From Spirochaetaceae bacterium (GTDB lineage Bacteria; Spirochaetota; Spirochaetia; DSM-2461): a stretch of DNA of 37,184 nt. The stretch lies in assembly GCA_016744925.1 (NCBI GenBank), contig JADGDJ010000019.1:1-37184 (forward strand). Reading direction: 5' to 3'. The number at the start of each line of letters is the position of its first letter. Position 1 is the stretch's first letter. A program made the position numbers and the translations under genes. A model generated the notes under the pieces. That model had not been told where the DNA came from and made no database searches. It saw only the letters and a program-made list of their open reading frames with translations. Below are positions 1 to 37,184 of the stretch, in pieces.

Positions 1-316
1 GAAGCTGGATATCATTGACGTGAATAGTAACTCTACTATTCTTAACGCCATCTTTTTCCCATCTTTCCTGGCGTAGTTCACCATCGATAGCTACCTGCTG
101 TCCACGAGAAAGATATTGGTTGAGACTTTCACCTCTCTTACCCCAAAGTGTAGCATCAAAAAAGTTTGCCTCATCAACCCATTGATCACCTTGTTTCATT
201 CTCCGATTTACAGCGATTCCCAGTTTGGTCAAAGCCATTCCGGAATTAGTATACTTCAATTCGGCATCTCTAGTGAGACGCCCGACAAGTACTACATGAT
301 TAATATCTCCAGCCAT
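1..316 (-). CDS. ssb: Single-stranded DNA-binding protein, C-terminus cut by window edge
   Basis: Reverse-strand translation from ATG at 316: MAGDINHVVLVGRLTRDAELKYTNSGMALTKLGIAVNRRMKQGDQWVDEANFFDATLWGKRGESLNQYLSRGQQVAIDGELRQERWE..., typical SSB OB-fold; adjacent to rpsF. Confidence 0.88.
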   Translation of the reverse strand, partial: MAGDINHVVLVGRLTRDAELKYTNSGMALTKLGIAVNRRMKQGDQWVDEANFFDATLWGKRGESLNQYLSRGQQVAIDGELRQERWEKDGVKNSRVTIHVNDIQL

Positions 317-337
317 TACACACCTCCTGTTTCTGAA

Positions 338-619
338 TTACTTCTCTTTTCTTACAAAAAGAGACTTGAGCACACTCGGTGTCAATTTAAGATCTTCATC
401 GATCTTAATAAGACTTTCTGGAGCTGCATTCAAAACGAACAGGTGGTAGTGACCTCTTTCTTCTTTTTTCACGGGATATGCGAGCAATCTGTCACCCATA
501 TCCTCGTCTGAAGAAATTTCAACACCATTTTTCTGGAGCAGTTCTTTTACGGCTTTAAGACCGACTGCATAATTATCTTCTTTTGTTGTGAAGATACTTA
601 CAAATTCATAAGTTCTCAT
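338..619 (-). CDS. rpsF: 30S ribosomal protein S6
   Basis: MRTYEFVSIFTTKEDNYAVGLKAVKELL...YPVKKEERGHYHLFVLNAAPESL is S6-like; rpsF-ssb order is conserved. Confidence 0.9.
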   Translation of the reverse strand: MRTYEFVSIFTTKEDNYAVGLKAVKELLQKNGVEISSDEDMGDRLLAYPVKKEERGHYHLFVLNAAPESLIKIDEDLKLTPSVLKSLFVRKEK

Positions 620-773
620 TATTTAATAATCCTCCTTACGGACTATAATGATTCATCCATACCGGATGAATAAAGAGGCTTGAAAAAAATAACATATTGA
701 ACTTTATGATGTCAAGGTGAGTTGTGCTTAAGCCGATCATATATTCAAGTAATAAACGCAGTGTACGCATGGT

Positions 774-1286
774 GTGTCCGCAAAGTATGTTACAATGGGA
801 TTAGTATGGAAGCTGAACTGTAATATGAAACAGAAAATACATTATGAAAATGACATCTTTTATCTCAAGTCCTATATAAGGATATTAAGCGATGCACTAA
901 AACTCAATATCGACTCCTTTATCTTTGCAGAGAAGACAATGGAAGATATTAATTTTATTGAAAGCATAATACTTAAGCTCTACACATCGTTAGAGGAAAA
1001 TCCCCACCTGATTCGAAGAACCGACCACCTCCTCTCTGTCCTGGAAGTGAAAAAGTACTTTATCACCTACCTGGAAACTCTGACGAGAAATGGGAACCCC
1101 TATTCTACGGATCTCAAGCAGGCTTTTCCGAAACTGAGACGATCTGTTGTCAACCACACAAGGGATCTTTCAACAATACAGGCGCTTTTAAAAACAACTG
1201 AATCAGCCAGTACTGAAAACGAGCATATCTCGGAAAATGAGATGAGCTTTCTCCTTACTCCCTACATGGATAGCGACGATAAATAA
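774..1286 (+). CDS. Hypothetical protein; start codon uncertain (GTG 774 or a later in-frame ATG)
   Basis: Long ORF in an otherwise empty interval, no recognised domain. Confidence 0.5.
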   Translation: MSAKYVTMGLVWKLNCNMKQKIHYENDIFYLKSYIRILSDALKLNIDSFIFAEKTMEDINFIESIILKLYTSLEENPHLIRRTDHLLSVLEVKKYFITYLETLTRNGNPYSTDLKQAFPKLRRSVVNHTRDLSTIQALLKTTESASTENEHISENEMSFLLTPYMDSDDK

Positions 1287-1317
1287 CCCACAGAATTGAG
1301 TGGGCACTCTCCTTGAC

Positions 1318-3084
1318 TCAGGGACGGCGAACAACGCGAAAACCTACATCAGTATACCTGAAGTACGGATTGAGGTTCCCGCGAAAAGTCGACTGACTTC
1401 CCCCATCACCCCAACTGCCGCCCCGGTCCACACGGTTCGATCCCGATGAAAAACCGAAAGGATTTATCTGATATTCTGAAGTGTAATTCCCATACCAGTC
1501 CCAACACCACTCCCAGACATTACCACTCATATCATAAAGCCCCAGTTCATTGGCTTGTTTCTCTCCGACTGGGTGGACATCAGCCCCGCTGTTGCCGGAA
1601 TACCAGGCTGCAGAATCCAGGTTGTTGCTCCCCGAATAATCATAACCCAGGCTCGCATTACCACCCCGGGCGGCAAACTCCCACTCAGCTTCCGTAGCCA
1701 GTCTGTAACCGTTGACTTCCATATTCATTTGAATATTTTCTCCACGTCCTGAATAAACCGGAGTCAGCCCCGCTATTAAACTTATGCGGTTACAGTACTC
1801 TACTGCTTCAAACCAGTTGATATAGTACATGGGGTAGTTTGAACCAACAGCTTCAAGATTCCAGTCGGGATTCACTTTATCTCGCTGGTGAACAACTGTT
1901 GCCCCCATAACACTTTCCCATTCACCTTGTGTCACCTCATATAAGCCCATATGGAAACTGCTGACAGTTACAGTATGAACAGGGATTTCATCATCATTTC
2001 CACGGGAAGAACCCATGGAAAAAGTTCCTCCGGTGACAGGAATCATACCCTCAGTATTTAAGGGCCCTCCCTCGGAAGATCTATAAGAGAAATGAACCTG
2101 AAGTGTATTATTTTCACTGACATTGATATTTCTTGATTCAGTTTTATCGGAGTAGCGAATCTCGATGAAATGAGATCCCGTTTCTATATCACTTAAAGTT
2201 GCCGATCTGCTGGAGGAAATATCCCCCATTCTAATTCCGTTTAGAAAAAGGGTTCCCCCTTCTTCAACGCTGACCTTTACCGAGCCGTAAATAGACTCAT
2301 CTACAACAAAGCCGGGAGTGCGGTTCCCTGAATCACTGCCGTTTCCGGCGAGATAAACTTCGCTTTCCAGCTGATTGTATTCTCCTGTGCGCTGATTTCC
2401 TCCCGATGCCGTTCTCACATCAGTTCTCACTTTTCTGAGCAAACTGCCAAGTTCCAGCCCCGGTGTTTCAAGGTATTTCAATAATGCAGGTGTAAATAGT
2501 CCATCCTGTGCTGTGGTTCCCGCATCGGCAGAATAGACAATAATAGAATCTGATGGCGGATCTATTACTACTGCCAAACCTCTCGATGCGTTGCGTGATG
2601 CACCGGGGAGTGGATTATTTCTACAGGCATCGAGAATGACAATATTGGTCTGGCTACCTGAAACATCCATAACTCCCAGAACTTCATCAATATCAACAGC
2701 CCGGGATTTGACTCTTCTTTCATCGGGGATATCGGCTTCGACGGGAATTATATAATTGGATCCATTGACCTGAACCCCATGACCACCGTAATGAAATAGA
2801 GCGAGTCCTCCCCTCTGCTCTAATTTTGTCTCGAATTCTGAAAGAGAATCGAGAATCTGATCTTCTGTTCCATCGAGGAGAAGAATCACATCAAAACCCA
2901 GTCTCTGAAGGGCATTTTTCATCTCTATAGCTTCGGATTTGGGGTTGGATAGTTCAGAAAAATGGCTATAAGCTCCGTTGCCGATAACCAGAGCTGTTTT
3001 GTTTTCAGCTGCAATCGTTGTTATTGATAGGTATGAGATTAAGAGGAGGAAAAAAAACTTCTTCAATTGTCTCTCCGGATTCAC
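1318..3084 (-). CDS. Exported caspase-like (peptidase C14) protein with C-terminal FGE-sulfatase/SUMF1 domain
   Basis: Signal peptide; KTALVIGNGAY, LFHYGGHGVQ (His) and VILDACRNNP (Cys) caspase motifs; C-terminal GYRLATEAEWEFAARGG, GLYDMSGNVWEW, VDRGGSW...VGFRVVRRP typical of FGE-sulfatase. Confidence 0.87.
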   Translation of the reverse strand: MNPERQLKKFFFLLLISYLSITTIAAENKTALVIGNGAYSHFSELSNPKSEAIEMKNALQRLGFDVILLLDGTEDQILDSLSEFETKLEQRGGLALFHYGGHGVQVNGSNYIIPVEADIPDERRVKSRAVDIDEVLGVMDVSGSQTNIVILDACRNNPLPGASRNASRGLAVVIDPPSDSIIVYSADAGTTAQDGLFTPALLKYLETPGLELGSLLRKVRTDVRTASGGNQRTGEYNQLESEVYLAGNGSDSGNRTPGFVVDESIYGSVKVSVEEGGTLFLNGIRMGDISSSRSATLSDIETGSHFIEIRYSDKTESRNINVSENNTLQVHFSYRSSEGGPLNTEGMIPVTGGTFSMGSSRGNDDEIPVHTVTVSSFHMGLYEVTQGEWESVMGATVVHQRDKVNPDWNLEAVGSNYPMYYINWFEAVEYCNRISLIAGLTPVYSGRGENIQMNMEVNGYRLATEAEWEFAARGGNASLGYDYSGSNNLDSAAWYSGNSGADVHPVGEKQANELGLYDMSGNVWEWCWDWYGNYTSEYQINPFGFSSGSNRVDRGGSWGDGGSQSTFRGNLNPYFRYTDVGFRVVRRP

Positions 3085-3172
3085 TGATACGATATCTTTA
3101 TTTTATGATAAAAATAGGTATAAAACAACTTTCTTTCTGAAAAGGGAAATTTTCCGGAGTGTGATTATTGGC

Positions 3173-3197
3173 AGAGACGGGTTTGAAATCCGTCTCT
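3173..3197 (-). terminator. Candidate hairpin downstream of the SIS gene operon
   Basis: agagacgg-gtttgaaat-ccgtctct, 8-bp perfect stem just after the 3210 stop; no clear T-tract. Confidence 0.4.
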
Positions 3198-3209
3198 ACC
3201 CGAATTTTA

Positions 3210-4220
3210 CTACTCTACTTCGTTTCCGACTTTTCTGGCTCTTACCGGCTTATCGAGATTCACCTTGAGAGCGATACCAGTCTCAACGAGCAGACTCCAT
3301 CCCGCAGCCAGTTCAACATAGTTCTGAAACTGACCACCATCGGGAATAATCACCGTATCAAAGCTGGTTTTACGGGACGATATTGCAATGATATTCATAC
3401 CCACACCATCGATCATACATTCTCTAAATTTTGCCTCTTCCTCTTCAAAGGGATCGATAACAATGAGAACATCTCTTTCAGTCATAACTTCTTCAATACC
3501 ATGAGCGGCATAAGTCCCCTCAAGATATCCGGATTTTTTCCTCGTAATCTCATTTGTCTTCAACGTCAGCTCTTCAGCCACACCATTATTTCTGCCGGCA
3601 AAATAGATCATATCCGCATTGGCTATTTTATCTATGACAGATGGTTCAATTTCCATAGTCAGAACTTTTTCAATATCATCACCGGCCTTGTTTAGACCAT
3701 CGAGTTTTCCACCGGAGAGAGATTTTAAAAGTGCATCATAAAACAATCCCTGTTCAATAACACTTTTTGTTGCCGCTACTGCATCTTCACCACCACAGGA
3801 AAGGATACTTGCCCTCGTGGGAATCGTTGAAACCGGTGTGTCTTCAAAAGCAGAGATTCCGTAAAAAGTATCATTCCCTTCATTTTTTAATTTTTTGAAC
3901 AGCCGTACCAATTCTTTAGTTTTTCCAGAATTGGACATACCGAATACTGCTGTATTTCTAAGGTCATACTCTAAAGCCTGGGTTGCTCCCTCGGTGTAGA
4001 GTTCAGGACCACCTATAAATTTGAGTGAATTATAAATTGCTCTTTTAGCGGGAAATATCCTACTGGACCCTTCGCCCGTTAAAAACAATCTGCTTTTATC
4101 CTTCACATCAGAGGCAAAAGCTTCAACAACAGAAACATCATAGTTTCTCACAACATTCACAGTTTCCAGCATCTCTCGGCACAAAGCGTATTTACTGTAT
4201 TTTTCATTATTTGTATTCAT
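3210..4220 (-). CDS. SIS-domain sugar isomerase/deaminase-like protein
   Basis: SRLFLTGEGSSRIFPAKRA..., FGMSNSGKTKELVRLFKKLK, ELTLKTNEITRKKSGYLEGTYAAHGIEEV: SIS (GlmS C-terminal-like) motifs. Confidence 0.83.
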   Translation of the reverse strand: MNTNNEKYSKYALCREMLETVNVVRNYDVSVVEAFASDVKDKSRLFLTGEGSSRIFPAKRAIYNSLKFIGGPELYTEGATQALEYDLRNTAVFGMSNSGKTKELVRLFKKLKNEGNDTFYGISAFEDTPVSTIPTRASILSCGGEDAVAATKSVIEQGLFYDALLKSLSGGKLDGLNKAGDDIEKVLTMEIEPSVIDKIANADMIYFAGRNNGVAEELTLKTNEITRKKSGYLEGTYAAHGIEEVMTERDVLIVIDPFEEEEAKFRECMIDGVGMNIIAISSRKTSFDTVIIPDGGQFQNYVELAAGWSLLVETGIALKVNLDKPVRARKVGNEVE

Positions 4221-4983
4221 CGTTCACCTCTAATAAATCTTTTAATTCATTCTGTATCTGCGGAAAGGTTTCAAACCCACCACTCATATGCTGCCAGAAA
4301 CACTCGGCATATTCAAAACCGGCCATTTTTCCGATTTCCCGGTTGTATTCTTTTGACATTTTAAAAAAATCATCTATGTTATACATGCTCTTCATAAGCC
4401 GAATCTGAGACTGATGAAAGGAGAGCATCTCCATTTTAGTTTCAATAACCGAGGAGATATCTACGATAAACTGAGGTTTCGGAAGAGGATCCCCCAGGGC
4501 ACCGGTCAGCTTCATCGGCGCTGTATGATATAAAAGCGGTGTCACATCCATCGGCTCTTCAGTACAGGGGGCATTGGACAATGTAGCCTGCATCGCTGCC
4601 ACATCGACAATAGCAGCTGTCGCTCTATGGTCCGCATGATAGTCAGAAGGGACATGGGTGAACACAATTCCGGGATTCACCCTGCGCAGGATCTCTAAAA
4701 CTTTGATTCTCACCTCAAATGTGTCAAACACATAACCGTCCCGTTCATCGAGACAATAGTAGTCGGCATTGAGAACATCAGCCGCTTTTTCTGCTTCTTT
4801 TTTTCTAATTATTTTAGTCTGCTCTTCATCTGTATCAACTCCGCCCAATCCCCCGGCTGTCATCGTGGCGATTACAATTTTATATCCACGATCTTTAAGG
4901 AGTTTCAAAGTTCCCGAACACCACGATTCCGCATCATCCGGATGGGCCTGAACAACAAGCACTGTTTTATTAAATCTCGACAT
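4207..4983 (-). CDS. PIG-L family N-acetylglucosaminyl-type deacetylase
   Basis: VLVVQAHPDDAESWCSGTL and HVPSDYHADHRATA metal-binding motifs of the PIG-L/LmbE family. Confidence 0.9.
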   Translation of the reverse strand: MSRFNKTVLVVQAHPDDAESWCSGTLKLLKDRGYKIVIATMTAGGLGGVDTDEEQTKIIRKKEAEKAADVLNADYYCLDERDGYVFDTFEVRIKVLEILRRVNPGIVFTHVPSDYHADHRATAAIVDVAAMQATLSNAPCTEEPMDVTPLLYHTAPMKLTGALGDPLPKPQFIVDISSVIETKMEMLSFHQSQIRLMKSMYNIDDFFKMSKEYNREIGKMAGFEYAECFWQHMSGGFETFPQIQNELKDLLEVNDEYK

Positions 4984-6178
4984 ATTTCTCTTCCAATCTC
5001 GTATAACGAGGTAATTCAGGAATCAGAGGTTTGATGTAATCTAAAAATTTATCAGTTACAAAATTCCCCTCTTCATTGATGTAATCATCAGGCATGGATT
5101 TTGCACGGACAGCAACCGAAGAAAGTGGTGCCGTACCGTATTGAAATGTAATCATCCCGTCCGATTCAACTCTTTCAACTGTCACCATGACAGCTGACTT
5201 GCCCTGGGCTGCCAGATCAACAGCTTTCTCACCACAGTCAAAAGCCCGTTGAAGATCTTCGGGAATAGCCCTGTCTATGGCACTCATTATGAGGGATTCA
5301 GTTATCTGAAACTCGCCGCGCAATCCGAGTTTTTTTGAAAGGATTCTATGAACGCTCATACCGACACTGGCTCCTCCCATAGCACCGAATTCTGTATTGC
5401 CGAATTTATCGGAATCCTCTGCAGCACTCACCGGTGATCCGTCAGCATATTTAAGCCCTTCACTGACAACAACCGATACCCAGCCGTATTTTTCTATGCA
5501 TTTTTTGGCATCTTTTAGAAACTTATCCCCATCAAAGACCCTCTCCGGACAGTAAATAAGGTGGGGACCATCGTCGGCATGATGCTTCGCCATCACTGTA
5601 GCCGCAGCGAGCCATCCCGCATCACGACCGATGGTCTGATACACAACAAACTGATCAACTTTTTTCATATCTCTCGCCAATGCCCCGGCCTGTTGTACAG
5701 AAAGGGCATTGTATCGTGCCGCTGAAGCAAATCCGGGAGTGTGATCGGTGCCATAGAGGTCATTGTCTACAGTCTTGGGGATTCCCACGCCGTAGAGTTC
5801 ATAGCCTGAAGAACTGCAGTACTCTTCAATGCGATGTATTGTATCCATCGTATCATTGCCGCCGATGAGAAAAAAATATCGAATATTGAATTTCTTCAAG
5901 ACTTCTAAAATCCGGGGGAAATCTTCTGTGCAAACTTTGTGTCTAGTTGACCCCAGTGCGGAAGATGGTGTTGTCCTCAAACCCTCTATCACTGAATCAC
6001 TTTGAGCAGAAAGATCCCATAAATCTTCATTCATAAACCCTTCAACACCGAAATGCATTCCGTAGAGGTTTTCAATATGGTCGTATTTCGCAACAGCGGA
6101 CATGACTCCCGCCAATGACGAATTGATAACCGAGGTCGGTCCGCCGGACTGCCCGACTATAGCATTACCTTTAATCAT
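4970..6178 (-). CDS. 6-phosphofructokinase family, probably PPi-dependent type
   Basis: GQSGGPTSVINSSLAGV, GGNDTMDTIHRI, GIPKTVDNDLYGTDHTPGF; D in GGND and K in PKT match PPi-type residues. Confidence 0.88.
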   Translation of the reverse strand: MIKGNAIVGQSGGPTSVINSSLAGVMSAVAKYDHIENLYGMHFGVEGFMNEDLWDLSAQSDSVIEGLRTTPSSALGSTRHKVCTEDFPRILEVLKKFNIRYFFLIGGNDTMDTIHRIEEYCSSSGYELYGVGIPKTVDNDLYGTDHTPGFASAARYNALSVQQAGALARDMKKVDQFVVYQTIGRDAGWLAAATVMAKHHADDGPHLIYCPERVFDGDKFLKDAKKCIEKYGWVSVVVSEGLKYADGSPVSAAEDSDKFGNTEFGAMGGASVGMSVHRILSKKLGLRGEFQITESLIMSAIDRAIPEDLQRAFDCGEKAVDLAAQGKSAVMVTVERVESDGMITFQYGTAPLSSVAVRAKSMPDDYINEEGNFVTDKFLDYIKPLIPELPRYTRLEEKYVEI

Positions 6179-7286
6179 TATATCTCCTTAAAACATCGCT
6201 CCACTGAAGCGTTTTTTTATCTGAATCCTTTTGAAGCTCTGGAGACTGGAACAGTTTTTCCATAAACATAGATGCGGCTCCGTAGGCTGTATCTCTGTTA
6301 TTCACTTCGGGAAAAGAGATTGAAAAATCACATTCCTCAAGTATGGCCTCAACAGCTTCTCTGCAATGAGTGAATTGTCCCCCGAAAATAATTTCCTGAG
6401 GGTCAAAAACACTGAAAATTGGTTTTAAATACTGAAATAGTGAATCGAGATATACCTTTAAGGCCACAGGATCTATATTCCAGCCATCTTCTGTTTTTAT
6501 ATATATGTTTCCCTGTTCCCGAGATAAAAGATCTTCGGGCAGCTCACCTGCTGCGGATCCCGAACCGTAGTAGACTTCTCCTTTGAGAACAACCCCTATT
6601 CCGATTTCTATCTCTACAGGAGCGGATTCCCCCTCCTGCCTGTGAAGCTTCCAAATAATATTCAGAAAATCCTGAAGCCTCTTATCTTTATTTTTCTCAA
6701 GCTGTCCCCAGGCACAGCAGTTGGCATCATTGTCGATTAGGACAGGGACAGAAAAAAGACCCTCGGCCGCTATTTCGAAATTAAAATTATGACAATCAAA
6801 AGAAGTGGCTTTCAAAATAAAGCCTTTTTCTGTATCGACAATACCGGGAATTCCGACACCAATACCTATTATAGGAACAGAAAATGAGTCAATTTCATCC
6901 TTTAATGACTCGTAAAGCCTTTCAATCGTTTCAACAATCCCTGAATAAACGAGATTCCCAGACCACTCTTGCAGTATGGAACCGTTGAGATTGACCAGCA
7001 CGGCACTGTAAGAGCTAATTTGCAGATCGATACCCAATATAGATCCAAAATTTTCATTAATTCCCAGTAAAACCGGCCGTCGGCCGCCTTTGGCAGGAGC
7101 GATACCTTCAGATACGACTTTTACAATTGAATTCTCCAAAAGAGGATTCACTAGATTGGTTATAGTCGACCTGTCCAAACTCAATTGTCTGGAAATTTCA
7201 ATCCTGCTTATCCCCTCATTAATCCTCAAAAGCTGAAGGACGTGAGAGAGATTGACGATTCTCTGAAACTGTTTACTGTCAGCCAA
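6171..7286 (-). CDS. ROK family transcriptional regulator lacking a recognisable ROK CxCGxxGC motif
   Basis: N-terminal HTH ISRIEISRQLSLDRSTITNLVNPLLENSIV; C-terminal ROK domain (ILGIDLQISSYSAVLVNLNG..., GIGVGIPGIVD, LIDNDANCCAWGQ). Confidence 0.85.
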   Translation of the reverse strand: MADSKQFQRIVNLSHVLQLLRINEGISRIEISRQLSLDRSTITNLVNPLLENSIVKVVSEGIAPAKGGRRPVLLGINENFGSILGIDLQISSYSAVLVNLNGSILQEWSGNLVYSGIVETIERLYESLKDEIDSFSVPIIGIGVGIPGIVDTEKGFILKATSFDCHNFNFEIAAEGLFSVPVLIDNDANCCAWGQLEKNKDKRLQDFLNIIWKLHRQEGESAPVEIEIGIGVVLKGEVYYGSGSAAGELPEDLLSREQGNIYIKTEDGWNIDPVALKVYLDSLFQYLKPIFSVFDPQEIIFGGQFTHCREAVEAILEECDFSISFPEVNNRDTAYGAASMFMEKLFQSPELQKDSDKKTLQWSDVLRRYND

Positions 7287-7305
7287 ATGTTAACCCTTTT
7301 GTTCT

Positions 7306-7328
7306 TTGTTTGTTTATTAAATCAACAA
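7306..7328. promoter_or_regulatory. Imperfect 23-bp dyad, candidate ROK operator
   Basis: TTGTTTGTTTA-T-TAAATCAACAA, 9 of 11 arm positions complementary; 20 bp upstream of the ROK start. Confidence 0.4.
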
Positions 7329-7341
7329 TGAAAATATACAA

Positions 7342-7398
7342 TTAAAAATGTGTTATTGCAAGAGAAAAGTGAATTATCGAATCTTTAAAAATGTGTTA
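7342..7398. repeat. Two identical 14-bp direct repeats TTAAAAATGTGTTA (7342-7355 and 7385-7398)
   Basis: Read directly; spacing 43 bp start to start, in the divergent intergenic region. Confidence 0.75.
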
Positions 7399-7423
7399 GC
7401 ATAAATCACAGAAGGGGAGATCT

Positions 7424-8950
7424 ATGCCAGAAACCAGAGTCAGTGACATGCTTAACAAGAAGTTAAATGATTCCATAATCGATAGTGAACTCACATTAGA
7501 TATCTTAAGCAAATACAACAGGGGAAATTATGATAATGTCAAACCAGTTGTTCCCATGGGTTTTCCCCCGGTAGATAACAAAACAATTATTGATATGACA
7601 AATGGTGTCTCTTTTTCAGGAACGCTGGAAGAAATCACTCAATCCCTGAAAAAATACAAGATTCAATTTGATCTGCCTTCCGGTAATAGAGAAATGAATA
7701 TAACTCTCCCGGAAGACAAATTACGACTGATTGGTGAACAGCTTATGCCACTCTATTCTTTCGGTATACTCAATGGTGGTTCAGCAACTTCTTATGCAGA
7801 TTCCAAAAAAAACAAGTCATTTAACAGTGATCTATTTACCCTACTTGAAGATCAGTTCAACTTGCTGTCTAAATTATCAACAGGTAAAGCGAAAGGATTA
7901 ACTCCGGCATTCCTCAATCCCGATGGATCTCCCGGTCCCTCTTTTATCGAACTGAAAATGAGGTCCCTGCTGATAAACAATTGCCCTTCACTCTTTCAGA
8001 TGACAAGCTTTTTTAACGATGACTCTATAAAAGAAGCCTATTCTCAATACGAGAAGAGTCCCTATCTCAAAGACCTTATTGAAAAAAAAGGGATCAATAT
8101 TTGCGATGCAGAGACAGGAGTTCAACCTCTTCTTGCTGCATTCACACACAGCAGAACGGGAAAAACTAAAACCATTTATGAAAAAAATGACGGAGAACTA
8201 CTCCCTCTTCCCGGTGGTCACGGGCAGTGCTTCATCACATTAAAAAAAACGTTTGAGAATCTCTACGCTAAAGGAATTCGTTTTGTATCCATTGGTAATG
8301 TGGATAACTCCGGCTATACACCGGATCCCCTCAGTCTGGCCATTTTGGCATTGAGCGGAAAACAGGCCGGCTTTGATTTTTCATATAAAACACCTGTAGA
8401 TGTCAAAGGGGGGATTCTCATAAAAGATGACAGTGGACACCTGAATTGTGCCGACCTGGGTGTCGCCATCGACAAAGCTGCTGTGGATAAAGCGGTAAAC
8501 CGGGGAGAACCGATTCTCTTCAACTGTGCCACCGGGCTTTTCAATCTCGAGTTTCTCGTCAATAATATCGATGAAATTATCCAAGCCCTTCCTATGAGAT
8601 TCAGCGATCAGGACAAAGATGCAGGACTCTATTCCCAGGCGGAACAGGTAACATGGGAAGTAATTGGCCAATTGGATAGTATTCTTATATTCGCCATTGA
8701 CAAATACGAGAGATTCCTGGCGGCTAAAACCATTATGGAAAACCTGATGACGAGTGGAATTAAACTTCAGGACAAAGCCTATCCCCGTTCAGAAAAGGAA
8801 TCAGAAGATTTAAGGACCACAGCTATCAGATTGAACAATGGTCTTGAAAGAAAGCTGAAGACCGACTACGGTTTAGAGCTTATCGAAGGGCGATGGACCC
8901 CTATGACCGCAGAAAAATTGGAGAATTACAATGTTAAAACCGGACTTTAA
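7424..8950 (+). CDS. UDPGP-family (UTP-glucose-1-phosphate uridylyltransferase-like) nucleotidyltransferase
   Basis: [88 protein letters not shown]: eukaryote-type UGPase pattern but a divergent nucleotide-binding motif. Confidence 0.65.
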
Positions 8951-9257
8951 AAAATCAGAAGGGCTCCTTCCTGCCATTGCACAGGATTATGAAACAGGAG
9001 AAATTTTAATGCAGGCATACATGAATGAAGAGTCGTGGAATGAGACACTGAAAAGTGGTTATGCTGTATATTATTCACGAAGTAGACAGGAACTCTGGAA
9101 AAAAGGGGCCACTTCGGGGAATTTACAGGAAGTGAAAGAGATACTGCTCGATTGTGACTGCGACTCGATCTTATTAAAGATTAAACAGATCGGTGGAGTG
9201 GCCTGCCATACAGGTAAAAGAAGCTGTTTTTTTAATTCAGTCCCTTTAGATAAATGA
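8931..9257 (+). CDS. hisI: Phosphoribosyl-AMP cyclohydrolase
   Basis: [75 protein letters not shown]. Confidence 0.93.
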
Positions 9258-9742
9258 TCGATAAATATCAGACTCTCCTCAATACGGCTAAAAGCCGTTA
9301 CAGCGAAACGAGAAAGTTCTTTAAGACTCTGAAAAAAATGAAATCACAAGAACTGGATCAGTTGTTTGAAAAGAATCATGTCCGTTACAGTGAGGAGATA
9401 AACTGCCTGGATTGCGCCAACTGCTGCCGGGGAACCGGTCCTCTCCTGAAAGACAGAGATATCAATCGACTGGCAAAGACTCTGCGAACGAAACCGAAGC
9501 GTTTCATAGACACTTACCTGCTTAGGGACGAAGAGGGAGATATGATTTTCAGAGAACTCCCCTGCCCTTTTATCGACAACAACAACTTCTGCATAGTTTA
9601 CGAAGACAGACCCGCAGCCTGCCGGGATTATCCTCACACAGACCGCCACAATATTAAAAAATACTTAAAGCCGACTTTGGAAAACTACCGCATATGTCCT
9701 ATCGTTTATTTAACGATTGAAGAGATAAAAAATACTATCTGA
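9254..9742 (+). CDS. YkgJ family cysteine cluster protein (CxxCxxCC zinc/iron-chelating domain)
   Basis: [42 protein letters not shown]. Confidence 0.87.
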
Positions 9743-9763
9743 TGAAACCTAAGACTGAGATCT

Positions 9764-11245
9764 TTACTCTTTGAGTTTGTCACTTTTTTCCGGCATGGGA
9801 TCAATCTGGTCATAATTGCCGAGTATACCCATATCCAGACCTTTTCGGCTGTAGATTCTGATTTCAAAATGAAGATGAGGTCCTGTGGATCGCCCCGCTT
9901 CACCTATATCACCTATTTTTTCATCCTGATCAATCTCATCTCCCACTTCCCAGCCTGTGGGTTTATCCATATGGGCATAAAAGGAACTCCATTTGAGCGC
10001 TGAGGGAAATCTATCGAGGATTTCATCGGTCATGACATGCTCAACTTCCACATTCCATCCATATACCGAATCGTAGTGTATGTCCCTGATAGTTCCATCG
10101 GTAATACTGACAATACTTCCGGGAAGCTCAGTTGATCTGACAATAGTATTTTCAGGTGTAATATCGATGATATTGCTGATATTGATAATATCCACGGCAT
10201 AATGCGGCCTGACCCCACCGGTACCGATTGGATTGAGACGACGCTCCATAAAATGACTGGAGATCATAAAGCTGTTTCCGTCATTATCGGTGCTGTCCAG
10301 TCGGACGGGGTAAACAAGATTTCTGAAGGGCATATTATATGAGATCAGCTTTTTTACATTATTGACATCTGTAGCGAGAAGAGTCTCTGCCTGGTCTTCA
10401 TTTTGAGGTAGACGGGATACCTGGTAGATAAGATCTCCATATGTCGCCGCCGCTTCAACTCTTATGGCAATAAACTCGTAAGCTTTCTTTCTCGAGTGAT
10501 ATTTAATGGGTAGCTCGTTGGCCATTCTGCGGATATTGGAGGCGGTATTCTGCCTGCTGAAGAAAAAAGCTTCTTTCTCCTGTGCAACAGAATCTTTCAA
10601 GAGAGTCAATTCACCCTGAACATCGTGAATGACTTCAGAAAGCTCTTTGACGGCTTCTTTGTTCTTATCAGTAGACGCTTCTATAGACTGATCGAGACTA
10701 TCTACTATATGGGAGATTCTTCTATAACCGAAACTATTAAAAATCAATGCCGTGAAAAATCCGCACATTAAAACTGCTGCCGCGATGAGAAGAGCCAGGT
10801 TATTGATCTGTCTCTTGGCAAAGTCTGAAGAAATAATCCCTTTTTTCAGATTGGAGATGGGAATATCCATCACACTTTTTTTATTCTCTGATCGCTCGCT
10901 GATTCTTGAATACGCATCAGCCAATTCGATATCAACTGTTCCCTTGTCGATCATAGAGCCGTTTTTCTCAGCTCCGGAAATCATCCACTTATGATTATTG
11001 GTAAATATCCAATTGCGGGAAGTGTGGTTCTGCTCTTCACTGGTAATTATATTTTCATGGAGAATAATCGTATTGAGATCTACCCGTGTAACGGAATAGA
11101 GATAGGAACAGCTGTGACCATTGACGAGAAGAGAATTTTCAGATTTCCCCGATGTAGATAGCCGTCCATCAAGAAGATGAATAATACGGTCAATGATTCT
11201 TTCCACCCTTGACCTGTTATCTTCCTGAATATTAACTGATGACAA
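9764..11245 (-). CDS. M23 family metallopeptidase (membrane-anchored, coiled coil)
   Basis: TM segment LALLIAAAVLMCGFFTALIF; coiled coil; SSFYAHMDKPTGWEVGDEIDQDEKIGDIGEAGRSTGPHLHFEI = LytM/M23. Confidence 0.88.
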   Translation of the reverse strand: MSSVNIQEDNRSRVERIIDRIIHLLDGRLSTSGKSENSLLVNGHSCSYLYSVTRVDLNTIILHENIITSEEQNHTSRNWIFTNNHKWMISGAEKNGSMIDKGTVDIELADAYSRISERSENKKSVMDIPISNLKKGIISSDFAKRQINNLALLIAAAVLMCGFFTALIFNSFGYRRISHIVDSLDQSIEASTDKNKEAVKELSEVIHDVQGELTLLKDSVAQEKEAFFFSRQNTASNIRRMANELPIKYHSRKKAYEFIAIRVEAAATYGDLIYQVSRLPQNEDQAETLLATDVNNVKKLISYNMPFRNLVYPVRLDSTDNDGNSFMISSHFMERRLNPIGTGGVRPHYAVDIINISNIIDITPENTIVRSTELPGSIVSITDGTIRDIHYDSVYGWNVEVEHVMTDEILDRFPSALKWSSFYAHMDKPTGWEVGDEIDQDEKIGDIGEAGRSTGPHLHFEIRIYSRKGLDMGILGNYDQIDPMPEKSDKLKE

Positions 11246-11340
11246 AACGAAACTCCAAATATTTGATATTGATTTACCATCTATGTTTATAATAAAGAGA
11301 ATGAATATTTTCTATAAGCAAAACCTTACAAAATGAAAAG

Positions 11341-12384
11341 TTATTCCATTTTTTTATAGACAGTAGCCAATAACTCTTCTGTTTCTTTCCAGCTGATACA
11401 TTCATCGGTGATAGAAACGCCGTAATTCATATCTTCCTTATTTTCACAAATTTTCTGATTTCCCTCAAAAAGATTACTCTCGAGCATAAATCCCTTTATG
11501 GATTTTCTTCCCCGGACTTTCTGATCGACTATATCGCGAAGCACCCGTTCCTGCCGCTCGAACTTTTTACCGGAATTGGCGTGGCTGCAGTCGACGATTA
11601 TAGCAGGAGAAAGATCCGATGCATGCATAATTCTCTCGGCTTCTTCGATAGACTCTTCATAATAATTGGGTCCTCTACGGCCACCTCTCAATATAAGATG
11701 ACTATCGCTATTTCCTGTAGAAGTAAAAATACAAGTCTTACCATCCTGGTCAATCCCTATAAAGCTGTGAGAAAAACGACTGGATTTCATCCCGTTTACA
11801 GCTGTCTGAATCGATCCGTCTGTGGCATTTTTAAATCCTACAGGCATAGAGAGTCCGCTTGTGATTTCACGATGAGTCTGAGATTCGGTAGTTCTCGCAC
11901 CAATGGCCGACCAGGCGATCATATCCGCCAGATACTGAGGAACAATAGGATCGAGCATTTCTGACCCTGCGGGCAATCCGATTCCATTGATTTTCAAGAG
12001 AAGGCTGCGCGCTTCCTGGAGCCCTTCACCTATTTTATATGTTCCATCGATCTTGGGATCTACAATCATTCCCCTCCATCCGATAGTCGTTCGGGGTTTC
12101 TCAAAATACACTCTCATTATAATATAGAGTTTGTCGGCATACTTTTTCCGCAGAAGATTGAGTTTCTCCGCATACTCCATAGCCGCTTCTGTATCGTGGA
12201 TTGAACAGGGGCCGACAATAGCCAATAACCTGTTATCTTTACCTGATAGAATATCTGATATTTCCTTACGACTGTGGTGGATCCGTTCTGTAAGATCCTC
12301 TGTCGTAGGGTACAGGGACTTCAATTGAAGTGGTGGTATTAATTTTTGAATATCTGATATATTAACATTGTTGAGTTTATCCAT
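11341..12384 (-). CDS. 3-deoxy-7-phosphoheptulonate (DAHP) synthase, class I AroF/G/H type
   Basis: LLAIVGPCSIHDTEAAMEYAEKL, IIMRVYFEKPRTTIGWRGMIVDP, GARTTESQTHREITSGLSMPVGFKNATDG, LRGGRRGPNYY, IVDCSHANSGK. Confidence 0.96.
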   Translation of the reverse strand: MDKLNNVNISDIQKLIPPLQLKSLYPTTEDLTERIHHSRKEISDILSGKDNRLLAIVGPCSIHDTEAAMEYAEKLNLLRKKYADKLYIIMRVYFEKPRTTIGWRGMIVDPKIDGTYKIGEGLQEARSLLLKINGIGLPAGSEMLDPIVPQYLADMIAWSAIGARTTESQTHREITSGLSMPVGFKNATDGSIQTAVNGMKSSRFSHSFIGIDQDGKTCIFTSTGNSDSHLILRGGRRGPNYYEESIEEAERIMHASDLSPAIIVDCSHANSGKKFERQERVLRDIVDQKVRGRKSIKGFMLESNLFEGNQKICENKEDMNYGVSITDECISWKETEELLATVYKKME

Positions 12385-12423
12385 TATTATTCCTCGAAAA
12401 ATATATATTATTAAACTGATACA

Positions 12424-13743
12424 ATGGAGTGCTTGAGTTTGACCATAGGTAAAACCGGATTTATACCAATTTTTTTTATTATTTTAATATTAATTTCAGC
12501 TTGTGCAACTGATAAGGATGTCATTTCTTATAAAAATACGAATCTCCCGATAGAAACAGACACAAGATCAATAGAAAATGATAAAAAACCAGAGCTTTCT
12601 ACAGATGAAATATTGGATTTACGAATTGAATCAATAATAAATGACATGTCCCTCGATGAAAAAATCGGTCAGCTTTTCATCATTTCCGTTCGCAACAGCT
12701 ACAACGGGAGCAGAATGCTTCATGCTGATAACTATATGAAAGAGATTATTGAAAAATATAAACCCGGTGGACTGATCCTCTTCTCAGTAAATTTTTCCGA
12801 TCCTATTCAGACAAGAGATCTCATCAGGGACACGCAGGCTCTGAGCAGAATTCCTATGTTCATGGCTGTTGACGAAGAAGGCGGTATCGTTGCCAGACTG
12901 GGAAATTCGGAGAGAATGTCCGTAACCAAACTCCCCCCCGCTGCTGTAATTGGACGGACTGGAAATACAGAATATGCCCGAATAGCAGCACGTGTTATAT
13001 CAGAAGAATTAAAAGCCTTTGGTTTCAATATGAATATGGCGCCAGTTGCCGATGTGAACACCAATAGTAAAAATCCCATTATCGGCAATAGAACATACTC
13101 CTCGACACCTTATGAGGCGGGAGTCATGGTTGCTGCGGTCACAGAGACAATGGCTGAAGAAAATATGATCTCTGTGTTAAAACACTTCCCGGGCCACGGT
13201 GACAGCAGTACCGATACCCACAAAGGTGATGTAATTCTAAATCACAATATTGAGAGATTGGAAAAAATTGAGTTTATCCCTTTCCGCATGGGTATTGAAG
13301 CTGGGGCAGATGTCGTCATGACAGCACACATAAAAGTTCCTGCTGTTACAGGAAGTGATATGCCGGCAACAATGTCTCCTGTTCTCTTACAGGACATTCT
13401 CAGGAAAAATCTGGGATTCGAAGGAATTATTATTACAGATGCTATGGATATGGGGGCTATTAAACAATATTGGTCCGCTGATGAAGCTGCAGTGAATGCC
13501 CTGAAAGCCGGTATAGATATCATACTCATACCAGCCAGCATATATGATGCCGTGAGAGGGATAAAAAGTGCTTTAAATTCCGGAGAGCTTTCTATGGAAA
13601 GAATAGATCAGTCTTTGAGAAGAATTTTAAAAGTAAAACTAAAACACGGCCTCTTTCTGGAAGGGATCTCCGGCGCTGAAAATATACTGTCAAAGATCGG
13701 TTCAAAGGAACACAGAGATCTTATCGACCAGATTCCACGGTAG
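12424..13743 (+). CDS. nagZ: Glycoside hydrolase family 3 beta-N-acetylhexosaminidase, probable lipoprotein
   Basis: Lipobox-like LISAC; PMFMAVDEEGGIVARLG, SVLKHFPGHGDSSTDTHKGDV, EGIIITDAMDMGAI. Confidence 0.88.
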   Translation: MECLSLTIGKTGFIPIFFIILILISACATDKDVISYKNTNLPIETDTRSIENDKKPELSTDEILDLRIESIINDMSLDEKIGQLFIISVRNSYNGSRMLHADNYMKEIIEKYKPGGLILFSVNFSDPIQTRDLIRDTQALSRIPMFMAVDEEGGIVARLGNSERMSVTKLPPAAVIGRTGNTEYARIAARVISEELKAFGFNMNMAPVADVNTNSKNPIIGNRTYSSTPYEAGVMVAAVTETMAEENMISVLKHFPGHGDSSTDTHKGDVILNHNIERLEKIEFIPFRMGIEAGADVVMTAHIKVPAVTGSDMPATMSPVLLQDILRKNLGFEGIIITDAMDMGAIKQYWSADEAAVNALKAGIDIILIPASIYDAVRGIKSALNSGELSMERIDQSLRRILKVKLKHGLFLEGISGAENILSKIGSKEHRDLIDQIPR

Positions 13744-13928
13744 AAAAATAGATGCTGAATCAGCTTTTAATTAAAATGAATTTTAAAAATACTATTGCAA
13801 AGAACAATTTTCCGTATTTTATATAGACATTTCCATCTTTTCTCAAAAATATATTCACTTTTTTAACCGTTTTTATTGGAAGTTAGAACTTTTTTAATTT
13901 TTTTACTTCATTTTTAGCCAATTATTGT

Positions 13929-13957
13929 TTGACTTACTATAAAGACCAAACTATAGT
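13929..13957 (+). promoter_or_regulatory. Sigma70-type promoter for ilvBN
   Basis: TTGACT - 17 nt - TATAGT, about 40 bp upstream of the ilvB ATG. Confidence 0.6.
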
Positions 13958-13997
13958 TACCAAATAATGCTAAAAAAGAATATTTCAGGAGGGAATC

Positions 13998-15713
13998 ATG
14001 AGTAAAAATGAAAAAACAGCTGCAGAAGTCATGATTGATATTATACACCAGCAGGGTGTGGACTATATCTTCGGACTACCGGGCGGAGCAGCCATCCCGA
14101 TGTTTGATGCTCTTGTCTCGTCTCCCATAGAGCTGGTTTTAACCAGACATGAACAGGGTGCAGCCCATATGGCCGACGGATATGCAAGAGCTTCAGGAAA
14201 ACCGGGAGTTGTCCTTGTAACCTCCGGCCCCGGTGCCACCAACACCATCACCGGGTTATTGACAGCACATATGGATTCCATTCCCATAGTCGTCATCTGC
14301 GGTCAGCAGACGACTGGAAACCTGGGACTGGATACATTTCAGGAAGCCGATATCTTAGGAATTACATTTCCTCTGGTCAAACATTCCTATCTTGTTAAAA
14401 ATCCTGAGGATCTACCGAGAATTACTAAGGAGGCTTTTTATATAGCCAGCACCGGTAGACCGGGACCGGTTATTATAGACCTTCCCAAAGATGTATCCAG
14501 TTCTATTATTGCGGCAGAAACTGATATTTCCTTTGAAATTCCAGGATATAAAGTCGACAGACCGATGGACAATGAAAATATAGCCAAAGCGGCAGCGATG
14601 ATTTCCAGATCTTCCGCACCGATATTGATGGTAGGTCACGGCGCCATGATTTCCGGAGCGGAAAAAGAGGTAGCCGAAATTGTTAAAAAGATGAATATCC
14701 CCGTAGTGAACACACTGCTCGGTAAAGGGGTATTCCCCGAAACTCATCCTTTAAACCTCGGAATGCCCGGCATGCACGGAACAGCTTATGCCAATAAAGC
14801 ATTGATCAGCAGTGATCTGATAATCTCTGTCGGTGCACGCTGGGATGACAGAATTGCAGGAAAACCGGATAACTTCTGTCCCGATGCTCTAAAAATACAT
14901 ATTGATATCGATCCCGCTGAAATCAATAAAAGTATCCAGGTAGACTGTGCTATTGTCGGTGATGCCAAAAAAGTGCTCGACACCATGTACAGCCTTCTAA
15001 AAAAAGGTGATACGGAAAACTGGGTAAAACAGATTTCACGTTGGAAAAGAGACTATCCGCTCAAATATAGAAAAGAGGGGAAACTCAAAGCACAGCATGT
15101 TATTGAAGAGATGAGCAAAATGGCCGGTGGCGATGCCATCTTTACAACAGATGTGGGACAACACCAGATGTGGGCGGCTCAGTTCTGCAAAACAGAAAAA
15201 CCCAATAGCTGGATCTCTTCGGGAGGTGCGGGAACTATGGGTTACGGTTTTCCTGCAGCCATAGGTGCTCAGTTGGCAAAACCGGATAGAACAGTCATTG
15301 CCGTAGTCGGTGATGGTGGATTCCAGATGACCCTCAGTGAACTTTCCACGGCATTTAATCTCAAACTGCCCATAAAGATTCTGTTGATAAACAACAATTA
15401 TCTGGGTATGGTTCGCCAGTGGCAGAGCATGTTTTACGACAATAGGCTTTCGGGAGTAGACCTCGTGGGAAATCCCGATTTTGTAAGACTCGCTTCCGCT
15501 TATGGTTGTAAGGGATTTCGTCTCAAGAGAAGTGCCGACGTGAAAAAAGTTCTCAGTGCTGCTTTAGAGTATAACGACGGGCCCTGCATCATCGACGCCG
15601 AGGTATCACAGCAGGATGATGTATTCCCTATGGTTCCCGCCGGAGCCACTTTGGACCATATGCTGCTTGAACCGCCTAAAGTGAAATTAGATAAACCGGA
15701 GGGAAGCACCTGA
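13998..15713 (+). CDS. ilvB: Acetolactate synthase large subunit
   Basis: IFGLPGGAAIPMFDAL, LTRHEQGAAHMADGYARASGKPGVVLVTSGPGATN, GDGGFQMTLSELSTA...LLINNNYLGMVRQWQ. Confidence 0.97.
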   Translation: MSKNEKTAAEVMIDIIHQQGVDYIFGLPGGAAIPMFDALVSSPIELVLTRHEQGAAHMADGYARASGKPGVVLVTSGPGATNTITGLLTAHMDSIPIVVICGQQTTGNLGLDTFQEADILGITFPLVKHSYLVKNPEDLPRITKEAFYIASTGRPGPVIIDLPKDVSSSIIAAETDISFEIPGYKVDRPMDNENIAKAAAMISRSSAPILMVGHGAMISGAEKEVAEIVKKMNIPVVNTLLGKGVFPETHPLNLGMPGMHGTAYANKALISSDLIISVGARWDDRIAGKPDNFCPDALKIHIDIDPAEINKSIQVDCAIVGDAKKVLDTMYSLLKKGDTENWVKQISRWKRDYPLKYRKEGKLKAQHVIEEMSKMAGGDAIFTTDVGQHQMWAAQFCKTEKPNSWISSGGAGTMGYGFPAAIGAQLAKPDRTVIAVVGDGGFQMTLSELSTAFNLKLPIKILLINNNYLGMVRQWQSMFYDNRLSGVDLVGNPDFVRLASAYGCKGFRLKRSADVKKVLSAALEYNDGPCIIDAEVSQQDDVFPMVPAGATLDHMLLEPPKVKLDKPEGST

Positions 15714-16210
15714 TGAAAAACGTACAACACACCATAAGCCTTTTGGTCTGTAACAGACCGGGAGCTCTCATAAGAATATCTTTGGTGTTTACCAGAAGAG
15801 CATTCAATATAGACAGCCTGGTAGTATCCGAATCGAAAGACCCCCGCTATTCTAGAATGAATATAGTAGCGACAGGAGACAGTAAAACCCTGAGCCTAAT
15901 GCTCAACCAGCTCAATAAACTGATCGATGTTGTCCATGCAAAAGATTATTCCAACAGCGATGTTATTCAGAAAGAGCTGGCATTGGTAAAAGTTAACTGC
16001 AACAACGGCAACAGAACGGAAATTCTACAGATCGCTTCAGCATTTAAGTGCCGAAATGTAGATATCAGCGACACGACCATGACTTTTCAGATCACCGGGA
16101 AATCATCAAAAATCGATGCCGTTCATAAAATGTTTCAGGCTTATGAAATTTTAGAAATAGTCCGGACAGGTAAGATTCTCATGGCTCGCGGAGACGAGGA
16201 AACCGCATAA
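15713..16210 (+). CDS. ilvN: Acetolactate synthase small (ACT-domain) subunit
   Basis: HTISLLVCNRPGALIRISLVFTRRAFNIDSLVV...SRMNIV; overlaps ilvB stop by 1 nt. Confidence 0.95.
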   Translation: MKNVQHTISLLVCNRPGALIRISLVFTRRAFNIDSLVVSESKDPRYSRMNIVATGDSKTLSLMLNQLNKLIDVVHAKDYSNSDVIQKELALVKVNCNNGNRTEILQIASAFKCRNVDISDTTMTFQITGKSSKIDAVHKMFQAYEILEIVRTGKILMARGDEETA

Positions 16211-16238
16211 AAATTCAATAAAGGATTATCCTATACAG

Positions 16239-16295
16239 CCGATAAGTAAATTGGAGATGAACTATGAAAAAGATTCTACTAATTTTACTTATCGG
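16239..16295 (+). repeat. 12-bp perfect inverted repeat flanking the RBS/start codon of the downstream gene
   Basis: CCGATAAGTAAA (16239-16250) / TTTACTTATCGG (16284-16295); loop holds ggag and ATG at 16264. Confidence 0.7.
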
Positions 16296-17307
16296 TTTAT
16301 TTATAACCACCCTGCCCGCATGGTCTGAAAACACTTCCGAAGAGATAATGGTCTTCAGCACTGTATTGTTTGGCAACGAAAGTGACATCCCTCTCAACAT
16401 TAATAGCGAAAACAATTGGATTGACCTGGCTGGAATCGATACAGCAACCATAAATTCCGTAGAAGAACCGGCTGGCGGAGTCGTGAGACGATGGAGAGTC
16501 AAAAGTTCTTATTCCGATACTCCCATAGCCGGTCAAAGCACCATCCAGATTAAACTGAGAACCGTCGGGGCTAAAACCCCTTTATTTACACTACCCTGGT
16601 CAGAGGGACAAAGTGGATGGAAAGAAAATTACAGCAACTGGTTTCAAACTGATTTCGAAGGTCATCTGCCATTACTGGGAGAACAGAGTGTTTCCAGTGT
16701 CAGACTCATTGCCCCTCCCGGATCATCAAGTCCCGGCATGATCTACAAAATAGAACTGGAAGCATGGGATGTCAAAGAAATTGAAGCAGAGGAAAATATA
16801 CAGTCCATCGTACAGCGCGCCTCCCTCAACGTCATTCCTGAAATAAAAGCAGTAAACCCCGAAGCATCTGAAAAAAGTAAAAGATTGGAAAGACGGGTGC
16901 CCGATGTGGATCAGGCCCTGAGCTTCGCACTCAATTTTATCAACAACAACCTCAGTGGAGATCTTCCATCGTTCTACAGCAGCCTGAATGACACTGTATA
17001 TTCACTGGAAAACGGTGATGGTGATTCCAAATTCCGCGTTCCACCTCCACAGAGCAACTATTCCGGGTTAAAACTTTCGGACTATACGGAAAATTATGAA
17101 ACTAAAATTTACGAGTACAGCGAATATATAGAGATGTTTCCCCAATGGACGGATCCCGAAAGGAACTGGAATCCCGACAGAACGTCTTACCTCTACCACG
17201 GCTCTGCTTTGAAAGAGGGTAAAAAAGCACTCTTTGAAAGTGAGCTTCTTGTGTTCCTCTGCAAAATGATTGATGGAGAATGGAAACTTATCGCGATTCC
17301 CCAATAA
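16264..17307 (+). CDS. Exported hypothetical protein
   Basis: Signal peptide MKKILLILLIGLFITTLPAWS; RBS ggag; no recognised domain. Confidence 0.75.
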   Translation: MKKILLILLIGLFITTLPAWSENTSEEIMVFSTVLFGNESDIPLNINSENNWIDLAGIDTATINSVEEPAGGVVRRWRVKSSYSDTPIAGQSTIQIKLRTVGAKTPLFTLPWSEGQSGWKENYSNWFQTDFEGHLPLLGEQSVSSVRLIAPPGSSSPGMIYKIELEAWDVKEIEAEENIQSIVQRASLNVIPEIKAVNPEASEKSKRLERRVPDVDQALSFALNFINNNLSGDLPSFYSSLNDTVYSLENGDGDSKFRVPPPQSNYSGLKLSDYTENYETKIYEYSEYIEMFPQWTDPERNWNPDRTSYLYHGSALKEGKKALFESELLVFLCKMIDGEWKLIAIPQ

Positions 17308-17312
17308 AGAAC

Positions 17313-17330
17313 CCCGGAGCAAGCTCCGGG
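17313..17330 (+). terminator. GC-rich hairpin downstream of the 16264 gene
   Basis: cccggagc-aa-gctccggg perfect palindromic stem 5 nt after the stop codon. Confidence 0.55.
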
Positions 17331-17360
17331 CGTACTGTATCCGGAGAGTTTGCAACAAAA

Positions 17361-17392
17361 CCGGAAGATTCTATGAATTACAGAACTTCCGG
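17361..17392. terminator. Second hairpin, possible bidirectional terminator between convergent genes
   Basis: ccggaag...cttccgg followed by tatatttt on +; preceded by aaaa, giving tttt on -. Confidence 0.55.
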
Positions 17393-17408
17393 TATATTTT
17401 ACATGGAT

Positions 17409-18281
17409 TCATGACTCAAATTGATCACTGAAAAAACCAATTTCCTCTCCGGGAGATTCAAGAGAAAACTTCCCCAGTTTTCCACCCCTCAAATCGAGCA
17501 GAAATAAGTTAATAGCCTTTTCGTAATCAATAGCACCACCGGAGATAAGGCATCCCCTTTTTTTCCCGATCAACTCTATAAGCTCTACCGTATCATCGGG
17601 TAGCTCATCAATCTTGTATCGCTCTTTAATCCGCTTCGGGTATTTGAGAACCATATACTCTAGACCTTTCATGGAAATTTCATCGAGAATCAGAATGGAA
17701 TCTTTGATGGAACCGAGCAGTGCCAGTTTAAATCCGATATCCTGATCTTCAAATTTGGGCCAGAGAATTCCGGGTGTATCATAAATCTGTAAACTATCCG
17801 AGACATTCAGGCGCTGCATATCCTTTGTCACACCGGGTTTATTTCCGACAATTGCTTTTTTTTTCCCCGCAAGGGCATTTATCACTGTGGACTTCCCCAC
17901 ATTGGGTATGCCGACAATCATAGCCCGTACAGGTCTTCTATCAATCCATTTGGCACCGACGCATAGGGTTTGGCACCCTCGGACAATGGCATTGAGGTTT
18001 TCTTTTGTCTTGGAAGAAACCTCTACAGGTAATCTATTGTCACCGAGAGATTTGAAATAAACCTTCCATTGTTCGGTCACCTGCTTATCGGCGAGATCCG
18101 ATTTATTCAATACGACGACTCGCGGTTTATCACCTGTCAGCTCATCGATTATGGGGTTACTGCTTGAAATGGGTACTCTGGCATCTAATATTTCTATGAT
18201 GACATCAACTTTTTTCAGATTTTCTTTTATCAGCTTCCTGGTCTTGTGCATATGACCGGGAAACCACTGTATGGGTTTCAC
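17409..18281 (-). CDS. rbgA: Ribosome biogenesis GTPase YlqF/RbgA
   Basis: QWFPGHMHKTRKLI, DARVPISSSNP, VLNKSDL, VGIPNVGKSTVINALAGKK circularly permuted GTPase. Confidence 0.93.
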   Translation of the reverse strand: MKPIQWFPGHMHKTRKLIKENLKKVDVIIEILDARVPISSSNPIIDELTGDKPRVVVLNKSDLADKQVTEQWKVYFKSLGDNRLPVEVSSKTKENLNAIVRGCQTLCVGAKWIDRRPVRAMIVGIPNVGKSTVINALAGKKKAIVGNKPGVTKDMQRLNVSDSLQIYDTPGILWPKFEDQDIGFKLALLGSIKDSILILDEISMKGLEYMVLKYPKRIKERYKIDELPDDTVELIELIGKKRGCLISGGAIDYEKAINLFLLDLRGGKLGKFSLESPGEEIGFFSDQFES

Positions 18282-18464
18282 TATGTCCTCACTTGAGAAG
18301 CGAACAGAATCAAATTTAAAAAACCTCTGTTATCGCACACTCTCTTCAGCGATTATATATAGTTTCTTCTCCCTATTGAATAGTGCCTGCGGGCTTTATT
18401 ACAAATTGAAAATTAGAAAAAAATGTACAATATTATTTAAAATATAGATATATTATTTATTGAG

Positions 18465-19424
18465 GTGGATCAATTGATTGAACAATTACTGGAAAAGCTG
18501 AAATCAGAGCAACACAACATATTCATTCAGACACATAATTTTCCCGATCCCGATGCGGTGGCTTCAGCCTTCGGACTCCAACAGCTGATGAAAATACATG
18601 GCATAAGCAGTAGAATAATATACGATGGGGTCATCCAGCGTATGGCGCTGATCAATATGATAAATGATTTTTCCATAGATATTTCGCCATCAGATTCCTT
18701 AACAATGTGTGAAGAAGATAAAATCATTCTTGTAGACGGCTGTAAGCGCAACAAAAATGTAACCGACCTGCCGGGAGAAGAGATTGCCGTCATAGACCAC
18801 CACGTGGGAAACGATCCTGAAGATATCGAGTTTGTCGATATAAGACCCGATGCGGGATCCTGCTCCTCAATAATAAGTTCTTATTATAAAATACTGGGTG
18901 ATAAGATTCCTGCAGATACTGCGACAGTTCTTCTCACGGGATTATTCAGAGATACAGACTGTATGACACGGGGTGTCAATACCATAGATGTCGATGCTTA
19001 CGGTGAGTTATTCAAAAGTGCCGATAATTTTAAAGTCAGTTCCATTGTAATAAATAATATTTCCATAAGCGACCTCGACTATTACAGTACTGTTATCAAA
19101 AATCTGAAAATCGAAGGCGATATCGCTTTTTGTTATATACAGGAAGAGTGCAATCAAAATCTTCTCGGAATTCTGGGAGATTTTATCCTGTCCCTGGAAG
19201 AGATCAGATTCACAGCTCTCTTTGCTGACAACAAGCATGTTATAAATATTTCTTTCAGAAACGAGTCACCGGAAATTAATGCCGCATCAGTGATGAAGGA
19301 AATTGTTGCGGGAATTGGCTCCGGAGGCGGTCATATTCAAATGGCAGGCGGTGTCATAGATAAAAAGGAAAACTTCGATTCACAGGCAATGTTTGATCAA
19401 ATTGTAGAAATAATCAGGAGATAA
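18465..19424 (+). CDS. DHH family phosphoesterase (nanoRNase/pAp-phosphatase-like)
   Basis: THNFPDPDAVASAFGLQ, ILVDG, VIDHHVGND, GLFRDTDCM, GSGGGHIQMAGG. Start GTG 18465 or TTG 18474. Confidence 0.88.
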   Translation: MDQLIEQLLEKLKSEQHNIFIQTHNFPDPDAVASAFGLQQLMKIHGISSRIIYDGVIQRMALINMINDFSIDISPSDSLTMCEEDKIILVDGCKRNKNVTDLPGEEIAVIDHHVGNDPEDIEFVDIRPDAGSCSSIISSYYKILGDKIPADTATVLLTGLFRDTDCMTRGVNTIDVDAYGELFKSADNFKVSSIVINNISISDLDYYSTVIKNLKIEGDIAFCYIQEECNQNLLGILGDFILSLEEIRFTALFADNKHVINISFRNESPEINAASVMKEIVAGIGSGGGHIQMAGGVIDKKENFDSQAMFDQIVEIIRR

Positions 19425-19486
19425 TTTGATTTTATAAATCTAAAGTTTAAAATTATTGTAAGTAGCAGAAAAATAATGGAGATTAA

Positions 19487-19852
19487 ATGTCACATATACT
19501 GGTAATCGATGACGATGTTCATATAAGAGAACTTATAAATATAATGCTGGAGAGCGAGGGTCACACTGTATCCCTGGCCGAAGATGGAATGATCGGTCTG
19601 AAAATGCTCGATGAAAACAACTTCGATCTCATCATCACAGATATCATTATGCCCAATCAGGAGGGAATTGAAACCATTGTAAAGATAAAATCAAAAAATC
19701 CTGAAATCAAAATACTGGCCATATCGGGAGGGGGTCGCATAGGTTCGACCAACTACCTTACTCTCGCTGAGAATTTTGGGGTTGACCGAACACTCTCCAA
19801 ACCCTTCTATCACAAAGATTTTATCCAATGCATTAAAGAATTACTGAATTAG
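19487..19852 (+). CDS. Single-domain response regulator receiver
   Basis: ILVIDDDVHIRELI, LIITDIIMPNQEGIE, SKPF. Confidence 0.92.
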   Translation: MSHILVIDDDVHIRELINIMLESEGHTVSLAEDGMIGLKMLDENNFDLIITDIIMPNQEGIETIVKIKSKNPEIKILAISGGGRIGSTNYLTLAENFGVDRTLSKPFYHKDFIQCIKELLN

Positions 19853-19863
19853 AGGATTTCCAT

Positions 19864-20226
19864 TTGAATAAAATTTTAATCGCTGACGACCACGAAGAAA
19901 TACGGGAACTTCTTAAAGATGTTCTTGAAGTTGAAAACTATGAAATCCACTTTTCGCCTAACGCTAAAAAAGCCATTGAAATAGCCAAGGGGATACAACC
20001 GGATATAATCATTATGGATATTATGATGCCCGGAAGCATAAACGGGCTTCAGGCAACGGAAATAATCAAAGCTGAACCATATGGCAAAAACAGTAAGATA
20101 ATCATCCTGTCGGGCAAGGGGAAGGACAGAGATAAAATTAGAGCCATAGAAGCAGGTGCTTCCGCATATATTGAAAAGCCTTTCAACCCCGGCCACCTGA
20201 TACAAAAAATTAAGAGTCTTATCTAA
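19864..20226 (+). CDS. Single-domain response regulator receiver (TTG start likely)
   Basis: ILIADDHEEIRELL, IIIMDIMMPG, IEKPFNPGHL. Confidence 0.92.
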   Translation: MNKILIADDHEEIRELLKDVLEVENYEIHFSPNAKKAIEIAKGIQPDIIIMDIMMPGSINGLQATEIIKAEPYGKNSKIIILSGKGKDRDKIRAIEAGASAYIEKPFNPGHLIQKIKSLI

Positions 20227-20296
20227 ATCGAATTAAAATCGACAATCTTTGCTTATATATGCTTCTCTTAGTATATTTAATGTAGAGGATATCGGA

Positions 20297-20638
20297 ATGT
20301 CAGGTACCGAAGAATACGGTATACAGTCAATTCCTCCCCGTTACGATGAAAACAACAGCTTTTATGTTCATAATTCCGATGGCTACAACAGGGTTGTTGA
20401 AGAAATTGATGCAGAAAAAAGGGATATTGCTGATACCGAGCTGAAAGCCGTTGAACAGCAAAGACTCGAATATGAAGACAATGTGCGGATTTCTGAAATT
20501 AAAAGAGAAGACGAAAAGAGGTTCCTTGAAAGTATCCGCTTAAAAGAAGAACAGATTGAACTCCACACTGCGGATATTTCTGAATACGAACCGGAAGAGG
20601 AAATTTTGTCAGGGACAAATGTCGATCTTCTGGCTTGA
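20297..20638 (+). CDS. Hypothetical coiled-coil-rich protein
   Basis: ATG 20297 with upstream gaggat; charged helix VVEEIDAEKRDIADTELKAVEQQRLEYEDNVRISEIKREDEKRFLESIRLKEEQ. Confidence 0.6.
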   Translation: MSGTEEYGIQSIPPRYDENNSFYVHNSDGYNRVVEEIDAEKRDIADTELKAVEQQRLEYEDNVRISEIKREDEKRFLESIRLKEEQIELHTADISEYEPEEEILSGTNVDLLA

Positions 20639-20641
20639 TGC

Positions 20642-21412
20642 CTAGATTTCAAGACCTCTTACCAATTCTCCCCTATCGCAGATGCGGTAAGGGATGTCCC
20701 CTTTATATCTTTCCTGGATCTCAAAGTCGACAACAGAAACGGAATTATTGTTCTTTGAGAGATGACATAGGTAAATCTGCTGTATGCGGCACGATGTATT
20801 TTTCGACAACCTGTCCAGAAAATCTCCTGTCTGATAATTGGATAGATGACCGAGATCCGAGCTGATTCTCTTTTTCAAAAACCATGGATATGTCCCCTCG
20901 TCGAGCATCTCCTCAGAGTAATTTGACTCGAGGAAGAGAATATCCGACTGAAGTGCCAAGTCGTACATTTTATCATCAACTACTCCCGTATCGGTAATTA
21001 CTGTAATTTTTTTACCACCGAGTTCAAAGAAGTAGCTGAGCGACGACGGAGCATCGTGAGATGTGGAGAAGGGTGTAAAATTGAGAGTCTTATAAGTGTA
21101 GTTTTTCATGGGAGCTACGGCTAATTTGTGAAAAACATCTTTTTTAGTGTATTCACTAATATTGAGATTCTCATGAATAACTACGGGAATCTGTCTCTCT
21201 CTGGAGAGAGTATCAACACCTTTAAGATGATCAGAATGAATATGACTGAGAAAAATAAACTCGAGATTTTCAGGATTGAAGGACATTTCCTTCATCCTTC
21301 GATTCAACTCTCTGGCTGAAAAGCCGTTATCGAGAAGAAAGGAGAAACCATCCAGTTCAAATATATAGGAATTGGCACTGGAACCACTTCCGAGAACAGC
21401 ATAACGGAACAA
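20642..21412 (-). CDS. MBL-fold metallohydrolase (YycJ/WalJ-like)
   Basis: FRYAVLGSGSSANSYIFELDGFSFLLDNGFSARELNRRM, FLSHIHSDHLKGV, TDTGVVD, LESNYSEEML. Confidence 0.88.
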   Translation of the reverse strand: MFRYAVLGSGSSANSYIFELDGFSFLLDNGFSARELNRRMKEMSFNPENLEFIFLSHIHSDHLKGVDTLSRERQIPVVIHENLNISEYTKKDVFHKLAVAPMKNYTYKTLNFTPFSTSHDAPSSLSYFFELGGKKITVITDTGVVDDKMYDLALQSDILFLESNYSEEMLDEGTYPWFLKKRISSDLGHLSNYQTGDFLDRLSKNTSCRIQQIYLCHLSKNNNSVSVVDFEIQERYKGDIPYRICDRGELVRGLEI

Positions 21413-21763
21413 TTATTTCCCCTCTTTTATCCACAGAGCCCAGACCTTCTGATCGTAGCCGACGGTTACTTCATTCCCATTCCTGATTACGGGGGTTTTT
21501 AACAGTTGGTTATTTTCCAGAACCTCTTCTACAGGATCAAAATCCATCCAGGCTAAACCTTTCTTTTTGTATTCTTTGGATTCAGTGTCGATTATATTGT
21601 CTTTGCCGATTTTGGCAGTTATCTTTGTGAGTTCCCCTTTGCTCAGGGGTTTCTCATTTAAATCAAGAAAATGAAATTTTACAGAACGCTCTTTAAAAAA
21701 CCGCTGCGCTTTTTTGGTATCGGAACATTTCTTTGTCCCTATTATCTGGATATTCATGATCAT
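21413..21763 (-). CDS. ArsC/Spx-family reductase-like protein
   Basis: IQIIGTKKCSDTKKAQRFFKERSVKFHFLDLNEKPLSKGEL...NQLLKTPVIRNGNEVTVGYD. Confidence 0.85.
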   Translation of the reverse strand: MIMNIQIIGTKKCSDTKKAQRFFKERSVKFHFLDLNEKPLSKGELTKITAKIGKDNIIDTESKEYKKKGLAWMDFDPVEEVLENNQLLKTPVIRNGNEVTVGYDQKVWALWIKEGK

Positions 21764-22069
21764 TTTATATCAGTTTTGAGATTGTTTTTAAATAGAACCG
21801 TTAAAAGAATCTATGAAGTTTATTCTTTTCTCTCAGGAGGTTTCAGGTTATTCTTCACAGAATAGAGGATCAGATGATATTGAGAGCATTTCACGATGGA
21901 GAAACCGCACTTTCAGTAGAATTAGACAGAATTTATTACGGCGGGACCGTAGATGAGATGAATCAGGAATAACACGACAACATTCCCCGGGGGATCTATA
22001 CCACAGGGATGGGCAAGAGGCGGAATATGGTCGAATTGATCTACTCGGACGGTACGACAGGAGTGAATA

Positions 22070-22924
22070 ATGGCAGGGACATCTTTATGCAAAATAAAAA
22101 TAATAGTAGATAACAAAGCAGAATCCCCTTTGATTTCTGAACATGGATTCGCCGCACTAATAGAATCCGGCGGAAAACGGATTCTTTTCGACACAGGTCA
22201 GGGTCAAGCTCTCTTTACTAATGCTGAAATACTGAATATTTCTCTGACAGAACTCGATATTCTGATCTTGAGTCATGGTCATTACGATCACAGTGGAAAT
22301 ATTGCCGCTCTCATAACGGATAATCCACAAATTGAATTTTTTGCACATCCCGATTGTCTGCAGAAACGCTATTCCTATCATGAGGGACAGCCTCTTAAAT
22401 ATGTGGGTTTGACTGAAATGGACAGAGATGCGATCCGGGGTCTCCCGTTTAATAAGATTCACTGGTGCACCGGCAGAACAAAAATAACTGATGGCATATA
22501 CATTACTGGATTTGTTCCCAGAGAGCACCAGCTGGAAGATACGGGGGGAAATTTTTATCTCGATCGCGGGATGAAGATTCCCGACATCATTAAAGACGAT
22601 CTATCGCTGTGGTTAGAAGGAATCAGAGGACTGACAGTTCTGTGTGGTTGTTGTCATTCGGGGATTCAGAATACCATAAATTATATCAGTTCACATTATG
22701 AAACTCCTGAGTTCGTAACTCTGGCAGGAGGATTTCACCTCAAAAACAGTTCTGACGACCGTATAGAATCTTCTATAAAATTTTTAAAAAACCTGAACAT
22801 ACATCACACTATTGGTGGTCATTGCACCGGGGAAAAAGCCCTGAAAATTTTTTGCAGAAGCCTGGGGAAGTCTTTTTCCGATTCTGAAACAGGCTTAACA
22901 ATAAACGTGCATATGCACTCTTGA
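22070..22924 (+). CDS. MBL-fold protein, COG1237-like (dihydropterin/RFAP-synthase-type) family
   Basis: LCKIKIIVDNKAESPLISEHGFAALIESGGKRILFDTGQ, LSHGHYDHSGN, LCGCCHSGIQNTI, GGFHL, IGGHCTGEKA. Confidence 0.87.
   Translation: MAGTSLCKIKIIVDNKAESPLISEHGFAALIESGGKRILFDTGQGQALFTNAEILNISLTELDILILSHGHYDHSGNIAALITDNPQIEFFAHPDCLQKRYSYHEGQPLKYVGLTEMDRDAIRGLPFNKIHWCTGRTKITDGIYITGFVPREHQLEDTGGNFYLDRGMKIPDIIKDDLSLWLEGIRGLTVLCGCCHSGIQNTINYISSHYETPEFVTLAGGFHLKNSSDDRIESSIKFLKNLNIHHTIGGHCTGEKALKIFCRSLGKSFSDSETGLTINVHMHS
22907..22918. promoter_or_regulatory. Palindrome copy 1: GTGCATATGCAC
   Basis: Perfect 12-bp palindrome in the last codons of the MBL gene, 37 bp upstream of the DUF1007 ATG and 2 bp upstream of TTGACA (22921). 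Confidence 0.7.
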
Positions 22925-22955
22925 CAGAAATTTTTATCTGCGGTAGAAAAGTTGT

Positions 22956-23591
22956 ATGTCTATAAAAATAATTGTATCAACTATTCTTTTCTGCCTCTTT
23001 GTGACCACTACAGCCTATTCCCACCCCCATATGGCAATATATGCGAGTTGCGAGTTCGATTTTGAAGAGAACGATCCTGTGGGATTATGGGTTAATTACA
23101 GTTTTGATCAGTATTTTTCAATCGGTCTGATCTCTGAATTTGACGTCGATGGAAGTGGTGAATTTAATGCTGAAGAAACCGATAAAATCTATAATAATGC
23201 CTTCATCTATATGAAAAATTACGGTTTTTTAATCAGTATTCGCGATAAAAACGGGAGGACATCCCCAGAAGTTGTGAGTGATTTTTCTGTATCGGCTGAA
23301 GATGATATCATCACATACCGCTTTTATATAAATCTGAAAAAAAGGGAAGAAAGGGAGTTGTATATTTCTGTTTATGACAGAACTTTTTACTGCGCCATTT
23401 ATTATACAGAAGAAACTCCCGTAAAAGTCCACAGTGAGCAGCAGGTAAAGACTCAATATGTCATAGAAGAAAATACCGAATATCCCGTCTATTACAATCC
23501 CTTTGCTCTACCGACTGATAACACAACTTATGACAGATGGGAAACGGGACTTCAAACCTATTATCCCAAGGAGATCCATTTTGTCTACTGA
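22956..23591 (+). CDS. DUF1007 family exported protein
   Basis: Signal peptide then AYSHPHMAIYASCEFDFEEN; precedes NicO-like transporter as is common for DUF1007. Confidence 0.8.
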   Translation: MSIKIIVSTILFCLFVTTTAYSHPHMAIYASCEFDFEENDPVGLWVNYSFDQYFSIGLISEFDVDGSGEFNAEETDKIYNNAFIYMKNYGFLISIRDKNGRTSPEVVSDFSVSAEDDIITYRFYINLKKREERELYISVYDRTFYCAIYYTEETPVKVHSEQQVKTQYVIEENTEYPVYYNPFALPTDNTTYDRWETGLQTYYPKEIHFVY

Positions 23592-24483
23592 AAGAAAAAG
23601 TGTTTTACTCGTGATAATTCTTCTTACGCTCATACTTTTACCTCTATATTCAAACCCATTCCTCGGCGGAGCGGGTGAAAATGCCATACCTACCGTACGC
23701 CCCCCCTCTTCCGGTGGTTTCTGGATTGAAAAACAACTGGAATTCAGAGAACTTATCGGCAATAGAATGAAAGAGATAAAAAAAAGTGGCAATACCAGCA
23801 TGCTTTGGGGAGTCATAGGATTCTCCTTTCTCTATGGGATTTTACATGCTGCCGGACCGGGACACAGAAAAACCGTTATATTTTCCCTCTTTCTGGCGCG
23901 TAAAACCCGTTGGTATGAGCCCCTTCTGGCATCGGGTCTTTCCTCAGCGGCTCACGGGGGAACAGCATTATTATTAGTTTTACTATTTCAATATCTGTTT
24001 AATCACATATTAGCGACAAGGATCAACAGAGTGAGCATCTACATGGAGGGAATAAGTTATATGCTTCTTCTTTGTATTTCACTTTTTTTTATCGCTGCTG
24101 CTGTAAGAGAAATTTTTCAAAATCAAAAAGTATATTATGAGAAGGAGACTTCCCGGGGAATATACTCCACTCTTCTTTTCTCCAGCTTCTTCCCCTGCCC
24201 GGGAGTCATTATGATAATGACTTTTTCAGCAGCTATGGAGGTTCTCTCCACGGGGATATTGGCAGTTCTCTCTCTTTCACTGGGTATGGGAGTGACCATT
24301 TCTCTGGCTGCCTATCTCGCATATTTTGGCAGAGAGGGGATATTCTCTTTTTTAAAAAAAGAAGAAAAACTCATTCGTCGATTTTCAACGATTCTGGAAT
24401 TGGGAAGTTTTATCTTTTTATTTCTTTTCAGTCTTTGGATGGCATATCCTTTTATTAAAGGACTGATTGCTGTTGACCTTTAA
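23581..24483 (+). CDS. NicO/RcnA-like nickel/cobalt transporter
   Basis: TTG start after aaggag; LYGILHAAGPGHRKTVIFSLFLARK, SAAHGGTALLLVLL; multiple TM segments. Confidence 0.82.
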   Translation: MSTERKSVLLVIILLTLILLPLYSNPFLGGAGENAIPTVRPPSSGGFWIEKQLEFRELIGNRMKEIKKSGNTSMLWGVIGFSFLYGILHAAGPGHRKTVIFSLFLARKTRWYEPLLASGLSSAAHGGTALLLVLLFQYLFNHILATRINRVSIYMEGISYMLLLCISLFFIAAAVREIFQNQKVYYEKETSRGIYSTLLFSSFFPCPGVIMIMTFSAAMEVLSTGILAVLSLSLGMGVTISLAAYLAYFGREGIFSFLKKEEKLIRRFSTILELGSFIFLFLFSLWMAYPFIKGLIAVDL

Positions 24484-24501
24484 ATAAAATCATATTACAT
24501 T
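24473..24501 (+). promoter_or_regulatory. Sigma70-type promoter for the NifX-like gene
   Basis: TTGACC - 17 nt - TACATT. Confidence 0.6.
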
Positions 24502-24505
24502 ATTA

Positions 24506-24517
24506 GTGCATATGCAC
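24506..24517. promoter_or_regulatory. Palindrome copy 2: GTGCATATGCAC
   Basis: Identical 12-bp palindrome, starting 5 nt after the end of the -10 box, 24 bp before the ATG at 24541. Confidence 0.8.
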
Positions 24518-24540
24518 ACCAAAAGATTAAGGAGTATACT

Positions 24541-24897
24541 ATGGAAGATTTTGATATGAGAGTCGCTTTTCCCACCAATGACAGAAACCAGGTTGAAGAG
24601 CATTTCGGACATGCTAAAGAATTCGCCTTTGCCAATGTAAAAGAGGGAAAAATCCTATCGACAGAATATCTGACACCACCTCCCCACGAACCGGGTGTTA
24701 TCCCTAAATTTGTCGGGGAAAATGGAGCAACAGCCATTATTACCGGCGGTATGGGAGGAATGGCTGTCAATTTATTTAAAGAACAGAATATTGAAGTTAT
24801 TCTCGGTGCCAAAGGTACAATCGATGAAATGCTTAAAACTTATGTCGGCGGCGATCTCGCCTCTACCGGTTCCGTTTGCGAACACACACATCATTAA
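24541..24897 (+). CDS. NifX/NifB-type dinitrogenase iron-molybdenum cofactor family protein
   Basis: MRVAFPTNDRNQVEEHFGHAKEFAFANV...GATAIITGGMGGMAVNLFKEQNIEVILGAKGTIDEML; C-terminal CEHTHH. Confidence 0.9.
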   Translation: MEDFDMRVAFPTNDRNQVEEHFGHAKEFAFANVKEGKILSTEYLTPPPHEPGVIPKFVGENGATAIITGGMGGMAVNLFKEQNIEVILGAKGTIDEMLKTYVGGDLASTGSVCEHTHH

Positions 24898-24900
24898 ACG

Positions 24901-24929
24901 ACAGAAAGAGGGATTAAACCCTCTTCTGT
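24901..24929 (+). terminator. Hairpin terminator after the NifX-like gene
   Basis: acagaaagaggg-attaaa-ccctcttctgt stem with a single bulge, between convergent genes. Confidence 0.65.
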
Positions 24930-24939
24930 TATCTATATA

Positions 24940-25377
24940 TCAATCATATTTTTTTCTGATGACTTCATTACAAAGGACGGGTGATATAAATTTTTCCCAC
25001 TCGGCGCTATTCCAGGTTTTTAATTTTTTATGTTCGATAAAATATTTCTGCGGGATGGGATGAGTTCCCGTTATAACAGGAATATCAAAACGGGATTCGA
25101 TATAATTCTTGAAGATTGAGATATGGGGACAAGGGGGATAACCGACAAGAAAACCTGTTGCAAAATGTATGGCTTCCACACCGTTTTTTTTCATCTCTTC
25201 AGGGGTATATTCTATATTACCACCGGGACAACCGCCACAGCTTGTATATCCGGCAATTTCAAGAGGTGTTGTGGCATCATAAATATCAAACGCCCCTTCC
25301 CTATTCTCCAAAGCTCGAAAGCATTTCCCTCCTGCGCAGTTTTTATATCTATCACATACAATAATGGCTACTTTCAT
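24940..25377 (-). CDS. CGGC domain-containing protein
   Basis: MKVAIIVCDRYKNCAGGKCFRALENREGAF...IAGYTSCGGCPGGNIEYTPEEMKKNGVEAIHFATGFL...PPCPH. Confidence 0.9.
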   Translation of the reverse strand: MKVAIIVCDRYKNCAGGKCFRALENREGAFDIYDATTPLEIAGYTSCGGCPGGNIEYTPEEMKKNGVEAIHFATGFLVGYPPCPHISIFKNYIESRFDIPVITGTHPIPQKYFIEHKKLKTWNSAEWEKFISPVLCNEVIRKKYD

Positions 25378-25441
25378 AACAACTCCTTTCTATCAAGTTC
25401 TTTACAGTAGAACATTATTTCACTGACCTGTCCATTATTAT

Positions 25442-25453
25442 GTGCATATACAT
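25442..25453. promoter_or_regulatory. Palindrome copy 3 (two mismatches): GTGCATATACAT
   Basis: Begins GTGCATATACATATTTAAA, which matches copy 4 (25507) at 18/19 positions. Confidence 0.6.
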
Positions 25454-25473
25454 ATTTAAATTTGCTAAAACTG

Positions 25474-25502
25474 TTGACAATAACAATCAGGGTATGTATA
25501 TT
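25474..25502 (+). promoter_or_regulatory. Strong sigma70-type promoter for the 25597-28847 operon
   Basis: TTGACA - 17 nt - TATATT. Confidence 0.75.
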
Positions 25503-25506
25503 TAGC

Positions 25507-25518
25507 GTGCATATGCAT
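25507..25518. promoter_or_regulatory. Palindrome copy 4 (one mismatch): GTGCATATGCAT
   Basis: Starts 5 nt after the end of the -10 box, the same offset as copy 2. Confidence 0.75.
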
Positions 25519-25596
25519 ATTTAAAGATAATGATAGTTTCGGTTTTTATGAACTGAAATAGCGCTGAATAGACAAAGTATAACAGGAGGTATTGTT

Positions 25597-25878
25597 ATGC
25601 AGGGTAACAAACAGGGTCCCGAGAATAGAGGACCAAAAACAGGTAGAGGACTGGGATATTGCAATGAGTATGACAGACCGGGTTATGAAAGCAATGAAGC
25701 CCCCCAGGGGATGAGAAGAGGGAATGGACCTGGTATGGGCCGCCGTGGAGGCATAGGACCCGGGATGGGTCGCGGGTTCGGAAGAGGACGCGGAATGGGT
25801 TTCAATTCTGATAATAGAAATATTATCGGCAGATTAGAATCTATAGAAAAAAAATTAGAAAAATTGGAGGACAAATGA
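25597..25878 (+). CDS. Small Gly/Met/Arg-rich DUF5320-like protein
   Basis: MQGNKQGPENRGPKTGRGLGYCNEYDRPGY...GPGMGR repeats; strong RBS aggaggt. Confidence 0.8.
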   Translation: MQGNKQGPENRGPKTGRGLGYCNEYDRPGYESNEAPQGMRRGNGPGMGRRGGIGPGMGRGFGRGRGMGFNSDNRNIIGRLESIEKKLEKLEDK

Positions 25879-26240
25879 TTATAGCGTTATGCAGTACGGG
25901 CGATGCCATGGAATCACCGGTAGATGAGCGGTTTGGAAGAGCTGCCTACTTTCTTTTTTACAATACGATAACATCTGAAATGGTTTCTGTCATCAATGAA
26001 GCTAAAACAGCGAAAGGGGGTGCGGGAGCATTAGCTGTGCAGCTTCTGGTCAACAATAAAGCAGAACTTCTCATAGCACCTGAAGTGGGGCCTCAGGCAT
26101 TGGACGCGCTTAAAAAATTCAAGATTCCCGCGTTTAAACAAGGTGAAAACACAACTCCTGAACTTGCCGTCCTGGCATGGGGTAATGGTTCTCTGGAGAT
26201 GATTAAAGATCCGGGGAACAAAGGGCTGCATAAGGTATAA
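25875..26240 (+). CDS. NifX/orange-protein-like (dinitrogenase Fe-Mo cofactor family) protein
   Basis: MIIALCSTGDAMESPVDERFGRAAYFLFYNTITSEMVSVINEA...GGAGALAVQLLVNNKAELLIAPEVGPQALDALK. Confidence 0.9.
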   Translation: MIIALCSTGDAMESPVDERFGRAAYFLFYNTITSEMVSVINEAKTAKGGAGALAVQLLVNNKAELLIAPEVGPQALDALKKFKIPAFKQGENTTPELAVLAWGNGSLEMIKDPGNKGLHKV

Positions 26241-27095
26241 ATGATGAAGATTGCAGTATTGAGCGGTAAAGGTGGAACGGGGAAAACAACTGTCTCCAAT
26301 AACCTTGCCGCATTGAATTCAGATGCGATTCTGCTGGACTGTGATGTAGAAGAACCCAATAGCCACATCTTTATGAATCCCCGAATAAAGGGGGATGAAG
26401 ATGTGGCTAAAGACTACCCTGTCATAGACGAAGAAAAATGCGTCCATTGCGGGGAATGTGCCAGGTTCTGTCATTACAATGCCATAATTTCAGGACCTTC
26501 TGCCACAATAACCATGAAAGAAATTTGTCACTCATGCAGAGGTTGTGCCCTGGTCTGCCAACATGATGCCATCACATATAAGCAACGGGAGATTGGGAAA
26601 ATTTACAGTGGGACGAGCCGATTTGGAACAGAGCTGGTCTATGGAGAATTGAAAACCGGAGAACTTTCGGGAGTGCCCATAATTAATAAAATAAGGGAAA
26701 TGACCGGAGAAGAACATTCGATACTGATAGATTCTCCTCCCGGTACAGCCTGCTCAACAGTGGCAGCTGTGGAGGACTGCGATTATGCTCTGATTGTCAC
26801 AGAACCGACTCCTTTTGGTGTCAGTGATATGAAAATGGTAGTTGAGATGCTCAGAACCATGAAGATTCCCTTTTCAGTCATAATAAATAAAGCCTGGCTC
26901 GGAGACAGAGAGGTTTACGACTATTGCCGGGAAGAGAATTTGGAAATCCTCGGAGAAATCCCATTCGACAGAGATATTGCGGAAGCTTATTCCACTGGAA
27001 AACTAATTGTCGAATGCGATCCAAAGTACGAGGATATTTTTCAATCACTTTGGAACAAGATTCATTTTATTGGGGAGAGAATCCATGGATGTTAA
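26241..27095 (+). CDS. Mrp/MinD-type P-loop ATPase with two inserted [4Fe-4S] motifs (first copy)
   Basis: VLSGKGGTGKTTVSNNLAAL; CVHCGECARFC and CHSCRGCALVC; LIDSPPGTACSTVAAVEDCDYALIVTEPTPFGVSDM. Confidence 0.93.
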   Translation: MMKIAVLSGKGGTGKTTVSNNLAALNSDAILLDCDVEEPNSHIFMNPRIKGDEDVAKDYPVIDEEKCVHCGECARFCHYNAIISGPSATITMKEICHSCRGCALVCQHDAITYKQREIGKIYSGTSRFGTELVYGELKTGELSGVPIINKIREMTGEEHSILIDSPPGTACSTVAAVEDCDYALIVTEPTPFGVSDMKMVVEMLRTMKIPFSVIINKAWLGDREVYDYCREENLEILGEIPFDRDIAEAYSTGKLIVECDPKYEDIFQSLWNKIHFIGERIHGC

Positions 27096-27957
27096 AGAAA
27101 TCGTTGTAATCTCCGGTAAAGGGGGAACGGGAAAAACGACTCTTACCGCTTCTTTAATCCCCTATCTCGAAAATACAGTAGTGGCGGATTGCGATGTCGA
27201 TGCACCGGATCTGCATATACTTCTTCATCCCCGATTGACCAGAACAAGAGAGTTTATCGGCACAAAAAAAGCCACTATTTTTTCAGAAAAATGCTGCGGT
27301 TGCGGAAATTGTATCAATCATTGCCAATTCATTGCCATTAGTCCTGCTTTCATTGTCAATCATTTGAAATGCGAAGGATGCGGGGTGTGTGAACTAGTCT
27401 GTCCGATTGAAGCGGTGTCTCTCCATGATGTAGTGGTGGGAAATATCTACGAAGGTGAAACACCCTACGGGCCTATGATTCATGCTAAGCTGGTCCCGGG
27501 AGAGGAAACGTCCGGGAAACTAGTATCAGAAGTGCGAAATAGAGCCAGAGAAGTAGCCATTGAAAGAGGTTGTTCAAATGTACTTATCGATGGTTCTCCC
27601 GGAATCGGATGTAATGTGATCTCTTCCATTACTGGTGCTTCCATAGTCCTTATTGTCACAGAACCCACATTGTCCGGACTTCACGACTTGAAAAGAGTGA
27701 TGGATATCAGTGAAAGATTTTCCGGAAAGACGTATGTTGTCATCAATAAATATGATCTATCTCTGGATTTAAGTGAACAGATAGAGCAGGAAAGCAATAG
27801 AAGGGGACATTCGGTAATATTGAGATTCCCTTTTCATAAAAATATTGTAAAAGCAGTTACTGAAAAAAATATCCCTTCATTAAGTGAAAAGAAACTATTT
27901 GAAAAAGCCCGGTGGGAAGATTTTCTCAGGAAAATATCCGATGGAGTCAAAGTCTGA
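27085..27957 (+). CDS. Mrp/MinD-type P-loop ATPase with two inserted [4Fe-4S] motifs (second copy)
   Basis: ATG 27085 rather than the ORF-track start; VISGKGGTGKTTLTASLIPYL; CCGCGNCINHC and CEGCGVCELVC; LIDGSPGIGCNVISS. Confidence 0.93.
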   Translation: MDVKEIVVISGKGGTGKTTLTASLIPYLENTVVADCDVDAPDLHILLHPRLTRTREFIGTKKATIFSEKCCGCGNCINHCQFIAISPAFIVNHLKCEGCGVCELVCPIEAVSLHDVVVGNIYEGETPYGPMIHAKLVPGEETSGKLVSEVRNRAREVAIERGCSNVLIDGSPGIGCNVISSITGASIVLIVTEPTLSGLHDLKRVMDISERFSGKTYVVINKYDLSLDLSEQIEQESNRRGHSVILRFPFHKNIVKAVTEKNIPSLSEKKLFEKARWEDFLRKISDGVKV

Positions 27958-27960
27958 GAG

Positions 27961-28158
27961 GTGAATAAGATGAAAGGTAACGGAATGGGTCCGGAGAACA
28001 AAGGTCCCGGGACGGGTAGAAAACTGGGGTTTTGTTACGGCTGGGGTAAATCGGGATACGCCAATGCCGATGTTGCTGGTGCAATAGCTAAACCGGAAGG
28101 ACAATTCGAACATAAGTTAAAAGAACAATCTCACAAAGTTTGTGAACTATCAGTTTAA
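27961..28158 (+). CDS. Second small DUF5320-like protein (ATG start likely at 27970)
   Basis: MKGNGMGPENKGPGTGRKLGFCYGWGKSGYANADVAG, paralogous to the 25597 product. Confidence 0.75.
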   Translation: MNKMKGNGMGPENKGPGTGRKLGFCYGWGKSGYANADVAGAIAKPEGQFEHKLKEQSHKVCELSV

Positions 28159-28200
28159 CAAAAACCCAAAAACCATATATAGTATAGCTCTGGAGTAGAT

Positions 28201-28491
28201 ATGCCAAGAAGATGTAAACAGAGAAACTGCCGGAGACTGGATGGTAATAGGAATTTTAAACCGTCGGGGATCCCTGCACGAGAATTGGAAAAGACTGTAT
28301 TAAATCTCGATGAGTTTGAAGCACTTCGTCTATGTGATTATGACGGGTTAAGTCAGATAGAGGCGGGAGAAGCCATGGGAGTATCCCGTGGAACGATACA
28401 GAGACTACTAATTTCCGGAAGAAAAAAAGTGGTCGATGTTCTACTTCACTCAAAAGAGCTGATACTAATCAGTGGAGAAGATGTCCAGTGA
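28201..28491 (+). CDS. DUF134 family DNA-binding protein
   Basis: MPRRCKQRNCRRL...FKPSGIPARELEKTVLNLDEFEALRLCDYDGLSQIEAGEAMGVSRGTIQRLLISGRKKVVDVL. Confidence 0.93.
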   Translation: MPRRCKQRNCRRLDGNRNFKPSGIPARELEKTVLNLDEFEALRLCDYDGLSQIEAGEAMGVSRGTIQRLLISGRKKVVDVLLHSKELILISGEDVQ

Positions 28492-28847
28492 CTCCGGCTG
28501 ATGTCCTGAAAACTCTAGGCAATACTATGGCAATGAAACCGGGAGACTGGTTAGAAGAACAACTGTCAAAGGGAGAAAAGCCTGTTCTCATCGATTTAAG
28601 GGGAAAAGAACTCTGGGAAAAAGGTCATATACAGGGCAGTATTCAGGTTGCGATAAATGATCTCGTAGAAAAAGCTCATCTTCTGATTCCCTCAAAAGAT
28701 TCAACTATCATCTGTATCTGCAATGGGTCAGTACAGTCCGCAATGGCTACTGTCTATCTGAGGACTGAAGATTATTTAAATACTTATAACCTTAGTGGTG
28801 GATATTCTGCGTGGATTCGCAATGAACGACCGATAGAATCAATTTGA
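28488..28847 (+). CDS. Rhodanese-like domain protein (GTG start overlapping the DUF134 stop)
   Basis: KPVLIDLRGKELWEKGHIQGSIQVAINDL...TIICICNGSVQSAMATVYLRTEDYLNTYNLSGGYSAW. Confidence 0.88.
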   Translation: MTPADVLKTLGNTMAMKPGDWLEEQLSKGEKPVLIDLRGKELWEKGHIQGSIQVAINDLVEKAHLLIPSKDSTIICICNGSVQSAMATVYLRTEDYLNTYNLSGGYSAWIRNERPIESI

Positions 28848-28888
28848 CATTTCATTAAGTCACTTTTATCGAGCTTTACTATTTCTTA

Positions 28889-28917
28889 TTGACATGTTAT
28901 TAAAGTAGTTTTAATAT
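28889..28917 (+). promoter_or_regulatory. Promoter of the ArgH-like gene, with internal dyad TATTAAA-GTAGT-TTTAATA (28898-28916)
   Basis: TTGACA - 17 nt - TAATAT. Confidence 0.65.
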
Positions 28918-28961
28918 TACGTTAAATATCTTATTGAACAGTAAATAATACGAGGAAAGTC

Positions 28962-30449
28962 ATGCAAAACGAAAAGTTTCCTGCAGCTCCATATAAAAAA
29001 TATCTCATGAATGAGTTATTTAAAAAATCACTTAAGCGTTCTCATAGCTATTACATGCTGGAAGCCCATAAAGCTCACTGTATCATGCTCTCAGAAACAG
29101 GAATTATAACAAAAGATGTAGCGCGGAATATTCTCAAGGCACTATCGATAGTGAATGAAAAGCTAAAGACTTTGAATCTTGATGATTTCACCGGTGAAGA
29201 GGAAGATCTCTATTTCATTATAGAAAAAATAATGATCGACGAAATAGGACTCCAGGATGCTGGAGCACTGCACACGGGCCGCAGTAGAAATGATCTCGGA
29301 CACACAATTTTTCGTATGGCTTTTAGAGATGAACTGATTTCCATTATCGAAGACCTGTCGATTCTAGCTCAGAGCCTCTATGAAAAAGGGATAGAAACCA
29401 GGAAAAGCATAATAACGGCATGGACTCATTGCCAGCCGGCACAGCCCACGACCTATGGACATTATCTTGGAGCTATCCTGGAATCTCTGATCAGGGAACT
29501 GGAACGGTTGATGTTCAATTTTCAATATGTCGATTGTTCCCCCTATGGTTCAGCAGCTATTACGACAACTGGCTTTCCAATCAATAGAGAAACAACAGCA
29601 CAATTATTGGGATTTATCGAACCGGTGATCAACTCATATGGCGGTATCGCTTCTGCTGATTACCTGCTCAATTCCTTAGGCATTATAAAAAGTCTGGCAG
29701 TCCATCTTGGTAAGTTTTCGGTGGACCAGCTCGATTGGGCAAGAATGGAAATTGGGCAGATCATAGTGCCCGATTCATGGGTTCAAAAAAGCTCAATAAT
29801 GCCTCAAAAGAGAAATGCTGTTGTTTTTGAGCATTTAAGGGCACGCTTCAGCGCTATTTCATCACTATGTGATGTTCCCGGAAATTCAATGAAAAATACT
29901 CCCTTTGGTGATATCGACGATATTGAAACTGAATTTCATGAGCATGTTCATGAGATTTTTGACATTATGAAAATAACCATCCCCATGATTTCGGAAATAG
30001 TCAAAGTCATTAAAATCCATCCTGATAATCCCGGTCAAATGATTGACCGCTCCTGTCTTCTGGCGACTGAACTGGCTGACAGCCTTGTGAGAACTGAGGG
30101 AATAAACTTTAAGCAGGCCCACGGCATTGCCGCCGTTGTATCAAAGTACTGTACCGACAATAACATAAGTCTGACTCAGATTCCCGATGATTTGATTTCC
30201 AGGACATTTGAATCAGAAACAGGCTTGAAGATGAAAAATGATAAGGAAAAATTAAAGCAGTTTCTTACACCGGAGTATTTTGTGGAAATACGCACTGTTC
30301 TCGGTGGCCCGTCTCCTGCAGCATTGGATTCTGCCTACAATATTTACGACAAAAAACTAATCGATCTTCGTGGAAAGATACAGAAACAGAGGAATAGACA
30401 TATGGAGGCGTCTGTGGAGATGGAGAGAAGAATTAAGCTTCTGAACTGA
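28962..30449 (+). CDS. ArgH-like lyase of the fumarase/aspartase superfamily; function may not be arginine biosynthesis
   Basis: GALHTGRSRNDLGHTIFRMAFRD, WTHCQPAQPTTYGHYL, SPYGSAAITTTGFPINRE, SSIMPQKRN, GNSMKNTPFGDIDDIETE; lacks N-terminal LWGGRF. Confidence 0.85.
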   Translation: MQNEKFPAAPYKKYLMNELFKKSLKRSHSYYMLEAHKAHCIMLSETGIITKDVARNILKALSIVNEKLKTLNLDDFTGEEEDLYFIIEKIMIDEIGLQDAGALHTGRSRNDLGHTIFRMAFRDELISIIEDLSILAQSLYEKGIETRKSIITAWTHCQPAQPTTYGHYLGAILESLIRELERLMFNFQYVDCSPYGSAAITTTGFPINRETTAQLLGFIEPVINSYGGIASADYLLNSLGIIKSLAVHLGKFSVDQLDWARMEIGQIIVPDSWVQKSSIMPQKRNAVVFEHLRARFSAISSLCDVPGNSMKNTPFGDIDDIETEFHEHVHEIFDIMKITIPMISEIVKVIKIHPDNPGQMIDRSCLLATELADSLVRTEGINFKQAHGIAAVVSKYCTDNNISLTQIPDDLISRTFESETGLKMKNDKEKLKQFLTPEYFVEIRTVLGGPSPAALDSAYNIYDKKLIDLRGKIQKQRNRHMEASVEMERRIKLLN

Positions 30450-31629
30450 CCGGAGAAAACTCAAAATCAAACCAATAGCGAAAAACTCTTTCACCGGCAC
30501 CCTGAAGAACAAGATCATTGGAGGGTTTATCCATAACCCGGATCTGAATATCCACCTCTCTAGCGAGATTGGAAAGCTGACGACACCCTTTGCGAATACT
30601 GCTTATCTGATGAGAGAGGATGGATGTCATATTGCCCCCCAGTATGATTTCTTCAGGATTAAATAAATCAAAAAGATCTGCCAGTACTTCACCTATTTTT
30701 TCAATAGTCAGATTCACCCTATCGACTACATCACGTTCTTCGTTCATGTATCGGTTCAGCAACTGTTCTGAATACTTTTTGTTCTTAATTTTTTTAAGAA
30801 GATTTAATTCCCCAAGGTCTTCAGCTATAGAATAGAGAGTTGCAACAGTCCGGAAACAACCGTTTCCGCCGCACTTACAGCTCTTGGAAAACCCTGTAAC
30901 TTTGATGTGTCCCAGTTCACCGGCGAAACCGTTTGTTCCCCGGTACAATTCACCATTGATTATAATTCCGAGACCTATTCCCTGAGTGAAAAATAAAAAT
31001 AACTGATTGTTGACATGACTGGGTAATCCGGCCTGTGATAGCGAAGCGAGATTTGCATCGTTTTCAATGATGAAATGATGTTCCGGTAATTTTTCCTGTA
31101 AATATCGAACGAGGTTAACCCTCTCAAAAATTGAATTGGACGATTGTAGAAGAATCGAAGACTTAGGATCATACACTGCAGAGATACCTATACAGATACC
31201 GATAATTATACGGGCTCCTTCAAGAGAGAGAATACGAATTCCCTCTTCGATCAAATGAAGGATTTCTTCGAGGTTAACAGATTCGGGAATCTCAAAACCT
31301 TTTCGATCAATAATCTTATTGTTCAGATCAAGAATACCCATTTCCATATGGTCGGTTCTGTGGATATCGATTGCAATTGACCAGAGAGAATCCGGTTTAA
31401 ATGTTATCAGGGCAGCTTTACGACCTCCCGTCCTGGCTCCTTTGTCTGAGACCTCCACAAGCCCTGATTCTTCCAGACTTGAGCATATTTTTGAAACTGA
31501 AACGAAACTGAGATGGGATTCTCTAGCCAATTCAGATTTTGTCATCTGACTATTTTCTCTCAAAATATTGTAGATTCTTTTTACATTGAGATCTTTCAGA
31601 TTTACTTTATTTGAAAAGTCCTGCATCAC
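30433..31629 (-). CDS. ROK family transcriptional regulator
   Basis: HTH QMTKSELARESHLSFVSVSKICSSLEESGLV; ROK motif GELGHIKVTGFSKSCKCGGNGCFRTVAT. Confidence 0.92.
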   Translation of the reverse strand: MMQDFSNKVNLKDLNVKRIYNILRENSQMTKSELARESHLSFVSVSKICSSLEESGLVEVSDKGARTGGRKAALITFKPDSLWSIAIDIHRTDHMEMGILDLNNKIIDRKGFEIPESVNLEEILHLIEEGIRILSLEGARIIIGICIGISAVYDPKSSILLQSSNSIFERVNLVRYLQEKLPEHHFIIENDANLASLSQAGLPSHVNNQLFLFFTQGIGLGIIINGELYRGTNGFAGELGHIKVTGFSKSCKCGGNGCFRTVATLYSIAEDLGELNLLKKIKNKKYSEQLLNRYMNEERDVVDRVNLTIEKIGEVLADLFDLFNPEEIILGGNMTSILSHQISSIRKGCRQLSNLAREVDIQIRVMDKPSNDLVLQGAGERVFRYWFDFEFSPVSSEA

Positions 31630-31689
31630 TCTCCCTTTCTCCCCGGTTGCAAAATATACTCAAACAGATTATCGATCTAAAATCAAGTC

Positions 31690-33006
31690 TTATATGCAAT
31701 TATCCTTTTTGTATTCTTTCCTGAGAAGGATTTCCACCATAACTTCATCAAATCCCTTCATTCCTTTTTTATGGACAGATTCCAGATTATTCAGCAAGCC
31801 CTTAAAGGAGTCGGAAAACAACCCGGCACCACTATCTATCCTGCAGAGATCCATTGCCAGAAGTGACGATTCAATGGCTACCTGGGAGCTGAGTGAAGTC
31901 TTGAGAGAACACTCTTTTTTAGCTCCTTCGCAGACAATGCCGCCGAGAAATCCCAGAACGAAGTTCATGGACCTCAGAATAGCCTTTTCGTCACCTCCTC
32001 TTGAATACGTAATAGCGGCAGAAGCGGCCATCCCGGCTGCCATGGCACAACCACACATGGGTGTTAATATGCCCGTGGCCTCTTTAATAAAATGAAGAAT
32101 CCCCATACCCAGGGCGGCACACTTGTTATAATCGGATCCGCTGACGGTCTCATTCAATGTGATAAAAAAAGTCAGACCATGATTCCCAGAACCACCGCAG
32201 GCCATAACGGGAATATCGATCCCACCCATGCGCGAATCGGTTGCAGCGGCAACTTTATAGCGACTTCTCATTATTTTAGACGGCCATCCATCACTATCAT
32301 TGTTTTCATATAAATCTTTCAGCCAGCGTCCGATACCGGCACCGGGATTAAGATTCAATCCCGCATCAGCTACGAGAGTATTCGTATCGCGGGCCGAGCT
32401 TAGAAACTGCAGGTCATCATCACTTAATGATCGGACTAGTTCGATCAGGGTCTGAATTCTCGGGACTGTATAGACAGGCTTCTCAAATTGTCCGGGTCTG
32501 CTCAAATCTTGATTTCGAAAAATGGAAACTCCATTATCCTGTATAGAGATCAAATTATCATGTCTGAATTCAATGAGTGATGTCGTCGATTGGTTCTGTT
32601 TAAAAAAAAGCGTAACTTCAATATAAATATGATCGACTCCGGATTTACATTGAATATCAATGGGAATTTTTTTAATTATATTTTCCGCTTCTTCTATGTG
32701 TCCGGTATTGAGATGATTAAAAATAAGAACGCCCTCATCAATATTCCCTTTGACAACACCCAGGGCCGCCGCAAGAGGTATACCGCTCTTTCCTGTGCCG
32801 GGAATGATTACAGACTGGGCATTTTTCAAGATATTTTTGTCGAGGTAGATCTTTATTTTCTCGATAGATCGACCATTCTGAACGGATCCCGCTGCCGCTG
32901 CCCCTAAAGCAATGGCTGCAGGATCTGTGCATCCCACTGTAAGAAGCATTTCCGACTTTATGAGGCCAAGCAGTGTCTCAGAAGATAAAGTTTCAATATT
33001 CTTCAT
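31690..33006 (-). CDS. UPF0597/CdsB-like (L-cysteine desulfidase / serine dehydratase alpha-like) protein
   Basis: LLTVGCTDPAAIALGAAAA, TPMCGCAMAAGMAASAAITYSRGG, GGIVCEGAKKECSLKTSLSSQVAIES. Confidence 0.85.
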   Translation of the reverse strand: MKNIETLSSETLLGLIKSEMLLTVGCTDPAAIALGAAAAGSVQNGRSIEKIKIYLDKNILKNAQSVIIPGTGKSGIPLAAALGVVKGNIDEGVLIFNHLNTGHIEEAENIIKKIPIDIQCKSGVDHIYIEVTLFFKQNQSTTSLIEFRHDNLISIQDNGVSIFRNQDLSRPGQFEKPVYTVPRIQTLIELVRSLSDDDLQFLSSARDTNTLVADAGLNLNPGAGIGRWLKDLYENNDSDGWPSKIMRSRYKVAAATDSRMGGIDIPVMACGGSGNHGLTFFITLNETVSGSDYNKCAALGMGILHFIKEATGILTPMCGCAMAAGMAASAAITYSRGGDEKAILRSMNFVLGFLGGIVCEGAKKECSLKTSLSSQVAIESSLLAMDLCRIDSGAGLFSDSFKGLLNNLESVHKKGMKGFDEVMVEILLRKEYKKDNCI

Positions 33007-33008
33007 AT

Positions 33009-33947
33009 TCAGAGATTGAGAAGATTTGCAATATTTCCGGAAAAGACCTTTGTCAGATCCTCTTCAGAGAGACCGAGGAACCGGAACAGTTTATGCTGCT
33101 CGTCCAGATATGTCGTGGCAAAACCTCTGGGCATCCAGCTGGAATCGGTTGAAAACATGATTCTACCGGGACCAACGGTTTCAATAAATTTCCGGATCAC
33201 GTCTTCCAGTGTAAGTCTATAGGGCATCCATCTGACCCACTGGTTTGAACCGGAACTATCCACATAGACATTGGGCCTTGTCCAGCAGAGCTGCAGCAGA
33301 TCACCTATATGGGTACAGCCGAAATGGGGAACTATAAAATTTACTTTGGGAAAATCAAGTGATGCTCCGGCAATGCTCAAAGGACTGATATTGACTGCTT
33401 CGGCTACTCCGCCGGCCGCACCGAGTAATCCGTAATGAATGAGGACCGGAATATTTTTTTCCTGGCAGATCTCCCACAAGGGATAGTACTTTTTATCAGA
33501 GAGAGGACTATCTACAAGTGGACCAAGGATTTTGTATCCCTTCATACCATAGATATCCACAGCCTTTTCCAGCTCTTCTGCAGCATTAGGGGAGTCGGGA
33601 TGATGGTGAGCGTATCCGTAAAAACGTCCGGGATGCCTGGAGATGATTTTCGATAGTCTTTCATTACCACCTCCGGAAACAAAGACGATTTTATCGAGAC
33701 CTTTACTGTCCATATCATCAAGCCATAAATCCGCCATGGCCATATCATCATCAAGCGGTTTATCCGCTTCGGGGAAATTATATGCCTTTCTCCAGATATC
33801 ACCGTGATTGCGCGAGCCTTCTGTTCCGAACTCCGTAGCCTTCCCCCACTGATAATCGGGAAACCAATCACCACTGTTGGGAAAATGACAATGTGAATCA
33901 TATACTTTTAGATTTTGTATCATATCTACCTCATTAACCCTTAACAC
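33009..33947 (-). CDS. Amidohydrolase (TIM-barrel, amidohydrolase-2/COG2159-like)
   Basis: LKVYDSHCHFPNSGDWF, GYAHHHPDSP, IPVLIHYGLLG, NFIVPHFGCTHIGDLLQL, NVYVDSSGS, IMFSTDSSWM. Start possibly at 33923. Confidence 0.85.
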   Translation of the reverse strand: MLRVNEVDMIQNLKVYDSHCHFPNSGDWFPDYQWGKATEFGTEGSRNHGDIWRKAYNFPEADKPLDDDMAMADLWLDDMDSKGLDKIVFVSGGGNERLSKIISRHPGRFYGYAHHHPDSPNAAEELEKAVDIYGMKGYKILGPLVDSPLSDKKYYPLWEICQEKNIPVLIHYGLLGAAGGVAEAVNISPLSIAGASLDFPKVNFIVPHFGCTHIGDLLQLCWTRPNVYVDSSGSNQWVRWMPYRLTLEDVIRKFIETVGPGRIMFSTDSSWMPRGFATTYLDEQHKLFRFLGLSEEDLTKVFSGNIANLLNL

Positions 33948-34752
33948 CGGTCAGGGCTATTCCGTTTATTATCTGCCGTTGAAAAATCAAATAGATTATC
34001 AAAACGGGGATCGTTGCCACAGTGGCTCCGGTCATGACCATCTCCCACTGATTCTGGAATTCACCGTTAAAAAATGAAAGGCCAACAGGCAGTGTGTACA
34101 TGTCGATCATATTGGAAACAATGAGAGGCCATAGAAAGGCATTCCAGTTTCCGATAAATGAGAAAATGGCCAAAGCGGCTAAAGCGGGCCTGACCAGGGG
34201 CATGGCTATTTTCCACCAAATGTAAAACTCATTCAAACCATCTATTCTACCCGCATCGAGCAGATCATCAGGGATACCCATAAAGAACTGTCTCATGAGA
34301 AAAGTTCCGAAACCCGACATAAGACCGGGAAACATGACACCCCAGTAGGTATCAACCCAATGAAGTTCCGAAGACATGATGTACCAGGGGATAACAAGCA
34401 TCTCTGTGGGGATCATCATGGTCGAAAGGATCAGTAAAAAAATAATTTTCATCCCGGGGAATTTATATTTGCTCAAAGCAAAACCGACAAGGGAATCAAA
34501 AAACAGGACCGAAAGGGTTACGACTCCGCCCACAATCAGCGAATTCAGAAACCACATGGGGAAATAGCTGCCGCTTAAAAGTTTCCTGTAATTTTCGAGA
34601 CTGGCTTTCTTTGGAAAAATTGACAGATTAAATACATCGGACCCCTGTTTGAAAGATGTACCTATCATCCAGAAAAAAGGGAATAGCATTGCAATACCCA
34701 ATACGGTCAGAATCAGGATCCGTATGGTAGAAGCCGTGTTTTTATTTTTCAT
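33934..34752 (-). CDS. Carbohydrate-type (CUT1, MalG-like) ABC transporter permease
   Basis: LFPFFWMIGTSFKQGSDVF, multiple TM, DAGRIDGLNEFYIWWKIAMPLVRPALAALAIFSFIGNWNAFLWPLI (EAA loop). Confidence 0.93.
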   Translation of the reverse strand: MKNKNTASTIRILILTVLGIAMLFPFFWMIGTSFKQGSDVFNLSIFPKKASLENYRKLLSGSYFPMWFLNSLIVGGVVTLSVLFFDSLVGFALSKYKFPGMKIIFLLILSTMMIPTEMLVIPWYIMSSELHWVDTYWGVMFPGLMSGFGTFLMRQFFMGIPDDLLDAGRIDGLNEFYIWWKIAMPLVRPALAALAIFSFIGNWNAFLWPLIVSNMIDMYTLPVGLSFFNGEFQNQWEMVMTGATVATIPVLIIYLIFQRQIINGIALTGVKG

Positions 34753-35689
34753 CTTTCATCACTCTCAATTGAATTACGGTCACTATCAAAATTATGAAAA
34801 ATAGGATGACTGTCAAAGCCGAAGCATATCCCATTTCAAACTCATAGAATGCCTTATTGTAAATATACAGCACCAGCGGTTTGGTCGAGTTCAACGGTCC
34901 ACCTTCCCCCTGATAAGACATATTTAACACTTCTGTAAAGATTCTCAGAAAACGGATAGAACCGGTGACTATGAGAAATACGATTGTGGGCTTTAAAAGG
35001 GGAAGAGTTATATAAAATAACTGTTTCCGATTGTTAGCACCGTCAACAACAGCCGCTTCATAATACTGAAGGGGTATGGCCTTTAATCCCGCTAGAAATA
35101 TGATCATCTGAAATCCCAATCCCTGCCAGATTGTAGTTGTAAGGATTGAAGGGAGAGCCTGAGTCAGAGACAAAAGAAACTGTTGAGTTGGAAGACCTAA
35201 TAGAATGAGTATTTTATTAATCACTCCGATGGGAGCCGGTTGCAGCAACCATCTGAAAACCCATGCAATAGCAACCATAGACGTTATATAGGGAATAAAA
35301 TACACAGCTTTAAAGAAATCATGCATTTTGCCGGTTACATTGTTGATGGTATACGCGAGAGAAAAACCAAGTAGAAGGTTTATGGGTAGACCGAAGAGGA
35401 TGTATTTTCCCGTATTCCCGAGAGTTTTCCAAAAAACCGGATCCTTCATAATCATCCTGTAGTTTTCGAGACCGATAAACTCTTTATTTCTCGAAATGAT
35501 ATCCCAATCGGTAAATGATAAAATAAAAGCCTGAAATGTGGGGTAAAAACGGATACCCACATAAAAAATGATCGGTAAAACAAGAAAGGCTGCCGCCCAA
35601 ATCTGCTTAGTGCGCTCTACAGATTTTCTTTTGATTTTTTTTTGAGTCATTGGACCTATTCCCGAAAAGATTTTCCGACAGTATACCAT
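34742..35689 (-). CDS. Carbohydrate-type (CUT1, MalF/UgpA-like) ABC transporter permease
   Basis: PTFQAFILSFTDWDIISRNKEFIGLENYRMIMKDPVFWKTLGNT, YEAAVVDGANNRKQLFYITLPLLKPTIVFLIV (EAA loop). Confidence 0.93.
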   Translation of the reverse strand: MVYCRKIFSGIGPMTQKKIKRKSVERTKQIWAAAFLVLPIIFYVGIRFYPTFQAFILSFTDWDIISRNKEFIGLENYRMIMKDPVFWKTLGNTGKYILFGLPINLLLGFSLAYTINNVTGKMHDFFKAVYFIPYITSMVAIAWVFRWLLQPAPIGVINKILILLGLPTQQFLLSLTQALPSILTTTIWQGLGFQMIIFLAGLKAIPLQYYEAAVVDGANNRKQLFYITLPLLKPTIVFLIVTGSIRFLRIFTEVLNMSYQGEGGPLNSTKPLVLYIYNKAFYEFEMGYASALTVILFFIILIVTVIQLRVMKDEK

Positions 35690-35709
35690 ACCGCCGGAAT
35701 TCTTTTTAT

Positions 35710-36993
35710 TTATTTGTTATTATAGTATTTATCAAGAATAGCCTGTTCCTGCTCGGCAGCAATATCCACAGCTTCTTCTATAGACATATTTTTGAGAAGA
35801 ACATTATCATAAGCATCGATCCAGACCTGTCTCTGACCCTTCTCTTCAATAAAGTTGGTTGCATTGGCATACTCAAGACCACGGATAAAAGCACCGTATT
35901 TAGGATGATTCGCATATTCAGGTTTATTGGCAAGAGTTTTTCTCGCTGGCAATTCGCCGATGTTTTCAAGCCACATTTCCATTGCTTTTTCCGAAGTGAT
36001 GTATTCCAGGAATTTCATAGATGCTTCCAGTTCTTTTCCCGAAGTGAATTTTGTGATTCCGTGAGCCCAGAATGAAGCGAAGTTGTTGTGAACGCCATTC
36101 AGAGAAGGAAGCTCTGCAACACCATAATTAAGCTCTTCAATTTTATCGAGAGTTCCTAATCTAAAAGAACCGTCGATTGTCATACCCATTTTACCGGATT
36201 TGAAAGCTGTTACATCATCAGTCATAAACTGGGGCATCCCCAATTGCCTTTCAGTCTGCATTTCTACAAGAAATTTAAAGGCATCATATCCCGCCTGATT
36301 GTTATATGTTACTGTTTTTCCATCTGCAGAATAGGGTTGTCCACCAAACTGTCTGATAAGAACTTCTCTCAGATAATGGTGTACCTGTCCTCTTAGTTCC
36401 TGAGTCAGTCCTGTTTGCTCATAGTTACCCGAACCATCCATCTTTACGATATCCGCAGCCATGCTCAGCATTTCCTCTACTGTAACAGGGGGAGTTTCAG
36501 GATCAAGTCCGGCTTCAGAAAATAAATCCTTGTTCCAGAAGAGAGCCAAAGATCTCACAGCTGTAGGAAGTGCATAATAACTGCCATCAACTTTTGCTGC
36601 TTTTACAAGATCAAAAAATTCTGACTCGATGTCAGAAGGATTGAACCGGTCATTAGGAAGTGGTTGTAGATAATCAGAATCGATGTAAGTAGGCAACCAT
36701 CCATAATACAAGTTAATAACATTTGGACCTGATCCCGAAGGGACAGATGCAGCCACTTTTGTTCCGTACTGTTCATAAGGGAATGTCTGATGTACGACTT
36801 TGATATCAGGATTTTCTGCTTCAAACATTGATATCAGTTCGTCAATAGTAGTTTTTTTAGTTTCATAAAAATACTGCCAGTAAACAATTTCCGTTACTTC
36901 TTCCGATCCACTACTCTCTTCTGTCTGTCCGCCGGAAAATAACATTCCCGAGACAAAAGTCAGAACAAATAATCCAGCCAATAACTTTTTCAT
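35710..36993 (-). CDS. Extracellular solute-binding protein (family 1, sugar-type)
   Basis: MKKLLAGLFVLTFVSGMLFSGGQTEESSG signal peptide; VTEIVYWQYFYETKKTTIDELISMFEAENPDIKVVHQTFPYEQYGTKVAASVPSGSGPNVI. RBS ggagg upstream. Confidence 0.92.
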   Translation of the reverse strand: MKKLLAGLFVLTFVSGMLFSGGQTEESSGSEEVTEIVYWQYFYETKKTTIDELISMFEAENPDIKVVHQTFPYEQYGTKVAASVPSGSGPNVINLYYGWLPTYIDSDYLQPLPNDRFNPSDIESEFFDLVKAAKVDGSYYALPTAVRSLALFWNKDLFSEAGLDPETPPVTVEEMLSMAADIVKMDGSGNYEQTGLTQELRGQVHHYLREVLIRQFGGQPYSADGKTVTYNNQAGYDAFKFLVEMQTERQLGMPQFMTDDVTAFKSGKMGMTIDGSFRLGTLDKIEELNYGVAELPSLNGVHNNFASFWAHGITKFTSGKELEASMKFLEYITSEKAMEMWLENIGELPARKTLANKPEYANHPKYGAFIRGLEYANATNFIEEKGQRQVWIDAYDNVLLKNMSIEEAVDIAAEQEQAILDKYYNNK

Positions 36994-37076
36994 TAAATAT
37001 ACCTCCAAATTTTTCCCACTCCCAAAGGAGCTAATAGCCATCTAACAATTACGTATCCACGCTATTATTATATAAG

Positions 37077-37105
37077 ATATTATATTTGATTTAATAAGTT
37101 GTCAA
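37077..37105 (-). promoter_or_regulatory. Promoter of the ABC transporter operon
   Basis: Minus-strand TTGACA - 17 nt - TAATAT (TTGACAACTTATTAAATCAAATATAATAT). Confidence 0.65.
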
Positions 37106-37184
37106 ATTAATATTATCGATAGAGAGGGATTTACTGTAATCAAAGGAGAATCCGTATATAATTGAGAAACACAAAGGGAGAGAT

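Follow-up and report, generated by a model that had tools for sequence, protein, structure and literature searches.

Metal-cluster module and its palindromes

The window, by which we mean the whole analysed stretch of 37,184 nucleotides from a Spirochaetaceae bacterium, carries a metal-cluster module whose control regions contain copies of a 12-bp palindrome, with the following features:

22907–22918: operator 1 (putative), GTGCATATGCAC, exact match, 5' of DUF1007-NicO
22956–23591, + strand: DUF1007 protein, putative regulon member
23503–24483, + strand: NicO-family metal transporter, putative regulon member
24473–24501, + strand: putative NifX1 promoter, TTGACC-N17-TACATT, -35 box ending 27 bp 5' of operator 2
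24506–24517: operator 2 (putative), GTGCATATGCAC, exact match, 5' of NifX1, directly 3' of the putative -10 box
24541–24897, + strand: NifX1 (Nitro_FeMo-Co domain), proposed sensor partner
24940–25377, - strand: CGGC-domain protein, divergent, probable regulon member
25442–25453: operator 3 (putative, weak), GTGCATATACAT, 2 mismatches, in the divergent region between the CGGC gene and the operon
25474–25502, + strand: putative promoter of the DUF5320-NifX2-Mrp-Mrp-DUF5320-DUF134-rhodanese operon, TTGACA-N17-TATATT (11/12), -35 box ending 27 bp 5' of operator 4
25507–25518: operator 4 (putative), GTGCATATGCAT, 1 mismatch, directly 3' of the -10 box
25597–25878, + strand: DUF5320 protein, first gene of the operon
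25875–26240, + strand: NifX2, operon gene
26241–27095, + strand: Mrp/NBP35-like ATPase A with ferredoxin insert, operon gene
27088–27957, + strand: Mrp/NBP35-like ATPase B with ferredoxin insert, operon gene
27970–28158, + strand: second DUF5320 protein, operon gene
28201–28491, + strand: DUF134 (short subfamily) HTH protein, proposed regulator (PF02001 3.1e-21, Sigma70_r4 8.7e-7)
28488–28847, + strand: rhodanese-domain protein, last gene of the operon

All four palindromes named in the original prediction are present (two exact, one with one mismatch and one with two). At up to two mismatches the window holds five matches against 0.6 expected, a number reached in none of 100 shuffles. The fifth, GTGCATATGACC at 18246–18257, lies within a GTPase ORF and is probably due to chance. 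Operator 1 shares bases with the 3' end of the preceding MBL ORF (22070–22924) and is located directly 5' of a possible -35 box (22921–22926), not over +1. Inclusion of the DUF1007-NicO pair is backed by one-mismatch sites 5' of DUF1007-NicO in the congeneric genomes G001 and G003 (L039:6294 and L041:390), and that of the CGGC gene by an exact palindrome 5' of a CGGC gene at another locus (L181).

Palindrome across the source genome

In the 4.87-Mb source genome, the exact palindrome occurs solely at 22907 and 24506, and one-mismatch copies are found at six further places, including 25507 itself; three of the six fall within coding sequence. The motif is thus not scattered over the genome, and its exact form is confined to the module. 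One of the one-mismatch copies lies 13 bp 5' of a gene for an Mrp/ApbC-type Fe-S carrier (contig C58); this site reads GTGCACATGCAC in the source genome and ATGCATATACAC in G001 and G003, and is absent from G005, G010 and G014, so that Mrp/ApbC may be a palindrome target supported within the genus only. Another copy, 5' of a gene for a small Cys-rich protein (contig C330), showed no conservation in relatives and marks a weak candidate. The description of the regulon as local is nearly right, except that relatives add a PNPOx-fold gene, and the genus itself the Mrp/ApbC gene, at other genome positions.

Palindrome conservation with short DUF134 proteins

The window DUF134 protein matches PF02001 over residues 1–93 (76.2 bits, cut-off 27) and has a sigma-region-4-like HTH, the recognition helix of which begins at SRGTIQR (residues 62–68); its AF2 model (pLDDT 88) contains helices at 36–47, 52–59 and 63–83. 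We define here a short DUF134 subfamily by a recognition helix SR[GA]T[IV]QR, the lack of a C-terminal Cys-rich extension and a TGTGCATATGCACA-type palindrome 5' of its own operon. The window protein, with 96 aa, the SRGTIQR helix and no such extension, belongs to it, with 25507–25518 (one mismatch) 5' of its own operon and further sites at 24506 and 22907.

Among 80 GTDB loci selected by the presence of a short DUF134 relative alone, the palindrome was exact in 50 and present with at most one mismatch in 63, while the reversed control was found in none. In these loci, 44 palindromes fall inside the 250 bp preceding DUF134, usually ending 8–31 bp 5' of its start codon, and no other recurring 12-bp palindrome was found 5' of DUF134 (the next-best occurs in one locus). 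Of the 61 genomes sampled from the class, 23 have short DUF134 and 38 do not; the exact palindrome is carried by 18 of the former and 4 of the latter, and four of the remaining five short-DUF134 genomes have a one-mismatch copy in the cluster. A phylum sample of 247 genomes contained six with short DUF134, all with sites near that gene, and eight exact sites were found in a phylum outside the earlier samples. Cultured carriers include Propionigenium maris DSM 9537 (L130). Taken over more than 10 bacterial phyla, the palindrome stands 5' of a DUF134 gene and of Fe-S/metal-cluster-handling genes. The motif is thus kept 5' of orthologous clusters (NifX/Mrp/DUF1007/DUF134) not only in close relatives but far beyond spirochaetes. 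Neither of the two outcomes named in the original prediction as refuting it, a motif scattered over the genome or one missing 5' of such clusters in relatives, was obtained, which supports the view that one regulator of the module binds all these sites.

The association has exceptions. No palindrome was found at the short-DUF134 loci L120, L132 and L155 or at the held-out loci L275, L286 and L287, and Bipolaricaulota short DUF134s go with an asymmetric variant, AAGCATATGCAC, located farther upstream. Additional exact palindromes of relatives at pheT (L102 and L105, the latter judged by its neighbourhood) belong to an extended hairpin, GGAATGGTGCATATGCACCATTCC, which is probably a terminator, and those in L106–L109, in or beside unrelated genes, were rejected as targets.

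Helix-operator covariation and probable identity of the regulator

The other DUF134 subfamilies share with the short one a 14-bp frame, TGnnC-N4-GnnCA (shuffled background, 0.17%), in which nn follows the recognition helix: TG for SR[GA]T[IV]QR, CA for SRSTF, AA for SRPTF and AG or GG for SRQTFG. The four named helix classes cover 75 of 76 sites, all in agreement, and no permutation out of 20000 was equally consistent, a figure that overstates the significance, since related sequences are not independent events. The short-type palindrome is found in none of 65 distinct long DUF134 paralogs. Half-sites turned outwards at the long DUF134 loci had been considered and were dropped, because the one frame with changed nn fitted all classes. 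At about half of the short loci, a search over 160 bp does not recover the complete 14-bp frame; in most of these, the site has a single deviating base or stands 5' of another cluster gene instead.

That the sites are palindromes arising by chance in intergenic, AT-rich DNA may be regarded as refuted: single one-mismatch matches do arise by chance within genes, which does not account for the enrichment in the window, the restriction of the exact form to the module genome-wide, the recurrence at GTDB loci with no rival palindrome and the shared frame. A regulator encoded elsewhere, with DUF134 merely among its target genes, would fit the position of the window DUF134 as the sixth gene of its operon, with no adjoining site. 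However, palindrome and short DUF134 occur together across phyla, also at two loci (L053 and L054) where the palindrome lies directly 5' of DUF134 and no NifX/Mrp was found nearby, and such a regulator does not predict operator bases that vary with the DUF134 recognition helix; we consider it improbable. These observations strongly favour DUF134, which the original prediction had put forward for a binding test, and from these sequence comparisons we strongly infer that it binds the palindrome.

Promoter geometry and proposed mode of action

In 42 of 43 autoregulatory cases the palindrome is preceded, at a nearly constant distance, by a TTGACA box (shuffles: mean 4.6, maximum 10), and these sites are located 3' of the -35 box, either at -10/+1 or within the early transcript. 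Given this spacing, the palindrome covers the -10/+1 region, a repressor-like placement. In the SRSTF class the site directly follows TTGAC, between -35 and -10. In the window, the NifX1 promoter was called by a consensus scan only, and the promoter count in the region is not above that of shuffles. DUF134 could instead bind the palindrome as an activator, as the position of the 22907 site directly 5' of a possible -35 box would suit, and sigma-region-4-like domains can contact RNA polymerase. Against this, both the autoregulatory and the SRSTF sites occupy polymerase-blocking positions, and the promoters have consensus -35 boxes, so that no activator is needed; activation thus seems unlikely, if somewhat less so than an unlinked regulator. 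A role in RNA, as a 5'-UTR hairpin or RNA-binding site, would agree with the typical closeness of the DUF134 start codon and with the frequent spacing of 12–23 nt between palindrome and start codon, but the stem would have only 4–5 bp with an ATAT loop, some sites lie 37 to more than 100 bp from genes or between divergent genes, no Rfam match was obtained, and the HTH recognition helix covaries with the palindrome sequence. We regard this possibility as very improbable.

Hence, we propose that DUF134 is an autoregulated, metal- or Fe-S-cluster-responsive repressor; the sites and their conservation, the promoter geometry, the helix-operator covariation and the NifX fusions are observed, while DNA binding by DUF134, its dimerization, repression and the signal are what we infer. 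The palindrome GTGCATATGCAC, with the extended consensus TGTGCATATGCACA, would serve as operator for the cluster's own DUF134, bound probably by a dimer with one sigma-region-4-like HTH per half-site TGTGC. By occupying -10/+1 of sigma-70-type promoters, DUF134 would repress its own operon, NifX1, the divergent CGGC gene and DUF1007-NicO. Cys45 of DUF134 is nearly, not strictly, invariant, and thus DUF134 itself may not be the sensor. DUF134 is fused to a NifX domain in 13 genomes, which suggests NifX as its sensor partner, and in MrpORP the Di-Nase domain has been shown to bind an Fe-S cluster in vitro (PMC6345978). An internal start in the fusion gene may also give free NifX. The NifX-type (Di-Nase) protein, separate here and fused in other phyla, would probably respond to the state of a metal cluster, Fe-S or other, and control DUF134 release, so that the Mrp/NifX cluster-handling module would be under feedback control. 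We hold this account as a whole to be very probable. We also lean, with much more reserve, towards a broader reading, in which DUF134 is a widespread regulator family using one frame, TGnnC-ATAW-GnnCA, with its two specificity bases recognized by residues at the N-terminus of the recognition helix, and the short subfamily with NifX/Di-Nase (sometimes fused) forms a new class of Fe-S/metal-cluster sensors controlling Mrp/NifX trafficking in many bacterial phyla.

For a conserved family found in bacteria and archaea and lacking an assigned function, these results propose a function that can be tested, together with a binding site and a code for its specificity. They also place the NifX/Mrp (ORP-like) metal-cluster genes of anaerobes, so far poorly understood, in a candidate regulon. 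Moreover, the fusions suggest a regulatory sensor role for NifX-type cluster-binding domains, which, if true, would explain NifX proteins in many genomes without nitrogen fixation.

Comparison with known systems

By profile, the window protein is a member of DUF134/UPF0251/COG1342 (PF02001, 'predicted DNA-binding protein'). In the parts of the literature accessible to us, this family appears as an annotation, with no assigned target or operator found; nor did we find a bacterial regulatory use of the motif in the literature. Beyond that annotation, the present data link the short subfamily to a particular operator and regulon and three further subfamilies to related operators. The best PDB sequence match of the HTH (2.7e-6) is DeoR of Bacillus subtilis (SorC family; HTH with operator, 7bhy / 8r7y), also a close structural neighbour (rmsd 0.6) and a repressor acting on a palindromic operator. 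DeoR, however, has a C-terminal sugar-binding domain, which Pfam did not find in the window DUF134, a 96-aa single-domain protein with NifX-fused relatives in some genomes. The HTH fold and a Sigma70_r4 match are common to DUF134 and sigma factor region 4 (ECF, e.g., E. coli sigma-E on -35 DNA, 2h27), but DUF134 sites are dyads over -10/+1 rather than -35 elements, and Pfam detected the region-4-like HTH alone, with no sigma region 2, the part that binds the -10 element and core RNAP, or other sigma domain.

IscR (Rrf2 family) is an Fe-S-responsive repressor of Fe-S biogenesis. The logic proposed here is similar, in that a repressor responding to clusters would act back on the genes that handle them, those for Mrp/NBP35 ATPases among them, while the fold of IscR, a winged helix with Fe-S ligands, is unrelated: no Rrf2 match was found in the window DUF134 (Pfam), whose fold neighbours are sigma region 4 and the DeoR HTH, and the proposed sensor is a NifX/Di-Nase domain. 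Finally, Desulfovibrio ORP operons (MrpORP, Orp3/4/8; PMC6345978) share the gene types of the module, i.e., Mrp/NBP35 ATPases, ferredoxin-bearing Mrp relatives and Di-Nase/NifX proteins. Those operons have a sigma-54 promoter and a cognate regulator (PMC6345978), whereas the DUF134-linked operons carry putative sigma-70-like TTGACA promoters and a putative DUF134 operator. In the window, no sigma-54 activator gene was found among the annotated genes of the cluster, and the operon has the putative promoter TTGACA-N17-TATATT.

Results

Palindrome copies and neighboring genes

The original prediction had read four palindromes as the sites of a single regulator, and our scan of the window recovered all four.

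Palindrome copies in the window
22907-22918: GTGCATATGCAC, exact copy
24506-24517: GTGCATATGCAC, exact copy
25442-25453: GTGCATATACAT, variant
25507-25518: GTGCATATGCAT, variant with one mismatch

Allowing up to two mismatches, the window holds five matches vs. 0.6 expected, a number reached by 0 of 100 shuffles; the fifth, within a GTPase gene, is probably due to chance. The exact 12-mer is confined to the two window sites within the 4.87-Mb genome. One-mismatch copies occur at 25507 and five other places, three within coding sequence and two intergenic, ahead of a gene for a small Cys-rich protein and of one for a Mrp/ApbC-type Fe-S carrier. The latter copy, GTGCATGTGCAC (own-genome contig C58, 5501-5512; L003), lies 13 bp 5' of the gene, which encodes FeS_assembly_P, ParA/NUBPL and GBBH-like domains, and congeneric genomes carry ATGCATATACAC at the same gene.

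The gene names first given agree with our annotation (MBL, DUF1007, NicO, NifX, CGGC, DUF5320, NifX, two Mrp-like ATPases, DUF5320, DUF134 and rhodanese). Both ATPases contain ferredoxin inserts, and DUF134, with a sigma-region-4-like HTH, is 89% identical to a DUF134 from a Spirochaetaceae genome, which marks the source organism as related to spirochaetes. A metallo-beta-lactamase-fold gene and, on the opposite strand, an ArsC/Spx-like gene adjoin the module (20642-21763); neither has the palindrome 5' of it.

Conservation of the palindrome with short DUF134

In a class sample of 61 genomes, DUF134 occurs as a short form of ~97 aa, whose recognition helix reads SR[GA]T[IV]QR, and as long forms, whose helices are of the SR[PSQ]TF type and which in many cases have a Cys-rich C-terminal extension. 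In these relatives the palindrome lies in short-form clusters, ahead of NifX, DUF134, DUF5320 or DUF1007-NicO, and is absent near the long forms of this sample. The exact palindrome was found in 18/23 genomes with short DUF134 vs. 4/38 without; of the other five short-form genomes, four show a cluster copy with one mismatch, and the contig of the fifth ends too early. The sites in the four genomes lacking the short form adjoin or lie within unrelated genes. In two genomes (L053, L054) the palindrome is directly 5' of DUF134, though the stretch examined contains no NifX or Mrp gene.

A GTDB scan by short-DUF134 alignment, blind to the DNA motif, yielded 80 loci, from (by record title) spirochaetes, Fusobacteria, Izemoplasma/Mycoplasmatota, Clostridia, Halanaerobiia, Gemmatimonadota, Zixibacteria, Latescibacteria, Aminicenantes, Acidobacteria, Fibrobacter, Margulisbacteria, Calditrichaeota, Nitrospirae and others. 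Of these 80 loci, 50 contain the exact palindrome, 63 if one mismatch is allowed, and none a reversed control motif. The palindrome lies within 250 bp upstream of DUF134 in 44 loci, 8-31 bp from the start codon with one exception; any other 12-bp palindrome occurs there in at most one locus each. Independent agreement came from 247 spirochaete-phylum genomes, only six of which have short DUF134 (called at >=112 bits; next score, 93), all six with a site no more than 2.5 kb away, and from eight new short DUF134 genes with the exact site in a previously unused phylum sample, reached via a Nitrospirae locus.

Of L132, L133, L135, L141, L152, L168-L170, L172 and L176, loci of Bipolaricaulota type apart from one labelled Neomarinimicrobiota, most have an asymmetric, AAGCATATGCAC-like variant whose distance from DUF134 varies, despite the helix motif SRGT[IV]QR.

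Covariation of recognition helix and putative operator

Long DUF134 subfamilies have related dyads near their own start (L014, L018-L021, L026, L027, L031, L196, L199-L201, L209, L214, L222).

Dyads by helix class
Short DUF134: TGTGC-ATAT-GCACA
SRSTF[TS]R: TGCAC-ATAW-GTGCA
SRPTFTR: TGAAC-N4-GTTCA
SRQTFGR: TGAGC-ATAT-GCTCA or TGGGC-N4-GCCCA

The frame common to all classes is TGnnC-N4-GnnCA, which appears in 0.17% of upstream regions after shuffling, and the helix is predicted to set nn. A scan of all non-redundant loci gave 76 full-frame dyads, in which nn is TG in 58/58 of the short class and AA (6/6), CA (6/6) and AG or GG (5/5) in the others, a singleton class adding one dyad. None of 20000 permutations was equally consistent, although the relatedness of the sequences weakens this number, not the pattern. 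The varying residues 64, 66 and 67 map to the N-terminus of the third helix (63-83; AF2 model, pLDDT 88), and in HTH proteins this end of the recognition helix is the usual base-reading part. The best evidence that DUF134 itself, rather than some other protein, would bind the palindrome is this helix-operator covariation.

Promoter geometry

A TTGACA box (<=1 mismatch) lies upstream of the palindrome at 42 of the 43 sites that precede DUF134, and the gap between box end and palindrome is mostly 23 or 29 bp; shuffled flanks gave a mean of 4.6 such sites and a maximum of 10. With this spacing, the palindrome lies next to the -10 box or downstream of it and thus covers the transcription start, which is the position of a repressor. 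Sites 24506 and 25507 lie 3' of TTGACC-N17-TACATT and TTGACA-N17-TATATT, respectively, each 27 bp after the box end, while at site 22907 the order differs, with a possible -35 box just downstream of the palindrome. Given these positions, including the exception, we suggest with moderate confidence that DUF134 acts by repression. At five loci (L119, L121, L123, L126, L178) the promoter has, in addition to the full palindrome, a half-operator, CATATGCACA, that overlaps its -35 box (TTGACATATGCACA).

Fusions of DUF134 and NifX

DUF134 and a NifX domain share one open reading frame at 13 loci (L122, 5989-6675; L125, L129, L131, L134, L139, L142, L148, L158, L164, L167, L171, L182), and both domains passed Pfam cut-offs in all three fusions tested. 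In 12/13 the junction keeps a ribosome-binding-site-like AAAGGAGA-like sequence followed by an in-frame ATG, so one fused gene may yield free NifX besides the fusion. DUF134 genes that at first appeared alone are often followed by a gene with a NifX domain.

Discussion

The predicted regulon of the window comprises DUF1007-NicO, NifX1, CGGC and the DUF5320-to-rhodanese operon. A further putative member in relatives is a gene for a PNPOx-fold protein (125-139 aa; flavin split-barrel, HutZ-like), which has the exact palindrome ahead of it in four spirochaete genomes (L070:6495, L100:5001, L101:5001, L103:5001) and lies near DUF1007-NicO in one of them; in the window's own genus, a variant site stands at the Mrp/ApbC gene.

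Fe-S cluster binding in vitro is documented for the NifX-type Di-Nase domain of MrpORP (PMC6345978). From this, the fusions and the NifX neighbors, we infer that NifX1 would be a co-sensor and that the regulator's signal would be an Fe-S cluster or a related metal cluster.

In the open-access literature, we found no report of the palindrome as a bacterial site and no operator assigned to DUF134/UPF0251, only annotation or list entries; earlier work elsewhere is possible. The family, the operator code, the regulon and the proposed NifX sensor appear to be new, while autoregulated HTH repressors that act on palindromic operators are a known kind of system, and we propose that the DUF134 system is of this kind.
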